64,000 bases of DNA from Bacteroidia bacterium (GTDB lineage: Bacteria; Bacteroidota; Bacteroidia; B-17B0; Aurantibacillaceae). Location: NCBI GenBank assembly GCA_016787895.1, contig JAEUTN010000012.1:1-64000 (forward strand). The letters run 5' to 3'. Below, one piece after another: positions 1-64,000 of this stretch. Position numbers and translations under genes: made by a program. Below the pieces are notes generated by a model. That model made no database searches. It saw nothing but the letters and a program-made list of their open reading frames with translations, and was not told the origin of the DNA. Numbering within the stretch: position 1 is the first letter of the stretch; each line of letters starts with the position of its first letter.

Positions 1-104
1 CGCACGGCGGACGCACGCGCCGAAAAAACAAACCTCGGTTGGACACCAGAACCCTCAAAGACCTATACCCAATAGCATTTCGGTAAGTTTGTTTTTCGGC
101 CGGA
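1..104. repeat. Long imperfect palindromic repeat, copy 1
   Basis: The left arm GCCGAAAAAACAAACC (about 19-34) is complementary to the right arm GTTTGTTTTTCGGC (about 87-100), so the element could fold into a long hairpin with a ~50-nt loop. A second copy lies at 5150-5253 with almost identical arms and a diverged but alignable loop. It has none of the GTTRRRY-type boxes of the attC sites nearby. The two copies bracket the accessory block. Identity unknown; a small non-autonomous mobile element or a boundary repeat are possibilities. Confidence 0.6.
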
Positions 105-316
105 CCGCACATCAACCCTCCCCTACCCGCCAAACCTTCGCACGGCGGACAGCAGACAAGTTAATTTCGCTTCGACAGGCCAACTCACAAGCGGACCGCA
201 CGAAATCTTCTTCAGGTTTTGGGTTTTCGGGACAAAATAAAGTAGACCTCGGTAAAAAAAAGTACTCTAAAAAACGGGTTGACGCCGGGACGTCAACCAA
301 AACCTGGCTTGGCATC
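105..316. other. Remainder of upstream cassette, no convincing gene
   Basis: This stretch precedes the first attC site and should be the body of the previous cassette. A 77-codon frame (89-322) ends with its stop inside the attC box, as cassette genes often do, but its composition (rich in K, S, R, T, no recognisable fold) and its start inside the palindromic repeat make it unconvincing. The 12-mer CGCACGGCGGAC at the window start recurs at 139-150. A short inverted repeat GTTGACG/CGTCAAC lies near 278-297. Confidence 0.4.
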
Positions 317-430
317 GCCTAACACCAAGCAAGGCTTATGCCGCGTATTTCGGTTTTGTAGTTTCGATCGGACATTCGTATATTTAAATATCCGGACGGC
401 GGCACAAGCCCTGCTTGGAAAACGTTATGC
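317..430 (+). other. attC recombination site 1 (integron cassette)
   Basis: Box R'' GCCTAAC (317-323), one-base spacer A, L'' CCAAGCAAGG, a ~75-nt central part, L' CCTGCTTGG (about 410-418), spacer AAAAC, and R' GTTATGC (424-430). L'' and L' pair except for one extra A in L'', which matches the extrahelical base used for strand choice in known attC sites. R' is not the exact complement of this site's own R'' but is the complement of the R'' of the next site (GCATAAC). That is expected, because the recombination point lies after the G of R' and the rest belongs to the next cassette. Confidence 0.82.
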
Positions 431-468
431 GGCATGTTAGCGGACACCAACCCAAGGACGAAAATTGA

Positions 469-861
469 ATGAAAAATATTTTATTAATCTCCTTACTTTT
501 TTTCCTAACACGTTGTTCTTCGGACGTTAATATATTTGAGTACGTCGACAAAAATTCGGACTTAAAAATTGTCGTGTTAGACAGCAATGCAAGTCCGTTA
601 GGCAGACGCGAGACAGAAATTCAAATTAATTCGGACAAATATACCCGCTTATTAAAGTGGGCAGACAACAATATTGACGGGTGGACATGGGATCCTGCTT
701 CCCATGCTGCTGCTGACATTATAGTAAGTCAAGGATCGTTTCGACTTCTATATTGGCTCCATAAGGACTATGTTGTTATTGCTTTTACGGACAAGGACAA
801 AGAATCTCGACAATATTCAAAATCAAAACTAAATGGCGACCTTGACTTCTTAGCTAAATAG
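469..861 (+). CDS. Cassette-encoded hypothetical lipoprotein
   Basis: 130 residues, function not recognised. The N-terminus is a lipoprotein signal: a lysine, a hydrophobic run (ILLISLLFFL) and a lipobox-like LTRC with Cys16, followed by SSD, so the mature protein is probably anchored in an envelope membrane. The body is hydrophilic with two Trp-rich stretches (LLKWADNNIDGWTWD and LLYWLHKDYVVIAF). It sits alone between attC sites 1 and 2 in the usual cassette orientation, with its stop about 20 bases before the second site. There is no Shine-Dalgarno sequence. Base composition, with many GGAC/CGGAC words, resembles the adjoining cassette DNA rather than the core genes. Confidence 0.75.
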   Translation: MKNILLISLLFFLTRCSSDVNIFEYVDKNSDLKIVVLDSNASPLGRRETEIQINSDKYTRLLKWADNNIDGWTWDPASHAAADIIVSQGSFRLLYWLHKDYVVIAFTDKDKESRQYSKSKLNGDLDFLAK

Positions 862-881
862 GCGGACAAAAAAACACGACC

Positions 882-982
882 GCATAACAGCGGCTAGTCG
901 CCACTTTTTTTGCGCAGTGGTGGTCAAATGTTATATTTGGACTTAGCAAAAAAAGCGGACGCCTAGCCGCAAAACGTTATGC
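882..982 (+). other. attC recombination site 2 (integron cassette)
   Basis: R'' GCATAAC (882-888), spacer A, L'' GCGGCTAG (890-897), central part, L' CTAGCCGC (963-970), spacer AAAAC, R' GTTATGC (976-982). L''/L' pair perfectly over 8 bp and R''/R' over 7 bp. The asymmetric spacers (A on the left, AAAAC on the right) are the same as in site 1, so the two sites belong to one family. Length is 101 bp, within the range of known attC sites. Confidence 0.87.
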
Positions 983-1036
983 CCAATGCTATGACGACAA
1001 CCGATAATCAGAAATAATTAAGAACAAGAAAGATAA

Positions 1037-1474
1037 ATGTGTTTAGCAGTTTACATATCGACAGACAAGGAATTAGAGTTAGGGACATTTGTTGCTGGAC
1101 AAACAGACATATACTTTGAAAAGCCAACTGACGAAGAAGTAAATGCATTACGACCAAAATTCTCAAAGAAAAATATTTACTATGTTGGTTCAAGTTCAGG
1201 TTGTTCTTGCGACTTTGGATTTGACAGTGAAGATTTTAATGACGCAGAATTGGTAAGTGAAGAAGATAAAAAATCACCACAGAAACTTATCGACTTTCTG
1301 ACCGAAATGACAGTACAAGAAAATATTGAGTTTTATTGTTGTTGGGAAGGCGACTGGAATTTACCGACTGAAAGTAAAGTAGAAATTGACATTAGAACCA
1401 TTTCGCTGGACAAGAATTACTTTGGACCAAAGGAAAAGGAATTTATTAACTTTAGACAGCAGACGACCGAATGA
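1037..1474 (+). CDS. Cassette-encoded conserved hypothetical protein (MCLAVYI type)
   Basis: 145 residues, acidic, no signal peptide and no membrane segment, so probably cytoplasmic. The N-terminus MCLAVYISTDKEL and the motif GSSSGCSCDFGF (about residues 51-62) look like conserved signatures; a CCWEGDW patch follows at about 115. The Cys residues (C2, the CSC pair and the CC pair) could bind metal or be redox active, but that is inference. From memory, similar short proteins beginning MCLAVYI occur in integron cassettes and scattered bacterial genomes without a known function. It lies alone between attC site 2 and the half site at 1488, in the cassette orientation. Confidence 0.8.
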   Translation: MCLAVYISTDKELELGTFVAGQTDIYFEKPTDEEVNALRPKFSKKNIYYVGSSSGCSCDFGFDSEDFNDAELVSEEDKKSPQKLIDFLTEMTVQENIEFYCCWEGDWNLPTESKVEIDIRTISLDKNYFGPKEKEFINFRQQTTE

Positions 1475-1487
1475 AAAGAAGCACTGG

Positions 1488-1530
1488 GCATAACACGGGT
1501 TTTGCGTCAGGCGGGCTTGTAAGCTCCCCC
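1488..1530 (+). other. attC half site (left arm only), end of the cassette array
   Basis: R'' GCATAAC (1488-1494), spacer A and an L''-like arm CGGGTTTTGC (1496-1505) repeat the left-half design of the two complete sites. No R' GTTATGC follows within the next 250 bases, so the site is truncated. The break falls at or before TGTAAGCTCCCCC (1518-1530), a 13-mer repeated at 1613-1625. A CAAAACC at 1625-1631 could pair with GGTTTTG of L'', but it lacks an R' box. Confidence 0.6.
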
Positions 1531-1625
1531 GATTGTTGTACCAATCAAAAGTATAATTTTCAAAGTTAAACATTTTCCAAAAGTTCCATTGGGGTTCGAT
1601 AGTTTAGAGCTGTGTAAGCTCCCCC
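1518..1625. repeat. Direct repeat TGTAAGCTCCCCC, two copies
   Basis: Exact 13-bp copies at 1518-1530 and 1613-1625, 95 bp apart. A third, imperfect copy (TGTAAGCTCCTC) is at 5079-5090. The second and third copies are each followed by similar sequence ending in TATTTATTAG. They could mark the edges of an inserted or deleted segment. The 82 bases between the first two copies show no gene. Confidence 0.55.
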
Positions 1626-1680
1626 AAAACCAAATCTATTTATTAGTATAAAAAACCATCAACAAATAACCTAAGCAAAT

Positions 1681-1710
1681 AAAAAAAGCCGCTCCATATT
1701 CCGGAACGGC
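1681..1710 (-). terminator. Rho-independent terminator of the T9SS cargo gene
   Basis: Read on the minus strand, GCCGTTCC and GGAGCGGC (1710-1688) pair with one G-U, and are followed by seven T. It starts about 20 bases after the stop codon of the gene at 1732-3849. Confidence 0.85.
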
Positions 1711-1731
1711 CTTTAGGAATTGCCTGAGAAT

Positions 1732-3849
1732 TTATTCCACGATCAGCTTTTTGCTGCTGCTCTGATTTCCAACTTTAACGTTCACCAGATAGATACCAGC
1801 CTCGAGCTGGCTTAGGTCCATGCCGACCTTATTTACACCAATTTCCGCTGAAAACACCTCGCTCATAACGCGTTGACCCATCAGGTTGTGGACTTCAACT
1901 TCAATCTTATCTTTCGTTTTTAATTCAAGTGAGAGTGACACATAGTCACTGCCGGGATTAGGGTATAAGTAACTGTTTTGAACATTGTTTAATTCATTTT
2001 CGGCGATTGAAATATAATCCGTTCCGAAGGCGAAAACAATTTCAGTGCAATTGTACCAATGCGTTGTACTAAAGGCGGCTGAAACAAGACCGGGATTATT
2101 AGAGGTGGTGAATGGCAATTTGGCCGACATTGTTTTCAGGTTCGGATTGATCACATTCACTGTAGCTGAAGTGGTTTTAGAGGACATAAAATGCCAGAAG
2201 GCCTTGCTGGACACATTGGGATTCGGGCTCTGCATCGGGCTTGTAATATTTTCCTCGTTACTGGAAACCAGGTTTTCATCTACACCAAAAGCACGCACTT
2301 TTATATTCGGAAGCACATTGAATTTTTTAGCGCTGCTCGTAAAATTAGTATCCGACTCTGTCCAGGAATAAAACATGTATTTTCCATTTGGTGTTCGGCT
2401 CATTTGTATACGGGCATCCAATCTCAGTTTGGTGGTGCCGTTCAAGCTCCAGGGATTTTCATTAAATCCCGACCCCGTTGGCTGATCCGAAGCCCCTTCC
2501 GTTGACATGCTGTCAATCGTTTTATAGGTCCATGCATTTGCCCCATCTGTAACAAAGTCGTATAAATAAGGCCGCAAGCCAGGTACATGCAACCATTTGT
2601 AACCATCTGCTCCCCATGAACTGGTATAAAACAAAGAATCCACGTGTGTGCTGTAATGTCCGACCAAAGCTGAGAACAAGTGCAGTTTGTCGTTGCCATC
2701 AACAGCCATGTCAAAACCTTCAGTCCATATGAAGTTAGGCACCTCCAAAGTAGAAGAGCCCTGAGCGGTTAGATGATACACCACATCTGCAAAAGCAGGG
2801 GTGTTAAAATCAATGCCGGGTATCAGAGCCCAGGAGGCGCCACTGTTGGTTGTTTTCCATACCATGGGTTGCAAACCGGTGTTCCTTCCGGTAGAGCCTG
2901 TTCTTTGGCCCATCACAGCGATATACCCCACGGTTCCTGATTCATTCCAGGCCATTGAGGGTCGCGAAACCCAATTATCATCCCCTATTCCATCCTGTGT
3001 TGAGGGCGGGTTCAGCCGCGTTCCGGAATACGCAAAAACACCGGAATTAAAAGTGCCAGTTATGAGCATCACCGCTGTATCTGCACCTGTTCCATCATCC
3101 TTAACACCGGCCAGGTTCCTCATCTTACCATCATCTGTGGCGGTGTAGGCATACGCTGCGAAATCGTGGCGACCAACATTGGGATTGGGATTGAGAATAT
3201 CCATCCATTGTTGGGCATTTGGTACCGTGCTGGCGGTATTGTTAAAAGCTGCAAGCGATTTACTGCCGTAATAATTGCCGGGCCAGCCCCCTGCTGCTGA
3301 AGTGGCGGGTCCTGCTACTACCACATAGGCAGCGGAAAGCGCAGAGTTGCCCGGAGGGTTGTAAATATTACCGCCTGGGTAGCGGGCCCAGTTGTTTAAA
3401 TCATCCCAAACCAAAGTGGAATCCCAATTGGCTCCAAAGTCGGTGGAGATAAATGCATTTACCTGCTGCGAAGTTCCGCTTGGCGGAGAAGTTACATAGG
3501 TGTTGGGTCGGCGGTGAATAAAACAGACGGCGTTTAATTCATCGTTGTAATGCAGGGGTTTACAAAAACTAATGAGGGAACCAAATGGACTAGGAGAGGT
3601 AGTAATATTGGTCCAGGAATTCACCGCCGATGTTTTCGCAGAGGATGGAGAGGCTGGTGCAGGATTGAGGTAGTTGATTGAATTTGGTAACACAACTTTT
3701 GAGGCTGTTCCAAAATTTTCATTGGCGTCCACATTTAAAAGAGGTTTCAAATCAACTTTTCCTGTAGGGCTCGGTTTTAAATTCGGGCCTTGAGGATAAA
3801 GACTGAAGCTTAGCAAAAAAGCAGCTGAGAAATAAAGTTTTGTTTTCAT
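1732..3849 (-). CDS. Secreted T9SS cargo protein with Asp-box-like motifs
   Basis: 705 residues from the ATG at 3849; an upstream in-frame ATG at 3957 would put 36 unlikely residues before a normal signal peptide (MKTKLYFSAAFLLSFSLYP). The C-terminal ~75 residues are a type A T9SS sorting domain: YPNPGSDYVSLSLE, then HNLMGQRV, LEAGIYLVNV and a final KKLIVE. This predicts export by the Sec system and then by the secretion system whose gldLMN genes lie at 60.9-64 kb. Two short motifs, STDFGANW and TTNSGASW, resemble the Asp-box of sialidase/BNR beta-propellers, and the middle is rich in Asn, Ser, Thr and aromatics. An extracellular propeller is likely; the ligand is unknown. It is a single gene with its own terminator. 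Confidence 0.88.
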   Translation of the reverse strand: MKTKLYFSAAFLLSFSLYPQGPNLKPSPTGKVDLKPLLNVDANENFGTASKVVLPNSINYLNPAPASPSSAKTSAVNSWTNITTSPSPFGSLISFCKPLHYNDELNAVCFIHRRPNTYVTSPPSGTSQQVNAFISTDFGANWDSTLVWDDLNNWARYPGGNIYNPPGNSALSAAYVVVAGPATSAAGGWPGNYYGSKSLAAFNNTASTVPNAQQWMDILNPNPNVGRHDFAAYAYTATDDGKMRNLAGVKDDGTGADTAVMLITGTFNSGVFAYSGTRLNPPSTQDGIGDDNWVSRPSMAWNESGTVGYIAVMGQRTGSTGRNTGLQPMVWKTTNSGASWALIPGIDFNTPAFADVVYHLTAQGSSTLEVPNFIWTEGFDMAVDGNDKLHLFSALVGHYSTHVDSLFYTSSWGADGYKWLHVPGLRPYLYDFVTDGANAWTYKTIDSMSTEGASDQPTGSGFNENPWSLNGTTKLRLDARIQMSRTPNGKYMFYSWTESDTNFTSSAKKFNVLPNIKVRAFGVDENLVSSNEENITSPMQSPNPNVSSKAFWHFMSSKTTSATVNVINPNLKTMSAKLPFTTSNNPGLVSAAFSTTHWYNCTEIVFAFGTDYISIAENELNNVQNSYLYPNPGSDYVSLSLELKTKDKIEVEVHNLMGQRVMSEVFSAEIGVNKVGMDLSQLEAGIYLVNVKVGNQSSSKKLIVE

Positions 3850-4106
3850 GAGCAGGAGTTTTTGGTTAGTACAATTTAGGCAATTTATTTCTATCCCAGC
3901 CAAATTCCATTTTAACAGACTAAGGCAGGGGTTTTTATAATATATCTGAACCAGCAATTGCGCAACCTGTTCAAGAAACTAAAAAATTGCAGAACCGGGT
4001 AAACGATGAGATGGCACCATTTCAAACTCAAAAAATCATACGCAGCTTGAATAAATTTTGTACTCTGCCCGGGCTGGCTTAACTTGCGTCTTAACTCCAA
4101 ACAACC

Positions 4107-4606
4107 ACGGCAACAACTTCCGATATATCAATAGGCGCGTTTTTCAGATACGAAAATGAATTGCTCATAGTAATGGATTTTGGTTACATTATACCCGATG
4201 AAGGCAAGGCCATCTATTCCGTAAAGTGTCGTAACGCAGATACCGGCAAACAAAGCGAGATTAGTTTCCGTTCAGGCGGAAAAACTGATTTTATCCGTAT
4301 GGATGAAGTAGCAATGCAATTTATATATACTGAAGGTGATTTTTTGGTGTGCATGAATCTGGAAAGCCTTGAGCAATTACACATTCAAAGATTTTGTTGT
4401 TCGACATCATACAATTTTTAAAGGAAGGCATGGTGTTAAAAATTCTCATTAATGACAAGGAAAAACCATTGAATGGTAAATTGCCCAAATATTTAGAGCT
4501 TGGCCTTGCCTATGCAGAAGACGGCAACAGCGCAAAGCCAACGCACCTGAGGCGCAACCTTAGCGGACAAAATTTTAACACAAAAACAACAGTAAAAGGA
4601 TTATGA
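4107..4606 (+). pseudogene. Decayed elongation factor P-like gene
   Basis: Reading from 4107, the codons ACG GCA ACA ACT TCC GAT ATA give TATTSDI. Bacteroidota EF-P begins MATTSDI or MATTADI, so the ATG appears to have become ACG. The frame continues with clear EF-P features: RYENEL, then FGYIIPDEGKAIYSVKCRNADTGK (two overlapping 20-residue views of the KOW-like domain I), FRSGGKTDFIRMDE, FIYTEGDFLVCMNLESLEQL. Near 4388-4400 the frame shifts, and FLKEGMVLKILINDKEKPL, LPKYLELGL and AKPTHL of domain II follow in another frame to 4606. Domain III is missing. The loop that carries the modified Lys/Arg (PGKG or PGRG) reads PDEG. Start loss, frameshift, C-terminal loss and loop loss together indicate a pseudogene or a divergent remnant of a paralogue. 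Confidence 0.75.
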
Positions 4607-4989
4607 AAAAAACCATTTTACCTATCTTGTTAGCGACAGTTTGGATAAGCCTTTCCGAATTTGTCCGCAATACTTTTTTGCTTCATTCCAATTGGGTTGA
4701 GCATTATCAAAATTTAGGTTTGATATTTCCGGAACAACCACTTAATGGCGCTGTTTGGGGCCTTTGGTCCTTATGTTTTGCTATTGCAATATTTATAATT
4801 GCCAGGAAATTCTCTTTACTACAAACTACCTTACTTGCTTGGTTGGTTGGTTTTGTATTTATGTGGCTGGTGATCGGAAATTTAGGTATGTTGCCTTTTA
4901 GCATTTTACCAATCGCTATTCCTTTAAGTTTATTGGAAGCTTTTTTAGCAAGCTTTATTGTCAAAAAATTAGGTAACTCTGCTGCATAA
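4603..4989 (+). CDS. Small integral membrane protein of unknown function
   Basis: 128 residues with about four hydrophobic segments: residues 4-16, 48-66, 72-93 and 97-120, the last containing GMLPFSILPIAIPLSLLEAFLASFIV. A polar region with SEFVRNTFLLHSNWVEHY lies between the first two. No enzyme motif is visible. Its ATG overlaps the last stop of the EF-P remnant (ATGA at 4603-4606), so it may be translated by coupling, or the overlap may be chance. Codon use looks like the surrounding genes and the frame is intact, so I read it as a live gene. Confidence 0.72.
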   Translation: MKKTILPILLATVWISLSEFVRNTFLLHSNWVEHYQNLGLIFPEQPLNGAVWGLWSLCFAIAIFIIARKFSLLQTTLLAWLVGFVFMWLVIGNLGMLPFSILPIAIPLSLLEAFLASFIVKKLGNSAA

Positions 4990-5149
4990 TTTTGAGTTTA
5001 ACCGCAAAAATGGCTGTTGATACATACAGCGGGGATGCATCTTGGCAAAATCACAAATTCGTGAAGCCGAGATAAGGGTGTAAGCTCCTCTAAGATTAGT
5101 ATTATTTATTAGGCGAAACCAAGCCAACGGACAAATAAAAAAAAGGACA
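4990..5149. other. Gene-free DNA before repeat copy 2
   Basis: With the repeat at 5150-5253 this makes a ~365-bp stretch without a gene. It contains the imperfect TGTAAGCTCCTC copy (5079-5090) followed by TATTATTTATTAG, and a short CAC/GTG hairpin near 5052-5063. No promoter with both elements could be recognised. Confidence 0.4.
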
Positions 5150-5253
5150 CGCACGACCGACGCACGCGCCGAAAAAACAAACCTTTGTTCTACATCATAA
5201 TGCTCAAAAACATAAACCCTTTAACTTCTCGGTAAGTTTGTTTTGCGGCCGAA
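5150..5253. repeat. Long imperfect palindromic repeat, copy 2
   Basis: The first 35 bases match 1-34 of the window with two substitutions, including ACGCACGCGCCG and the arm GCCGAAAAAACAAACC. The right arm GGTAAGTTTGTTTTGCGGCC (5231-5250) matches 82-101 with one change. The ~50-base loop aligns to copy 1 at roughly half its positions, so both derive from one element rather than from recent duplication. Confidence 0.6.
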
Positions 5254-5354
5254 CTGCTGCCCGCCCCACACACCTGAAAGAAATATTTTAAAATCACGAC
5301 GGCGCTTTGTACATTTAATTCCTACAACGGCAGCTAAATTTTCAAATTACTGTT

Positions 5355-6971
5355 ATGAAAATAAATCTCTTAGCTTTCTTCTTTACAATTGCTCTTATCT
5401 CCAATTCACAAGTGGAAGAAAGGAGTTCTGCATTTCCCGAACCCAATGGTTGGTGCAAACTACTATTGCTAAAAAACACTCATACATTTTATGTTGAATT
5501 CACAAAAAATCAAGGTATTAAGGTAGACTTATACGATCAGTTGAGAAATAGAATCCACCATGAAAAACTGCCTTTGAAATTAATAAACGATAAATTAGGT
5601 CACTACTCCATAGAAGGAATTTATGAAATAAATGGCGATGTTGTAATGTTCTATGAGTCAGCAAAAGGAAGTAGCCAGTTCCTCATCCGAATAAGAATTG
5701 ACGGTTACACTGGAAATTTAAAATCAGAAGAAATAATTGCTGAAGTACCCAGACTAAGGAGCAATGATGTGCGCGTGATAAATGGCGGGATGGATTTACC
5801 AGAGATTAAAGTATCAAAAGATCCTGAAAGTGATTATTATGCTGTGATAAAATACAATACCCTTGCTCGTGAACCCAAGAACAGGATTGAAGTCATTCAT
5901 TATAATGCCGAACACGAGGTAATCAATAAAGCAAATTACAACAGCCCGAACGAAAAATACAAAAACACTAGGTTTTTGAATGCCTACGTTAACAAAGATG
6001 ATTATGTTGTAATCGGAACCTATGAATATAATGGAAATAACTCAAAAAAGGACGAGGCCCGATTTTATGTTTCACAGCTCTCGAAAAATAAAACTGATTT
6101 TAATCAAATAGAAGTTCATGCTGAAGGTTTTTATAAAGCCGCCCGTTGCCAATTCACTTATAATAAAGTGAAAAAACTAATTCACATGATAATTATTACG
6201 CAAGTTGAATACGGCAAAGACGAAGTAAAATACTCAGCAATCTTTCAGAACATTGATCCATATAACTTAACTCTCTACCAACCCTATAGCCCCGATTTTA
6301 GAATGGTAGACGACTATTATAAATTTAAAATGAAACGAGGCAAGGAATATTCTGGAATGATCCAAGGCACTGCTGTGGATATGAATGGAAATCAAATTCT
6401 ACTTTACCAGAAGACCATTCCAAAATATGGCAAATCTACAAAAGCAAAGTTCAACAACGGAGGTTTGGTAGGTACAACTCTTGGCGATGCGGCCTTACTT
6501 ACAGTTACACCTGAAGGTGAAACAATTAATTATGCGTTATTTCCTGCAAATGTATATATCAGCGGGAATCACATTGAGTTTAATTGCAATAGAATCAGGA
6601 ACGGCTACCGCTCGTCCAATAGCTTTGATGATAAAGGGCTGGCTAACGAACAATATTTTGGTTTAGATCTTGTGACTACCAATAATTATTGTTATGTTCT
6701 ATTTAATAACACCAAAGAAAATTTAGAAGCACCAGACACTTCAGAAGCTAAACTTGTGAAGTTTATTTCCTCAACTATGCCATTAAAATATACCTTACAT
6801 GAAAACTCAGTAAAGAAAGACTATTTATTTCAAGCCAGCGGAAATGAAGAAAACAAAAATTTTTGCAATTTTTCCAGTTCAGATTTTGACCCATCTACAA
6901 AATGCTACACAACACTAGTAACAAATTCCAATACCAAAACGTCCAAAATCGTTTGGTTGAAACTTGAATAA
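5355..6971 (+). CDS. Secreted protein of unknown function
   Basis: 538 residues. MKINLLAFFFTIALISNSQ is a signal peptide with a cleavage site near residue 19 (Ser-Gln then VEER), so the protein is periplasmic, outer-membrane associated or secreted. The mature part is rich in Lys, Asn, Asp and Tyr and alternates short hydrophobic strands with polar turns, which suggests a beta-rich fold such as a propeller. I find no enzyme motif, lipobox or T9SS sorting domain; it ends TSKIVWLKLE. It is AT-rich compared with the mutB-mutA genes downstream and stands alone right after repeat copy 2, so it may belong to the accessory block. A weak hairpin (CTGAA/TTCAG, about 6976-6989) follows the stop. Confidence 0.8.
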   Translation: MKINLLAFFFTIALISNSQVEERSSAFPEPNGWCKLLLLKNTHTFYVEFTKNQGIKVDLYDQLRNRIHHEKLPLKLINDKLGHYSIEGIYEINGDVVMFYESAKGSSQFLIRIRIDGYTGNLKSEEIIAEVPRLRSNDVRVINGGMDLPEIKVSKDPESDYYAVIKYNTLAREPKNRIEVIHYNAEHEVINKANYNSPNEKYKNTRFLNAYVNKDDYVVIGTYEYNGNNSKKDEARFYVSQLSKNKTDFNQIEVHAEGFYKAARCQFTYNKVKKLIHMIIITQVEYGKDEVKYSAIFQNIDPYNLTLYQPYSPDFRMVDDYYKFKMKRGKEYSGMIQGTAVDMNGNQILLYQKTIPKYGKSTKAKFNNGGLVGTTLGDAALLTVTPEGETINYALFPANVYISGNHIEFNCNRIRNGYRSSNSFDDKGLANEQYFGLDLVTTNNYCYVLFNNTKENLEAPDTSEAKLVKFISSTMPLKYTLHENSVKKDYLFQASGNEENKNFCNFSSSDFDPSTKCYTTLVTNSNTKTSKIVWLKLE

Positions 6972-7078
6972 ACCCTGAAAACTTTCAGATTTTCTTACTA
7001 TCACCACCGATAACTTCAAGGAGTTGAGCATCTTTGCATAATTGCAAGCAGGTCACTTTACGCTTTCACATCTAATGT

Positions 7079-9208
7079 CTATAAAGAAAACTTCCCCAGC
7101 AATCGTTTTAAAATATCAATCGCACTCTTGCTGATCACTGTACCCGGACCAAAAATAAAACTAACCCCGGCTTTGTGCAGAAAATCATAATCCTTTTGAG
7201 GAATTACCCCGCCGGCCACCACCATGATATCATCGCGACCATATTTTTTTAACTCCGCAATCACTTGTGGCACTAAGGTTTTATGGCCAGCCGCTAAACT
7301 CGAAACTCCTAAAATGTGTACATCGTTTTCAACCGCCTGTTTAGCGGCTTCAAACGGGGTTTGAAACAAGGGACCAATGTCCACATCAAAACCCATGTCG
7401 GCAAAACTGCTGGCAATCACCTTCGCGCCGCGGTCGTGACCATCCTGCCCTATTTTGGCCACCATAATACGCGGACGACGTCCTTCTTTTTCAGCAAACT
7501 CATCGGCCAATAGTCTGGCGGTTTCAAAATCCTTGTCCATTTTAATTTCCTGTTTATACACTCCTGCTATGGATTTGATCTGGGCTTTGTAGCGCCCATA
7601 CACGTTTTCAAGCGCATCTGAAATCTCACCCAGGGTGCAGCGTTTTTCAGCGGCTGTTACAGCCAGCTCCAGCAAATTGCCTTTACCTGTTTTGGCCGCT
7701 TCGGTCAATGCATTCAGGGCATTTCGTGCAGCTACAGAATCACGTTCAGCTTTTAGTTTTTGCAAACGTTCTACCTGTTGTTTGCGCACCTTGCTGTTAT
7801 CCACTTCCAGAACCTCAACCTCTGTCTCAAGCTCCGCCTTATAATTATTCACCCCAACTATAATGTCTCTTCCACTGTCAATTCTCGCTTGTTTCCTCGC
7901 AGCCGCTTCTTCAATGCGCATTTTGGGAATGCCGGTTTCAATGGCTTTGGTCATGCCACCCAATTCCTCCACTTCCTGAATCAAAGCCCAGGCTTTTTTG
8001 GCAATTTCTGCGGTGAGCAACTCCACATGGTGACTTCCCCCCCATGGATCAACAGCTCTGCAAATGTTACTTTCCAACTGCAGCACCAATTGGGTATTTC
8101 GGGCTATGCGTGCGCTGAAATCGGTTGGTAAGGCAATGGCCTCATCCAAAGCATTGGTATGCAAACTCTGGGTGTGCCCCATGGCGGCTGCCAGGGCTTC
8201 TACGGCAGTGCGGGTGACGTTATTAAACGGGTCCTGCTCGGTTAAACTCCAGCCGCTGGTTTGGCAATGGGTGCGTAAGGCAAGCGATTTTGCATTTTTG
8301 GGTTGGAACTGTTTTACCAGCTTGGCCCAAAGCATACGTCCGGCACGCATTTTAGCAATCTCCATAAAATGGTTCATGCCAATGGCCCAGAAAAAGGAAA
8401 GCCGCGGCGCAAAAACATCAATGTCCAATCCCGCTTTTATACCTGTGCGCAAATACTCCAAACCATCCGCCAAAGTATAGGCCAATTCAATGTCGGCCGT
8501 GGCTCCTGCTTCCTGCATGTGGTAACCACTGATGGAAATGGAGTTGAATTTGGGCATGTGTTTGGAGGTGTACTCAAAAATATCAGCCACAATTTTCATG
8601 CTTGGCGCCGGAGGATAGATGTAGGTGTTGCGCACCATAAACTCCTTCAAAATATCATTTTGTATGGTGCCCGACAATTGTTCTAAAGCCACACCCTGCT
8701 CCTTTGCTGCCACAATGTAAAAGGCCATTATGGGCAACACCGCTCCGTTCATGGTCATGCTCACGCTCATTTGATCGAGAGGGATACCATCGAACAAAAT
8801 TTTCATGTCCAATATACTGTCAATGGCTACGCCCGCTTTTCCAACATCGCCCTCCACTCTTTCGTTATCGCTATCGTAACCCCGGTGGGTGGCTAAATCA
8901 AAAGCCACCGATAAACCTTTTTGCCCCGCGGCAAGATTCCGTTTGTAAAATGCGTTACTGTCCTCAGCCGTACTAAACCCGGCGTACTGCCTGATGGTCC
9001 AGGGATTTTTGACATACATGCTGGAATAGGGCCCGCGCAAAAAGGGAGGAATTCCCGCCGCAAAATTCAGATGTTCCAAACCCACAACCTCATTGGCAGC
9101 GTAGTTGGATCTGATTTCAATGTTCTCCGCGCTCAAAAATGGATTGGAAGGTTTTGCAGTACTTTCACCTAGCGGAGTATAACTCAAATGTTCTAACTGT
9201 TTTCTCAT
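7079..9208 (-). CDS. mutB: Methylmalonyl-CoA mutase large (catalytic) subunit
   Basis: 709 residues, the usual length of the large subunit. It interconverts (R)-methylmalonyl-CoA and succinyl-CoA with adenosylcobalamin, linking propionyl-CoA or odd-chain and branched-chain catabolism to the TCA cycle. The N-terminal TIM barrel carries [20 protein letters not shown] (residues ~57-76), [16 protein letters not shown] and [10 protein letters not shown]. The C-terminal cobalamin domain has [12 protein letters not shown] with the DxHxxG base-off motif; the cobalt-ligand histidine is residue 591. Its ATG overlaps the stop of mutA (ATGA, 9205-9208), so the two are translationally coupled. No meaB/argK G-protein chaperone gene is adjacent. 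Confidence 0.97.
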
Positions 9209-10512
9209 GCTTTGTGGGTTTGAAACAGTTCATAATTCAACAAAGGATGATGAGGGGCCAAAGCGTTAAGCAGGCGCAATTGCTCCTCACTAAGCACCAG
9301 CTTTTCTTTTTCATTTTTAAACTTGTTCACCCCAACGCGCAGGTTCTTGCCACTGCTGATGGCCTCCAGCTTGCTTTTGTTTTGTTTTTCAAGCTCCTGA
9401 TTGATCTCGCCCGACGCCAGGCTTTTGAAATACCCGCCTTTGGATTCCATAGCCTTAATTCCTGCCAGGGATTTTTCGCAAAGCGCGTCGGTTAAATGTT
9501 CAATGTAATATGAACCACAGGCCACATCGCCCATCTTATCAAAATACGATTCGTGTTTTAGTATAAACTGCTGGTTCATGGCCATGCGCGATGAAAAAGC
9601 AGAGTCGCCCTGCAGCAAACGATCGTAAGGCAGTACCACAAGTTCATTGCATCCGCCCAAAATAGCGGCCATGGAAGAAAGCGTGGTTCTGAGCAAATTG
9701 GTGTAAGCATCTGAAATACTTAAACTGTTCACATCCGTTTCAACTAAAATATACAGCTGCGAAGTGATGCCATATTCTTTAGCCAACAGCTTCCACAACC
9801 TTCGATAGGCCCTGAGTTTGGCGATTTGCACAAAAAAATCCGTGTCGGTACTTGTTTTGATCAAAATGTCCGTTATGTTAACGGAAGTCGCTTCCGATCG
9901 GCTTAGGGTTTCTATTAATTGTGTAAACGCCAAAACCAATTCGTAATACGGCAATGCTCCCCGGCTGCAGTATGCAATGGCATCCACCGCAGTACTTTTA
10001 ATACCGGGATTATCCGAAAATAAAACCTGCAGGGAGGCCCATTCCTCCAACTCTTTTTCATTGGATAAAGAAACCGGAAACAGGGAAAGGTTCAGGGTTT
10101 TGCCTTTGTAGTGGGTGTCGAGATATTTTTTTAAGGCATGAGCCTGTGCAGCTTTTAGCGTAATGCAGGCAGAAATCAAATCCAGTTGTATTCCCTTCAA
10201 CAACGCTTCCGGGTTGTGCTCCTTTATTTCGAAAGCAATAGCGTTCGCTCCATGGTTCAGGTCCCTTAGAAAACCGGCGTTCATCTCTTTTGCTGAACCC
10301 GAATGGTAAACCCCCACCTGCCAATCGCTGTGCGTAAAGGCCGGCTCATAAGGGATGGGACAATTTTCAGCGGTGTAATAGGGACTTAACTTAATTCCAT
10401 TCTCGTTTTCCCAACACAGGTGTTCGGGCGTTTCTCCCTTTAAATCTTTGAAGACTTGTTTTTCCCAATCGGCAAAAGAAGACGAAGGGAATTCTGAAAA
10501 TAAACCTTGCAT
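9205..10512 (-). CDS. mutA: Methylmalonyl-CoA mutase small subunit
   Basis: 435 residues. It is homologous to the barrel of MutB but without catalytic residues; it pairs with MutB as the heterodimer partner. Visible landmarks are [20 protein letters not shown] at the N-terminus, [40 protein letters not shown] and [19 protein letters not shown], which mirror the [20 protein letters not shown] region of MutB. It ends after the barrel and linker and lacks the degenerate cobalamin domain of longer family members such as the ~640-residue actinobacterial form. Upstream of mutB in the same operon. Confidence 0.93.
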
Positions 10513-10522
10513 ACAACAGGTT

Positions 10523-11047
10523 TTATAAAAAACGATTGATTTCTTTTTTCACAAACTCTATGGCCATTTCGCTGGGCAACTTTTTGTCGAGATTGGCTGT
10601 AATGTTTAAAATCATCATGGCCAAATCGTTCGAACTCCTGTCGTGCGCAACCTTTGTAGCCGAAATATTGATGAGTTTCATGATCTCCTCTTTGGCGTTC
10701 TTCACCATTTCCCAGGCACCCGGACTAAGGTAAATTTGCTGTGATAAATTGTGTTCGTACTCGCTTTTGATGGCTTTGATCAATTCCATCTGTAATTGTT
10801 GAGCCGAATATCCGTTTTTGTTGGTTCTAACAACCAGGGTATTGGGATGAATTCTCTCCAGAAATATAATAATACGTTCATACGCCTGAATTTTCAGAGG
10901 GGTAATCAGGTTTTGATTGCTTTTTTTAAGGTCAAGTTCCCGCTGTTTCTGGTCGTTATCCAAAAAACGTTTTACAATCAGGTAAGCCGCCGCAAATACT
11001 GCCCCGGCTGGTAGAATAATTTTTAGAATCTCTATAAATGCGTCCAT
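10523..11047 (-). CDS. Membrane-anchored conserved Bacteroidota protein
   Basis: 174 residues: an N-terminal membrane anchor (about residues 9-26, ILKIILPAGAVFAAAYLIV), then a helical cytoplasmic domain with an early coiled stretch (DNDQKQRELDLKKSNQNL). Phrases such as PLKIQAYERIIIFLERI, EYEHNLSQQIYLS and AWEMVKNAKEEIMKLIN look typical of a Bacteroidota-specific family of unknown function; I believe this is DUF7935 but cannot confirm it. It lies 10 bp upstream of mutA on the same strand, so it may be the first gene of that transcript, and is divergent from the macroglobulin gene. Confidence 0.82.
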   Translation of the reverse strand: MDAFIEILKIILPAGAVFAAAYLIVKRFLDNDQKQRELDLKKSNQNLITPLKIQAYERIIIFLERIHPNTLVVRTNKNGYSAQQLQMELIKAIKSEYEHNLSQQIYLSPGAWEMVKNAKEEIMKLINISATKVAHDRSSNDLAMMILNITANLDKKLPSEMAIEFVKKEINRFL

Positions 11048-11115
11048 AGTTGATAAAGCCTTCCGAAGGTCGGTATTTTTAAAGGATTTTAAAATCTTTT
11101 AAGTAAAAATTGCCC

Positions 11116-11123
11116 TATTTTTG
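11116..11123 (+). promoter_or_regulatory. Possible -7 promoter element of the macroglobulin gene
   Basis: TATTTTTG fits the Bacteroidota -7 consensus TAnnTTTG and lies 43 bases before the chosen ATG. No clear -33 TTTG is seen at the right distance, so confidence is low. Confidence 0.4.
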
Positions 11124-11165
11124 ATAAGAATGCGTGTCGAACAGCGTTCTTATTCCAAACCCAGC

Positions 11166-14100
11166 ATGAATCCAAAAAAAATCCTTCCGTTTCTTCTGAT
11201 TTCCTTCAGCCTTTATGTGTTTTCGTCCTGGATACATCAATGGCAAAATACAAAAACGGCCGCAGCCAAAACGCCCGGTTACCAAAGTCTATGGAAACGC
11301 GTGGACACCTGTGAAAAAAAGGGATTAACCAATGATGCGCTAAAAACCGTGGAGTTGATTTACAACAAAGCCAAGGCGGAAAACAACGCCCCACAATTTG
11401 TGAAAGCGGTGCTGCACAAAATGAAATTCACACAATACAAGGAGGAATTTTCACAGGAAAAAACTATTGAATATCTTGAGAAAGAGGTACAATCCACTTC
11501 GTTTCCCATTCGACCCATCCTGCACAGCATTTTGGCGGATGCCTATTGGCAATACTATCAAAATAACCGCTGGAAATTTCAGGACAGGAGCACGACCGTA
11601 AATTTTGACAAAAAAGACATTTCCACTTACAGTTTGAAAGACCTGGTGAACGCAGCCATTCTCAACCACAAGTCGGCCCTGGGTTTTGCCAAACAAAGCA
11701 AAGAAGTGAAACTGGAAGTATTTGACGAGATTCTGATCAAAGGCAATGCCCCTACCCGCAGCTGGAGACCTACCTTATACGATTTTCTGGCCCATCGTGC
11801 TCTTGACTTTTTTAAAAACTCGGAAGCCGACGTAATGATGGCAGCTCATCAATTTTCGTTGAATGACGAAACTTACCTGAAACCTTATCCGGATTTTCTC
11901 ACTTACTCTATTCCGAAAGCCGCCGATAGTTTGGATTTCAGATACTATGCCATATCACTTTACCAGCAAGTAGAGCAGTTTAAACTGAATTCAAAAAACA
12001 CCGAAGGGCTATTGGATGTGGAATTGGACAGGCTGCAGTTTGCCCGCAGCAATTCTAACCACACGAACAAAGAGGCCATTTATCTGGAGAGCATCAATTG
12101 GTTGAGCAGGGAGTTTAAAAACAGTCCCCGTATTTCGGAGATCCTGTTCTTAAAAGCCGATTGGGAAATTTCCAGAACAACAGAAACCGAAGAAATCACT
12201 GACAGCCTGAACAAATGGAGACGAAAAAAGGCGTTTGAGATTTGCCGGGAAATTATAAGCGCTTACCCAAAATCGCGTGGGGCCAATCAGGCCCAGAACC
12301 TCATGAACCAAATACGTTCGAAAACACTGGAAGTAAAAATTGAACGAGTAAACAGCCCCGATGTGCCCAACCGTATGTTCATACGCTATACCAATGTTCC
12401 AAAACTGTACTTCAGGATAGTAAAAACCACACTTTTCGAATACCAATTGCTGAGCGGAAGACATTACGGTAACAACATCCTGCCAAAATTGCTAAAGCTG
12501 CAAACGGTGAAAGAAATTGAACAGGAGCTGCCGGATGATCACGATTTTAATACCCACAGCACCGAAGTGCAATTACCGGCCTTGCCTTTCGGTTATTATG
12601 TTGTTTTGGCTTCCACCTCCAAAAGTTTTGCACAAAACAATCAGGTCAACGCCTACCAGCTTTGTGTGGTGTCGGACCTTGCCTACCTCCATCAAAAAAA
12701 TAAACTCGGAAACAACGATTTTTACGTGCTGCACCGGGAAAGCGGTAAAGCTCTGGCAGGAGTAAGTGCACAAGTGTGGACCTGGGGTTATAACAACAAA
12801 ACCAAAAAAGGGGAATACCAAAAAGGAGAATCGTTTGTAAGCGATGAAAAGGGATTTTTCAGAATTCCTTTGCAAGGTCAAAACAACAGGAATTATTTTA
12901 TCGAATTCAGAAACGGTGAGGACGTGTTGTTCTCTGAGGATAACTTTTACCATCACTATCAGGAAGAGTATGAACAGACTATCACCTCCTCCTTTATTTT
13001 TACTGACAGGGCTATCTATCGGCCCGGACAAACAGTGTATTTCAAATCCATCCTGCTGAGCGGTAGAAAAAATAAGTTTAGTCCTTTAGCGTCGAAAGAA
13101 GTTCTTGTTACGTTTTACGATGTCAACAGTCAGAAAATAAGCTCGCAAAATCTTGTCACCAATGAATACGGCACCGTTTCCGGCTCCTTCACTGCGCCCA
13201 TGGGAGTGTTGAACGGGCAAATGCGCCTAAGCGATGGCATCAGCTCCAGGTACATTTCGGTGGAAGAATACAAACGCCCGAAATTTGAAACCGCTTTTGA
13301 TACCCTCAAAGGCGAATACCAGCTTTACGATACGGTGCGCATTAAAGGTTACGCAAAAGCCTATGCCGGAAATGCCATCGATGGGGCTAAAGTCAATTAC
13401 AGAGTGGTGCGAAAGGTCAACTACCCCATTTGGTGGTATTGGTACCGTCCTCATGCCAGAGCATCGCAAGCTGTGGAAATTGCTAACGGTTCTACCACCA
13501 GCAACGAAAAAGGAGAATACAGCTTTCGTTTTCATGCTCTGCCGGATGAAACAACCCCTAAAAAAGACGACCCTACTTTTCACTTCGAAATTTTTGCTGA
13601 AGTCACCGATATCAATGGAGAAACGCACAGCACCTCGAGTCTTTTTGTGGCAGGGTATAAAAGTCTGCTATTGGATATAGATGTTCCGGAGACCATCAAC
13701 CTTCAAAACCCTCCAAAACTCATACTTGCGGCTAGCAACCTGAACGGGGTAGAACAAAACACCAAAGCCACACTTCGGATTTACAAACTGATAGGTCCTG
13801 AGAAAATATTCCGAAAACGGCTCTGGGGTCCGGTTGATAAACCTATTTATAAAAAAGAGGAGTACTACAAATTGTTTCCTCACGACCAGTATGCCGACGA
13901 ACTGAACCAATACACCTGGCCAAAAGGACAAAAAGTGCTTGAAAAAACCATTGAAACCGAAAATAGTGGTAAGGAAGATTGGAAAGAACTGAACAAACTG
14001 GAACCCGGAGTTTATTTGGCTGAAGGAACTTGTAAGGACAAAAATGGAGCAGAGGTGAAAACCATTAAGTACTTCACAGCTTACGATCCACAATCCTCCA

Positions 14101-17100
14101 TACTGCCCTATAACACAGGGCAATGGGATTACCTTTCCAAAAACAAGTTTGAGCCCGGAGAAAAAGCCGTACTCATTCTGGCTTCGGGTTACAAGGAGGT
14201 GAATTGTTATTTTGAAGAAGCCAATAGTGAAGGCTCTACCCTTAAAACCATTCAACCTTCCTTAAACCCGATTTCTATTCCGGTGACCGAAAATCACCGA
14301 GGAGGATTTACCTTAAACAGCCGTTTTGTAAAACATGGGCGCATATACAACAGCTCTCATTACGTCTCCGTTCCCTTCAGCAACAAAGAACTGGACATTA
14401 CCTATTCCACCTTCAGAAACAAATTGCTGCCTGGCCAGAAAGAAGAATGGACACTCCGCATCAAGAACAAAAAGGGAGAAAAAGTGGCGGCAGAGTTGCT
14501 GGCTTCCATGTATGATGCTTCACTGGATGCCTTTGTTCATCACAATTGGGATTTTTCCATTTACACATCCTTTTATTCAAGGCATCAGTGGAGCCATTCA
14601 CTGGAGGACCTTAGTCAAGCCATGGTGTTAAACAACATACGCTACGATTACCTATATACCGGTGAATACGTGTACGATTACCTGAATTATTTTGGAATGA
14701 ATTTTTATGGAGGAAGATACGACTACATACAAATTGCAAGCAGCGATAGAACGGGAAGAAAAAACAAAAGGACGCAAAGGAAAAGCGAAGGTGTGGAGTA
14801 CGAAATGTACGATGAAAGTGGAGAAGCCTATTCAGGTGCCGCGCCCGCTGCCCTTGCGGAAATGAAAAGCGAAACCGCAGAAAAGAACACGAATCAATTG
14901 GATGCCCCCTCCTCCACTGTCCCTTCAAATGCTTCACCTGCTGCCTCGCCCCCTCGCAAGAACTTCAACGAAACCGCTTTCTTTTTTCCTCAATTGCAAA
15001 CCAATGAGCAAGGAGAGGTATTACTTAAATTCACCCTACCCGAGAGCCTTACCCGCTGGAGGTTGATGAGTTTTGCGCACAGCAAGGATCTTAGTTATGG
15101 ATTCAGTGAGAATTTTTGTGTGACGCAAAAAGACCTGATGGTGGTGCCCAATTTGCCCCGCTTTTTCAGAGAAGGCGACAGTGTGGTACTAAAATGTAAA
15201 CTCAATAATCTATCCGGTCAAAGCTTATCCTGCAACTCTGAACTTCAGATTTTTGATGCCATCAGCGATAAAGACATCACGAAGGAATGGACCAACATCA
15301 ACCTTGTGAAAAAAGAAACGGTAGTTCAGGCCAAACAAAGTGAGGTGTTAAACTGGAGATTAAAAGTGCCCGAAAATGCACAAGCTGTCAAAATCCGGTT
15401 CTCAGCCGGTGCCGGCCAATTCAGCGATGCAGAAGAAAACGTGGTGCCTGTATTAAGCAACCGAATGCTTGTGACGGAAAGTATGCCACTGCCCGTTCGT
15501 GGAAAAACAGAAAAAAAATTCACCTTCACGAAGTTCCAAAACCAAAACAACAATTCCCCTACCTTAAAAAATCACGCTTACACTTTAGAGTTCACAGCCA
15601 ATCCGGCCTGGTACGCGGTGCAGAGTTTACCCTATTTGATGGAATACCCCTATGAGTGCGCTGAACAAACCTTTGCCAGGTATTACGCCAATGCTTTGGC
15701 CTCACACATTGCCAATTCAAAACCTAAAATAAAAGCCATTTTTGATGCCTGGAAAAATGCGAGTCCTGAAAGTTTTCTCTCTAATCTCGAAAAAAACCAG
15801 GAACTCAAAAGCCTTATCGTTCAGGAGACCCCCTGGCTTTTGAATGCCCAAACGGAAAGTGAAAACAAAAAACGCCTGGCCTTGTTGTTCGACCTCAACA
15901 ATATGAGTCATGAACTTCGCGGGGCCTTGTCAAAATTGCAAAATATGCAAAGTGCCGGTGGTGGATGGCCCTGGTTTAAAGGTTGTCCCGACGATTGGTA
16001 CATTACCCAACACATTTTAATGGGATTTGGAAAACTCAAAAAACTGGGGGTGCTGAACGCTGAGAACGAACAGCAAATTGCAAACATGAAGGAAAGGGCA
16101 CTTCGATATTGTGATGAAAAACTGCTCAAACATTACCAGGACATGAAACGCTATAACAAAAACTACGCTTCAGAAAATCATCTTGACCACATGGGCCTAC
16201 AGTATTTGTTTATGAGAAGCCATTTTCCTGAGCAAGCTCTGCCTGCAAAAAACAAGGAAGCCTTTGATTTCTACATCAAACAAGCCAAAACCCATTGGCT
16301 GAGTACCGGGCGTTACATGCAGGGCATGATTGCGCTGACTTTGAACCGCTACAAGGAAGGCGCAGCAGCCAGGGGTATAATGAAATCACTCAAACAAAAC
16401 GCGCTTGAATCGGAAGAAATGGGCATGTATTGGAAAGAGAATTACGGCTACTACTGGTACCAGGCCCCTATTGAAATGCAGGCCATGATGATTGAGGCCT
16501 TTGATGAAATACTGAATGATATGGTTTCGGTAGATGCCCTTAAAACCTGGCTCATTAAAAGCAAACAAACCCAGCATTGGAAAACCACGCGAGCTACTAC
16601 GGAAGCGGTGTATGCACTTTTGTTGAGGGGCGCCGACTGGCTGGCCACGGAACCCAATGTGGAGATACAACTGGGAGATCTGAAATTAGACCCTAAGAAT
16701 GATCCCGAAATTAAATCAGAAGCCGGAACGGGGTATTTCAAAAAAACATTCCATAGCAGCGAAATTAAACCTGCAATGGCCAACATCAGTGTAAAGAAAA
16801 AAGACGAAGGGGTAAGTTGGGGAGCAGTCTATTGGCAGTATTTTGAACAGTTAGATAAAATAACACCTCATGAAACCCCGCTCCAACTCAGTAAAAAACT
16901 ATTCCTTCAGCAAAACAGCAACAGCGGTCCTGTAATAATACCCATCACTGCCGGAACTGCTTTAAAAATAGGTGACAAAATCACGGTGAGAATTGAGCTG
17001 AGGGTGGATAGAGATATGGAGTACGTTCATTTAAAAGACATGAGGGCCTCAGGATTCGAACCCCTTAATGTGCTGAGCACCTATAAATACCAGGATGGTT

Positions 17101-17300
17101 TGGGTTATTATGAAAGCACGGGAGATGCCGCCACCCACTTTTTTATTTCCTGGTTAGCCAAGGGCACCTATGTTTTTGAATATCCGGTGGTGGTAAGCCA
17201 TTCAGGTAATTTCAGCAATGGCATCAGCAGCATACAATGCATGTACGCGCCGGAATTTACCAGCCACAGCGAGGGTCAACGCGTTCTAATCGGAGATTAA
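11166..17300 (+). CDS. Bacterial alpha-2-macroglobulin with thioester motif
   Basis: 2044 residues from ATG 11166, which starts a signal peptide or anchor (MNPKKILPFLLISFSLYVFSS shown in part: ILPFLLISFSLYVF); an in-frame start at 11121 is less likely. Residues ~20-400 are helical and TPR-like. From ~600 the MG domains begin: FTDRAIYRPGQTVYFKS is the MG2 signature. A low-complexity Ser/Pro/Ala linker lies near residues 1240-1270, followed by FFFPQLQTNEQGEVLLKF of the A2M domain. The thioester motif YECAEQ has its Cys at residue 1498, followed by an alpha-toroid (thioester domain). Such proteins trap proteases in the periplasm by covalent linkage. There is no lipobox and no partner penicillin-binding protein gene next to it, unlike the enterobacterial yfhM-pbpC pair. 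Confidence 0.93.
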   Translation: MNPKKILPFLLISFSLYVFSSWIHQWQNTKTAAAKTPGYQSLWKRVDTCEKKGLTNDALKTVELIYNKAKAENNAPQFVKAVLHKMKFTQYKEEFSQEKTIEYLEKEVQSTSFPIRPILHSILADAYWQYYQNNRWKFQDRSTTVNFDKKDISTYSLKDLVNAAILNHKSALGFAKQSKEVKLEVFDEILIKGNAPTRSWRPTLYDFLAHRALDFFKNSEADVMMAAHQFSLNDETYLKPYPDFLTYSIPKAADSLDFRYYAISLYQQVEQFKLNSKNTEGLLDVELDRLQFARSNSNHTNKEAIYLESINWLSREFKNSPRISEILFLKADWEISRTTETEEITDSLNKWRRKKAFEICREIISAYPKSRGANQAQNLMNQIRSKTLEVKIERVNSPDVPNRMFIRYTNVPKLYFRIVKTTLFEYQLLSGRHYGNNILPKLLKLQTVKEIEQELPDDHDFNTHSTEVQLPALPFGYYVVLASTSKSFAQNNQVNAYQLCVVSDLAYLHQKNKLGNNDFYVLHRESGKALAGVSAQVWTWGYNNKTKKGEYQKGESFVSDEKGFFRIPLQGQNNRNYFIEFRNGEDVLFSEDNFYHHYQEEYEQTITSSFIFTDRAIYRPGQTVYFKSILLSGRKNKFSPLASKEVLVTFYDVNSQKISSQNLVTNEYGTVSGSFTAPMGVLNGQMRLSDGISSRYISVEEYKRPKFETAFDTLKGEYQLYDTVRIKGYAKAYAGNAIDGAKVNYRVVRKVNYPIWWYWYRPHARASQAVEIANGSTTSNEKGEYSFRFHALPDETTPKKDDPTFHFEIFAEVTDINGETHSTSSLFVAGYKSLLLDIDVPETINLQNPPKLILAASNLNGVEQNTKATLRIYKLIGPEKIFRKRLWGPVDKPIYKKEEYYKLFPHDQYADELNQYTWPKGQKVLEKTIETENSGKEDWKELNKLEPGVYLAEGTCKDKNGAEVKTIKYFTAYDPQSSILPYNTGQWDYLSKNKFEPGEKAVLILASGYKEVNCYFEEANSEGSTLKTIQPSLNPISIPVTENHRGGFTLNSRFVKHGRIYNSSHYVSVPFSNKELDITYSTFRNKLLPGQKEEWTLRIKNKKGEKVAAELLASMYDASLDAFVHHNWDFSIYTSFYSRHQWSHSLEDLSQAMVLNNIRYDYLYTGEYVYDYLNYFGMNFYGGRYDYIQIASSDRTGRKNKRTQRKSEGVEYEMYDESGEAYSGAAPAALAEMKSETAEKNTNQLDAPSSTVPSNASPAASPPRKNFNETAFFFPQLQTNEQGEVLLKFTLPESLTRWRLMSFAHSKDLSYGFSENFCVTQKDLMVVPNLPRFFREGDSVVLKCKLNNLSGQSLSCNSELQIFDAISDKDITKEWTNINLVKKETVVQAKQSEVLNWRLKVPENAQAVKIRFSAGAGQFSDAEENVVPVLSNRMLVTESMPLPVRGKTEKKFTFTKFQNQNNNSPTLKNHAYTLEFTANPAWYAVQSLPYLMEYPYECAEQTFARYYANALASHIANSKPKIKAIFDAWKNASPESFLSNLEKNQELKSLIVQETPWLLNAQTESENKKRLALLFDLNNMSHELRGALSKLQNMQSAGGGWPWFKGCPDDWYITQHILMGFGKLKKLGVLNAENEQQIANMKERALRYCDEKLLKHYQDMKRYNKNYASENHLDHMGLQYLFMRSHFPEQALPAKNKEAFDFYIKQAKTHWLSTGRYMQGMIALTLNRYKEGAAARGIMKSLKQNALESEEMGMYWKENYGYYWYQAPIEMQAMMIEAFDEILNDMVSVDALKTWLIKSKQTQHWKTTRATTEAVYALLLRGADWLATEPNVEIQLGDLKLDPKNDPEIKSEAGTGYFKKTFHSSEIKPAMANISVKKKDEGVSWGAVYWQYFEQLDKITPHETPLQLSKKLFLQQNSNSGPVIIPITAGTALKIGDKITVRIELRVDRDMEYVHLKDMRASGFEPLNVLSTYKYQDGLGYYESTGDAATHFFISWLAKGTYVFEYPVVVSHSGNFSNGISSIQCMYAPEFTSHSEGQRVLIGD

Positions 17301-17369
17301 TGTTAAAACAAAGTGGTTTCTGATTTAAGTCAGAATTCTTGAGAACAAGGTACTTTAGATTTGTGTGCA

Positions 17370-17468
17370 ATGAAGAATTTGCCAACAGCTCTCAAACTTG
17401 TTTTCGTTTGTTTGATTTGCCTTGGTTTAATTTCCTTGATTGTTTATCTTGTAAAACATTTTAACTAA
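17370..17468 (+). CDS. 32-residue single-span membrane peptide
   Basis: ATG at 17370 opens 32 codons and a TAA at 17466. The product has basic residues at the N-terminus (MKNLPTALK), one hydrophobic span of about 18 residues (LVFVCLICLGLISLIVYL) and a basic tail (VKHFN), the usual layout of a small membrane protein. It ends 7 bases before the DUF2892 gene on the same strand, so they may be co-transcribed. I recognise no family. A short open frame can arise by chance, so this is a moderate call; conserved synteny with DUF2892 would support it. Confidence 0.5.
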   Translation: MKNLPTALKLVFVCLICLGLISLIVYLVKHFN

Positions 17469-17475
17469 AAACACT

Positions 17476-17688
17476 ATGAAAAAAAACATGGGGAGCGCCG
17501 ACAGAATTATCCGATTGTTAATCGCGGCGATAATTGCATTACTTTATTACAGCGGACTCGTTACCGGAATGCTTGGGGTGGTACTGCTTATCCTCGCTCT
17601 GGTGTTTGTGGCGACCAGTTTTATTTCATTTTGCCCCTTGTACGGCCTGTTTGGTATTTCAACTGCACCGAAAGACAAAGACGCCTAG
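17476..17688 (+). CDS. DUF2892 (YgaP-type) small membrane protein
   Basis: 70 residues. Two membrane spans (about 14-29 and 31-49), an N-terminal MKKNMGSADRIIRLLIA and the C-terminal signature FCPLYGLFGIST match the inner-membrane module found alone or fused to rhodanese in YgaP. In rhodanese-fused homologues the domain anchors the protein; the role of the stand-alone form is unknown. It follows the 32-residue membrane peptide. Confidence 0.9.
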   Translation: MKKNMGSADRIIRLLIAAIIALLYYSGLVTGMLGVVLLILALVFVATSFISFCPLYGLFGISTAPKDKDA

Positions 17689-17724
17689 TTTCTACATCCA
17701 AGTAGTTCCGCATCATTTAAAGCT

Positions 17725-18291
17725 TTGAAAAGGTTGATCCGGAATTATAAAATAAGTTTACTTGAACATTTTAGTTCAAGCAGGAATTTTTTTGTCGCTT
17801 GTCTAATAGTGGTTCAACACCCGCTTATGGCCCAAACCCTGGAAACGGTTCCTTTTGTCGATCTATCAAGGTATTCCGGAAAATGGTACGAAATTGCCTC
17901 TTTCCCTCAGCGGTTTCAAAAAGGTTGTACCTGCACAACAGCTGAATACACCCTTAGTGATAAAGGTTATGTGATAGTGGAAAACACATGCAGGAAAGAC
18001 AGTGTAAATGGACCTGTTAAAGGCATCAAAGGAAAAGCCTGGGTACAGAAGAACTCAGGCAACGCTAAATTAAAAGTGCAATTTTTCTGGCCCTTCAGGG
18101 GAAATTACTGGATCATCGACCTGGCGAATGATTATAGTTATGCGGTGGTAAGTGAACCCGGAAAAGCTTACCTCTGGATTTTGTGCAGAACAAACACCAT
18201 GCCTGAAGAAGAGTACCGGGCCATTGTTGAACGCCTGAAAACAAAAGGATTCGCTACCGAAAAGCTTCAAAAAACCACTCACACCCATTAA
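17725..18291 (+). CDS. Lipocalin (Blc family)
   Basis: 188 residues when started at TTG 17725, the only start that gives a charged n-region before the hydrophobic segment (FFVACLIVVQHPLMAQ); the ATG at 17827 would lie inside that segment. The mature part carries the lipocalin signature SGKWYEIASFPQRFQKGC (about residues 51-68), the middle motif FFWPFRGNYWIIDL and YLWILCRT near the end, as in bacterial Blc. Blc proteins bind lipids such as lysophospholipids and are usually lipoproteins; here I see no lipobox, so it is probably a soluble periplasmic protein. The start is the uncertain point. Confidence 0.88.
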   Translation: MKRLIRNYKISLLEHFSSSRNFFVACLIVVQHPLMAQTLETVPFVDLSRYSGKWYEIASFPQRFQKGCTCTTAEYTLSDKGYVIVENTCRKDSVNGPVKGIKGKAWVQKNSGNAKLKVQFFWPFRGNYWIIDLANDYSYAVVSEPGKAYLWILCRTNTMPEEEYRAIVERLKTKGFATEKLQKTTHTH

Positions 18292-18356
18292 TTTGTATGC
18301 TTCGGCGGAAGGAATTGAATTGTCTTGTTATATTCGCCTTCAACTGAACCAACTGA

Positions 18357-19502
18357 ATGAATTCAGGAAAACAAGGTGTGTACTTTCAAAATCTGGATGG
18401 ACTAAGGGGCATTGCGGCTTTAGCGGTGGTACTTTTTCATGCGGCCAATTGGTTCGAGTACGCCAATACGGCCTTTTCTCGAGTACTTTATCAAGTACTT
18501 TCCTTCAATTCTCTTGGTGGGGAACTGGGTGTTCTCTTTTTTTTTATCCTGAGTGGCTTTCTGATTACTTACCTGATGTTTGAAGAAACATCAAAAAAAG
18601 GAAGCATCAGTATCGGTAATTTTTACATGCGCAGGGTATTGCGCATTTGGCCGCTTTACTACTTATCGGTTTTCGTAGGCTTTATGCTATTTCCGGTGCT
18701 GGTAAGTCATCATTCCCTTCCTGCCAGTCAAAACTCAAACATTTTAATGTATTTGGGATTTGCTGCCAACTTCGACCATATTCTCTCAGGTTCTCCAAGC
18801 AACGGCATGTTGGGTGTACAATGGAGTGTGGCTGTTGAGGAGCAATATTATCTTCTGTGGCCCCTGTTTTTTTACGCATTTGGGAAGTCGCGTTTTTTTC
18901 CTGCTTTTATTGGTATTAGTGTTTTCCTTTCGGAATATTATTTTTCTCAATCTAGTTCAGGTGCTGTCAGGTACTTTCACTTTTTTTCTAACTTTCGTTT
19001 CCTGGCCTTTGGTGCTTTTCTGGCTTGGATTGCTTATTTCCACACAGGAAAAATTGAAGCCAGGTTCGCAAAATGCAGCCCATTGGTTCTAACACTGATA
19101 TATGTAACTGGCCTTCTTTTACTTTTTTTCCACAAACCCTTGTCTTCCATCTCACTTTACTTATCCTACATTTTGCATTTTGTTCCAATTTTATTCTTTG
19201 GATTTGTAATCCTTGAACAAAATTTTTCGAAGAACTCCGCCTTTAAGATTAGCAAAGTTCCGGTGCTGACCTGGCTTGGCAAAATCAGCTATGGCATGTA
19301 TTTAATCCACATGATAGGTATCTACTTTGTTTTAGCCCTTTTCCCCAGGGGAACAGATTATTACCTTCTAAAAATTCTGTTCTCAATAATTCTGACTATC
19401 TTCATAAGCCATTTAAGTTATAATTTCCTCGAGTCCCATTTCTTAAAGCTTAAATCGCGATTCAGTTCAACTAAAACACACCTAAATAAACAAACACAAT
19501 GA
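18357..19502 (+). CDS. Acyltransferase 3 family membrane protein (OafA/YrhL type)
   Basis: 381 residues with about ten membrane spans. The family signature is near the N-terminus: LDGLRGIAALAVVLFHAANW, with the conserved Arg and the catalytic His, and WSVAVEEQYYLLWPLFF in the middle. Members move acyl groups (often acetyl) from the cytoplasm to extracytoplasmic sugars such as O-antigen, peptidoglycan or exopolysaccharide. No glycan gene cluster is nearby, so the acceptor cannot be inferred. Its stop overlaps the start of the next gene (ATGA, 19499-19502). Confidence 0.93.
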   Translation: MNSGKQGVYFQNLDGLRGIAALAVVLFHAANWFEYANTAFSRVLYQVLSFNSLGGELGVLFFFILSGFLITYLMFEETSKKGSISIGNFYMRRVLRIWPLYYLSVFVGFMLFPVLVSHHSLPASQNSNILMYLGFAANFDHILSGSPSNGMLGVQWSVAVEEQYYLLWPLFFYAFGKSRFFPAFIGISVFLSEYYFSQSSSGAVRYFHFFSNFRFLAFGAFLAWIAYFHTGKIEARFAKCSPLVLTLIYVTGLLLLFFHKPLSSISLYLSYILHFVPILFFGFVILEQNFSKNSAFKISKVPVLTWLGKISYGMYLIHMIGIYFVLALFPRGTDYYLLKILFSIILTIFISHLSYNFLESHFLKLKSRFSSTKTHLNKQTQ

Positions 19503-20152
19503 AAATCGCCGTATTAGGAACCGGAAATGTAGGACACACAATAGGCACCAAACTTATTGTGCTTGGTCATACTGTAATGATGGGTTCACGCAGTGCCGAT
19601 AACCCCAAAGCGAAAGCCTTTGTTGCCGAACACCCAAACGAAGCTTCTGCCGGCACTTTCTCTGACGCTGCCCGCTTTGGGGAATTGATATTTAACTGTA
19701 CCTCCGGAGCAGGAAGCCTTGAAGCTTTAGGCTTGGCGGGTGCTCACAATTTAAAAGGCAAAACCCTGATCGATCTTTCCAACCCGCTTGATTTTTCAAA
19801 AGGTAATCCACCCTCACTTTCCATCGTCAACACCAATTCGCTTGGTGAAGAAATCCAAAAGCAGTTTCCTGAAACAAAGGTGGTAAAAACACTCAACACC
19901 ATGTGGTGCGGGCTCATGGTAAACCCAGGACTGATTGGCGGAGGCGATCACCAGGTGTTTTTGTGTGGTAACCACGAAGACGCGAAGGAAAAAACCAAAG
20001 TCCTTCTTAAAGCCTTTGGATGGAAAGAAAAGAACATACTTGATTTGGGTGATATCAGCGCCGCAAGGGGTACCGAAATGTACCTGCCCCTGTGGCTCAG
20101 AATTTGGGGCGCTACCAAAAATGGCAGTTTTAACCTCAAACTGGTCAGTTAA
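19499..20152 (+). CDS. NADP-dependent F420 reductase-like oxidoreductase
   Basis: 217 residues. A Rossmann fold begins at the N-terminus: MKIAVLGTGNVGHTIGTKL has GxGxxG, and MGSRSADNPKA follows the second strand as in NADP-preferring members. LIDLSNPLDFSKG and VVKTLNTMWCGLM are typical of the F420_oxidored family (PF03807), which in bacteria usually acts as an NADPH-dependent reductase with unknown substrates. There is no sign that this organism makes F420, so the family name should not be taken as the activity. Translationally coupled to the acyltransferase gene. Confidence 0.87.
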   Translation: MKIAVLGTGNVGHTIGTKLIVLGHTVMMGSRSADNPKAKAFVAEHPNEASAGTFSDAARFGELIFNCTSGAGSLEALGLAGAHNLKGKTLIDLSNPLDFSKGNPPSLSIVNTNSLGEEIQKQFPETKVVKTLNTMWCGLMVNPGLIGGGDHQVFLCGNHEDAKEKTKVLLKAFGWKEKNILDLGDISAARGTEMYLPLWLRIWGATKNGSFNLKLVS

Positions 20153-20181
20153 CACCGAGCCGCAAAGTTAATTTAATGTGT

Positions 20182-20212
20182 TTTGATGCGATTTAATTTA
20201 AATGTATCTTCA
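20182..20212 (+). promoter_or_regulatory. Possible promoter of the CHAD/SRAP genes
   Basis: TTTG (20182-20185), a 19-base spacer and TATCTTCA (20205-20212), which matches TAnnTTTG at four of six fixed positions. It lies 71 bases before the CHAD gene. Confidence 0.4.
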
Positions 20213-20282
20213 ACTCCCCGGGATCTGGCTTGTATTCCCTTCTAAGGATGCAATAAAGTGTCGCGGACAAAAACTCTGATGT

Positions 20283-21071
20283 ATGCAATCGTTGGAAATC
20301 ATTCGCTCCTATTTAAAAAAGAGGGAAGAAACCATTGCTGATCTTCTGAAAACAAAAACGAACAAACAAGCGCCTGAAAATTTTCATCAGCTTCGTGTAG
20401 AAATTAAAAAAACAAGGGCCGCTCTTTCCTTGCTTTCCACCTGCGCCTCTTCCGTTGATTTGAAACAAAAAATGGCGCCCTACCGCGACCTTTTTAAACA
20501 GGCGGGAAAAATAAGGGAGTTGCAGTTGCATAAAACTTACCTGCACAAACACAGCGGTGCCAAAGAAATGCCGGTGTACAACAAAACCATTGAAGCACAA
20601 ACCTCTGAAGAAATTAAACGATTTAGTGCACTAAAAAAACAAAAGGAGATCAGATCCATGGCGCACAATTCCGGCTCCTTGCGATTATCCCCCTTAAACA
20701 TCAACGATACCACCCTGGAAAACACATTGGAGCAGGAGCAGGAAACGATTGTGAAACTGCTTGCAAAAAGCAAACTCAAGGTGCCCCAGATGCACGACCT
20801 GCGCAAACGTATCAAACGGTTTCATTTTCTCAGCACACTCATTCCATTAAAATCAAAAAAACTCAAAGGTTTGGATGAATTTCAGGAATTGCTGGGCAAA
20901 TGGCACGATTACGAAGTGTTTGGAGAAGAATTACAAAAAGCCGCTAAACTTCAGAACATTCCCATTGAGGAAAAAAAGAAGATCAGAAAACTCAAACCCA
21001 AGGTGGTTCAAAAACGCGAAACCCTTTTTAAAAAAATCGACAAGTCGCGTTTCTCTCTCATTAAAAACTAA
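20283..21071 (+). CDS. CHAD domain protein
   Basis: 262 residues, very basic and helical. The two halves each carry a CHAD-type motif: FHQLRVEIKKTRAALSLL (about residues 38-55) and MHDLRKRIKRFHFLSTLI (about 170-187), with conserved His and Arg/Lys. CHAD domains bind inorganic polyphosphate through these basic residues. No polyphosphate kinase, exopolyphosphatase or CYTH domain is attached or adjacent. It is followed after 5 bp by the SRAP gene. Confidence 0.9.
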   Translation: MQSLEIIRSYLKKREETIADLLKTKTNKQAPENFHQLRVEIKKTRAALSLLSTCASSVDLKQKMAPYRDLFKQAGKIRELQLHKTYLHKHSGAKEMPVYNKTIEAQTSEEIKRFSALKKQKEIRSMAHNSGSLRLSPLNINDTTLENTLEQEQETIVKLLAKSKLKVPQMHDLRKRIKRFHFLSTLIPLKSKKLKGLDEFQELLGKWHDYEVFGEELQKAAKLQNIPIEEKKKIRKLKPKVVQKRETLFKKIDKSRFSLIKN

Positions 21072-21076
21072 GCCTC

Positions 21077-21868
21077 ATGTGTTACGATGTCACCTCCGGA
21101 CTTCAGGCACTGATTAAATACGCCAAACACCGGCACGACGACCCGGAATACATTCGTTCACTGGAAAAAAAACTGGAGGACTGGATCAAACAATTTGAGG
21201 CCCACCATCACGTTTCAGGTTTCACGCATCCCCGTTTAATGGTGTTTACCAACCTGCGCCCTTACGAGCCACAGGCTTTTTATTGGGGGCTGATTCCATC
21301 CTGGGTAAAGGACGAAGACGGGGCAAAAAAAATCATTACACAAACTCTCAATGCCCGTTCTGAAAGTATTTTCGAAAAACCGGCCTTCCGAACTTCCGCC
21401 AAATCCAAACGATGCCTGGTGTATGTGGATGCATTTTTTGAACACCATCATTTTAAAGGAAAAACCTATCCCTTTCAAATCAGCGCTATAGACGATTCTC
21501 CTTTGGCTCTCGCGGGTTTATGGGAAGAATGGGTCAACAAAACTACCGGTGAAATTATTCCTACGCTGAGCATTGTCACTTGCAAAGCCAATAGCATCAT
21601 GAGTAAGATCCATAACAATCCCAAATTGCCGGAAGCACGCATGCCCGTGATACTGCCCAGGGACAAACAAAACGATTGGTTAGCTTCTTATGATGAAGAT
21701 TCAGGAGTACAAAAATTACTGAACCTTTGTGTTCCCTATCCTGATGAATTACTGAAATACCACACAGTTGGCCCACTCAGGGGAAAAAACTATAAAGGCG
21801 ACACAGCACAAACCGAAGCCCCTGTGCATTATGAAGAACTGGCATCGGAGTTCCCTTCGGGAATATGA
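21077..21868 (+). CDS. SRAP family protein (YedK/HMCES, abasic-site shield)
   Basis: 263 residues. After Met removal the catalytic Cys2 is exposed (MCYDVTSG), as required for the thiazolidine crosslink with abasic sites in single-stranded DNA. NARSESIFEKPAFR, RCLVYVDAFFEHH (the Glu of the usual GFYEW motif is kept although the motif is altered) and IHNNPKLPEARMPVIL with the conserved His follow in family order. The protein probably guards abasic sites at replication forks. An insertion of ~40 residues near the N-terminus (ALIKYAKHRHDDPEYIRSL) makes it longer than E. coli YedK (222 residues). Confidence 0.93.
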   Translation: MCYDVTSGLQALIKYAKHRHDDPEYIRSLEKKLEDWIKQFEAHHHVSGFTHPRLMVFTNLRPYEPQAFYWGLIPSWVKDEDGAKKIITQTLNARSESIFEKPAFRTSAKSKRCLVYVDAFFEHHHFKGKTYPFQISAIDDSPLALAGLWEEWVNKTTGEIIPTLSIVTCKANSIMSKIHNNPKLPEARMPVILPRDKQNDWLASYDEDSGVQKLLNLCVPYPDELLKYHTVGPLRGKNYKGDTAQTEAPVHYEELASEFPSGI

Positions 21869-21993
21869 GCTTCTGTAAATTCGTGTGCCTTTGTGAATTG
21901 GTAATTGTTCCACTTTGTAAAAAAGGTTAAACCTTACGGGCGGGTGTTCATTCTTGTATCCTTTTTACAATATTTGCTTTATACACGTTTTGT

Positions 21994-24723
21994 GTGAAAA
22001 AAGGACTGCTGATAGCGTTTGCCTTGTTGCTCTGTAATACCTACAAGGCGCAGTTCATCACCTTCAAAGGCAACATTTCGGATACCAGCGCCGGGCAGAG
22101 TTTACCCAATGCACTCATGATGGCCATCAAATTCAAGGATTCAACCCTGGTTGGTCATAGCCGCAGCAACGACCAAGGAGTTTTCAAACCCATCCGTGTT
22201 CCTCTTGACACATACATAGTTATTCTTTCTCATCCTTCCTTCAGTGACAAAACCTATCTTTTGGTTCCAAACCCAAAGGACAGTCTTTATACATTTAGGA
22301 ATGTTGTATTGCCTCAAAAATCGATTGAACTCAAGGAAGTGGAGATTATAGCCTACCGCGAAAAAAGTTATTACAAAGGCGATACCCTGGTGTTCACGGC
22401 TGACTCCTTCAAAACCGCTGCCAACGCTACAGTTGAGGACTTGCTCAAAAAACTCCCTGGGGTTAAAGTCGACGCGAATGGTAAAATTACCATACAAGGC
22501 AAAGAGGTTGACCAGGTGCTGGTTGACGGGGATGAGTTTTTTGGAAGCGATCCCACCATGGCCACCCGCAACCTGAACGCCAATATTGTGGACAATGTGC
22601 AGGTATATGAAAAGAAAAACGAAAACGCCGAAAACAGCAATGAAACACTCAAAATTGTCAACCTCAAACTGAAAGAGGATTCTAAAAAAGGCTTTTTCGG
22701 AAAAACGTCTGCGGCCAGCGATTTTTCACAGTTTTACGAGGGCGACCTTTTGTTTAACCGCTTCAAAGGCTCTCAAAAAATTTCTGTTTTTGGTTTATTG
22801 AGCAATACGCCGAAAAATGGTTTTGACTGGAGCGACAACGACAAATATGGTTTGAGCAACGAATACAAATACTCCTACGACCCTGAAACCAATAGCTGGA
22901 ACAGCAATGGAGAAGACAAAACTGGTATACCGCAAACAGCTAAAACCGGATTTTATTTTAACGATAAGTTTGGCAAAAATACCAAGTTCAATGCCGATTA
23001 CAGTTACCGCAACAACAGTCTGGAAACAGGAAGTGAAACCAACACCCAATACTTTTTTACCGACACCAATTTTTACAACGCTCAAAAACTCAACAACCGG
23101 TTTAGCAACCAAAGCCATCGTTTGAACATGAATCTGGTGCACAAGCTGGACTCTTTAACAGAATTAACCCTGCGGCCCAAATTGAATTACAGCAGCGGCT
23201 CACGAGCCAACCAACAATACGATGGTTTTTTAAGTTCAGAAAACCTGCTGACCCGCGAAACCAACATTAACAACTCCAACACCAATGAGGCCATGGATGG
23301 AAACGTATTTATCCGTTTGAGCCGAAATTTTAAAAAGAAGGACCGTAACCTCAGCATCAATTATCAGCCTTCTATAGCTAAAACCACTTCCAACACCGAG
23401 TTGAACAGCTATTACACCTTTGTTACGGGAACCATTGCCGACTCTTCCTTGTTTCAGAAACGGGAACAATCTACCTCCCGCTTCGATCAAATGGCCGGTG
23501 TCAGTTATACGGAACCTCTTTCTAAAAAACACAAACTGGAATTTAAATACACATTTAACCGAAACACCAACAATTCAGCACTGAACACTTATAATTTTGA
23601 CGGTACGGAATACAGTATTTTTGATTCTTTACAATCGAACAATTTTGAAAACGTGACTTACCTGCACAACGCCGGGGCAAAATTTATTTACGATGTGAAG
23701 AAGTACCGTTTTAGCATTGGCGGTAATTACAGAAGCATAGAACAACAGAACCTCAACCTCAGCAATAACCGAAGGCTCAGCAATACCGTGGGTAACTTTT
23801 TACCGAATGCCGGTTTTGTTTGGAGAATTAGTCAGGGATCCAACCTTAATATCAATTACAACAGCAGTTTCCGTCAGCCCAGTGTTGATCAACTTCAGCC
23901 CGTAATTGACAATACCGACCCCAACCGTTTAAAAACAGGTAATCCGGATCTTAAACCGCAATTCGATAACAGTATTAATCTTAATTACTATTTCTACAAA
24001 GGCATCAGCGATGTGAACCTCTATTCCGGCGCCTATTTTAAGCATGTGAACAACGAGATTAACGAAACCACGTATTTCGATTCTATCGGACGCTCTGTAA
24101 CCGCACCTTTAAACATACAAGGTAATTACGTTGGCAGTGCTTATGTGGGGGGCGGGTTTCCGATCTTTAAACGCTATTTGAAACTCTACTATAACCTGAA
24201 TGGGAGCTATAACAACAACGTATCTTACCTGAACCGTCAGGAAAACATTACTACCCATTTAGTTTTGGCTCCCAACCTGAACCTGGCCAGAGAGAATGAA
24301 AAATTATCGTATGGCATTGGTGGTAGTTACCAATACCAGGTACCCAAACAAACCATCAATCCGGCTTCGGTTAAACCGTATTACAGTTATGAATTGAATG
24401 CCAATGTCAGGGTGAAATTTCCAAAACAATTTTTGTTGCAATCTGATGCCGTTTACACCAACAACGGCAACCGTTCTCCGGGATTTAATTTGAATTATAT
24501 CATATGGAACGCCTCGTTAAGTAAAACGTTTTTGAAATCAGAAAGTTTAATTCTTTCAGCAGAACTAAACGACATCCTTAACCAAAACATCAGTAACCAA
24601 AGGAACATTGAAGCCAATAAAATTTCCGATATCAAAACGCAGATCATTAAACGCTACATTTTAATCCGACTGCTTTATAAGTTTACCAGCCAACAAGCCA
24701 AAGCCAACAATGAAGAAAGTTAA
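21994..24723 (+). CDS. Outer-membrane beta-barrel protein with carboxypeptidase-like N-domain
   Basis: 909 residues, GTG start followed by a signal peptide (LLIAFALLLCNTYKAQ). Residues ~22-110 form a carboxypeptidase regulatory-like domain (FKGNISDTSAGQSLPNALMM). A plug-like domain follows, with LLKKLPGVKVDANGKI, VLVDGDEFFGSDPTMATRNL and VDNVQVYEKK. The remainder is a large beta-barrel rich in Asn, Tyr and alternating strands. This is the TonB-receptor-like barrel family often found beside GLPGLI proteins; the ligand is unknown. The last 14 bases overlap the GLPGLI gene, a strong sign of an operon. Confidence 0.92.
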   Translation: MKKGLLIAFALLLCNTYKAQFITFKGNISDTSAGQSLPNALMMAIKFKDSTLVGHSRSNDQGVFKPIRVPLDTYIVILSHPSFSDKTYLLVPNPKDSLYTFRNVVLPQKSIELKEVEIIAYREKSYYKGDTLVFTADSFKTAANATVEDLLKKLPGVKVDANGKITIQGKEVDQVLVDGDEFFGSDPTMATRNLNANIVDNVQVYEKKNENAENSNETLKIVNLKLKEDSKKGFFGKTSAASDFSQFYEGDLLFNRFKGSQKISVFGLLSNTPKNGFDWSDNDKYGLSNEYKYSYDPETNSWNSNGEDKTGIPQTAKTGFYFNDKFGKNTKFNADYSYRNNSLETGSETNTQYFFTDTNFYNAQKLNNRFSNQSHRLNMNLVHKLDSLTELTLRPKLNYSSGSRANQQYDGFLSSENLLTRETNINNSNTNEAMDGNVFIRLSRNFKKKDRNLSINYQPSIAKTTSNTELNSYYTFVTGTIADSSLFQKREQSTSRFDQMAGVSYTEPLSKKHKLEFKYTFNRNTNNSALNTYNFDGTEYSIFDSLQSNNFENVTYLHNAGAKFIYDVKKYRFSIGGNYRSIEQQNLNLSNNRRLSNTVGNFLPNAGFVWRISQGSNLNINYNSSFRQPSVDQLQPVIDNTDPNRLKTGNPDLKPQFDNSINLNYYFYKGISDVNLYSGAYFKHVNNEINETTYFDSIGRSVTAPLNIQGNYVGSAYVGGGFPIFKRYLKLYYNLNGSYNNNVSYLNRQENITTHLVLAPNLNLARENEKLSYGIGGSYQYQVPKQTINPASVKPYYSYELNANVRVKFPKQFLLQSDAVYTNNGNRSPGFNLNYIIWNASLSKTFLKSESLILSAELNDILNQNISNQRNIEANKISDIKTQIIKRYILIRLLYKFTSQQAKANNEES

Positions 24724-25429
24724 ATCGTGTCTTATCGCTTTTTGTCTGCTTGCCGGTGTTATGGGTCAGGCACAGATTCATTCGGCAAAGATTACCTTTG
24801 AGCGCAAAACCAATCTTTATAAAAAATTTAAGGATCAGGGAACCCAGCGTTGGATAAAGGAAGAGGACCGCATTAAGATTGAGTATTTTGAATTGCTGGT
24901 GAACGACAGCATGGCATTGTTTAAACCACAGGAAAGTGAATTGCGGGAAACCTATGCCTGGGCAACTGCAAAAAACACGGTGTTGCAGGATGCCAATAGC
25001 CAAAGCCGTTATATGATCAAAACCATTTGGGGAGAGGAGTTGCACTTAACCGATTCTTTATTCAAACGGGAATGGAAAATCACCGAAAGCAGCCGGAAAA
25101 TAGCGGGTTACTCCTGCCGGAAGGCCTTCTGGCAGGCCAACGACAGTGTGCGTATTTATGCCTGGTTCAGTTACGACATAGTGCCTTCTTTTGGTCCCGA
25201 AAGTTTTAACGGTTTACCCGGCACCATCCTCGGCCTTGCCACCGAGGACGGAGGAGTGGTGTACTTCGCAAAAACGGTGCAGGTGGTAAAAACCGAACCG
25301 GCTCAATTTGTATTGCCCAAAAAGAAAAAAGTGTATACAGTGACTGAACTGAAGACCATGCTTACCAAACAATACGGTACCGAAAAATGGTTTCCACAGA
25401 TGATAAATTCCCAATTTGGTATTTGGTAG
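24710..25429 (+). CDS. GLPGLI family protein
   Basis: 239 residues with a signal peptide (MKKVKSCLIAFCLLAGVMGQ, cleavage near AQ). The family signature is FNGLPGTILGLATEDGG (about residues 166-182). GLPGLI proteins are restricted to Bacteroidota, exported, and of unknown function; they occur next to TonB-receptor-like barrels as here. The gene begins inside the end of the barrel gene, implying coupled translation and perhaps a periplasmic partner of that barrel. It ends FPQMINSQFGIW. Confidence 0.92.
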   Translation: MKKVKSCLIAFCLLAGVMGQAQIHSAKITFERKTNLYKKFKDQGTQRWIKEEDRIKIEYFELLVNDSMALFKPQESELRETYAWATAKNTVLQDANSQSRYMIKTIWGEELHLTDSLFKREWKITESSRKIAGYSCRKAFWQANDSVRIYAWFSYDIVPSFGPESFNGLPGTILGLATEDGGVVYFAKTVQVVKTEPAQFVLPKKKKVYTVTELKTMLTKQYGTEKWFPQMINSQFGIW

Positions 25430-25467
25430 ATTATAAGTTAATGATTTTATCCACCAACGGTCTCCAT

Positions 25468-25495
25468 CTTGAATCTTGAATCTTGAATCTTGAAT
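25468..25495. repeat. Tandem heptamer CTTGAAT, four copies
   Basis: Four perfect head-to-tail copies of CTTGAAT between the GLPGLI gene and the next barrel gene. It may be a slippage-prone minisatellite or the residue of a small repeat. It lies about 92 bp before the next start codon, so an effect on that promoter is possible but not shown. Confidence 0.75.
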
Positions 25496-25586
25496 TTTTC
25501 AAAAAAACGCCTAGCTTTGATACAACAACCAAAAAGAATTTGCGTTTCAATGGTATTCAAATATTGTTTAACCAAACCCTTAAACC

Positions 25587-26198
25587 ATGAAAAAGATCCT
25601 TGTTTTACTCTTATTAGCTAATGTGTGTGCCGCTCAGGAAACCACAGAAAAAGCTCATCGTTACCTTGGACTTGGATACAAGCTGGGGATATTTCAAACC
25701 AGCGATTTGTATTCCAATTTCGCACCGGTCAACCGCCTTATGGTAAACGTGGACCCCATTAAATACCTGAGGATTGATGTTCAATATGGATTCTCAAACT
25801 CTTCAAACGAACAATTCATGTACAATGGTGGTGTACAACAAAAAGTAACACTCGATTCTAAAAAATCTGTGATGCAATTTGGGGCTTTTGGAACCTATGA
25901 ATTTGATGATATGATGATGTACCTGGGTTTTCGTTATGGCTTCGGCAAGGCATCCAACGATCAAATCAATTATATAGGTACCATGTATGTGACGGAAACA
26001 AATAGGGAAAAATCCAACATCCTCTCACCTGTCTTAGGGGCAGAGTACCGTTTTGGGAATCGTTTTAGTGTTGGGGCTGAAATCAGCTATCTTATTGTCA
26101 ACAGTGAATACGACCCGGCCAACATCAATGCTCAAAATACCAACTCGAGTTTGAAATTACTTGAATCCACAGCGTTTTTCAGATTCTTTCCGTTTTAA
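25587..26198 (+). CDS. Small outer-membrane beta-barrel protein, paralogue 1
   Basis: 203 residues with a signal peptide (MKKILVLLLLANVCAAQ). The mature part begins HRYLGLGYKLGI and alternates amphipathic strands (YLRIDVQYGF, MMYLGFRYGFGKASND, LGAEYRFGNRFSVGAEISYL), ending in a Phe-rich strand (TAFFRFFPF) typical of outer-membrane barrels with a C-terminal aromatic residue. About eight to ten strands are likely. Function unknown. It is followed after 13 bp by a paralogue that shares the same start and end signatures. Confidence 0.82.
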   Translation: MKKILVLLLLANVCAAQETTEKAHRYLGLGYKLGIFQTSDLYSNFAPVNRLMVNVDPIKYLRIDVQYGFSNSSNEQFMYNGGVQQKVTLDSKKSVMQFGAFGTYEFDDMMMYLGFRYGFGKASNDQINYIGTMYVTETNREKSNILSPVLGAEYRFGNRFSVGAEISYLIVNSEYDPANINAQNTNSSLKLLESTAFFRFFPF

Positions 26199-26211
26199 CA
26201 GGTGCTAAACA

Positions 26212-26802
26212 ATGAAAAAGCTGATCCTTTTTCTTCTGTTCTCACAGAGCATTTGTGCTCAGGAACAAAAACTAAAACCGCACCGTTATTTGGGTCTTGG
26301 TTTTAATTTCGGTTCTCTGCAATCCACTGAGTTTGTTTTGAACGTGGATCCTTCGAAATACTTAAGAACTGAATTCCGTTACGGACAAAGAAAATCATCG
26401 GAGGAAGTATTTTATCAGAACAATAACGGTCAGCAATTATCTGCCAATCTCCTGTCAACCTCACGATCCATGCGACTTGGCTTATTTGGTCTGCTACCTA
26501 TAGATGATCTTCTGTTGTTTGGCGGTTTTAGATACAGTTGGGGAAAATCCAGCAACGATTACCTTGGCTATGATTCCTTTTATATGGGGTATTACGTTTA
26601 TGAAAGCACCAGCCTTATCAATCAAATTGAAACGGTACTGGGCGCGGAATACCGTTTTGCCAACCGCCTTGCGCTGGGGGCTGAAACCGCATACATTTTG
26701 GGGAAAACCGATAATTCCAGCACCGCTTTGAACGCCCAACACGGAACCAACAAACAAAATTATTTCAGAACCACCGCCTTTATTCGCTTTTTCCCATTTT
26801 AA
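26212..26802 (+). CDS. Small outer-membrane beta-barrel protein, paralogue 2
   Basis: 196 residues, signal peptide MKKLILFLLFSQSICAQ. It shares with the preceding gene HRYLGLG, NVDPSKYLRTEFRYG, GGFRYSWGKSSND, LGAEYRFANRLALGAE and the end TAFIRFFPF, so the two arose by tandem duplication and have since diverged. It lacks the ~10 residues between the first two strands of paralogue 1. Probably the last gene of a two-gene operon. Function unknown. Confidence 0.82.
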   Translation: MKKLILFLLFSQSICAQEQKLKPHRYLGLGFNFGSLQSTEFVLNVDPSKYLRTEFRYGQRKSSEEVFYQNNNGQQLSANLLSTSRSMRLGLFGLLPIDDLLLFGGFRYSWGKSSNDYLGYDSFYMGYYVYESTSLINQIETVLGAEYRFANRLALGAETAYILGKTDNSSTALNAQHGTNKQNYFRTTAFIRFFPF

Positions 26803-26847
26803 ACCTTTATGTACCAAAGCTGTTACAATTAAAAGAGTAGAATAAGA

Positions 26848-26879
26848 TTTGGAATACACATTCCGTTTTATTATATTTG
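26848..26879 (+). promoter_or_regulatory. Promoter of the TetR gene with internal operator
   Basis: TTTG (26848-26851), a 20-base spacer and TATATTTG (26872-26879) fit the Bacteroidota consensus TTTG/TAnnTTTG completely. Within the spacer, GGAATACACATTCC (26851-26864) is a perfect 5-bp inverted repeat, a plausible TetR operator. GTTACAA (26822-26828) and TTGTAAC (26880-26886) form a second, wider inverted repeat around the promoter. Confidence 0.7.
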
Positions 26880-26896
26880 TTGTAACATTTAATAGT

Positions 26897-27478
26897 ATGC
26901 CAAAGGTTAAACAGTTTGATCGCGGTCAGGTGCTCAGGGAAGCAGCACACATTTTTAAACAGAAAGGGTATAACGGTACTTCCATTGACGACATTTTAAA
27001 GGCCACGGGCCTTAGTCGGAGCAGTTTGTACGATTCTTTTCAAGACAAACACAACTTATACCTTCAGGCTCTGGAGTTGTATAAACAACAGGAAAATCTA
27101 AACTACCAGAATGTGCACCAAAAGGAATTGAACGGAATGGAGAAGATTGAACTGGTGTTCAGGGAAGTGGTAAAACACCTGATTGAAAACCCAAACGACA
27201 ACGGCTGTCTGATGGTAAATGCCGCCGCAGAGATGAGCAAACAATGCGATAAAACATCACAGGTGGTATGTAACAACAAAGAAGACGTTCAAAAATTATT
27301 TCACACCTGGATAGAAGACGCACAAAAAAGGGGCCTCGTGAAGCTTGAAAAACCACTCGAGTTTTACGGGCAGTTTTTGTTTAATACCCTTTGTGGTTTA
27401 AAAGTACTGAGCCAAAGCGGAGCCGATAAGGCTGAACTGGACAATGTAGTGAAGGTGACCCTTGCTGCTTTGAACTAA
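26897..27478 (+). CDS. TetR/AcrR family transcriptional regulator
   Basis: 193 residues from ATG 26897; the upstream TTG start would fall inside the promoter. The DNA-binding domain is residues 8-50: REAAHIFKQKGYNGTSIDD, then the recognition helix region GLSRSSLYDSFQDKHNLY. The C-terminal ligand domain contains ENPNDNGCLMVNAAAE, a phrase common in the YxaF/LmrA-like branch of the family (GCLxxN). Likely a self-regulating repressor. The next gene, tatD, begins 1 base after its stop, so the regulator may also influence that gene by co-transcription. Confidence 0.93.
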   Translation: MPKVKQFDRGQVLREAAHIFKQKGYNGTSIDDILKATGLSRSSLYDSFQDKHNLYLQALELYKQQENLNYQNVHQKELNGMEKIELVFREVVKHLIENPNDNGCLMVNAAAEMSKQCDKTSQVVCNNKEDVQKLFHTWIEDAQKRGLVKLEKPLEFYGQFLFNTLCGLKVLSQSGADKAELDNVVKVTLAALN

Positions 27479-27479
27479 G

Positions 27480-28250
27480 ATGCAAATCGTCGACACCCAC
27501 ATTCACCTCTACGCTGAAGAATTTGACCGGGATCGTTCGGCACTCATTAACAAAGCCATCAGCAACGGGCTAAGTCGTTTTTACCTGCCCAACATCGATT
27601 CAGCTTCCATAGAGCCCATGCTGAACCTTGAACGGGATTACCCGGAACATTGTTTTCCAATGATGGGGCTTCACCCTTGTTCAGTCAACCAAAATGTAAA
27701 GGCTGAACTTACTACCATACGCGAGTGGCTGGATAAACGGCCCTTTGCAGGGATTGGAGAGATTGGTTTGGACCTGTATTGGGACAAAACCTATTTTAAA
27801 GAACAGCAAGAAGCCTTTGCAAGACAGATAGAATGGGCACTGGAACTGGATTACCCTATAGTTATCCATGTAAGAAACGCCTTCAAAGAAACACTTGAAC
27901 TGCTCGCGGCATTTAAGGTCCTGCCGAGAGGTATTTTTCATTGTTTCAGCGGCACTTTACCAGAAGCCGAGCAGATTCTGGCCCTAGGAAAGTTTAAATT
28001 GGGCATAGGAGGCGTATTGACCTTTAAAAATTCAGGTTTGGACAAAGTTGTTCAAGATATTGATATTAAACACCTTGTGCTTGAAACCGACGCTCCATAC
28101 CTGGCGCCTGTACCTTTCAGGGGTAAACGGAACGAACCATCCTATATTCTGGAAGTGGCACGTAAACTGGCAGAGCTAAAATCCATGGAAATACATCAGC
28201 TTGCTGAGATCACCAGTCAAAACGCGGAAGAAATCTTTAAAAAAGCGTAA
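27480..28250 (+). CDS. TatD family metal-dependent hydrolase (DNase)
   Basis: 256 residues, the family length. Metal ligands and motifs in order: VDTHIHLYAEEF (HxH at the N-terminus), GIGEIGLDLYWD with the bridging Glu, PIVIHVRNAF, GIFHCFSGTL and VLETDAPYLAPVPFRGKRNE with the catalytic Asp. TatD enzymes are cytoplasmic 3'-5' exonucleases or endonucleases acting on DNA in repair or degradation. It follows the TetR gene directly and precedes the ribosomal operon promoter. Confidence 0.95.
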   Translation: MQIVDTHIHLYAEEFDRDRSALINKAISNGLSRFYLPNIDSASIEPMLNLERDYPEHCFPMMGLHPCSVNQNVKAELTTIREWLDKRPFAGIGEIGLDLYWDKTYFKEQQEAFARQIEWALELDYPIVIHVRNAFKETLELLAAFKVLPRGIFHCFSGTLPEAEQILALGKFKLGIGGVLTFKNSGLDKVVQDIDIKHLVLETDAPYLAPVPFRGKRNEPSYILEVARKLAELKSMEIHQLAEITSQNAEEIFKKA

Positions 28251-28284
28251 TTTGTTGATAAACCGAGCATTTTTTTTGTAAATG

Positions 28285-28316
28285 TTTGGCACGGTTAAAA
28301 AAACTTCTTACATTTG
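28285..28316 (+). promoter_or_regulatory. Promoter of the rplM-rpsI-rpsB operon
   Basis: TTTGGC (28285-28290), an 18-base spacer and TACATTTG (28309-28316) match the Bacteroidota TTTG/TAnnTTTG promoter. The predicted start of transcription falls a few bases later, at or next to the small hairpin GCCCC-TTATT-CGGGG (28319-28333). The leader up to the GTG start is therefore only about 35 bases. Confidence 0.72.
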
Positions 28317-28355
28317 CAGCCCCTTATTCGGGGAAAGACTTTAAAATCAATAAAA

Positions 28356-28811
28356 GTGGACGCATTAAGTTATAAAACATCATTCGCCAACAAAGCCAAT
28401 TCTGAGAAGGAATGGTTGCTCGTTGACGCTGAAAATGAAGTAGTTGGACGTTTGGCTTCTAAAGTAGCCATCCTGCTTCGCGGAAAGCACAAAACCAATT
28501 TTACCCCGCACAGCGATATGGGTAGCAACGTGATTATCGTTAACGCCGATAAGGTGCGTTTCACCGGTAAAAAACTGACTGATAAAGAGTACATCCGTTA
28601 CACCGGATATCAGGGTGGTCAGCGTTTCACTACACCCAAAGATTTGTTGGCCAAAAAACCTACCGAAATTCTAACCCACGCCATCCACGGCATGCTTCCT
28701 AAAGGACGCCTTGGCCGCGTGTTAAACACCAATTTGCGTGTTTATGCAGGTGCTGAGCACGGTCAGGAAGCACAACAACCTAAAAAAGTAGATTTAACTA
28801 AAATCAGATAA
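28356..28811 (+). CDS. rplM: 50S ribosomal protein L13
   Basis: 151 residues from the GTG at 28356 (VDALSYKTSFANKANSEKEW shown in part: ALSYKTSFANKA); this gives the length and N-terminus of Bacteroidota L13, while an upstream in-frame start at 28314 would lie in the promoter. Family motifs: WLLVDAENEVVGRLAS, HSDMGSNVIIVNADKV, YTGYQGGQRFTTP and MLPKGRLGRVLNTNLRVYAG. L13 is an early-assembly protein of the large subunit. It is followed by rpsI after 10 bp, the conserved order. Confidence 0.97.
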   Translation: MDALSYKTSFANKANSEKEWLLVDAENEVVGRLASKVAILLRGKHKTNFTPHSDMGSNVIIVNADKVRFTGKKLTDKEYIRYTGYQGGQRFTTPKDLLAKKPTEILTHAIHGMLPKGRLGRVLNTNLRVYAGAEHGQEAQQPKKVDLTKIR

Positions 28812-28821
28812 TTAGCAACAC

Positions 28822-29208
28822 ATGGAAGTTACCAAAACATCCGGTCGTAGAAAAACTTCAGTAGCCCGCGCCTATGTTACAGCAGGCACAGGAAACATTG
28901 AAGTTAACGGAAAAGACTACAAACAGTATTTCACTACTCCAACCCTTCACTATTATGTTACTCAGTCATTAATGATTGCTAACGCCCGTGAGAATTACGA
29001 TGTGAAAGTAACTGTGAATGGCGGTGGCATCACCGGACAAGCCCAGGCCATTCGTTTGGCTGTGGCCAAAGCTCTGGTTGAAGTGAATCCTGAACTAAAG
29101 AAAGATCTTCGTGCTGCAGGTTTAATGACCCGCGACCCACGCATGGTTGAAAGAAAAAAATTCGGACAGAAGAAAGCACGTGCACGCTTCCAGTTCAGCA
29201 AACGTTAA
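28822..29208 (+). CDS. rpsI: 30S ribosomal protein S9
   Basis: 128 residues. SGRRKTSVARAYV at the N-terminus, TVNGGGITGQAQAIRLAVAK in the middle and the basic C-terminal tail KARARFQFSKR that reaches the P-site tRNA. Second gene of the rplM operon; the C-terminal Lys-Arg end is intact. Confidence 0.98.
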   Translation: MEVTKTSGRRKTSVARAYVTAGTGNIEVNGKDYKQYFTTPTLHYYVTQSLMIANARENYDVKVTVNGGGITGQAQAIRLAVAKALVEVNPELKKDLRAAGLMTRDPRMVERKKFGQKKARARFQFSKR

Positions 29209-29238
29209 TCCAGACTCATTAAAGCAAGAGAGAATCAA

Positions 29239-30075
29239 ATGTCATCAAGAACAACATTTAACGAATTACTCGAATCAGGTGCTCACTTTGGTCACCTTAA
29301 AAGCAAGTGGAACCCCGCAATGGCGCCTTATATCTACGCCGAAAAAAACGGAATCCACATCATTGACCTTAACAAAAGCATCGCCAAGATTGATGAGGCT
29401 GCCAACGGTTTAAAACAAATTGCCCGTTCAGGTCGCAAAATCCTTTTCGTTGCCACTAAAAAACAAGCAAAAGACATCGTTTCTGAAAAAGTAAAAACGG
29501 TAAACATGCCATACGTTACCGAGCGTTGGCCGGGCGGTATGTTAACCAACTTTGCAACCATCCGTAAATCGGTGCGTCGCATGACACAGATCGACAAAAT
29601 GTTCAACGATGGTACCTTCAGCAACATTTCAAAACGCGAACGCCTTCAGTTCTCCCGCGAACGCGCTAAACTGGAAACCCAGTTTGGTTCAGTAGCTGAC
29701 CTTACCCGTCTTCCTGCCGCATTGTTTATTGTTGACATTACAAAAGAACACATCGCTATCGCTGAAGCAAAACGTTTGAACATCCCAACCTTTGCTATTG
29801 TTGATACCAACTCTAACCCTAACGAAGTTGATTTTGCTATCCCTGCGAACGACGACGCTTCTACCTCTATCGCTTACATCGTTGAATTGATGGTGAACGC
29901 GGTAAAAGAAGGTCTTTCTGAGCGCAAGATGGACAAAGAAAACAATCCGGAAGAAGGAGAAGGTAAAGACGGAGCTTCTGACGAATTTAACGAAGGTGGA
30001 CTCGAAGGTTCTGAAGAAGAATCAGAAGAAAAAGGCGGACCTAAAAAACGCCGCAGAGTAGCCGCAAAAAAATAA
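29239..30075 (+). CDS. rpsB: 30S ribosomal protein S2
   Basis: 278 residues. Core motifs: LLESGAHFGHLKSKWNPAM, IDLNKSIAKIDEA, VTERWPGGMLTNFATIR, LPAALFIVDITKEHIAIAEA and PTFAIVDTNSNPNEVDFAIP. After about residue 225 comes a 50-residue low-complexity acidic tail (Glu, Gly, Asp, Ser rich) that ends in a basic KKRRRVAAKK. Acidic S2 tails occur in this phylum; the function is unknown. Thirty bases after rpsI, so in the same operon. Confidence 0.97.
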   Translation: MSSRTTFNELLESGAHFGHLKSKWNPAMAPYIYAEKNGIHIIDLNKSIAKIDEAANGLKQIARSGRKILFVATKKQAKDIVSEKVKTVNMPYVTERWPGGMLTNFATIRKSVRRMTQIDKMFNDGTFSNISKRERLQFSRERAKLETQFGSVADLTRLPAALFIVDITKEHIAIAEAKRLNIPTFAIVDTNSNPNEVDFAIPANDDASTSIAYIVELMVNAVKEGLSERKMDKENNPEEGEGKDGASDEFNEGGLEGSEEESEEKGGPKKRRRVAAKK

Positions 30076-30094
30076 TTTTTTAAGGAGAATTCCA

Positions 30095-30130
30095 GGCGGT
30101 CATTCTGGCAACAGACTGGCCGTTTTTTTT
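30095..30130 (+). terminator. Possible terminator or attenuator between rpsB and tsf
   Basis: GGCGGTC (30095-30101) and GACTGGCC (30114-30121) pair with an internal mismatch, followed by GTTTTTTTT. It lies 20 bases after rpsB and about 50 before tsf, so it may reduce rather than stop read-through. Confidence 0.5.
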
Positions 30131-30177
30131 GGATGCCTGACACGAAATAAATAATAACTCATAAACAACATAAGAAA

Positions 30178-31002
30178 ATGGCAATTACAGCAGCAGATGT
30201 AAACAAATTACGCCAGCAAACCGGTGCCGGTATGATGGACTGCAAAAAAGCATTAGAAGAAAGCAACGGCGATTTTGAAGCCGCAGTGGATTATCTCCGT
30301 AAAAAGGGAGCAAAAGTAGCCGCTAACCGTCAGGATCGCGACGCAAAAGAAGGTGTGGTATTGGCAAAAACCTCGGCCGACAAAACCCTGGCCATTGTGG
30401 TTAGCGTGAATTGTGAAACCGATTTCGTGGCTAAAAACGCCGACTTTATCGCCTTCGCTGAAACCGTTGCAAACATTGCATTGGATAAAAAACCAAACAG
30501 CATCGAGGAATTAAAAGCATTGCCTTACAACAGCGAAATTACCGTTGCCGATAAATTTATGGAGCAGGTAGGTAAGATCGGTGAAAAAATCGACATCGGA
30601 TTTTACAATATCGTTAAAGCTGAGCAGGTGGTTGGATACATCCACCCGGGTAACCGTTTAGCCGTGGCTGTTGGTTTTAACAAAAAGGTGAGCGACGAAG
30701 TGGCTAAAAATGTAGCCATGCAATCCGCTGCAATGGCACCTGTAGCCATTGACAAGGACGATGTGGACCAAACCATCATCAACCGCGAATTGGAAATTGC
30801 GAAAGAAACCACCCGCGCTGAAGGCAAACCGGAAGAAATGGTGGAGAAAATCGCTATGGGCAAACTGAACAAATTCTATAAAGATTCAACCTTGTTGAAT
30901 CAGGAATATTTTATCGATAACAAATTAACGGTTCGTCAATATCTGCAAGGAGTTGAAAAAGACCTCACGGTGACGGCGCTCAAACGTTACGCGTTATCCT
31001 AA
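30178..31002 (+). CDS. tsf: Elongation factor Ts
   Basis: 274 residues; nucleotide exchange factor for EF-Tu. The N-terminal UBA-like domain carries the signature LRQQTGAGMMDCKKALEES (residues 10-28), then VDYLRKKGAK, VVSVNCETDFVAKN and YIHPGNRLAVAVGF, and it closes with LLNQEYFIDNKLTVRQYL. Standard rpsB-tsf-pyrH order. It has its own downstream terminator. Confidence 0.98.
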   Translation: MAITAADVNKLRQQTGAGMMDCKKALEESNGDFEAAVDYLRKKGAKVAANRQDRDAKEGVVLAKTSADKTLAIVVSVNCETDFVAKNADFIAFAETVANIALDKKPNSIEELKALPYNSEITVADKFMEQVGKIGEKIDIGFYNIVKAEQVVGYIHPGNRLAVAVGFNKKVSDEVAKNVAMQSAAMAPVAIDKDDVDQTIINRELEIAKETTRAEGKPEEMVEKIAMGKLNKFYKDSTLLNQEYFIDNKLTVRQYLQGVEKDLTVTALKRYALS

Positions 31003-31008
31003 ATTTAA

Positions 31009-31037
31009 ATCCCGGCTTTTTAGTCGGGATTTTTTTT
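31009..31037 (+). terminator. Rho-independent terminator after tsf
   Basis: ATCCCG (31009-31014) pairs with CGGGAT (31025-31030), followed by eight T. It separates tsf from pyrH. Confidence 0.88.
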
Positions 31038-31089
31038 GGAATACTGTATCTTAGTCCCATTATTCGTTCATTTACCCAAGGCATTACAC

Positions 31090-31797
31090 ATGAAATACAC
31101 ACGTATACTTCTTAAATTAAGCGGAGAAGCCCTCATGGGCAACAAAGGTTTTGGCATTGATCAGGAACGCCTGATGGAATACGCCCGTGAAATCAAATCC
31201 ATATACGACCAGGGTTGTCAGGTAGCCATCGTTATCGGTGGCGGAAACATCTTCAGAGGTATACAGGCCGAAAAAGGAGGTATGGACCGCGTGCACGGCG
31301 ATTACATGGGTATGCTGGCAACAGTCATCAACAGCATGGCCATACAAAGCGCGCTGGAAGGTCTGGGAGTACAAACCCGTTTGCAGAGCGCCATTAAAAT
31401 GGAACAAATTTGTGAACCTTTCATTCGTCGTAAAGCCGTTCGCCATCTGGAAAAAGGCCGGGTGGTGATATTTGGCGCGGGAACCGGAAACCCTTATTTC
31501 ACAACCGATACAGCAGCCACCTTGCGTGCCATTGAAATTGAAGCCAAGGTGATTTTAAAAGGTACCCGTGTTGACGGCATTTACAGCGCCGACCCGGAGA
31601 AAGACAAAAACGCGAAAAAATACGAAACCATCACGTTTGAAGAGGTGTATGAAAAAGGCCTTGAAGTGATGGACATGACCGCCTTTACCTTGTGCAAGGA
31701 AAATAAACTGCCCATCATTGTGTTCGATATGAATAAAAAAGGAAATCTAAAAAACCTCATCGAAGGGCAAAAGATCGGGACTCTTGTCGAAGTTTAA
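31090..31797 (+). CDS. pyrH: Uridylate kinase (UMP kinase)
   Basis: 235 residues from ATG 31090; the longer in-frame reading from 31036 runs back to the terminator and is not credible. It phosphorylates UMP to UDP in pyrimidine nucleotide synthesis as a hexamer. Motifs of the amino acid kinase fold: [52 protein letters not shown] and [18 protein letters not shown]. The gene usually followed by frr is here followed by convergent dnaG instead. Confidence 0.97.
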
Positions 31798-31867
31798 AGT
31801 TTAGAAAGTTGAAGGTTATGAAAATTCTATTCTTCCCTATCAGGAATTAGAAATCAGAAATCAAAAA

Positions 31868-33871
31868 TTACTTAACAACCGTTCTCCCCAGGTATTTGTT
31901 TACCCGGCTTTTTACTTTTTTCAGATCGTCCAGTTCCCTTAACAGGTCCCAGATATCAGGCTCCCCGGTGGTTTTTAAAAGGTCTTGTTTTTCATGAATA
32001 AATGCACGGAGCTTTTTTTCCTTGTAACTGAACAACACGTGCTCAATGCCGCGTTTTAAATTATCGACCTCTGCCGGCACCTCAACTCCAAAATGTTTCC
32101 ATTTGCTGCTGAGTTCATGCGAATTTAAAACGTGCTTTAACACAAACTGATTAACAAAAGGATTGCTTGAATTTAAAAACTGCTGGGCGGTGGCAAAACG
32201 CGAGTTTTTATATTCATGTATGTATTCATCCAAAACCGCCTGATGCATGGGATTTTCAAAATGCATTTCATCCCTCCAGAGCTCAAACAAAATGTAATCC
32301 GCCGCAGGAATATCAATGGTGTGGTTTTCAGCGGTATCTTCATCTTCCCCTTCAATCTCTATATACACATTCCCAAACTGCATCATCAAACGGATGAGTT
32401 CAATTTCTTCGTGGTCGTAATCCGGACTCAAGTCCTGAACAGCGGGTGTATCAGCAAGTTCAGCTTCAGGAGCTGAACCCTGTTCACTTGAAGGTTCAGC
32501 ACTTTCAGCGCCACCCGACTTCGATTTTATTTTCGAGCTCAGATTCCGGCGCAATTTGTTCACCTCGTTTTGAAGGATTTGTTCCTCCATTTCCATGATT
32601 ACCGCGCATTGCCGAATGTAAACACTACGTATGATGTTATCGGGAATCAGGGCGATGTTTTCCACCAGTTCACGTATCAATCCGGCTCGTTGAATCGGGT
32701 CTCCGCTCGAAATGGATTTTAAACGCTCGGCCCTGAAAAATAAAAAATCCTGGCTTTTATCCCTGAGGTAATTCTGAAACTCTTCTGCTCCCACTTTTCT
32801 GCTGAAGGAATCCGGATCGTCGTTATCAGGAAACATCAGCAAACGCACGTTCATGCCTTCTTCCAAAAGCATAGGAATGGCGCGCATGCTGGCTTTTTGA
32901 CCGGCCTCATCCCCATCGTACAACACCACAATGTTTTTGGTGAAGCGGTGTATGGATTTGATTTGCTCAATGGTTAAGGAGGTTCCGCTTGAAGCCACCA
33001 CGTTTTCCACCCCGGCCTGGTGCATGGCAATCACATCCATATATCCTTCCACCAGATAACAGGTGTCGGCATTTTGTATGGCACGTTTGGCATACCACAG
33101 CCCGTAAAGGACACGGCTTTTGTGGTAAATTTCCGTTTCAGGACTGTTGATGTATTTGGCTGTTTTTTTATCGCTGCTCAGGGTACGTCCTCCAAAAGCC
33201 ACTACCCTGCCCGCTTCATCCAGCACCGGGAACATCACGCGGCCCGCAAAACGATCGAAAAGATCGGCTTCCGTTAATTCTTTGTTTTCCTCAGTGCCGT
33301 TGCGCACAATGCTCATGCCGCTGGCAGAAAGGTATTTGGGCTGATACCCTGCCTTAACGGCAGCTTTGGTAAAGGCGTTACGACTTTCGGGACTGTAACC
33401 CAACTGAAACTTTTCAATGATGGTATCGTGCAAACCCCTTTCCTGAAAGTACCCTAGACCAATGGATTTGCCTTCATCGGTGGTACGCATCTGTTCGGTG
33501 AAATACCGCTGGGCGTATTGCATCACAATAAACAAACTTTCGCGTTCGGTTTGTCTTTGCCGATCTTCGGGGGTGATTTCCTTTTCTACAATTTCAATGT
33601 TGTATTTTTTAGCCAACCAGCGCAAGGCCTCCGGGTAGGAAAGCTTGAGGTGTTCCATAATAAAATTCACGGAATTGCCTGCTTTCCCGCAACCAAAACA
33701 CTTGTAAATGCCTTTGGTGGGAGAAACCGTAAACGAAGGGGTTTTTTCGCCGTGGAAGGGGCACAAACCCAGCAGATTGGTACCGCGTTTTTTCAGGGTA
33801 ACAAACTCCCCCACCACATCCTCAACATGAGCGGCATCAGTAATTCGATCGACGGTATCTCTTGGAATCAT
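31868..33871 (-). CDS. dnaG: DNA primase
   Basis: 667 residues from the ATG at 33871 (MIPRDTVDRITDAAHVEDVV); an in-frame ATG at 33931 would add 20 unlikely residues. The zinc finger has Cys37, His40, Cys58 and Cys61 (CPFHGEKTPSF ... YKCFGCGKAG). The RNA polymerase core and TOPRIM region carry ERGLHDTIIEKFQLGYSPE, FAGRVMFPVLDEAGRVVAFG, LVEGYMDVIAMHQAG and VVLYDGDEAGQKAS. A Ser/Glu/Ala-rich linker (about residues 445-480) leads to a divergent C-terminal helicase-binding region. It synthesises RNA primers at the replication fork. Convergent with pyrH. Confidence 0.97.
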   Translation of the reverse strand: MIPRDTVDRITDAAHVEDVVGEFVTLKKRGTNLLGLCPFHGEKTPSFTVSPTKGIYKCFGCGKAGNSVNFIMEHLKLSYPEALRWLAKKYNIEIVEKEITPEDRQRQTERESLFIVMQYAQRYFTEQMRTTDEGKSIGLGYFQERGLHDTIIEKFQLGYSPESRNAFTKAAVKAGYQPKYLSASGMSIVRNGTEENKELTEADLFDRFAGRVMFPVLDEAGRVVAFGGRTLSSDKKTAKYINSPETEIYHKSRVLYGLWYAKRAIQNADTCYLVEGYMDVIAMHQAGVENVVASSGTSLTIEQIKSIHRFTKNIVVLYDGDEAGQKASMRAIPMLLEEGMNVRLLMFPDNDDPDSFSRKVGAEEFQNYLRDKSQDFLFFRAERLKSISSGDPIQRAGLIRELVENIALIPDNIIRSVYIRQCAVIMEMEEQILQNEVNKLRRNLSSKIKSKSGGAESAEPSSEQGSAPEAELADTPAVQDLSPDYDHEEIELIRLMMQFGNVYIEIEGEDEDTAENHTIDIPAADYILFELWRDEMHFENPMHQAVLDEYIHEYKNSRFATAQQFLNSSNPFVNQFVLKHVLNSHELSSKWKHFGVEVPAEVDNLKRGIEHVLFSYKEKKLRAFIHEKQDLLKTTGEPDIWDLLRELDDLKKVKSRVNKYLGRTVVK

Positions 33872-34437
33872 GGCTGAATTTGGGGATAATAAAGATAGGG
33901 AATTTGAGCCTAAGGATGGGGAAAGAAACAAGAAAAATACCCAAATGATTCTTTACCAGGCCTCAAAATTTGGAATCTCATCTCATTGGGCCTTTTGTCT
34001 TAGCTGGTACGCCAGGTTCTATTCAAAAGCTTCAAAGCTCGAGCCGGAGGACAATAAATCATTGGAATATACGAGTGAGGCTGTAAAGCGTCTGGCCCTG
34101 TAACATGCATTAAACAATCAATACTATTGAGAGTCGTACCCTGTTCCTATAATAAAATGTTTGTATTGAAGCAGATTGGTCTGAACTGCGACTTTATTTC
34201 TCATATCCCCGGTTGAACTGAACTTTAGCTTATCCTGCATACTGCAGTATAGCAAAACGTTTAGCATGGCCTTCTGAGAAAAAGTAAAGTTGCAGGAACT
34301 GTGAAAACGGTAAGGTATTGGCAGGGGTTCAGGTCCAATCATACTAACATCCGGTTGATTCATATGTAAGGTTGTGAAACCAAAATACCGAGCCTGGACA
34401 CTCAATATGAACTTTAATCAAAACTTTTATTAAAAAA
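33872..34437. other. Gene-poor 0.57-kb stretch between dnaG and the membrane-protein cluster
   Basis: No reading frame here is convincing. A 77-codon plus-strand frame starts 2 bases inside dnaG and would occupy its promoter, and a 93-codon minus-strand frame (34124-34405) has no recognisable signature. A perfect 12-bp palindrome ATACTGCAGTAT lies at 34239-34250. The stretch may hold a gene remnant or an unrecognised RNA. Confidence 0.4.
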
Positions 34438-34468
34438 TTTGGAGTCCGGCAAATTTCGTTTAACTTTG
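34438..34468 (+). promoter_or_regulatory. Promoter of the membrane-protein/regulator cluster
   Basis: TTTG (34438-34441), a 19-base spacer and TAACTTTG (34461-34468), a full match to TTTG/TAnnTTTG. The palindromic site at 34463-34479 overlaps the -7 element, so a bound protein would block transcription. Confidence 0.78.
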
Positions 34469-34479
34469 CATCTCAAAGT
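34463..34479. promoter_or_regulatory. Palindromic operator, site 1
   Basis: ACTTTGCATCTCAAAGT has 6-bp inverted ends (ACTTTG/CAAAGT) around a 5-base centre. The same word, with two differences, lies at 35461-35476. The nearest candidate to bind it is the small winged-helix regulator encoded at 35130-35444. Confidence 0.65.
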
Positions 34480-34487
34480 GCTTTAAT

Positions 34488-35129
34488 ATGAAAAAAGAAG
34501 ACGAACAACTGGAAGCCCTGCACGACATCCGCAAAATGATGCAGGAATCTTCGAAGTTCCTTTCCCTGAGCGGTCTTTCAGGTATTATTGCGGGGTGTTA
34601 TGCTTTGATAGGGGCATATGTTGGTCAGGTTTTTATCAGCTCATACGGCCTTGCCAAGCAAACGGGTAAAGACTATGAACAATCGGATTATACCCTGCTT
34701 GTTGTTAAGATTGCACTCACCTGTATTTTGATTTTAAGTGCTTCAATAGGAACAGCCCTTCTGCTTTCAGCAAAAAAAGCCAAAAAAACCAATCAAAAGC
34801 TTTTTGACCACACCAGTAAAAAACTGTTCTGGCAAATGATGATACCTTTGGCTGCCGGAGGTTTGTTTTGCCTGGCCCTGCTCTACCACAACAATGGTAT
34901 GGTACTTCTGGTCAGCCCGGTGATGCTGATTTTTTATGGTCTGGCCCTGATTGCTTCCAGTAAATTCACCGTACACGACATCAAATACCTGGGTTACCTC
35001 GAGCTGGTTCTGGGACTACTGGCCACCTTCTTTTTGGGCCATGGTCTTTTGTTCTGGGCACTGGGCTTTGGTGTGCTGCACATCATTTACGGCAGCATCA
35101 TGTGGTACAAATACGACAGAAACAACTAA
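34488..35129 (+). CDS. Membrane protein of unknown function, co-transcribed with a regulator
   Basis: 213 residues: a short cytoplasmic start (KKEDEQLEALHDIRKMMQES), then about six membrane spans, with FLSLSGLSGIIAGCYALIGAYVG, ALTCILILSASIGTALLL, LFWQMMIPLAAGGLFCLALL and a C-terminal LLATFFLGHGLLFWALGFG. No catalytic motif seen. The leading helix DIRKMMQESSKFLSLSG is a phrase I associate with membrane proteins paired with PF13601-type regulators. The next gene starts at the base after its TAA, so the two are one unit. Confidence 0.82.
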   Translation: MKKEDEQLEALHDIRKMMQESSKFLSLSGLSGIIAGCYALIGAYVGQVFISSYGLAKQTGKDYEQSDYTLLVVKIALTCILILSASIGTALLLSAKKAKKTNQKLFDHTSKKLFWQMMIPLAAGGLFCLALLYHNNGMVLLVSPVMLIFYGLALIASSKFTVHDIKYLGYLELVLGLLATFFLGHGLLFWALGFGVLHIIYGSIMWYKYDRNN

Positions 35130-35444
35130 GTGAAAACTCCTATGCGTTCACCCAATATCCATCAACTCAACAAAGCCTTCGAAAGCAGGGTACGTTTGGG
35201 TATTATGAGTGTATTGATGGTGAACGACAGTCTTGATTTTAACAGCATTAAAGACCTGCTTCAGGTTACCGATGGCAACCTGGCCAGCCACGCGGCAGCG
35301 CTTGAGAAAGAAGGGCTCATACACATTAAAAAAGAGTTTGTCGGAAAAAAAACACTCACCACCTACAGCGCAACCAAAGTGGGCATCAAAGCATTTGAAG
35401 AACACCTGAACGGGCTCGAAAAATTATTAAAACTGAAAAAATAA
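35130..35444 (+). CDS. Small winged-helix transcriptional regulator (PF13601-like)
   Basis: 104 residues from GTG 35130, or 100 from ATG 35142 (MRSPNIHQLNKAFESRVRLG). The whole protein is one winged helix: FESRVRLGIMSVLMVNDSLD, then SIKDLLQVTDGNLASHAAAL as helix-turn-helix and KKEFVGKKTLTTYSATKVGIKAF as wing. This matches stand-alone PF13601 regulators, which resemble one MarR half. It is located between two promoters carrying the same palindrome, so it is the likely repressor of both transcripts, including its own. No effector domain is present, so the signal must be sensed by the wing domain itself or by the membrane partner. Confidence 0.9.
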   Translation: MKTPMRSPNIHQLNKAFESRVRLGIMSVLMVNDSLDFNSIKDLLQVTDGNLASHAAALEKEGLIHIKKEFVGKKTLTTYSATKVGIKAFEEHLNGLEKLLKLKK

Positions 35445-35460
35445 AAAAATTTGATCATAT

Positions 35461-35476
35461 ACTTTGCATTTCAAAG
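35461..35476. promoter_or_regulatory. Palindromic operator, site 2
   Basis: ACTTTGCATTTCAAAG repeats site 1 with one central change; the base after it is C instead of T. It lies 20 bases before the start codon at 35496 and 16 bases after the regulator gene. A good -33 element at the right distance is not evident. Confidence 0.6.
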
Positions 35477-35495
35477 CACTTTTAAATACAACACT

Positions 35496-35960
35496 ATGAA
35501 CTCCATCCGGTTTCACCTTTCGGTCTTTCTTCTTTTGTTGCTGCTGAGTGGTATTACCGCCTTTCCATTGCAAACAGAAATTCGTTTTTTATACGAACAC
35601 CGCGAGCTTTTTCCTCTCGCGCTCAGCGAATGGATCTCCCGCCTTCATACTATTCTTTTTAATACCTCTTCTGTGATACTTTATGGCACTGATTGGCTGG
35701 CCTTTGCGCACATTGTCATTGCTCTGTTTTTTATTCCTGTTTATCTGGATCCGGTAAAATACAGACTTAACCTGAAGATTGGCATGCTGGCCTGTCTCCT
35801 GATCTTCCCCCTGGCCCTTGTGTGCGGCTATATCCGCAACATCCCCTTTTTCCATCAATTGATAGATTGTTCTTTTGGTGCCATTGGTTTTGTTTACCTC
35901 TTATTTATCTCTTCAAAAATTAATCAAATCCAAAATAAACATGAACACCTACCTGCCTAA
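35496..35960 (+). CDS. Small membrane protein of unknown function
   Basis: 154 residues from ATG 35496, chosen because the operator and its flank occupy the longer frame from 35451. Four membrane spans are visible: residues 6-22, 54-77 (IVIALFFIPVYL at the end), 90-107 (MLACLLIFPLALVCGYI) and 120-138 (GAIGFVYLLFISS). A conserved-looking loop FLYEHRELFPLALSEWISRL lies between the first two. The end overlaps the next gene by 20 bases. Function unknown. Confidence 0.78.
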   Translation: MNSIRFHLSVFLLLLLLSGITAFPLQTEIRFLYEHRELFPLALSEWISRLHTILFNTSSVILYGTDWLAFAHIVIALFFIPVYLDPVKYRLNLKIGMLACLLIFPLALVCGYIRNIPFFHQLIDCSFGAIGFVYLLFISSKINQIQNKHEHLPA

Positions 35961-36657
35961 ACTCACCTGGATAAGCGCTTTTGCCATTGCTATGGGATTC
36001 CTTGAATCTGCTGTGGTGATTTACATTCGCGCCATGTATTACAAAGATGGATTTCAGTTTCCATTGCGACCCATGGAACTCTCCCTGGCAAGGGTTGAAA
36101 TTTTCAGGGAGGCAGCCACTTTAATAATGCTGATTGCCGCCTGTTACCTGGCCGGCAGCACGGCCACCCAGCGTTTTGCTTTTTTCACACTGGCTTTTGC
36201 AATCTGGGACCTCTTTTATTATGTATTTCTTTATGTTTTCCTCGGCTGGCCGGAATCCCTCTTCACCTGGGACCTCCTCTTCCTGATTCCACTGCCCTGG
36301 ATTGGTCCGGTTTGGTCTCCCTTCCTTATCTGCCTGCTCATGATTTTAAGCGCGCTGGTCCTCATTCATGAAACTTCAAAAAACGCTGAATTCAAACTAT
36401 CTAAAAAACAGCTCTTGTTTTTAATTGTCGGAATTCTTCTTTGTATTTTTTCTTTTATGTGGGATTACCTGCATTTTACCGGATATGAGAATTTTTGGTC
36501 GATTGTTTCGTCAAAAGCCCTTTTTGCTGAAATAAGCCACTATGTTCCCCAAACCTTTAATCACTCCCTCTTTTTTACAGGCTTTGCCTGCATGAGTTTT
36601 CCGCTTCTGCAACACGTTTTCCTTAAACTAAAATCCAAACAAGATGAAAAAAAATGA
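35941..36657 (+). CDS. Membrane protein of unknown function
   Basis: 238 residues from ATG 35941. About seven membrane spans, beginning with WISAFAIAMGFLESAVVIYI and including FFTLAFAIWDLFYYVFLYVF and LFLIVGILLCIFSFMWDYL. The loop IRAMYYKDGFQFPLRPMELS after the first span and WDLLFLIPLPWIGPVWSPFL look conserved. The start lies inside the preceding gene (20-base overlap) and the end overlaps the next by 14, so three genes form a coupled operon. No enzyme motif. Confidence 0.8.
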   Translation: MNTYLPKLTWISAFAIAMGFLESAVVIYIRAMYYKDGFQFPLRPMELSLARVEIFREAATLIMLIAACYLAGSTATQRFAFFTLAFAIWDLFYYVFLYVFLGWPESLFTWDLLFLIPLPWIGPVWSPFLICLLMILSALVLIHETSKNAEFKLSKKQLLFLIVGILLCIFSFMWDYLHFTGYENFWSIVSSKALFAEISHYVPQTFNHSLFFTGFACMSFPLLQHVFLKLKSKQDEKK

Positions 36658-38056
36658 TGTGCTCCTTGTGCTGTCAGCCCTTGCTTTCAGCGCTTTGTTT
36701 TACCAACAGGCTCCCGGAATCAACTTCCTCCTGTTTACGCTCATGGCGACGATTGTTTCCCTGTTTATGAATCCGGTTTCACTCCGGGAAAACCAACTAT
36801 GGCTGTACTTCCTTGCCTGCAACCTCAGCGGATTCGCCGTATTTGCTGTAAACAGCGACCTGAGTATCCTGGCTTGCCTGCTCAGCCTTTTGGTTTACAG
36901 CAGTAAAATCCTGAACAAACAAAATTCAACCCTCCTTTGTGGCGCGCTTGGCGCCTATTCAGTCATCACCTCATTGTTCTACTTTTTTATAGCCTTTTCA
37001 GAACGGCACAGCTCCTCCTCTTCTAAAAAAAGCCAATGGAAACTTGGCCTGAGTCTCGTGGCGAGTGTATTGATTACCATGGTGTTTTTTACCCTCTACA
37101 AAAACTCGAATCCCCTTTTCAGCACCTTCACCCAATTTATTAATTTAAAATGGCTGAGTTTTGGGTGGATTTGTTTTACCATTTTTGGTTTTTTTATTCT
37201 GCATGGTCTTTATCGAAGTAAAAATATTGAGGTACTCAACACTCTGGACACTAAGGCCAGGTATAAAATAGCGCACCAAACCGGACAAGATGCGGATGAA
37301 CGATACAGCCAAATTATGGGTTATGTTTTGTTTACCGCATTAAACCTGATGTTATTTGTTTTAAACCTTTTGGATATCAATAATCTTTTTATCCATCCCA
37401 TTATGCCTGAAGGCATCACACTTTCTGACTTTGTTCATGAAGCCGTATTGAACACAGTACTTTCAATAGTTCTGGCCGTTGGACTCATCATGTGGTTGTT
37501 TAAAGGTAATTTTAATTTCACCCGGTCAGGAAAAACGGTTCGTTACCTGGTGTACCTATGGATTATACAAAGTTTTGTTGTGGTGTTCAACGCCATCATT
37601 CGTAACATCCGGTATGTTAATGAATACCAGCTTAGCCAACAGCGCATTGGTGTATTTGTGTTTTTGGGATTGTGTATTGCAGGATTATGTTTAACCTGCA
37701 TAAAACTTTCACAGCAGCAGAGTACCTGGCAACTGATTACACAAAACGTTCAGCTTTGGTTTATGACCATTGTTTTCCTTTCACTTTTTAACTGGGATAA
37801 ATTCATTACCAATTACAACATTACACACAGCGGAGATCATAAACCCCTCGATAAAATTTACCTATTGAGCCTTTCTGATGCGAATATCCCCGAACTTGCA
37901 GAACTGCACCAGGCCCGAAAATTAAATGCTTACGAAGACTCACTCTTTTACAAAAAGTGTGAAGCCTCTGACAAAAAAAACCGCTTCAGGCAATGGCCAA
38001 GCTTTAACCTGAGAATGTATCAAAATCAAAAGACCATTCATTTGCTGAAAGATTAA
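36644..38056 (+). CDS. DUF4173-like multi-span membrane protein
   Basis: 470 residues with about a dozen membrane spans in the first 400 residues and a ~55-residue hydrophilic C-terminus (SDANIPELAELHQARKLNAY). LFTALNLMLFVLNLLDINNLF, FVHEAVLNTVLSIVLAVGLI, RTRSGKTVRYLVYLWI-type phrases (here NFTRSGKTVRYLVYLWIIQS) and LSLFNWDKFITNYNI match my memory of DUF4173, a family of unknown function common in Bacteroidota. The N-terminal half is more variable. Last gene of the operon under site 2. Confidence 0.85.
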   Translation: MKKNDVLLVLSALAFSALFYQQAPGINFLLFTLMATIVSLFMNPVSLRENQLWLYFLACNLSGFAVFAVNSDLSILACLLSLLVYSSKILNKQNSTLLCGALGAYSVITSLFYFFIAFSERHSSSSSKKSQWKLGLSLVASVLITMVFFTLYKNSNPLFSTFTQFINLKWLSFGWICFTIFGFFILHGLYRSKNIEVLNTLDTKARYKIAHQTGQDADERYSQIMGYVLFTALNLMLFVLNLLDINNLFIHPIMPEGITLSDFVHEAVLNTVLSIVLAVGLIMWLFKGNFNFTRSGKTVRYLVYLWIIQSFVVVFNAIIRNIRYVNEYQLSQQRIGVFVFLGLCIAGLCLTCIKLSQQQSTWQLITQNVQLWFMTIVFLSLFNWDKFITNYNITHSGDHKPLDKIYLLSLSDANIPELAELHQARKLNAYEDSLFYKKCEASDKKNRFRQWPSFNLRMYQNQKTIHLLKD

Positions 38057-38182
38057 ACATTCTGTTTTCCGCGCCTTTCTGTACTGGTTAAATCCGTTCA
38101 AAAACCTTTCCGTATACCTGAGAGCTGAAGCTCAAAAATGCCAAAATATGCTTATCTTCGGGACATCATAAACGTACTTAGC

Positions 38183-40123
38183 ATGAAAAACCATTTCCTC
38201 TTATTCGCACTGGCACTAGTTTTCTTTTTTTCTTCCAATGCACAGGTCACCCAACTCAACGAGTCGTTCACGGCACCTTTTAGTCCCGCATCCAGCGGTT
38301 GGTTTGTTCAAAACAATTCCAACCCCATTGGCACCATGACCTGGGCTCAGGGCATTGGTACCATTTTCCCTGCCTATTCAGGCTCTTCCAACGATTATTA
38401 TCAGGCCAATTTTAATAGCCAGGGCAACACCTTTGGCAACATCAGCAATTTTTTAATTACACCAACAGTGAGTTTAATGAATGGCGGAGTGTTAAAATTT
38501 GCAACACGAACTGCGGCCAACCCGTCAACCTATCCCGATCGGCTTGAAGTTCGTATGAGCATAGGAACCGGTACCGGTTCTATTCCCGTTTCATCTTCTG
38601 CGGTTGGTACATTCACTGCCCTGCTCACCACCATTAATCCCAACCTTACCAATTCGGGTTATCCAGGGGTATGGACCGTCTATACTATGAGTCTTTCGGG
38701 AATTACGGGAACCGTTGCGGGGCGATTTGCGTTTCGTTATGAAGTGTATGATGGAGGGCCAAACGGAGCCAACAGCGATTACATTGGCCTTGATAATGTT
38801 GAATACACCACCGGTGGCCCTTGTCCGCAAGCTCCTGTAACTATTACTCCCAACACAGCCACAATTTGTACCGGGGGCGGTGGTTTAACTTTAGTGGCCG
38901 GAGGTGCCAGTACCTATACCTGGAACAATGGTTCACACAACACTTCTTTGTACGCTGCTCCCTTTTCCACCACGGTATACACCTTGTCCGGCTCAAGTTC
39001 CAGTACATGTCCCGGCTACGCAACAGCCACGGTATTTGTTGTACCCCCGCCCAATATTTCAGCCCCAAACGTAACGGCTTGTCCCGGTGGTAATGCAACT
39101 CTTACTGCTTTTGGCGCTACAACTTACACCTGGAGTAACGGTGCTACCGGTTCTACCATTGTGGTTCCGGTGAACTCCTCAACCTTTTTTGTTGTGCAAG
39201 GCTCTACTGCACCGGGTTGTCCCGACGATTTCGCTCAGGTTTTTGTAACAACAAATACATTTTTAATTGTGTCAGATGAATCGCCCGTTGCCTGTCCCAA
39301 TCAAACCTTTATTCTCGGGGCAAGTGGTGCTCTTTCGTATACCTGGAGCACCGGTGCTAACAGCCCTTCAATTGTGATTACTCCAACAGGAAATGCAACT
39401 TATTATGTTTCAGGATTCGACGGCAATTGCAACGAAACCAAGTACATTGGGGTATCGGTAGACCCTAACTTATTCGCTCCGAGTTTTACCACCTGTGCCG
39501 GCACTTCGGCAACCCTGTTTGTTTCAGGAGCCAATTCCTATAGTTGGAGCAATGGTTCTACCTCCTCCGTAGTGGTGGTTACTCCCAGTTCCAATACCGT
39601 GTATACGGTTACGGGTACAAGCGGAAACTGCAGTGCCAGCAAAACAGTAAGTGTTTCCCTGGGTAATAAATTATCTGTGAATTGCAGCCAGGTTTGCCTT
39701 GGCTCCTCGGTTTTGCTTTCAGCTTATGGCGCCAGTTCTTACACCTGGTACCCGATTCTCGATTTCAACGCGAGTGTTATCCTAACCCCTACCGCAAGCA
39801 TGGTGTACACCCTGGCCGGTGTTTCCGGAACCTGCAGCGGCTCAAGAACCATACAGGTGACATATTGTGCCGGGTTCGATCAAGAGCTGAGTCAGGAAGA
39901 TAACATCCGTGTTTACCCTAATCCTTTTAATGATGAGCTAAGCGTAAGCGGCGCCGAAGGACATTTGAGAATCTGCAATCTTTTTGGACAGGTAGTATAT
40001 GAAGAACGGCTTGAGGGCGAAACCAAAATAAGCACTTACAGCCTGAATCCGGGAATTTATTTTGTTATACTCACTCGTCCGGAATCCACTCAGCGAAAAG
40101 TGATTAAGGTCATCAAGAACTAA
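38183..40123 (+). CDS. T9SS cargo protein with five Ig-like YTWSNG repeats
   Basis: 646 residues from ATG 38183, which starts a clear signal peptide (MKNHFLLFALALVFFFSSN); the in-frame ATG at 38138 is rejected. Residues ~18-210 resemble a choice-of-anchor/jelly-roll domain (LNESFTAPFSPASSGWF). Five repeats of about 60-75 residues follow (about 216-562), each with a Cys near the start, a YTWSNG-like core and a closing Cys; similar units occur in gliding adhesins such as SprB. The last ~75 residues are a type A T9SS sorting domain: VYPNPFNDELSVSG, CNLFGQVVYEE, LNPGIYFVIL, KVIKVIKN. Probably exported to the cell surface by the Gld/Spr machinery. Confidence 0.92.
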   Translation: MKNHFLLFALALVFFFSSNAQVTQLNESFTAPFSPASSGWFVQNNSNPIGTMTWAQGIGTIFPAYSGSSNDYYQANFNSQGNTFGNISNFLITPTVSLMNGGVLKFATRTAANPSTYPDRLEVRMSIGTGTGSIPVSSSAVGTFTALLTTINPNLTNSGYPGVWTVYTMSLSGITGTVAGRFAFRYEVYDGGPNGANSDYIGLDNVEYTTGGPCPQAPVTITPNTATICTGGGGLTLVAGGASTYTWNNGSHNTSLYAAPFSTTVYTLSGSSSSTCPGYATATVFVVPPPNISAPNVTACPGGNATLTAFGATTYTWSNGATGSTIVVPVNSSTFFVVQGSTAPGCPDDFAQVFVTTNTFLIVSDESPVACPNQTFILGASGALSYTWSTGANSPSIVITPTGNATYYVSGFDGNCNETKYIGVSVDPNLFAPSFTTCAGTSATLFVSGANSYSWSNGSTSSVVVVTPSSNTVYTVTGTSGNCSASKTVSVSLGNKLSVNCSQVCLGSSVLLSAYGASSYTWYPILDFNASVILTPTASMVYTLAGVSGTCSGSRTIQVTYCAGFDQELSQEDNIRVYPNPFNDELSVSGAEGHLRICNLFGQVVYEERLEGETKISTYSLNPGIYFVILTRPESTQRKVIKVIKN

Positions 40124-40134
40124 AAAAGAGTGCT

Positions 40135-40152
40135 TGATTCACTACTGAATCA
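40135..40152. repeat. Short perfect inverted repeat after the cargo gene
   Basis: TGATTCA-CTAC-TGAATCA forms a 7-bp hairpin 11 bases after the cargo gene stop. There is no T run directly beside it on the plus strand; on the minus strand TTTTTT follows after 7 bases. A weak terminator for either converging transcript. The rest of 40153-40342 shows an AAAATCC/GGATTTT repeat (about 40176-40213) and nothing else. Confidence 0.4.
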
Positions 40153-40342
40153 GAGATTCTACTTTTTGTTTTAGGTCTTACACGAAAATCCAATGAGGTC
40201 AGAGGATTTTCATCGAAATTAGTATTGAAACTGTTTATATCACAGTAAAAGCACTTTCATTCTCCTTTGTTTTCAGCTTTTTGGCCTAATCCCCAATCTG
40301 TTCGGATGTACTTGGGTCTACAAGCCTGATTCCCCAATCGAA

Positions 40343-41596
40343 TCAGTTCCCCGCCATTTTTGGTTTATTCGACAAACTGTCAAGAGAGTTTAACCAGAGT
40401 TTGTAATAACCAATTGCCTTCATCATTTTGGCCTCCTTGTTTTTCAAACTTTGACCTCTTTGTACCGAGAGTATATTGTTAAGGGTTGCGAAGGCACGAT
40501 AGATTTCCATGTTCAATTCGATGTTTTGCAGTTCCTGATTTAAACTCATTGCATGATTGAGAAAACGTTCGGCATCGTCCGGTTTGTTCAGTAAGCTTTG
40601 GGTTTGGCCGAGCAATATATAAGCCACACAAATACCGTGTTTGTCTCCAATCATCTTGTAAACAGAAAGGGCCTGGTACTGCAGGTCCAGGGCTTTTGTA
40701 TAATACTTTTGTTTGATATACACATTACCGGTGTTAATATAGGATACAGCCACGCCTTGTTTATCCCCTATTTCCAATTTTAGTTCGAGGGAGGAGGCGT
40801 GCTGCTTTAGCGCGAGATGGTATTTTTTTTGGGAACAATACACCACTCCTAAATTGTTGTATGAATCGGCAATCCCTTGTTTGTTGTTGCGCTTCTTTTC
40901 AAAATCCATTGAAGCGAGGTAATGTTTTAGTGCCTCCTCGTATTTTCCCTGATGCAGATAAACATTCCCGATATTCTGATATATGTTGAAATTCGATTCT
41001 ATGTCTTGTTGCGAAACACTGTTCACTCTTGAAAGGGCAGAGAAATAAATGGAAATCGCATCCGAATAATTCCCTCTGCGTTCATAAATTACGCCTATGT
41101 TGTTACTGGTAATGATGGCATTTCTCCAGTCTTCAATCTCTTCGTCGATGGCCAGGGAAGCCGTATAACTTTGCAATGCCAGAGCGTATTCACCCTGTTT
41201 ATCGTAAATGGCGCCCAAATTATGATAGGTTTCTGCGATTCCTCTTTTATCGCCAAGTTCCTGCCTGAGCTCCATCGACTCTTTGTGATTTTTTATGGCC
41301 TCAGGGTAATTCGAACGCATGCAATACGCGTTGGCAATGTTCCCGTAAGCGTTTGCAATCCCCTGTTTGTAACGGAGCTCCGAAGCCAATTGCAGGGCCT
41401 GTTTGCCATAGGTTAAACTGCTGTTATAATCGCCCATCAAACGGTAGGCGCTGCACAATTGATACAAATGAATAACCCTGTTGGTATCGGACTCATCTCT
41501 TGATAATTGGTCTAACAAAAGATTGACCTTTCCTGATTGAGAGAAGAGCAAGTGACCGGCAAATAAAGCCAGTATTATCAGGATATACCGTGTCAA
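40343..41596 (-). CDS. Exported tetratricopeptide-repeat protein
   Basis: 417 residues: signal peptide (MTRYILIILALFAGHLLFSQ), then about eight TPR units (residues ~40-380), for example AYGNIANAYCMRSNYPEAIK, YHNLGAIYDKQGEYALALQS and YNNLGVVYCSQKKYHLALKQ. The last unit ends IGYYKLWLNSLDSLSNKPK and the protein stops. In many Bacteroidota this TPR array continues into a membrane span with a histidine kinase, LuxR or guanylate-cyclase output; here none follows in any frame I checked, so the protein is either a stand-alone periplasmic TPR scaffold or a truncated sensor. Confidence 0.87.
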   Translation of the reverse strand: MTRYILIILALFAGHLLFSQSGKVNLLLDQLSRDESDTNRVIHLYQLCSAYRLMGDYNSSLTYGKQALQLASELRYKQGIANAYGNIANAYCMRSNYPEAIKNHKESMELRQELGDKRGIAETYHNLGAIYDKQGEYALALQSYTASLAIDEEIEDWRNAIITSNNIGVIYERRGNYSDAISIYFSALSRVNSVSQQDIESNFNIYQNIGNVYLHQGKYEEALKHYLASMDFEKKRNNKQGIADSYNNLGVVYCSQKKYHLALKQHASSLELKLEIGDKQGVAVSYINTGNVYIKQKYYTKALDLQYQALSVYKMIGDKHGICVAYILLGQTQSLLNKPDDAERFLNHAMSLNQELQNIELNMEIYRAFATLNNILSVQRGQSLKNKEAKMMKAIGYYKLWLNSLDSLSNKPKMAGN

Positions 41597-41703
41597 TGAA
41601 ATTTACCCATTAAACCACCAATGAAGTTAAGACAATTTACCGGTTTACAAAAACAGGTCCCGGTGAAAACAAACTAATCCTTTGTTGGTCAATGAGAGGC
41701 AGC

Positions 41704-42729
41704 TCAAAGTATTGCTGCTAAAACTTTTATCGAACGATTCAGCATCTCTTCTGTAAAATCCAAATGTGTCACCATACGAATGGTGTCTTTACCAAAGGCC
41801 GAAACGCGTATGCCCTGCTCTCTTAATTTGGCTTCAAATTGTTCACCATTCATCACTTTTTTATTGAGAATAAAAATAACAATGTTGGTGTATACCGGAA
41901 GAATAGATTCCACATAGGGTTTCGAACTTAAAGCCTCAGCAAGAGCCTTTGCCCTGTTGTGGTCCTCGTTCAAACGTTTGACATTATTATTAAGTGCATA
42001 CAATCCTGCCGCTGCTAAAACCCCGGCCTGACGCATGCCACCACCAAAAACTTTACGCACTCTTCTGGCGGATTGAATAAACCTTTTGTCGCCCAGCAAC
42101 AAGGAGCCAACCGGCGCACCTAAACCTTTTGATAAACAAATTGAAATGGAATCAAAACATTTCCCAATGTCAGAAGCAGCATCCCCTGTAACGGCTAATG
42201 CATTAAAAATCCGGGCCCCATCCAGGTGTAAGGCGAGATGTTTTTCCTTGCACAAGGTTTGGATGGCCTGAATTTGTGGCAACGTGTAATACGATCCTCC
42301 TGCCCTGTTCACGGTGTTTTCAAGACTTACCAGGGAGGTGCGGGTGAGCCAGTCGAAGCGTCCATTGATGTTGTTTTCGATGAGTTCAGGGCTAAGCCGG
42401 CCTTCATGGCCTTGCAAAACTTTCGCCTGAACACCCGAATTAAATGAAATCCCTCCGCCTTCATAATTGTAAATGTGTGAATTGACATCGCACAACAATT
42501 CATCGCCCGGCTGAGTATGCACTTTTATGGCAATTTGATTGGTCATGGTGCCGCTGGGGCAAAACAGTGCCGCTTCTTTTGAAAATAATGCCGCAGCAAA
42601 GGTTTCAAGTTCGTTAACCGTAGGGTCTTCGCCAAACACATCATCTCCCAAAGGCGCAGCCATCATGGCTTCACGCATGGGTTGACCAGGCCGGGTAACC
42701 GTATCGCTTCTTAGATCTATCCAATCCAT
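41704..42729 (-). CDS. ltaE: Low-specificity L-threonine aldolase
   Basis: 341 residues. A PLP enzyme of the beta-eliminating lyase group that cleaves L-threonine or L-allo-threonine to glycine and acetaldehyde. It opens WIDLRSDTVTRPGQPMREAM, the signature start, followed by PLGDDVFGEDPTVNELE, CPSGTMTNQIAI and LHLDGARIFNA (the Asp170 that pairs with the PLP ring). The PLP lysine is Lys201 in SICLSKGLGAPVGSLL. Its start is 1 base after the stop of the E1 gene, so it is the second gene of that unit. Confidence 0.96.
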   Translation of the reverse strand: MDWIDLRSDTVTRPGQPMREAMMAAPLGDDVFGEDPTVNELETFAAALFSKEAALFCPSGTMTNQIAIKVHTQPGDELLCDVNSHIYNYEGGGISFNSGVQAKVLQGHEGRLSPELIENNINGRFDWLTRTSLVSLENTVNRAGGSYYTLPQIQAIQTLCKEKHLALHLDGARIFNALAVTGDAASDIGKCFDSISICLSKGLGAPVGSLLLGDKRFIQSARRVRKVFGGGMRQAGVLAAAGLYALNNNVKRLNEDHNRAKALAEALSSKPYVESILPVYTNIVIFILNKKVMNGEQFEAKLREQGIRVSAFGKDTIRMVTHLDFTEEMLNRSIKVLAAIL

Positions 42730-42730
42730 A

Positions 42731-44731
42731 TCAATACGATTTCAATTTAAGAACCTTTTCCTTAAAACGTTCTTTGGGAAGGAAATTGTTTTCCAGGTCA
42801 ACGTTCATGGGCACCGGTGTATCCAAACTGCCTTCGCGCATCACGGGAGCATCGAGGTATTCAAAACAGTGCTCGGTAATCAGAGCCGCGATTTCACCGG
42901 CAATACCACCGGTTAAGGTATCCTCGTGCATAACAATGACCTTACCTGTTTTTTTCACGGAAGAAAAAATACTTTCCTTATCCAAAGGAGCAAGGGTTCT
43001 GAGATCAATCAGGTCCGCTTTTATTTCAGGGTGTTCATCCAGGAGTTCAAGTGCCCAATGCACGCCTAATCCATAGGTTATAATACTGAGTTCATTTCCT
43101 TCCCGAATCAGATTGGCTTTACCAAAAGGAATGGTATAGTATGATTCGGGAACCTCCTGAGTGATGCTTCTGTATAAGGCCTTGTGTTCAAAAAACATCA
43201 CCGGATTAGGATCTTCAAAGGCCGTCAACAACAAACCTTTGGCGTCGGCAGGAAAAGCAGGATAGGCAATTTTTAAACCAGGGGTTTTAAAAAACCAGGC
43301 TTCGTTACTTTGGCTGTGAAAGGGTCCTGCTGCTACTGCGGCGCCTGTTGGCATACGCACCACTACATCGGCATTTTGCCCCCAACGGTAATGACTTTTA
43401 GCCAGATTATTTACGATTTGGGTCATTCCCTCACTCACAAAATCAGCGAACTGCATTTCCACCATGGCTTTAAATCCATTGATCGACAAGCCAAATCCTG
43501 AGCCCAGAATCGCGCTTTCACACAATGGGGTGTTCCGCACCCGGTGTTTTCCAAACTGTTCTACAAACCCCTCCGTAATTTTAAATACGCCTCCGTATTC
43601 TGCAATATCCTGCCCCATTAAAACCAATTCCGGGTGTTTTTCCATAGCCTGTCTGAGTCCTTGACTAATGGCATCAATAAAGCGTATGGAAGGCAAGGAT
43701 CCCCCGGGAGGATACGTGTTTTCGGCATCAAATTCTTTGAACAACTCTTTTATTTCCAATTCTGTATTTGGTTCCGGGTTTTTTTCAGAAAAGGTCATTT
43801 CCAATCCCTTTTCAATCTCCAGTTTTATTTCCGCTTTAATCTCCTCGATTTGTTTTTCATCAATCACTCCTTCTTTCAGCAAATACTGCTCGTAATTCTG
43901 CACCGGATCTTTTTTTGCCCAGGTGTCCATCAGCGGTTTGGGTACGTATTTGGTACCGCTGGCTTCCTCGTGCCCGCGCATTCTGAAGGTCACACACTCC
44001 AGTAAAACAGGACGGGGATTTTCGCGAAGGTCCTCTGCAATTTGTTTTACGGTATCGTACACTTTTAAAATGTTGTTTCCGTCGATGCTGATGGCCTCGA
44101 TGCCATAGCCAATGCCTTTATCGGCAAAGGACTTGCATCTGAACTGTTCATTAGATGGTGTACTCAAACCATAGCCATTGCTTTCAACGATAAAAATCAC
44201 GGGTAAATTCCAAACTGCAGCCGTGTTGATGCTTTCGTGAAAATCACCTTCGCTTGCCCCGCCGTCGCCGGTGAACACGGCGGTTACTTTATTGTTCTTT
44301 TTTAAAAGATTACCAAGTGCAATGCCATCGGCTACTCCCATTTGAGGGCCCAAATGAGAAATCATACCAACAATCTTGTACTCTTGAGAACCAAAGTGAA
44401 AAGAGCGGTCGCGGCCTTTGGTAAAGCCCCCGGGTTTTCCCTGAAACTGCGAGAACAAACGGTTCAGTGGAATTTGGCGGGTTGTAAATACACCCAGATT
44501 GCGGTGCATGGGAAGAATGTATTCTTCGGGGTTTAAAGCCGAAGCCACACCCACCGAAATGGCCTCCTGACCGATGCCACTGAACCATTTGGCAATCTTA
44601 CCCTGGCGCAACAGAAGCAACATCTTTTCTTCAATCATGCGCGGCTTTAAGAGCCGAACATACAATTCAAGCAAATGCTGGTCTTTAAGTTTTTTTCGTT
44701 CGTATTTAATGGGGGTTTCTGCAAGAATCAT
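42731..44731 (-). CDS. Fused alpha/beta 2-oxoacid dehydrogenase E1 (branched-chain type)
   Basis: 666 residues containing both E1 subunits. The alpha part (about 1-320) has GKIAKWFSGIGQEAISVG, the TPP motif GDGGASEGDFHE ... SNGYGLS, and FRMRGHEEASGTKYVP, as in branched-chain or acetoin-type E1. The beta part (about 345-666) has IRFIDAISQGLRQAMEKHPE, GQDIAEYGGVFKITEGF, RVRNTPLCESAILGSGFGLS and KVIVMHEDTLTGGIAGEIA. The fusion is known in Bacteroidota and feeds acyl groups to a lipoyl E2. No E2/E3 gene is adjacent. Branched-chain substrates would supply propionyl-CoA for the mutase at 7-10.5 kb. Confidence 0.95.
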   Translation of the reverse strand: MILAETPIKYERKKLKDQHLLELYVRLLKPRMIEEKMLLLLRQGKIAKWFSGIGQEAISVGVASALNPEEYILPMHRNLGVFTTRQIPLNRLFSQFQGKPGGFTKGRDRSFHFGSQEYKIVGMISHLGPQMGVADGIALGNLLKKNNKVTAVFTGDGGASEGDFHESINTAAVWNLPVIFIVESNGYGLSTPSNEQFRCKSFADKGIGYGIEAISIDGNNILKVYDTVKQIAEDLRENPRPVLLECVTFRMRGHEEASGTKYVPKPLMDTWAKKDPVQNYEQYLLKEGVIDEKQIEEIKAEIKLEIEKGLEMTFSEKNPEPNTELEIKELFKEFDAENTYPPGGSLPSIRFIDAISQGLRQAMEKHPELVLMGQDIAEYGGVFKITEGFVEQFGKHRVRNTPLCESAILGSGFGLSINGFKAMVEMQFADFVSEGMTQIVNNLAKSHYRWGQNADVVVRMPTGAAVAAGPFHSQSNEAWFFKTPGLKIAYPAFPADAKGLLLTAFEDPNPVMFFEHKALYRSITQEVPESYYTIPFGKANLIREGNELSIITYGLGVHWALELLDEHPEIKADLIDLRTLAPLDKESIFSSVKKTGKVIVMHEDTLTGGIAGEIAALITEHCFEYLDAPVMREGSLDTPVPMNVDLENNFLPKERFKEKVLKLKSY

Positions 44732-44742
44732 GTTGTATGTAT

Positions 44743-45417
44743 TTATTTTTTCCGATGAAGCAACACATTGAAGTTGAAGCCAAAATTAAGCCAACTCATA
44801 AAGTACTTATTGGATTGGGAAGAAATTTCTTCGAACTGATTAAACCGCGGGGCTTTGGGATCGAATATGCTGAACATGGTTGTATAACTGAGAATCACAC
44901 CAAAACTAATGGTTTTGTCAACAATAAAATTTACCGCCAGCTCGGGTTGTAGATAAGGCGCATTGAACTTTTGGGCGCCATAGGGTTGATTGGCATCGCT
45001 CGTATCGGCATTTACATTGTAGTAATGCGACATCATGTATCCTGCATGCATGGAATAGGACATATAACCAATGGCGCTGAAGAAACGTATGTAGCTGAAA
45101 CGCGCAAACACCCCATTACCCATAAGCCTTGTATTATAGGGAATACTGGCATTAAAATAGGCGTACTTTAAGCCTTCATCGTTCTGAAACAACACGTTTT
45201 GATACCCGATTCCGGCGAAAAAATTATCACTCATGGCTTTGTTCACCGAAAAATTCAATTCATAAATACCGTCAAAGGAAGTTCGGTACATATCACTGCT
45301 TAAGATAGAAGGAATACAGAAATTGCCGGCAATGCTATAATCCGCCAGCTTTTTTTGTTTGTTTTGAGCAGAGTAAATTGCCGGGAAAAAAAGCACTATG
45401 AAAAGCAGGTTTCGCAC
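44743..45417 (-). CDS. Putative outer-membrane beta-barrel protein
   Basis: 224 residues with a signal peptide (MRNLLFIVLFFPAIYSAQ). The mature part consists of alternating amphipathic strands, for example GIYELNFSVNK, FFAGIGYQNVLF, VFARFSYIRFFSAIGYMSYS, PELAVNFIVDKTISFGVILS and SWLNFGFNFNVLLH, suggesting a small eight- to ten-strand barrel. No family recognised. It lies 11 bases upstream of the E1 gene on the same strand; co-transcription is possible but a functional link is not obvious. Confidence 0.78.
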   Translation of the reverse strand: MRNLLFIVLFFPAIYSAQNKQKKLADYSIAGNFCIPSILSSDMYRTSFDGIYELNFSVNKAMSDNFFAGIGYQNVLFQNDEGLKYAYFNASIPYNTRLMGNGVFARFSYIRFFSAIGYMSYSMHAGYMMSHYYNVNADTSDANQPYGAQKFNAPYLQPELAVNFIVDKTISFGVILSYTTMFSIFDPKAPRFNQFEEISSQSNKYFMSWLNFGFNFNVLLHRKK

Positions 45418-45476
45418 GAGGATCTAAAGTTAGGTGATTTTGAGTTGGCTTAATGGTTTGCGGTTAAATTACTCAT

Positions 45477-45501
45477 AAAAAAAGCCGCCATTTCGGGCGG
45501 C
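45477..45501 (-). terminator. Rho-independent terminator of hpf
   Basis: On the minus strand GCCGCC-CGAAAT-GGCGGC (45501-45484) followed by seven T. It starts 12 bases after the hpf stop. Confidence 0.92.
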
Positions 45502-45512
45502 CCTTGAGGTGC

Positions 45513-45815
45513 TTAATGCTGCACCACGCGTTTATCCTTGTGTTTTTTTATTTGATTTCTTAAAGCTTCACACACCAGGTCGGTGGCCTCTTCAAAGGTT
45601 TCACACTGCCTTTTGGAAAAAAATTCATGTCCCCTGCAGAGCAATTTAATTTCTGAAATTTTATTGTCACTCGTACTGCTTTTATCCAGACGTAAGGTTA
45701 CCTCGGAGTTGATGATGCCATCATAAAAGGTGTTCAGTTTTTCCACTTTTTCATTCACAAAGTTCAACAACTTTTTGTCGGCTGTGAAGTGTACGGATTG
45801 GATGTTGATTGTCAT
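45513..45815 (-). CDS. hpf: Ribosome hibernation promoting factor, short form
   Basis: 100 residues. The fold of the HPF/RaiA family is evident: MTINIQSVHFTADKKLLNFV, EKVEKLNTFYDGIINSEVTL and HEFFSKRQCETFEEATDLVCE, ending with the basic KHKDKRVV. It binds the A/P-site region of the small subunit in stationary phase and silences ribosomes; the C-terminal dimerisation domain of the long form is absent. Exceptional for this phylum, a full AAAGGAGG Shine-Dalgarno lies 9 bases before the ATG. It follows xerC by 32 bp, in the order rpsU-xerC-hpf. Confidence 0.93.
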   Translation of the reverse strand: MTINIQSVHFTADKKLLNFVNEKVEKLNTFYDGIINSEVTLRLDKSSTSDNKISEIKLLCRGHEFFSKRQCETFEEATDLVCEALRNQIKKHKDKRVVQH

Positions 45816-45824
45816 GGTTTGTTT

Positions 45825-45832
45825 CCTCCTTT
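45825..45832 (-). promoter_or_regulatory. Strong Shine-Dalgarno sequence of hpf
   Basis: AAAGGAGG on the minus strand, 9 bases before ATG 45815, complementary to the anti-Shine-Dalgarno core. Nearly all other genes in the window lack such a motif. Confidence 0.85.
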
Positions 45833-45847
45833 AGTTTAGGTTAGTAA

Positions 45848-46741
45848 TTAATTACCTGACCGGGGATGGGCCTGATAATATGATTTTTTAAGTTTTTCAA
45901 TGGTGTTGTGGGTATAAACCTGAGTGGTGAATAAATTGGCGTGCCCCAGTAATTCCTTTACGGCATTGATGTCGGCACCATGATTCAAAAGGTGCGTGGC
46001 AAAGCTGTGGCGTAGAACATGGGGACTTTTTTTTGATGACGTGGTCACCTGCGAAAGTACGTCCTTCACAATTTTAGTAAGGGCAACGGCCGTGAGGGCT
46101 TTATCTTTTGTGCTCACCAGCAAGAAGGGATTGTTTAGTCCGGCAGCAGATTTTAGCTCAAGATAGTGTTTCAAACTGTTCTTCATTCCCAGATTAAACG
46201 GGATGATTCTTTCTTTGTTGCGTTTCCCCAGCACTTTGAGTTGAAGGGCGTACAGGTCAACGTCTGTCTCCTGCAGATGAAGCAGCTCGGCGCGGCGCAT
46301 TCCGGTTTGATAAAGTAAATCAATGATCAGGCGGTTTCTCCGGCCTTCAAAATCTTCAGTAAAGGTAAGTTCTGAAAACACATTTTGCATTTGCCCTTCA
46401 TCCACAAAATTGGGCAGTGCTTTTTTAACTTTTGGTCCGGTAACTTTTTGCGCGGGATTTATTTCCAATGCGCCGTTCCTGCACAAATATTTAAAATAGG
46501 ATTTGAGTGTACTTAATTTACGATTCACCGACCGGGCCGAAAGACCTTTCTCAAAAAGAGAAGCCAGGTAATCGCGTATGTGATGGTGACTCAGACCGGC
46601 TAAACCGGAACCGGAATAATTTTGATCAAGATAGCTTTGAAATTGGTTGAGGTCGTTTTCATAAGCTTGCACACTCAACGGGCTGAATCGCTTCTGAAAT
46701 TGGAGATAGTTAAGAAAATCCTTTGCTGCAGCCTCAACCAT
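45848..46741 (-). CDS. xerC: Tyrosine recombinase XerC/XerD
   Basis: 297 residues, the usual length. N-terminal SAM-like core-binding domain (FLNYLQFQKRFSPLSVQAY ... ARSVNRKLSTLKSYFKYL) and a C-terminal catalytic domain with Arg149 (YQTGMRRAEL), Lys173 (GKRNKE), His241 and Arg244 (HVLRHSFATH), His267 (LLGHANLFTT) and the nucleophile Tyr276 (QVYTHNT). It resolves chromosome dimers at dif together with FtsK; Bacteroidota have XerC and XerD and I cannot say which this is. It lacks the extra helix patch of integron integrases, so it is not the integrase of the cassette array. Confidence 0.94.
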   Translation of the reverse strand: MVEAAAKDFLNYLQFQKRFSPLSVQAYENDLNQFQSYLDQNYSGSGLAGLSHHHIRDYLASLFEKGLSARSVNRKLSTLKSYFKYLCRNGALEINPAQKVTGPKVKKALPNFVDEGQMQNVFSELTFTEDFEGRRNRLIIDLLYQTGMRRAELLHLQETDVDLYALQLKVLGKRNKERIIPFNLGMKNSLKHYLELKSAAGLNNPFLLVSTKDKALTAVALTKIVKDVLSQVTTSSKKSPHVLRHSFATHLLNHGADINAVKELLGHANLFTTQVYTHNTIEKLKKSYYQAHPRSGN

Positions 46742-46747
46742 AGAAAA

Positions 46748-46785
46748 TAAAAAACCCTAACCGAAATTAATCAATTCAGGTTAGG
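46748..46785 (-). terminator. Rho-independent terminator of rpsU
   Basis: On the minus strand CCTAACC (46785-46779) pairs with GGTTAGG (46762-46756) across a 16-base loop and is followed by GTTTTTT. It separates rpsU from xerC, so hpf and xerC may need their own promoter or read-through. Confidence 0.8.
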
Positions 46786-46827
46786 ATTGCAATATTAAAC
46801 CAGAAAAAAGTGAAGCTTTTAGGCTAA

Positions 46828-47025
46828 CTACTTTTCAATCAGTCCGTTTTGTAATTTCAGACGGTAGGCCGCTTTAATAATGGTTTCGCGACGGCGAATG
46901 GAAGGTTTGATAAACTTGGTGCGCTCGCGCAGTTCTTTTACAACCCCGGTTTTTTCAAACTTTTTCTTGTACTTTTTTAAGGCTTTTTCAATGTTATCGC
47001 CTTCTTTTATCTGAACAATCAGCAT
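46828..47025 (-). CDS. rpsU: 30S ribosomal protein S21
   Basis: 65 residues from ATG 47025 (MLIVQIKEGDNIEKALKKYK); the longer frame from 47088 is not credible. The small basic protein has KFEKTGVVKELRERTKFIKP and SIRRRETIIKAAYRLKLQNG. In Bacteroidota, bS21 together with uS... neighbours covers the anti-Shine-Dalgarno tail of 16S rRNA (established for Flavobacterium), which explains why leaders here lack such sequences. The rpsU leader carries only a short GAAGGAA just before the ATG, a partial motif. Confidence 0.95.
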   Translation of the reverse strand: MLIVQIKEGDNIEKALKKYKKKFEKTGVVKELRERTKFIKPSIRRRETIIKAAYRLKLQNGLIEK

Positions 47026-47159
47026 GTTATTCCTTCGTTTTGGTTTTAAATTAAGAGGCGCAAATATAGGTAAAAGATTCCGTTTCAAAGCAATTTTTTA
47101 AAGAAATTTTGTGTTTCTCAAGGGTTTTAAGCCTAAATTTACCGTTCCAGCAGCTAAGA

Positions 47160-48155
47160 ATGAGAGATCCTTTTCCAAAATTCAAACAATTACTCAAAAA
47201 AACCGGCAAAATCGTCATCGTTACCCATTGGAACCCCGATGGGGATGCCATCGGAAGCAGCCTGGCCTTATACCATTATCTCAAAAAAACCGGCAAATCG
47301 GTTGAATTTATAGTACCCAATTCCTTTCCCGAATTTCTGAACTGGATGCCCGGAACCGGGAAAATCGTCAATTTTGAGACCCAGGAAAACAAAGCCCTCA
47401 AATTGCTTGCAAAAGCCGAGTTGATTTTTACCCTTGACTTTAATGCTTTTAAACGGCTTGAAAAATTGGGCGAGGTGCTTGCCTCCACCCCGGCCAAAAA
47501 GGTACTGATCGACCATCACCGGCAGCCTGAAAATTATGCCGATTATTTTTTTCATGATATACACGCCAGCAGCACCTGCGAACTGGTATACGAGTTGATT
47601 GTGGGGCTGAAGGGGAAGGACCTGATTGATAAAAAAATTGCAGCATGCCTGTATACAGGTTTAATGACCGACACGGGTTCTTTTAAATTTTCGAGCGTAA
47701 ATACCAAAACCCATCAAATTCTGGCTGAATTGCTTAAAACCGGCATACAACCCCAGGCCATTCACAGTGCAGTGTATGACAATTACAGCGCTCACCGCCT
47801 CCGCCTGTTTGGTTATGCCCTGAGTGAAAAACTACGCCTCGTAAAAGATTACCCTGTGGCCTATTTTTGCCTGAAAGCCGAAGAATTGAAACGCTTCGAA
47901 TTCCAAAAAGGAGACACAGAGGGTTTGGTCAATTACCCCTTTATGATCAAAGGCATCGAAGTCTGCGCTTTATTCAGTGAATCGGAAGGCATGATTAAAA
48001 TCTCTTTCAGAAGCAAGGGTAAAGTAGATGTGAACACCTTTGCCAGAACCTATTTTAACGGTGGGGGCCATTTGAACGCGGCCGGAGGAAAAAGCAAAGA
48101 AAGCCTGGAAGCAACCGAACAGAAATTTCTCGACACCCTTAACACCCTGTTTTGA
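47160..48155 (+). CDS. nrnA: DHH/DHHA1 phosphoesterase, NrnA-type
   Basis: 331 residues from ATG 47160. It degrades nanoRNA (2-5 nt) and, in many members, 3'-phosphoadenosine 5'-phosphate. The DHH domain has VTHWNPDGDAIGSSLAL (first metal motif), LIFTLDFNAFKRL and KVLIDHHRQPENYADY (DHH motif), then TGLMTDTGSFKFSS. The DHHA1 domain ends in TYFNGGGHLNAAGGKS. No N-terminal CBS/RCK domain. Its last codon is followed directly by the start of the next gene. Confidence 0.95.
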   Translation: MRDPFPKFKQLLKKTGKIVIVTHWNPDGDAIGSSLALYHYLKKTGKSVEFIVPNSFPEFLNWMPGTGKIVNFETQENKALKLLAKAELIFTLDFNAFKRLEKLGEVLASTPAKKVLIDHHRQPENYADYFFHDIHASSTCELVYELIVGLKGKDLIDKKIAACLYTGLMTDTGSFKFSSVNTKTHQILAELLKTGIQPQAIHSAVYDNYSAHRLRLFGYALSEKLRLVKDYPVAYFCLKAEELKRFEFQKGDTEGLVNYPFMIKGIEVCALFSESEGMIKISFRSKGKVDVNTFARTYFNGGGHLNAAGGKSKESLEATEQKFLDTLNTLF

Positions 48156-48665
48156 ATGCTAAAGTCAGTTGCCGGACATACAGTACGCACCTTGGTTCGA
48201 AAAAAAACCGGACAGGCACACAAGCGGTTTTTGAACTGGGAGCAGATTCAGTCGCTTGCTTTGGTGATAGAGGATACTGAAAATGCCTCAAAACATCAAC
48301 TCGACCGGCTTTTGGAGGAATTAAAAAAACACACGGAAGTATACTTCCTTGAGCTGAGTTCAAAAACTCCAAGCTACAACGATTGGTACTGCCTGACCAA
48401 AAAAGACAAAAATCTCATTGGCCTGCCAAAAACAAAACTGCTGGATCGCTTTAGAACTAAAAAATACGACCTGATCATTAATACGGCTGCCGACGCTATT
48501 TTTTATTCCGCTGCCTTAAGTTCTTCCCTTCAAAGTACGTTTACCTGCAGCTCTTCAGCTGAATTTGGTCACAGCGACCTTATTATTCAAAGAGCAGAAA
48601 ATCAGGACCTGACGGCCTACCTTAAGGACGTGCTGCATTATCTGAAATTGATCAATTCAAAATAA
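48156..48665 (+). CDS. Conserved Bacteroidota protein of unknown function
   Basis: 169 residues; starts at the base after the nrnA stop. No signal peptide or membrane span; N-terminal basic stretch (RTLVRKKTGQAHKRFLNWEQ), then a Rossmann-like alternation (IQSLALVIEDTENASKHQLD, YDLIINTAADAIFYSAALSS). The phrases NWEQIQSLALVIEDTE and FRTKKYDLIINT recall a Bacteroidota family I believe is DUF6913; not verified. Tight linkage to nrnA suggests a role in nucleotide or RNA turnover only by association. Confidence 0.8.
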   Translation: MLKSVAGHTVRTLVRKKTGQAHKRFLNWEQIQSLALVIEDTENASKHQLDRLLEELKKHTEVYFLELSSKTPSYNDWYCLTKKDKNLIGLPKTKLLDRFRTKKYDLIINTAADAIFYSAALSSSLQSTFTCSSSAEFGHSDLIIQRAENQDLTAYLKDVLHYLKLINSK

Positions 48666-48697
48666 CCCAAGCTTCACCTTTTCCAATTCCCAAACGC

Positions 48698-50338
48698 ATG
48701 GACATAGAACAGAATAAAAACGAAGATGCAATGAAACTGCTCTTAAGTCAACTGGATCAACGTCTGAAAAAAGTTTACCTCGGCGGTGGAAAGGAGCGCA
48801 TTGCCAAACAACACGAACAAGGTAAACTCACAGCCAGAGAACGTATAGAACTTTTGCTCGATAAAAACGCTCCTTCTTTCGAAATGGGCGCTTTCGCGGG
48901 CTACGACATGTATCCTGAACACGGGGGTTGTCCCGGTGGAGGCGTGGTGGTAGTGGTTGGTTATATCCATGGCAAACAGTGCATTGTAGTGGCCAACGAC
49001 GCAACCGTTAAGGCAGGGGCCTGGTTTCCGATTACAGGTAAAAAAAATCTCAGGGCTCAGGAAATGGCCATGGAAAACCGTTTGCCCATTATTTATCTGG
49101 TTGACAGTGCCGGTGTTTACCTGCCACTGCAGGATGAAATTTTTCCCGACAAAGAACATTTCGGTCGCATCTTTCGCAACAATGCGGTGATGAGCAGCAT
49201 GGGCATTTTGCAGATCGCTGCCGTAATGGGAAGTTGTGTGGCGGGAGGCGCTTACCTGCCCATTATGAGCGATGAAGCCATGATTGTGGATAAAACCGGA
49301 TCCATCTTTTTGGCCGGAAGTTATCTTGTAAAAGCCGCCATTGGTGAAAACATCGATAACGAGACCCTTGGAGGCGCTACAACCCATTGTGAAATCAGTG
49401 GAGTTACCGATTACAAATGCTTGAACGACGAAGATTGTTTGAACCGCATCCGCAACATCATGTCGAAGATTGGGACATATACCCCGGCCGGTTTTAACCG
49501 AACGCAAGCCCAATTGCCTGCCAAAAATCAGGAAGAGATGTTAGGCATCATCCCCGATTCAAGAGACAAACAATACAATATGTATGAGATCATCGAACGT
49601 TTGGTGGACGAAAGCAAACACGATGAATACAAAGAAAATTATGGAAAAAGCATCATCTGTACTTATGCCCGGATTGATGGTTGGGCCGTAGGTATAGTGG
49701 CCAACCAACGTGTGGTGGTAAAAGCGAAAAAATCGGGCGGTGGTACCGAAATGCAGTTTGGCGGAGTAATTTACAGCGACAGTGCCGATAAAGCGGCGCG
49801 TTTTATCATGAACTGTAATCAGAAAAAAATTCCCCTTGTGTTTTTGCAGGACGCTACCGGATTTATGGTGGGTTCACGCAGCGAACATGGCGGAATAATT
49901 AAAGATGGAGCGAAACTGGTGAACGCCATGGCCAACAGTGTGGTACCAAAATTTACCATAGTTATCGGCAATAGTTATGGAGCAGCCAATTATGCGATGT
50001 GCGGCAAAGCGTATGATCCCCGCTTAATTGTGGGTTGGCCCACCGCCAACATAGCTGTAATGGGTGGAGCTCAGGCTGCAAAGGTGCTCGTTCAGATAGA
50101 AGTTGCCGGCCTTAAGGCAAAAGGTGAAACCATCACACCGGAAACTGAAAAAGCCCTGTATTTTAAAATCAAAGAACGCTACGATAAACAAACCTCACCC
50201 TATTATGCCGCTTCTCACTTGTGGATGGACGCTATCATTCACCCCCTCGAAACCCGCAAGGTTATCAGCATGGGCATAGAAATGGCAGATCACGCGCCTA
50301 TCACCAAAGAATACAAAGTAGGTGTGATACAAACCTAA
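48698..50338 (+). CDS. Acyl-CoA carboxylase, carboxyltransferase (beta) subunit, probably methylcrotonyl-CoA type
   Basis: 546 residues. The two crotonase-fold domains are complete: LTARERIELLLDKNAPSFEM, VANDATVKAGAWFPITGKKN, YLVDSAGVYLPLQDEIFPDK, AAVMGSCVAGGAYLPIMSDE in the N-half and VFLQDATGFMVGSRSEHGGI, YGAANYAMCGKAYDPRLIVG, WPTANIAVMGGAQAAKVL in the C-half. The LRAQEMAMENRLP and LPLQDEIFPDKEHFGRIF phrases are nearer to methylcrotonyl-CoA carboxylase (leucine breakdown) than to propionyl-CoA carboxylase, but the substrate cannot be settled by eye. The biotin/biotin carboxylase subunit is not in this window. Confidence 0.93.
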   Translation: MDIEQNKNEDAMKLLLSQLDQRLKKVYLGGGKERIAKQHEQGKLTARERIELLLDKNAPSFEMGAFAGYDMYPEHGGCPGGGVVVVVGYIHGKQCIVVANDATVKAGAWFPITGKKNLRAQEMAMENRLPIIYLVDSAGVYLPLQDEIFPDKEHFGRIFRNNAVMSSMGILQIAAVMGSCVAGGAYLPIMSDEAMIVDKTGSIFLAGSYLVKAAIGENIDNETLGGATTHCEISGVTDYKCLNDEDCLNRIRNIMSKIGTYTPAGFNRTQAQLPAKNQEEMLGIIPDSRDKQYNMYEIIERLVDESKHDEYKENYGKSIICTYARIDGWAVGIVANQRVVVKAKKSGGGTEMQFGGVIYSDSADKAARFIMNCNQKKIPLVFLQDATGFMVGSRSEHGGIIKDGAKLVNAMANSVVPKFTIVIGNSYGAANYAMCGKAYDPRLIVGWPTANIAVMGGAQAAKVLVQIEVAGLKAKGETITPETEKALYFKIKERYDKQTSPYYAASHLWMDAIIHPLETRKVISMGIEMADHAPITKEYKVGVIQT

Positions 50339-50469
50339 GGCCATTTGATGCGTGTTGTAACACTCATTAGCTTCAACAGGAGCAAAGTGATTTGATTTTT
50401 TGGGAATAAGCCCTATTTTTATTGTTGCCCTTGTTGCACTGTGTCGCATTGGTACTCCTAAATGTAATT

Positions 50470-53400
50470 ATGAGAAAAAAACAGCTTAAGAACCGCGCGC
50501 TAAGTGTTCTTGTTTTGCTTTTCCTCATAGCTACAAGCCAGGGCGTTTGCCGCATTTCCTTATCAAACGGTCAAAGTACTTCAATTGAAATGGCTCTGCC
50601 TGATTCGGCTCAACTCTTACAATCAGGCGCCCCTAACGAATCAGACACCGGCGCGTCATCCGCCAAGCTGTTTTTGCTGATAGGAGTGGTGATGCTTATG
50701 CTGATGGTGTTTTTCTCATTTTACAAGGGTTATACTTCCGCCCTAAATAAATCGCTTGATCGTGACGACCAGGCGGAGGAGCGCAGTGAAATGGAAGCCC
50801 GCTGGTTTTTCCTGGCCATAGGATGTTTGTTCAGTTTTGTTGACCTTATTTTTACCCTTTTTGTGGAAGGCTCAACCTTTTTTACCATGGCTACCATTGG
50901 TATGACCGGCCTGTGTTTGTTGTTTTTCGCGAATCTTTACATCCGCGATCTGGTAGTGAAACGAAGTACTTTTTTCCTTGGTGTATTTCATTTTATTCTC
51001 ACGGGTCTTCTCCTGATCCGCGCCTCTGATTGGTCCGCTGAGCTTATTCCATTTGGTTTGTTCTGTTTACTGGTCTTCTGCAGTTTTCTGATATTTAAAA
51101 ACATCTCTCATTTTTGGACCTATAGCCTTGGGCTTGCCGTAGTGCTTTTCAGTCTTTGGGTAAACGGAGCATTCCCGGAACGGCCTACCGCCATTTATTT
51201 TGCCACCCTGTTTATTCTCGGTCTGCTCAACTATGGCATTCAACTGATCAAAAGAAATACCGACAAGTATTTGTTGTTTACCAACAAGATTGTAAACCAT
51301 GGCAGTTCACTGATTGTTGGCACTAACGCGGATGAAAAACTCATTTTTGTGAGTGAAAACGTGAAAGACATTCTGGGTTTCGATCGCAGGGAACTCAACA
51401 GCGACAACTGGTTCAAACAAACCTTGGGGCCGGAGGACAGTGAAGCGGACATCATGGAAAAAATGCGTGTCGCCAAACGCACTGGCAAGATTTATTCCAG
51501 AAAAATGCGGACTGCCTGGAACACCTATAAATGGGTTCAGTGGCAATACAAAAAATTCGGTAATGATGTTTGGATAGGAATAGGACAGGAGGTTACCGAG
51601 TATGTGAAAAAACAGGAACAGTATCAAAACCTGATTCAATCGGCTTCCGACATCATTCACAAAACGGACAAAGAAGGCAACTTTATCTTTTTTAATCCAC
51701 ACCTTGAAAATCTGCTGGGATATGAAGCCGAGGAACTTCTGGGAAAACCTTATACCAGTTTGGTTCGTAAGGATCATGTGAAACGACTGCAAACGTTTTA
51801 CGATCGCTCTACACAAAAACAGGGATTTGAAACCATTGAATTTCCGGCCCTGAAAAAATCGGGTGAAGAAATCTGGCTTTCACAAAACATGACCGTAGAA
51901 CGCGATCTGAACGGGGAAATCACCTCCTACAATTCTATTCTTCGCGACATTACACTGCCAAAACAGGTGGAGCAGGACAACCTGAATAAACAGCTGAAAA
52001 TTGAATTGCACTCCAAACTTCTGAGGGAGATTACGTTTATCGCAACCTCAAAGGAACTTGAATTTGAAGCCATCGTACAAACCATCATTGAAAAAACGGC
52101 CGCAGGTCTTAAATCAGACCGGATTAGTATATGGTATTGTGTAAATCAACATATCCGAAGCGATTGTTTTTATGAGCGCCAAACTAAAAAATTCTGGAGA
52201 GAAGATCTAACCATCGCGAAAGAAAAACACCCACTCTACTTTGGAGCTCTGAAAAAAGGGGAAATCATAGCCGCTGAGGACGTGATGGAACATGAGGCTA
52301 CCCGTGAACTGTTCAACGATTATTTCAGCGATCACCAAACCCAATCCCTGCTTGATGTGCCCATTTTTATGGAAGGCAAACTGGAAGGAGTACTTTGTAA
52401 CGAATCAAAAGAGCACAAACGCATCTGGGATGCTGAGGACATTAATTTCGCGAGGTCGGTAGCTGGTTTAATCACCCTGGCCATTGAGGCCGATAAACGC
52501 AAACAAGCGGAAGCCCAGCTTGAAGAGAGAAGTAAAATTTTATCAGCCATAGGCGCCATAACTGAAAGGCTTCTGGTGAGCAAAGATGCCCTGAAAACAT
52601 TGGGCGAAAATCTTCACTTTTTTGGTGAAGCCTTGAAATGCGGAAGGGTTTACCTTTACGAAAACAACGCTGCAGAAAAAACCCTTCAATTAAAACAGGC
52701 CTGGTACAGTAGTCCTAAAGCCATTGCCTGTGTGCCACTCTGGCGTTCAAATTTTCTGGTGAACAATGTAAACGCCTTTTTTCACGAACACCAGCGTAAC
52801 GTTCACATCAGCATTCATACCAAAGACCTTGAACCCGGTGAATTCAAAACTTTGCTGGAATCCAATAAGGTTCAATCCATGCTGGTTCTGCCGATTCAAA
52901 CCGGAAAAGAGTTTATGGGTTTCCTGGGCATTGATTACGCCGAGGTAAACAGAATCTGGACAAGGGATGTTATCACACTCATGTATTCTCTCATTACCAA
53001 CGTGGTGAATACAATTGACCGACTCAAGAACGAACGCATCATCCTTGAAAGTGAAAACAACTTCAGAGAAATAAATGAAACCATTAAGGATGTGTTTTGG
53101 TTGTACGACAATGAAAAAAACACGTACCTCTATATCAGTCCATCTTGCCAGGAGGTGCTGGGCATGACTCAGCAGGAGTTTTATGACGGTGTAAACTTTG
53201 GCGCCCGATGTGTGTACGAGGAAGATTTGATGAATTACACAAGTGCCATTAACGCGCTGAAAAACAACGATTCGTATGAAATCGAATACCGGATACGCAC
53301 CCCTGAAGGAGGGCTTAAATGGATAAGTGAAAAATCATCCGCCATACGAAACGAAGACGGGAAATTAATCAGGAACTCAGGAATTTGTTCCGACATCAGT

Positions 53401-55086
53401 GAGAAAAAACAAATATTAAATCAGGTACGGCAACTTTCACTGGTGGCTGAAAAAACAAACAACGGTGTGGTGATTCTCGACAGAAACGGATTTGTTCTCT
53501 GGGCAAATCAAAGTTATCTGAATATTTTCGAAACCTCTCTGGATAAGCTGGTCAATAAACGTCCCAGTGATTTATTTGTGTTTAAAAACAACCTTCAGAA
53601 CAAAAGTTCTGACACGGTGAACGGCACCAATTATAACATTGTGTTTGAGGCGGAGACGGAGACGGAGAACAAAAAATGGGTGGAAGTGAACAACACCATT
53701 ATTGAAGATGAGGAAGGCAGCACCGTTCAGCAAATCCAGATTGTAACCGACATCACGCAAAAACGGCTGAAGGACCTGGAATTGGCGCAGCACCGTTCAA
53801 TGCTTCGTAAATACTCCACCTTTCTTGAATACCAGAACGAGCTTAAGGAAAAACTCATGCAAGCCTCTTCCATTGAAGAGATCAGCCGGGTAGCTCTGAA
53901 GTTTGTAAAACAAAACATCAAAAATTGCATTCACATTTCTTTGCTCCTGCTGGATGAAAAAAAACAAAATCTCAGCGGGTATTACATTATTGGCGATAAA
54001 ATTGAACGGGAACGCCATCATGTGAAGAGTTTCAAGAGTTATGAAACCGTTAAAACCGGTGAAATGTATATTGATGCCGATCTGGATGCCAATGAGGAAA
54101 AATCAAGCAGCGACGTGATTTTGCTGGAATATGGCGCCAAGTCCTATGTTGTATTACCATTGATTGATTTACAGGACATCATTGGATTGCTCACCATCAC
54201 CTTCGACATCCCGTTTAACTACAGTGACTCTGAGAAAGAAAACCTGAGGAACCTGGCCATTAACTTAACCACAACCATTCAGAAACTGAATCTGAAAAAT
54301 TCACTTCAGGAGAAAAACAACGACATCCGTGACAGCCTGATTTATGCCAGAAACATTCAAAAGGCCATGTTGCCCGACATCAGAACTGAACTTCCTTCAT
54401 TACAAAAAGTGGTGGTAGTGTTTGAACCAAAGGACATCGTAAGCGGTGATTTTTACTGGGCTAAGGAAAATGAGCGTTACCTCTATCTAGCCCTTGGCGA
54501 TTGCACCGGACATGGCGTTCCCGGCGCCTTTCTGACCATCATTGGCACAAGGATTCTTGAGCAGATTATCCGGGATGAAAAACTGACTGCGCCCGAAGAA
54601 ATTCTCACAGAACTTGACAAGCAGATTTTTTATTCCCTCAATGCAGGTGACAAAGGCATGATCAGAGACGGTATGGAAATTGCCCTGTGTGTAATCGATA
54701 AAACAACCCGGGAACTGCATTTTTCAGGTGTAGGCATGGGGCTCGTTTATCATGTTGGAGAGGAAGAAATTTACCTGAAAGGAAACAGGGGTTCAATTGG
54801 CGATTACCAATTCAATGATGCGGGTTTCGAAAAAAACACCATTGCGCTAACGGGAAAGGAACGGTTTTACATGGCCAGTGATGGATTTCAGGACCAGCTG
54901 GGCGGACAGAATTACAAGCGTTATTCGAAACGGCGTTTGATGGATGATTTAATTGCCATTCACAACCTGGATGCCCTGCAGCAGGAAAAGATCTTAAAAG
55001 AAAATTTAAAAAACCATATGAAAGACCATTTTCAAACCGATGATATCTCTTTAATTGGATTTCAGCTTAAACTTCAAGGCCTATGA
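50470..55086 (+). CDS. Membrane PAS/GAF sensor with C-terminal SpoIIE/PP2C phosphatase
   Basis: 1538 residues from ATG 50470. About eight membrane spans lie in residues 10-275 (for example LFLLIGVVMLMLMVFFSF, IGMTGLCLLFFANLYI, IYFATLFILGLLNYGI). Then: PAS (270-377), PAS (383-500), GAF (517-677), GAF (687-850), PAS (860-983), PAS (987-1100), GAF (1130-1277), a coiled linker SLQEKNNDIRDSLIYARNIQ, and a SpoIIE-type PP2C phosphatase (1293-1533). Metal ligands: Asp of GDFYWA, Asp of LGDCTGHGVPGAF, Asp of RDGMEIAL and Asp of SDGFQDQ and TDDISL. The stop overlaps the SiaC-like gene (ATGA 55083-55086). By position it should be the SiaA/RsbU-like phosphatase acting on the SiaC-like proteins that follow. 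Confidence 0.95.
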   Translation: MRKKQLKNRALSVLVLLFLIATSQGVCRISLSNGQSTSIEMALPDSAQLLQSGAPNESDTGASSAKLFLLIGVVMLMLMVFFSFYKGYTSALNKSLDRDDQAEERSEMEARWFFLAIGCLFSFVDLIFTLFVEGSTFFTMATIGMTGLCLLFFANLYIRDLVVKRSTFFLGVFHFILTGLLLIRASDWSAELIPFGLFCLLVFCSFLIFKNISHFWTYSLGLAVVLFSLWVNGAFPERPTAIYFATLFILGLLNYGIQLIKRNTDKYLLFTNKIVNHGSSLIVGTNADEKLIFVSENVKDILGFDRRELNSDNWFKQTLGPEDSEADIMEKMRVAKRTGKIYSRKMRTAWNTYKWVQWQYKKFGNDVWIGIGQEVTEYVKKQEQYQNLIQSASDIIHKTDKEGNFIFFNPHLENLLGYEAEELLGKPYTSLVRKDHVKRLQTFYDRSTQKQGFETIEFPALKKSGEEIWLSQNMTVERDLNGEITSYNSILRDITLPKQVEQDNLNKQLKIELHSKLLREITFIATSKELEFEAIVQTIIEKTAAGLKSDRISIWYCVNQHIRSDCFYERQTKKFWREDLTIAKEKHPLYFGALKKGEIIAAEDVMEHEATRELFNDYFSDHQTQSLLDVPIFMEGKLEGVLCNESKEHKRIWDAEDINFARSVAGLITLAIEADKRKQAEAQLEERSKILSAIGAITERLLVSKDALKTLGENLHFFGEALKCGRVYLYENNAAEKTLQLKQAWYSSPKAIACVPLWRSNFLVNNVNAFFHEHQRNVHISIHTKDLEPGEFKTLLESNKVQSMLVLPIQTGKEFMGFLGIDYAEVNRIWTRDVITLMYSLITNVVNTIDRLKNERIILESENNFREINETIKDVFWLYDNEKNTYLYISPSCQEVLGMTQQEFYDGVNFGARCVYEEDLMNYTSAINALKNNDSYEIEYRIRTPEGGLKWISEKSSAIRNEDGKLIRNSGICSDISEKKQILNQVRQLSLVAEKTNNGVVILDRNGFVLWANQSYLNIFETSLDKLVNKRPSDLFVFKNNLQNKSSDTVNGTNYNIVFEAETETENKKWVEVNNTIIEDEEGSTVQQIQIVTDITQKRLKDLELAQHRSMLRKYSTFLEYQNELKEKLMQASSIEEISRVALKFVKQNIKNCIHISLLLLDEKKQNLSGYYIIGDKIERERHHVKSFKSYETVKTGEMYIDADLDANEEKSSSDVILLEYGAKSYVVLPLIDLQDIIGLLTITFDIPFNYSDSEKENLRNLAINLTTTIQKLNLKNSLQEKNNDIRDSLIYARNIQKAMLPDIRTELPSLQKVVVVFEPKDIVSGDFYWAKENERYLYLALGDCTGHGVPGAFLTIIGTRILEQIIRDEKLTAPEEILTELDKQIFYSLNAGDKGMIRDGMEIALCVIDKTTRELHFSGVGMGLVYHVGEEEIYLKGNRGSIGDYQFNDAGFEKNTIALTGKERFYMASDGFQDQLGGQNYKRYSKRRLMDDLIAIHNLDALQQEKILKENLKNHMKDHFQTDDISLIGFQLKLQGL

Positions 55087-55454
55087 ACAATCTACGCATT
55101 GCCCCCAGTCAGGAATCTCCAACCATCACCTTTAACACGGATGGCCATTTTAAAATTGAGGGAATCTCTTTGGTTCCCAATGTACACAGCTTTTACAAAC
55201 CGGTTTTTGATTGGCTGGACGAATTTGAAAAAAACCTGCCGCCCAAAATTGTGGTGGAACTGGAATTTGAATACCTCAATACCGCCAGCATCCACACAGT
55301 GGTGACCATTATCAAACGCCTGGTATCCTATACCGAAAAAAACGTTGATTTAAAGGTCATCTGGTGTTATGCCGCCGAGGACGATGATCTTCTGGAGAAC
55401 GGACAAAACTTTATGAATTATGTTAACTTTCCCTTTGAATTTCAAGCCAGATAA
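55083..55454 (+). CDS. siaC: SiaC family (DUF1987) phospho-acceptor protein, copy 1
   Basis: 123 residues. The family layout is clear: SPTITFNTDGHFKIEGISLV, YKPVFDWLDEF, LEFEYLNTASIHTVVTIIKR, VIWCYAAEDDDLLENGQNFM and NFPFEFQAR. Thr67 in EYLNTAS lies at the position phosphorylated in Pseudomonas SiaC (Thr68). The usual SSK after the Thr reads ASIH. SiaC proteins are switched by a kinase (SiaB) and a PP2C phosphatase (SiaA) and in Pseudomonas activate a diguanylate cyclase. Start overlaps the phosphatase stop. Confidence 0.93.
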   Translation: MNNLRIAPSQESPTITFNTDGHFKIEGISLVPNVHSFYKPVFDWLDEFEKNLPPKIVVELEFEYLNTASIHTVVTIIKRLVSYTEKNVDLKVIWCYAAEDDDLLENGQNFMNYVNFPFEFQAR

Positions 55455-55545
55455 GCGGTTCAGGCACGTATAATCAGTACCTTTGGCCGCATGTTAATTT
55501 GTTAAAAATAGTATTAATCACTACATTCATTCCTTTAACCTGAAC

Positions 55546-56109
55546 ATGATCGAAAAACCTGTAATTGAAGACATCCTCGGGGTGATTGTGAGTAATGAGC
55601 GCATCAGCGACTATCTGCTGGTGGTATATGGTCCGTTAAATCAGGATGTATTGGTTTCCACCATACGATTGGCTGAATCGAAATTAAAATTGCAGCAGTT
55701 CCCGCAGGGTCTTATATCCAAAACCAAAGCCATTTGTGCCGAAATTCTTCAGAACATTAACAAACACCAGTTCAAACACGACACCTATCAGCCCTATCTT
55801 GTGCTGGGTTCAAAAGATCATACCCTGTTTATTTATGCAGGCAATATCATTTCAGAAAAATCAAAAGCCATCATCACCGAAAAACTGGAAAATTACCTGA
55901 GTGTAAAAGAAGAGAATTTCAGAAGCTTTTATACCAACGCGTTTAAAAACGCGGTGCTCACTGAAGAAGGAAATGCGGGACTGGGACTCCTTGAAATGTT
56001 TTACCGCTCTAACCGTAATCTTAAATATAACATCAACAAAATTACCGACAATCTCTTTTCTTTTAATCTGAACATAGAACTGTCTCAACAACTGGTACCT
56101 CAAAGCTGA
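55546..56109 (+). CDS. siaB: SiaB-like protein kinase (GHKL fold, DUF6272)
   Basis: 187 residues. A GHKL ATPase fold is suggested by an N-box-like KTKAICAEILQNINKHQ (Glu and Asn at the usual spacing) and a G-box-like EEGNAGLGLLEMFYRS. The N-terminus SNERISDYLLVVYGPLNQDV matches SiaB-type kinases, which phosphorylate SiaC on the conserved Thr and are distantly related to anti-sigma kinases such as RsbW. Located between two SiaC-like genes, 91 bp after the first and 5 bp before the second. Its own promoter cannot be excluded in the 91-bp gap, where I recognise no consensus. Confidence 0.92.
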   Translation: MIEKPVIEDILGVIVSNERISDYLLVVYGPLNQDVLVSTIRLAESKLKLQQFPQGLISKTKAICAEILQNINKHQFKHDTYQPYLVLGSKDHTLFIYAGNIISEKSKAIITEKLENYLSVKEENFRSFYTNAFKNAVLTEEGNAGLGLLEMFYRSNRNLKYNINKITDNLFSFNLNIELSQQLVPQS

Positions 56110-56114
56110 AAACT

Positions 56115-56498
56115 ATGGCCCGCATTGAAATAGAAGCCACCGGAAGTACACCAGAAATTATCCTGGATACTGAAGAAAAAACTCTTCAAATTAAAGGTAT
56201 TTGTACCCCTGAAAACCCGCGCCTCTTCTTTGATCCGCTCTTCCAGGCCATGGAGGATGTTCTGAAAACGAGCCAAAAAATTACCATTGAAATCTGCCTT
56301 GATTATTTTAACACCGGATCATCCAAGTGTTTACTGAACCTCTTTTACATGGTCAGCAACCATCCGACACTTAAAACAAATTCAGAAGTGAACTGGGTAA
56401 TCGAAGATTCAGATCCCGACATCAAAGAGTCAGGCCTATTATTTGAGGAAATTACCGGATTAAAATTCAATTACCTTAACAACAGAAGGCTTTCCTGA
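56115..56498 (+). CDS. siaC: SiaC family (DUF1987) phospho-acceptor protein, copy 2
   Basis: 127 residues. It keeps the canonical signature better than copy 1: IEIEATGSTPEIILDTEEKT, ICTPENPRLFFDPLFQAMED, ICLDYFNTGSSKCLLNLFYM (Thr67 as the predicted phospho-site, followed by GSSK) and VNWVIEDSDPDIKESGLLFE. Five bases after the kinase gene. The C-terminus is slightly extended (LKFNYLNNRRLS). Two acceptors of one kinase could compete or have separate targets; no cyclase, sigma factor or other output gene is adjacent. Confidence 0.92.
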   Translation: MARIEIEATGSTPEIILDTEEKTLQIKGICTPENPRLFFDPLFQAMEDVLKTSQKITIEICLDYFNTGSSKCLLNLFYMVSNHPTLKTNSEVNWVIEDSDPDIKESGLLFEEITGLKFNYLNNRRLS

Positions 56499-56502
56499 AA
56501 CA

Positions 56503-57375
56503 TCAGGTTGGATTCAGGATTTTCAGCTTTTTTGAAGCTTTGGCCTCTTCGAGCAAATTCTGCTTAAAACTATTTAGCAGTAATACTTTCCTGTTCAGTA
56601 AAATATACTGTTTAATGTTCGCGCGTTCAAAATTCAGGGGTGAGAGTCCATTTTTTATTTTCACGTCCTTTATTTTGAGATAATACATGTAGTTTTCATC
56701 CTCAAACACCACCACTTTACCTGTATACAAGCTGAAATCAGGCTCTTCCACCAACTTCGGAATTTCCTTACGGATATCAGCAGTATAAAGCCAGGTGCTG
56801 TCGTTTAGAAAAAAGTTTTCGGCATTTTTGGAACACAAATCCACCAGTGCGGCTTTGTCCTTTGGGTTTTGTGTTTTCAGAAGTTTTTTAATCTTTTCAA
56901 GCTCAGGGGCCTGAATGGGCACTTTGATGTAGTCCACCTTCACGATGTTGTCCTTCAGTATAAAATTATCCCGATGATACGTGTAATATTCCACAATTTC
57001 TTCTTCGGTGATGGCAGTATCGAGATTGGCCTCTACAATTTTGTTTAAGTAGAGGTGGCTCAGCAAATTTCGCCTGTAATCCTCAACTTGTTTATTGATC
57101 TGAGCTTCCTCTTCTCCAAGATTTTGCTGAGCCTCAAGGTAAATCAGGGTTTCACCGGCCCAGGCAGAAATAATTCCCTGTGCTATTTCAGCACTGTCCT
57201 TGCCTGCATACACACTTTGGAACAATTGGTTAAATTCAACTTTGCTTAAACCTTCGTTTCCTGCTTTGGCCACCAGCGTAGATTCATCAACAGGAACTTC
57301 CGGTTGGGTTTCTGAACAAGCGTTGAAAACCATAGCCAGGACAAGCGATTGAAAATAAACAGCGACACGTTTCAC
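56503..57375 (-). CDS. PpiC/SurA-like lipoprotein (peptidyl-prolyl isomerase-like chaperone)
   Basis: 290 residues from GTG 57375, the start that gives a normal lipoprotein signal (VKRVAVYFQSLVLAMVFNAC with Cys20); an in-frame ATG at 57432 would add 19 residues and spoil it. After the anchor, VAKAGNEGLSKVEFNQLFQS and a SurA_N-like helical region (EIAQGIISAWAGETLIYLEA ... AITEEEIVEYYTYHRDNFIL) are seen. The rotamase core (HILI, GGDLG, PVxTxxGyHI) is not recognisable, so it is probably a chaperone-like relative without isomerase activity. It is encoded beside the active isomerase at 57477-59576. Confidence 0.83.
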   Translation of the reverse strand: MKRVAVYFQSLVLAMVFNACSETQPEVPVDESTLVAKAGNEGLSKVEFNQLFQSVYAGKDSAEIAQGIISAWAGETLIYLEAQQNLGEEEAQINKQVEDYRRNLLSHLYLNKIVEANLDTAITEEEIVEYYTYHRDNFILKDNIVKVDYIKVPIQAPELEKIKKLLKTQNPKDKAALVDLCSKNAENFFLNDSTWLYTADIRKEIPKLVEEPDFSLYTGKVVVFEDENYMYYLKIKDVKIKNGLSPLNFERANIKQYILLNRKVLLLNSFKQNLLEEAKASKKLKILNPT

Positions 57376-57432
57376 CAGATTAAAGCTAGGTTTATATTTC
57401 AAGTTCTCAAAATGTAGCAAACATGAGGGCAC

Positions 57433-57463
57433 AAAAAAACCGGTCAGGGATGCTAACCGGTTC
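57433..57463 (-). terminator. Rho-independent terminator of the isomerase gene
   Basis: On the minus strand AACCGGTTAG pairs with CTGACCGGTT around a short loop and runs into seven T. It lies 14 bases after the stop of the gene at 57477-59576. Confidence 0.88.
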
Positions 57464-57476
57464 GTTTTAACGGGGT

Positions 57477-59576
57477 TTATTTTATTGTATTCAATACATC
57501 CTCATTCACTTTTACCACGTAGTTTTTCCTGAGGTAATCCAACCACTCGGATTCTAAAAACGTTTGGTAATCCGCTGTGGCATTGCCCCTGCACTCTGCA
57601 AGTGTTTTGGGTGATTTAGGGAGAATGGTGTTCACCACATACACCACTATCTTATTTTCCCTTTCCTCTTTAAAATTGGCAGCATTGATGCCTTTCGCCC
57701 AACCCGAGTCCACATTTTTGTTCTCTCCTTTCAGGTACATGATGTTTTCAACAGTTACATTCAGCTGGGATTTTTTATTCAGGGTTTCGGTAATCTCCTT
57801 CTCTGATTTTCCGGCCTTGTAAAGTTTCCTCAGTTCAGTGGCCACTTTCTCGTTCAAACATTTGTAAATGGTTACATCAGCCCTTTCTTCCCAAAGGTAT
57901 TTGGTTTTATTGGCCTCATAATACTGGCGTAAGCCGGCGGTATCCTTTACAGCCCTGCTCCATACCTTTTGGTCGGTAAGGTCGAACAGCAAAATACCAT
58001 CGCGGTATTCGCGGTATAAATTGGCAAATTCAACGTACTTGGTTTCCAACTGGCTATCCTCAAATGCCACCACCATTTCATTCACCCAGTTTTTGTAAAT
58101 GCCTTTCACAATTTCAAATACATCCGTTGGTGAACGGAAGGTCATTTGACTTTCAAGGTATTTGGCGAAGTCGTTTTGTTTATACGATTTACCACCCAGC
58201 TGGAACATTTCCTTGTTACCGAGTTTTGACGCTCTTTCTGCTTTCCAGGTAGCGTTCAGGTAAGTACTGTCCATCACTTTTCTGAAAGCTTCCAGTGCGG
58301 CAGGCGTTTCTTTAAACAGGTTTTCATTTTTTACCCTTGCAATTAAAGCCGAACGCCCCATTTGAGAGCGGCTGTCGCGGTTCACACGGGACTTTAATTC
58401 GGTTTTTACATCATCAAAAGAGCCTACTGTTTTCAGGTTAAGCCGTTTGATAATGTGCCAGCCGTATTGGGTAAGAACCGGCATGCTGTAGTCGTTATTG
58501 TTTTTAAGTGCAAAGGCTGCATCTTCGAATGCTTTCGGTAAACGTCCCGCTTTGAAAGGCTGAAGTTGCCCTCCCCTCTCGTTGCTTTGTTTATCATCGC
58601 TGAATTCACGCGCCAGGGCCGCGAAATCAGCTCCTGTGCCCAGTTTTGCGTACAGTTCGTCAATCTTCAGTTTTGCGTTCTGTTTGTCTTGTTCGGTAGG
58701 ATCCTTGGGCATTTTCACCATAATGTGTGCCACGGTAATTTCTCCCTTACTCACACGACGATCAGTGACTTTTAAAATGTGGTAACCAAATTTCGTGCGT
58801 ACGATTTGGCTTAGATCTCCTATCGGCGTTGTGTAAGCAGCTGTTTCGAAGGGATACACCATGTCAAACACTGAAAAATAGTTCAGATCCCCTTTATTAT
58901 CAAGTACAGAAGGGTCATCGCTGGTTTTTGGCGCAATGGCTGCAAACTTGTCCTGATCGAGTTTAGAATAATCCTGAAGATTTTTTATCGATTTTAATTT
59001 GATCTTATAAAGGGTGCTGTCTTTGCCTTTCAATTGCCCGGCGATTACCTGAGTGTTTTTAAGGAGCTTATCGTAATTGCTGATTTCGGCAGGTGTTGGG
59101 AATTTGCCGAGGATGGCGTTACGAATCAGATTTGCTCTTGTCCAGGCCTCCAGCGTATCTTTTGGCAAAGCGGTTTCTTCCAAACGAATCAGGATGTGAC
59201 TTGCTCTCACTTCCAGTTTCATGCGCTCATAAGCCTCGGTTAAAAGGGCCTCGTTGGTGTTTTTATCTGTGAGATAAGGTGCGGCCAATTGCCTGCGGTA
59301 GCCTGCCAATTCGTTTCTGAAAGAACTCAAAGTATCTAAACCCAAACGCTCGGCTTCAAACACCTTGCTTTTAAAGAGGGAAAACAAATCAACGTATTCT
59401 TTTACTGAACGGGTTGTGCTTTGGTTTTCACGACCACTGTTTTTGCGGTAGACCACTTCAAATTCCGATTTTTTTATCGGACGGTCATTGATCGTCATCA
59501 CAACCGGATCCTGGGCATTTAAACCGAGAAACGGTGTCATCAAAGTGCATGCAATTACTAGTGCTTTATTCATCAT
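57477..59576 (-). CDS. Periplasmic peptidyl-prolyl isomerase with two parvulin domains (SurA/PpiD type)
   Basis: 699 residues, signal peptide MMNKALVIACTLMTPFLGLNA, then VVMTINDRPIKKSEFEVVYR as the SurA_N entry. Rotamase domain 1 starts near residue 118 (VRASHILIRLEETALP) and ends with a barrel-closing TKFGYHILKVTDRR; domain 2 starts near 277 (ITVAHIMVKMPKDP) and has FSDDKQSNERGGQLQPFKAG and TQYGWHIIKRLN. The C-terminal ~300 residues are helical. Such proteins fold outer-membrane barrels in the periplasm. The neighbouring Gld and lipoprotein genes fit an envelope-assembly role. Confidence 0.93.
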   Translation of the reverse strand: MMNKALVIACTLMTPFLGLNAQDPVVMTINDRPIKKSEFEVVYRKNSGRENQSTTRSVKEYVDLFSLFKSKVFEAERLGLDTLSSFRNELAGYRRQLAAPYLTDKNTNEALLTEAYERMKLEVRASHILIRLEETALPKDTLEAWTRANLIRNAILGKFPTPAEISNYDKLLKNTQVIAGQLKGKDSTLYKIKLKSIKNLQDYSKLDQDKFAAIAPKTSDDPSVLDNKGDLNYFSVFDMVYPFETAAYTTPIGDLSQIVRTKFGYHILKVTDRRVSKGEITVAHIMVKMPKDPTEQDKQNAKLKIDELYAKLGTGADFAALAREFSDDKQSNERGGQLQPFKAGRLPKAFEDAAFALKNNNDYSMPVLTQYGWHIIKRLNLKTVGSFDDVKTELKSRVNRDSRSQMGRSALIARVKNENLFKETPAALEAFRKVMDSTYLNATWKAERASKLGNKEMFQLGGKSYKQNDFAKYLESQMTFRSPTDVFEIVKGIYKNWVNEMVVAFEDSQLETKYVEFANLYREYRDGILLFDLTDQKVWSRAVKDTAGLRQYYEANKTKYLWEERADVTIYKCLNEKVATELRKLYKAGKSEKEITETLNKKSQLNVTVENIMYLKGENKNVDSGWAKGINAANFKEERENKIVVYVVNTILPKSPKTLAECRGNATADYQTFLESEWLDYLRKNYVVKVNEDVLNTIK

Positions 59577-59613
59577 AAGTCAGAAAATTTCGGCAAATTT
59601 AGTTTATTTCGGA

Positions 59614-60735
59614 TTACTTAAGCACCTCGGCCAGCTTTTCCTCAAGCGCGGCTCCTCTCAGGTCCTTGGCAATGATCTTACCTTCCTTATCGATCAGATA
59701 ATTGGCAGGAATACCGGAAACGCCATACAGCTTTCCAACCTCATTGCCCCATCCTTTCAGGTCGCTTAGCTGTGTCCAGGCCAGCGCGTCCTGTTGTATG
59801 GCCGCCAGCCAGGCTTCGCGATTTGAATCCATAGAAACACCCAGTACGGTAAATCCTTTGGATTTGTATTTATTGAATGCAGCTACCACGTTCGGGTTTT
59901 CCATACGGCAGGGGCGGCACCAACTGGCCCAAAAATCCACCAACACATATTTGCCTCTGAAATCGGTCAATTGCACCATTTTTCCGTTCACATCAGCTTG
60001 CGAAAAATTAGTTGCAGTGTAACCAACCATGGTCCCCTTTTTGTCATCAATCCGCTTTTGTGCCGCTTTTACATTGGAATTGTCTTTCATGGAAGGGTCC
60101 ATGTAAGATAAGGCCTCCTCCAATTCGGTAAGGGGGATATTCGGATTATTAAGGTCACTGGCAAGAATGTGCGCGCTCATGGCAGACTTTGGATGTGTTT
60201 TTACAAAGTTCTTTAAGCCGGCTAAATATTGTTTGTTCAGGTTTTCAAATTCATTGCGAATGGCTGTTTGCGCGTTATAATCCCCTTTCTGAGCCGCTTC
60301 GGTAAAATCATTTTGCATGCGTTGCTGAAGCGCGATGAAATTATTAATCATCAATTTGTATTCCATATAATCAGCTTGGGTTGGACCCGCCACAACCTTT
60401 GAATACGCGATGGAATCACCGCTCAATAAGTTAACTTTAACCGGAGACTCATCAATAAAAAACACCAGGTTCGGCTGTTGTGCGGCATCACGACCGAAGG
60501 TGATCCAAAACATCCTGGGCTCAGTAAGTTTGGACTGAAACTTAAAACTTCCCTTATTCACGGCAAGCGAATCACTAAAGGTGATGTCCCCTTCCTGATG
60601 ATGCAAATACACAACTTTTTGTGAGCTGTTTTTTAATTCCCCATCAAGCTTAAGCGGAAAGGTTTTTACGGTTGATTTTTGAGCGAATGAAGTGAGAGAA
60701 AGGAAGATGGTAAAAATGAAAAATCGATTGATCAT
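59614..60735 (-). CDS. TlpA-like thioredoxin with N-terminal DUF4369
   Basis: 373 residues with a signal peptide (MINRFFIFTIFLSLTSFAQ). Residues ~25-125 match a DUF4369-type domain (FPLKLDGELKNSSQKVVYLH, INDESPVKVNLLSGDS-like: FIDESPVKVNLLSGD). A helical linker follows, then a thioredoxin domain (about 245-373) with FRGKYVLVDFWASWCRPCRM: the active site is WCRPC. KGFTVLGVSMD and GVSGIPANYLIDKEGKIIAK carry the cis-Pro. Probably keeps periplasmic or surface proteins reduced. Encoded 37 bp upstream of the parvulin gene. Confidence 0.94.
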   Translation of the reverse strand: MINRFFIFTIFLSLTSFAQKSTVKTFPLKLDGELKNSSQKVVYLHHQEGDITFSDSLAVNKGSFKFQSKLTEPRMFWITFGRDAAQQPNLVFFIDESPVKVNLLSGDSIAYSKVVAGPTQADYMEYKLMINNFIALQQRMQNDFTEAAQKGDYNAQTAIRNEFENLNKQYLAGLKNFVKTHPKSAMSAHILASDLNNPNIPLTELEEALSYMDPSMKDNSNVKAAQKRIDDKKGTMVGYTATNFSQADVNGKMVQLTDFRGKYVLVDFWASWCRPCRMENPNVVAAFNKYKSKGFTVLGVSMDSNREAWLAAIQQDALAWTQLSDLKGWGNEVGKLYGVSGIPANYLIDKEGKIIAKDLRGAALEEKLAEVLK

Positions 60736-60831
60736 GGGATGGTATTAGTGCTTAAACAAATATAGCCAAGTGCAGTTGAGAGGCGGAGGGGTTTTACAAA
60801 ATTTAACCTTTACCGCTTCGGGTTAAGACAC

Positions 60832-60857
60832 AAAAAAACCCCTCTTTTGAAGGGGTT
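60832..60857 (-). terminator. Rho-independent terminator of the gld operon
   Basis: On the minus strand AAACCCCTTC and AAGAGGGGTTT pair around a small loop and continue into seven T, 10 bases after the gldN stop. Confidence 0.9.
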
Positions 60858-60866
60858 TGAGCGTTT

Positions 60867-61754
60867 TTAGAATTGCCACAAATCGTGCTCGAATCGGAAG
60901 ATATCTCCTTTGATGCGATCCGATTCTAGCAAAGCGTCAATACCCTTGGAATACATTTCTATATCCCTGTCGTAAACGTTGGTTTCTTTTTTAATGCTGC
61001 TTGCAAACTGTCGTTTCCAGAACACGTCTTCAAATGTTCTTCTTTCACTGTCGTTTTTCGGATTAAACACCTCGTGTTTTGCAAAATAAGGACGACAGGC
61101 GGGGAAATACACATAGAACTGAATAACAGCACCCAGGTCTTCTTTTCCTTTAAGCATGGCGCCAAATCCTAAACTGAGGATACGTACTTCGAGTACAGAT
61201 TTTTGTTTATCGAAAAACCAATCTTCTTTAATGTGCAATTCAGCAAAATTCTGATACAACCAGGTGGAATCCACTGCACCGGCCACTTTTGTAAAATAGG
61301 AAGACCCATCCTCAAGAAACAACTCCTGTTCAACCGAGTCACCTACAATTACCATTTTACCGCGAATCTCCGCCTTTTCAACCGGAATAAGAAACTCCTC
61401 GTCTTTAAATGCTATAATCTGACCTGAGAGCACGTATTTGGTTATTAGTTGCATCAGAGAAATACGGCTTACAACCGGTGTGGTAGGATAATACAACACC
61501 TGATTGATCTTTTCTCTCATGTCTACGACTCTCCAAACTCTCTTTTCCCAGTTCACATCGCCCTCACGCAAGTGGGTATAGGGAATATACCTGCGATTAG
61601 GTGTATTTTCCTTTTCGTAAACACCATCCTTGTAATCTCCGGGTTGAAATACGCCCGGTTGGGCGCTTACAGTTTCAGTTAACAGTTGTGCATAGATAAC
61701 ACCTGTTAAAAGGAGTTGTAAAAAGACAGAAAGAGATTTCTTAAGTTTTAACAT
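60867..61754 (-). CDS. gldN: T9SS component GldN
   Basis: 295 residues. After a signal peptide (SVFLQLLLTGVIYAQ), the conserved GldN/PorN core is seen: DGVYEKENTPNRRYIPYTHL, REGDVNWEKRVWRVVDMREK, NQVLYYPTTP and FYVYFPACRPYFAKHEVFNP, then TFEDVFWKRQFASSIKKE. GldN forms a periplasmic ring with GldK at the outer membrane in the secretion apparatus used by the two cargo proteins in this window. 11 bp after gldM in the order gldL-gldM-gldN, with a terminator 10 bp after. Confidence 0.96.
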   Translation of the reverse strand: MLKLKKSLSVFLQLLLTGVIYAQLLTETVSAQPGVFQPGDYKDGVYEKENTPNRRYIPYTHLREGDVNWEKRVWRVVDMREKINQVLYYPTTPVVSRISLMQLITKYVLSGQIIAFKDEEFLIPVEKAEIRGKMVIVGDSVEQELFLEDGSSYFTKVAGAVDSTWLYQNFAELHIKEDWFFDKQKSVLEVRILSLGFGAMLKGKEDLGAVIQFYVYFPACRPYFAKHEVFNPKNDSERRTFEDVFWKRQFASSIKKETNVYDRDIEMYSKGIDALLESDRIKGDIFRFEHDLWQF

Positions 61755-61765
61755 GGTTGTTTTTT

Positions 61766-63427
61766 TTATCTGATCACTTTAATACCAACGGTAGAGTTGT
61801 GCAATTTTCCATCAGGACCCTTTACCTTGGCATCAATGTAAATTTTAGAACCTACATCAGCGTTTGAGAAAAGGCTTTTAGCGGCTGCGTCCAGATTACT
61901 TCCTTTGCCACCTGCTACCATTACTTTACCTTTTACTTTACCAATTACCTCGTATTCCAAAACCACATAATTGGCCTGAAAGTCGAATCCGCTTGCACCG
62001 GCACCTACTGAACCAGCGGTTGACAATTCTCCTTTTTTCATCTCGGAAGGAGCAAACTTTCCGGCAATTTTTAATTCAGGTTTAGGTAAGGGCTTTACTT
62101 TAAATTTAAAAGGAGCACCCTGAGGACGAACACCTTCTTTGGTTTTAGCAAGAACGGTAATCAAACACTCTCCTGTACCCGAAAAGGAAAGCTCGTATTT
62201 ACCAGGACCTTTTTGAACTGAGCGTACGCCCGAACCGGTTGGTGAAATACTCACATCTGCAGGAGCTATACCTGCAGCAGAGGCTGAAACAGGATTAGGC
62301 ACACCGGCATAAAAAACGTTCATAAAATCAGCGGAAACAACACCAGCTGGAGGTGCTACCTTATATTCCTGGCTAAACGGAAAATACTCATACGTTCCAT
62401 CAGGCTTTTTAAACTTGATAACCCCTTTATAGGTTTGATCACCTACACCACCGGTATTCACCTTGTATTTACCACGACCTTCAACGATAGGTAACGGCGT
62501 TCCTTTGGCTCCGTTTCTGGCCTGCAAAGAGTCGATTCCCATCATTACTTCCATATCGCCCTCACCTAATTTTGAGAAGGCTGCGGAAAGAAAGATGTCC
62601 GCTTCATAGGCTTGTCCGGACTGAATATAAGATGAAGGAGCGATAATTCCGGCAATCAAACGATCGGGCTTAATGGATAATTTACCGCTCGCTGCAGAAA
62701 ACACCTGTAAAATTTCGGCCTCGGCGTTTTTTACTTCCACCTGCATTTTGCTGAGGTTCGCAATCACGGCAGCCATTGGCAAGTGGTAAATGTTCTCAAT
62801 TTCCCATGTCATCTTAATGCCGTCCTCTACTTCACCACTGCTGTGGGGTTTAAGGTCGTTTAGTTTACGTTTTAAGTTTTCGTAATCTGCCGGAAAAAGA
62901 CGTTGACCGTCTGTTTTTTGCATCTTCTCAATCATTGCCAACAAATCGTTGGAAAGCTTTTCGAGATTTGCTTTTAACTCAGTTGCGGTTAACGGACCTG
63001 ATATTGGAGTGGTTGGTTCAGAACCCAACAGGGCGTAACCCGGATCGTCATAATTGTCATAGTTTCCTGTGTATTTAAGCTGCATGGTATCCGCTGATGC
63101 CGGATTTTCAGGCTTTTCGGTCGCTATCAACACCTTTTTCTTCACGTCCTCAATGTATTTAATCATCCCGTCGAACATTTTCTGAGCTTCGAGTGATTTC
63201 TCGTAATAAGGACGGGCACCATTATTTCCTTCTAAAGAAAGTTTAAAGGCTTCTGAAATTCGTTTGTTGTTCTCTGAAAGGTTATCCCTCGAGCGCTCCA
63301 TACTCTCATTCACACGGATGTAACCTTTAAGCACCGATTTGGAAATGTTCAGAGCTAAAAGGGCCGTGAGCACGAGGTACATCATGCCTATCATTTTCTG
63401 CCTTGGGGTTTCTTTGCCGCCTCCCAT
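61766..63427 (-). CDS. gldM: T9SS motor component GldM
   Basis: 553 residues. MGGGKETPRQKMIGMMYLVL opens the protein; the single membrane span is about residues 13-30 (IGMMYLVLTALLALNISK). The long periplasmic part has four successive domains; ILQVFSAASGKLSIKPDRLI, IAPSSYIQSGQAYEADIFLS, VSISPTGSGVRSVQKGPGKY and FKFKVKPLPKPELKIAGKFA are family landmarks. GldM with GldL makes the proton-driven rotary motor of the T9SS, and its periplasmic end reaches GldKN. 55 bp after gldL. Confidence 0.97.
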   Translation of the reverse strand: MGGGKETPRQKMIGMMYLVLTALLALNISKSVLKGYIRVNESMERSRDNLSENNKRISEAFKLSLEGNNGARPYYEKSLEAQKMFDGMIKYIEDVKKKVLIATEKPENPASADTMQLKYTGNYDNYDDPGYALLGSEPTTPISGPLTATELKANLEKLSNDLLAMIEKMQKTDGQRLFPADYENLKRKLNDLKPHSSGEVEDGIKMTWEIENIYHLPMAAVIANLSKMQVEVKNAEAEILQVFSAASGKLSIKPDRLIAGIIAPSSYIQSGQAYEADIFLSAAFSKLGEGDMEVMMGIDSLQARNGAKGTPLPIVEGRGKYKVNTGGVGDQTYKGVIKFKKPDGTYEYFPFSQEYKVAPPAGVVSADFMNVFYAGVPNPVSASAAGIAPADVSISPTGSGVRSVQKGPGKYELSFSGTGECLITVLAKTKEGVRPQGAPFKFKVKPLPKPELKIAGKFAPSEMKKGELSTAGSVGAGASGFDFQANYVVLEYEVIGKVKGKVMVAGGKGSNLDAAAKSLFSNADVGSKIYIDAKVKGPDGKLHNSTVGIKVIR

Positions 63428-63482
63428 ATTTTCTTAGTGTTGTGTGTTAGTTAGTACTACTTGAATGGTTATTGATCAGGCA

Positions 63483-64000
63483 TTATGAACGTACGTTCAT
63501 GGCGCTTAACATGTTGCCATAAACAGTATTCAGGGCAGTAAGGTTATTTGACAAGGAAGCCATTTCCTGACGGTATTTTTTAGTATCATCAATTGAATCG
63601 TTGAGGTTTTTCATCAATTCACCCAAACCGTCATAGAATTTGGTTGTAGCTTCGAGATTGGTACGACTGCTTTGTAACTGCAATTCATAGGTAGCATTCA
63701 ATGCAGATAAGTTCTTTGATACCATGTTCATGGATTCACCAATGGATACACCGGCATCATTGGCCTGAGCCAAAGAAGAAATGGATTCTGCAGCCTTGCT
63801 GTAGGTATCAGATAAATGCGCCACATTGCTGGACGCTTTTTTCACGCTGTCAACGTATTCGTTGGTGGCGGCCGTAGCGTTGCTGATATCGGCGATTTTA
63901 TTGGCACTTTCACCCAGATTACGCATGCCGCTGCTTAAACTTTCGATTAATTCAGGACCAATTTTTGCGTCGGCCAACAGATTATCCAATTGAGCCGTAA
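63483..64000 (-). CDS. gldL: T9SS motor component GldL, C-terminal part (cut by window edge)
   Basis: About 171 codons are visible; the start lies beyond base 64000, so the two N-terminal membrane spans are outside the window. The visible part begins TAQLDNLLADAKIGPELIES and continues LSSGMRNLGESANKIADISN, then helical cytoplasmic coiled-coil sequence to YGNMLSAMNVRS. This is the cytoplasmic domain of GldL, the stator-like partner of GldM. The reading frame is open to the edge. Confidence 0.94.
   Translation of the reverse strand, partial: TAQLDNLLADAKIGPELIESLSSGMRNLGESANKIADISNATAATNEYVDSVKKASSNVAHLSDTYSKAAESISSLAQANDAGVSIGESMNMVSKNLSALNATYELQLQSSRTNLEATTKFYDGLGELMKNLNDSIDDTKKYRQEMASLSNNLTALNTVYGNMLSAMNVRS

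Follow-up and report, generated by a model that had tools for sequence, protein, structure and literature searches.

The stretch of DNA that we analyzed (the window) comprises positions 1 to 64,000 of contig JAEUTN010000012.1 from the genome of a Bacteroidia bacterium (G000 in our numbering). The open reading frame list and Pfam searches placed a four-gene operon at positions 50470-56498, with genes for a sensor-phosphatase, a SiaC protein (SiaC-A), a SiaB kinase and a second SiaC protein (SiaC-B). The genes and the sites within them are as follows.

50470..55086, + strand: SiaA-like sensor-phosphatase gene (ATG start, 1538 aa; PF07228, PDB 6k4e)
54472..55065, + strand: SpoIIE/PP2C catalytic domain of the sensor (domain searches, alignment to 6k4e)
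55083..55454, + strand: SiaC-A gene (123 aa; PF09345, 98 bits; SiaC of PDB 6kko/7e6g, E 9.5e-9; clade A)
55281..55283, + strand: Thr67 codon of SiaC-A (YLNTASIH), predicted phospho-acceptor aligned with P. aeruginosa Thr68
55546..56109, + strand: SiaB-like GHKL kinase gene (187 aa; PF19788, 66 bits; predicted fold compared with 6kko_A)
55741..55755, + strand: N-box of SiaB, E66-I-L-Q-N70 (E, Q and N invariant; EMTQN in P. aeruginosa SiaB)
55969..55989, + strand: G2 box of SiaB, GNAGLGL (GAGLGL in the P. aeruginosa SiaB chain)
56115..56498, + strand: SiaC-B gene (127 aa; PF09345, 100 bits; clade B)
56313..56315, + strand: Thr67 codon of SiaC-B (YFNTGSSK), predicted phospho-acceptor, Thr or Ser throughout clade B

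The stop codon of the sensor gene overlaps the start of siaC-A in an ATGA at 55083-55086, and the siaC-B gene begins 5 bases behind siaB. All four open reading frames, with this overlap, lie where a preliminary description of the DNA had put them. Promoter and terminator scans found sites no more numerous than in shuffled sequence.

The sensor-phosphatase has hydrophobic stretches near its N terminus, one at residues 11-29 and a further six between residues 67 and 260. Behind this membrane part, its domains follow in the order PAS (residues 292-363), PAS (394-495), GAF (532-672), a weak GAF (720-842), PAS (887-972), PAS (994-1099), GAF (1133-1266) and SpoIIE/PP2C (1335-1532). The SpoIIE domain scored 61 bits against PF07228, far above the Pfam cut-off, and matched the phosphatase domain of P. 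aeruginosa SiaA (6k4e) with an E value of 7.7e-33; its GDFY, DCTGHG, SDGF and DDIS motifs align with 6k4e. The metal-site motifs are present, marking the protein as a SiaA-related SpoIIE/PP2C phosphatase, and the earlier claim of a 1538-residue membrane sensor ending in a complete phosphatase was confirmed.

The kinase scored well above the Pfam cut-off of 26.6 bits for DUF6272 (PF19788). We modeled its structure with AlphaFold2 (mean pLDDT 84), and the best fold match of the model was P. aeruginosa SiaB as crystallized in complex with SiaC (6kko_A; probability 1.00, TM 0.71/0.77). The next matches were RsbW, UsfX and SpoIIAB. The protein keeps the N-box and G2 box nucleotide-site motifs of the active P. 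aeruginosa kinase, and the DUF6272 match, the fold and the motifs together identify it as a SiaB-type GHKL kinase.

None of the four proteins reached the cut-offs of the NCBIfam equivalog models (NF038263, NF038264 and NF038265). The sensor scored 164 of 700 bits, the SiaA model covering only its residues 1251-1549 (in a 1554-aa numbering), the kinase scored 26 of 225 bits, and SiaC-A and SiaC-B scored 71 and 56 of 150 bits. The kinase was also below the cut-off of the NCBIfam SiaB family (66 versus 85 bits).

Both SiaC proteins were far above the PF09345 gathering cut-off of 24.5 bits. In each of them Thr67 lies in a YxNT motif, followed by ASIH in the first copy and GSSK in the second, exactly as previously read from the sequence, and aligns with Thr68, the acceptor of P. 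aeruginosa SiaC. Across the 75 SiaC domains that we compared, this position was Thr in 55 and Ser in 20, and nothing else. In a maximum likelihood tree of the 75 domains, which has few columns and many weak deep forks, the two copies fell into separate clades, A and B, with 98-99% bootstrap support. A GSSK sequence after the acceptor is typical of clade B, its Gly being invariant there. At position 69 clade A has A or S and clade B always G; at position 110 clade A mostly has polar residues and clade B has I or L. Both are among the positions of P. aeruginosa SiaC that contact SiaD (PMC8457831).

Clade A and clade B proteins occur together in seven genomes (G000, G029, G015, G005, G082, G022 and G035). 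In G005 they are split between two contig ends, each of which breaks off within the same FIST gene, and we infer that these ends belong to one operon. In the relatives SiaC-A is generally encoded directly behind the sensor-phosphatase gene and SiaC-B directly behind siaB; a second phosphatase gene is often present as well, and in some cases another kinase gene. When the genes of the window were compared with those of G029, a close relative, siaC-A, siaB and siaC-B had low dN (0.05-0.13) with saturated dS (1.7-2.6), which shows purifying selection on these three genes; the dS of the sensor gene was not estimable.

The preliminary description had counted two SiaC genes. That number holds for the operon, and for the genome as a whole we revise it to six, together with five SiaB domains and 15 SpoIIE domains. 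Two further SiaC genes, at C6:23591 and C16:157634, fall into the wider A group of the tree, and no siaB or spoIIE gene was present in the stretch read around them.

Some of the dispersed genes have neighbors of other kinds. The stand-alone A-like SiaC gene on C16, the contig that also holds the window, has a sigma-70-type gene about 3.4 kb away (L030:5326-10003, which is G000:C16:153325-158002). Elsewhere in the genome, a stand-alone SiaB gene sits directly behind a deoxynucleoside-kinase-like gene (L031:9089-10281, G000:C21:88088), and a tandem SiaB-SiaB protein is encoded with SiaC and a convergent SpoIIE gene (L028:8989-12371, G000:C24:922988). The tandem SiaB-SiaB form recurs in other Bacteroidota (L128-L133, L135 and L198). 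In several genomes of the genus, a stand-alone SiaC gene lies near a gene for a PglZ-domain, PorX-like response regulator (L182-L186).

The locus resembles SiaABCD of P. aeruginosa (PMC7647112, PMC8457831) in its PP2C phosphatase, in a GHKL kinase that shares fold and motifs with its counterpart there, and in the SiaC threonine within YxNT. It differs in having two SiaC clades in one operon and a soluble PAS/GAF cascade in the sensor, and in lacking SiaD, any GGDEF gene in the genome and a recognizable SiaD docking stalk. The PP2C-kinase-STAS logic and the kinase fold are also those of RsbU/RsbW/RsbV and SpoIIE/SpoIIAB/SpoIIAA, and the chlamydial Rsb system has more than one RsbV, so that there, too, a kinase has more than one acceptor. 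Unlike these sigma-factor switches, the window encodes the SiaC and SiaB families rather than STAS (PF01740) and RsbW, and no sigma factor gene was found in the operon or among its direct neighbors, either in the window or in relatives. The operon is a real and intact variant of the known SiaABC kind of partner switch, without a diguanylate cyclase, and the proposal of such a switch with two distinct SiaC acceptors is supported. No paper on SiaC in Bacteroidota was found in the library of papers that we searched.

In the explanation that we favor, with a probability of about 0.72, the sensor-phosphatase and SiaB set the Thr67 phosphorylation of two SiaC proteins whose targets are not diguanylate cyclases, SiaC-A reporting on the sensor and SiaC-B being the substrate of SiaB. 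A membrane-anchored multi-PAS/GAF SpoIIE phosphatase and a SiaB-family GHKL kinase would act on the two STAS-like proteins. The sensor would activate its phosphatase, and SiaC-A, perhaps also SiaC-B, would be dephosphorylated and would then bind its targets; SiaB would reverse the dephosphorylation. By analogy with P. aeruginosa, SiaC would bind its targets when unphosphorylated. Since its gene overlaps the sensor gene and its clade is usually found right behind a sensor-phosphatase gene, SiaC-A most likely reports directly on the sensor; SiaC-B, whose clade is found right behind siaB, is for that reason most likely phosphorylated directly by SiaB. We infer here the enzyme activities, the direction of the switch and the division of labor between A and B, as well as the operon reduction discussed below.

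A relay between the two acceptors is possible, at well under even odds. Dephosphorylated SiaC-A would then be no output but an antagonist occupying SiaB, SiaB would stop phosphorylating SiaC-B, and SiaC-B alone would signal to the target. A single SiaB accompanied by both an A and a B acceptor, as found in the window, G029, G015, G022 (contig C121) and G035, would suit such a scheme, as would the differences between A and B at the SiaD-contact positions 69 and 110, and for the chlamydial Rsb system a kinase serving two acceptor proteins has been discussed (PMC11619594). Two parallel channels would instead be open to relatives that have a pair of kinases and a pair of phosphatases (L069, and L066 with L067), and the two stand-alone A-like SiaC genes on C6 and C16 suggest that A-type proteins can act without an adjacent SiaB.

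The preliminary description had gone further and had both acceptors competing for one kinase/phosphatase pair. The two acceptors of distinct clades stand; the competition is a weakened possibility, since elsewhere the genome encodes a further four SiaB and 14 SpoIIE domains and since the gene order in relatives pairs A with the phosphatase and B with the kinase. A pool of six SiaC acceptors also argues against plain competition, in which one SiaB and one sensor-phosphatase would act on both SiaC proteins and these would buffer each other. The presence of only one kinase gene and one phosphatase gene in the operon speaks for plain competition, which we regard as unlikely.

Our favored explanation also concerns the output. 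No GGDEF match was found at E <= 0.001 in the window genome, which is 99.99% complete and in 25 contigs. The absence of a cyclase gene from view, as originally noted for the operon, is therefore true of the whole genome, a stronger result than had been claimed; a GGDEF partner just outside the operon, named beforehand as a finding that would reduce the operon to the known system, was not found in this genome-wide search. SiaC was present in 85 of the 87 genomes of the family and in all 62 of the high-quality ones, with up to 13 copies per genome, and GGDEF was present in one of the 87, as a broken fragment (a 118-residue frame with an internal stop, 33 bits). We then looked across a sample of 198 genomes of the phylum, where GGDEF was found in 108 and SiaC in 13. 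All five of the SiaC genomes inside the class of the window lacked GGDEF, and all eight outside it had GGDEF. The lack of GGDEF is not an effect of SiaC, because the class is GGDEF-poor in any case; it is partly a trait of the lineage.

A GGDEF gene adjoins siaC in two of the eight SiaC genomes outside the class (G211 and G219). These systems (loci L146 and L147) share with the window the phylum, the SpoIIE-SiaB-SiaC order and homologous proteins, but differ in having a stalk-GGDEF gene next to siaC, which is found nowhere in the class of the window. The gene adjoining siaC in the eight outside genomes often encodes an N-terminal helix with a (S/G)DxxQxKL motif, resembling the SiaC-binding site of P. 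aeruginosa SiaD; SiaC of P. aeruginosa binds SiaD through Ser82 and Gln86 (PMC8457831). The alignment of the G211 GGDEF protein to SiaD (chain of 7e6g) extends into this helix. Outside the class the stalk is modular, being joined to GGDEF (G211, G219), a histidine kinase (G165), a second SpoIIE (G282) or, in a short protein, hydrophobic segments (G246); it also stands alone as a protein of about 90 residues (G262, G270). The adjacency and the motif suggest that SiaC uses the helix in these relatives. At the loci L143:9967, L145:10091, L146:8994, L147:10187, L148:9297, L140:9503 and L144:9706, the docking-like stalk was always beside siaC.

We built a stalk profile from seven seeds and ran it on 80 genomes. 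It matched in seven of the eight SiaC genomes outside the class with E <= 1.5e-26, these being its own seeds, and in three non-seed copies at 8e-22 to 9e-18. Among the 56 SiaC genomes of the class, including that of the window, nothing rose above noise, the best match (0.0035) lying in a frame with stops; a diverged stalk could escape a profile of seven seeds. Since SiaD with its stalk, the defining output, was looked for and neither a GGDEF gene nor a stalk above noise was found, we classify the operon as SiaABC-like rather than SiaABCD. As neither the cyclase nor its docking helix was found in the organism or its near relatives, the operon probably controls something else, and targets that are not diguanylate cyclases and have no recognizable SiaD-type docking stalk form part of the explanation that we favor.

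A hidden cyclase, diverged to below recognition by GGDEF profiles, is very improbable: profile searches miss extreme divergence and the genome is in contigs, but those profiles matched in 108 of the 198 sampled phylum members, the nearly complete window genome has no match, and the docking stalk is missing too. Similarly slight is the chance that the operon is a degenerate or orphaned system kept by accident after the loss of c-di-GMP signaling; it has no identifiable output gene and lacks the accessory genes of longer operons in relatives, FIST being absent from the whole genome, but its motifs are intact, its dN is low with saturated dS, and SiaC is in every high-quality genome of the family.

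To our knowledge, SiaC is known only as an activator of a diguanylate cyclase. Because it is nearly universal and multi-copy in a family without a cyclase or a recognizable stalk, it must have other targets. In ten genomes (G010, G131, G135, G232, G272, G003, G004, G009, G047 and G049), siaC either adjoins a TerB-ABC exporter gene or is one gene away from it. The exporter has about 1,020 residues and combines a TerB-like N terminus with an ABC ATPase and an ABC-2 membrane domain. Behind its gene come a lipoprotein gene and a small gene, and in several cases CheR and CheB genes lie upstream. G003, G004 and G009 also encode a second SiaC domain, which is preceded in the same protein by an N-terminal part. 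In G009 this part resembles the N terminus of the G135 ABC protein, from another family (E 3e-9, 26% identity); for G003 and G004, the BLAST similarity to the exporter N terminus was not significant. On the strength of the adjacency to siaC and of the TerB-like-SiaC fusion, which give the SiaC proteins of the class concrete targets to consider, we rank the exporter first among the candidate targets there. The candidacy holds for the class and makes no claim for the window itself, in whose genome only generic ABC ATPases were found within the 1.39 Mb searched (about 39% of the genome).

SiaC/exporter loci are spread across three families (L137:9008-13113, L077, L134, L179, L180, L181, L188, L189 and L196). 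Fusions of a second SiaC occur at L179, L180, L181 and L188, and the extra domain of L188 resembles the exporter N terminus. The 300-aa lipoprotein encoded behind the exporter was considered as a marker for it and rejected, because it occurs in the window genome without the exporter.

Longer forms of the operon are present in G022, G035, G082 and G005; the short form is that of the window, G029 and G015. The long form adds a TonB-dependent-receptor-like protein and a second phosphatase of TPR-SpoIIE type, which in some genomes is joined to a second SiaB. It also encodes DUF7793 proteins, a FIST protein, a histidine kinase and a single-domain receiver. No FIST, TonB-receptor-like or second phosphatase gene is present in the window operon, which looks like a reduced form of the longer one. 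SiaC-A of the window and of G015 belong to different A subclades, both of which are present in G005. The short form may therefore have had more than one origin, as far as a tree of few columns can suggest. The FIST, histidine kinase and receiver trio of the long form recalls the NosP-NahK-NarR nitric-oxide module (reviewed in PMC8846402); the trio is not in the window, and the long-form receiver, unlike that module, is a single domain without GGDEF or EAL.

The pairing of receptor and TPR-SpoIIE genes suggests signaling from the outer membrane to a PP2C switch. We tentatively consider a wider scheme, itself doubtful, in which the SiaABC switch of the class would have been retargeted from a stalk-bearing cyclase to membrane transport machinery, namely the TerB-ABC exporter and elsewhere the TonB-dependent receptor with TPR-SpoIIE; the window would be a two-acceptor version, SiaC-A relaying the state of the sensor to SiaB and SiaC-B giving the output.

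DUF7793 was considered as a partner of the switch and set aside, none of its nine copies in the window genome lying near the operon, so that no link was shown. Relatives have up to 22 copies of this SpoIIAA-like protein, and its gene lies beside those for single-domain receivers and SiaB-SiaC pairs at L071:13155-13971, L066:9483, L069:6603 and L073:12542. At L067, L069, L070, L071, L073, L074, L078 and L079, where SiaB and SiaC are also encoded, a TonB-dependent-receptor-like gene immediately precedes the gene for a TPR-SpoIIE phosphatase.
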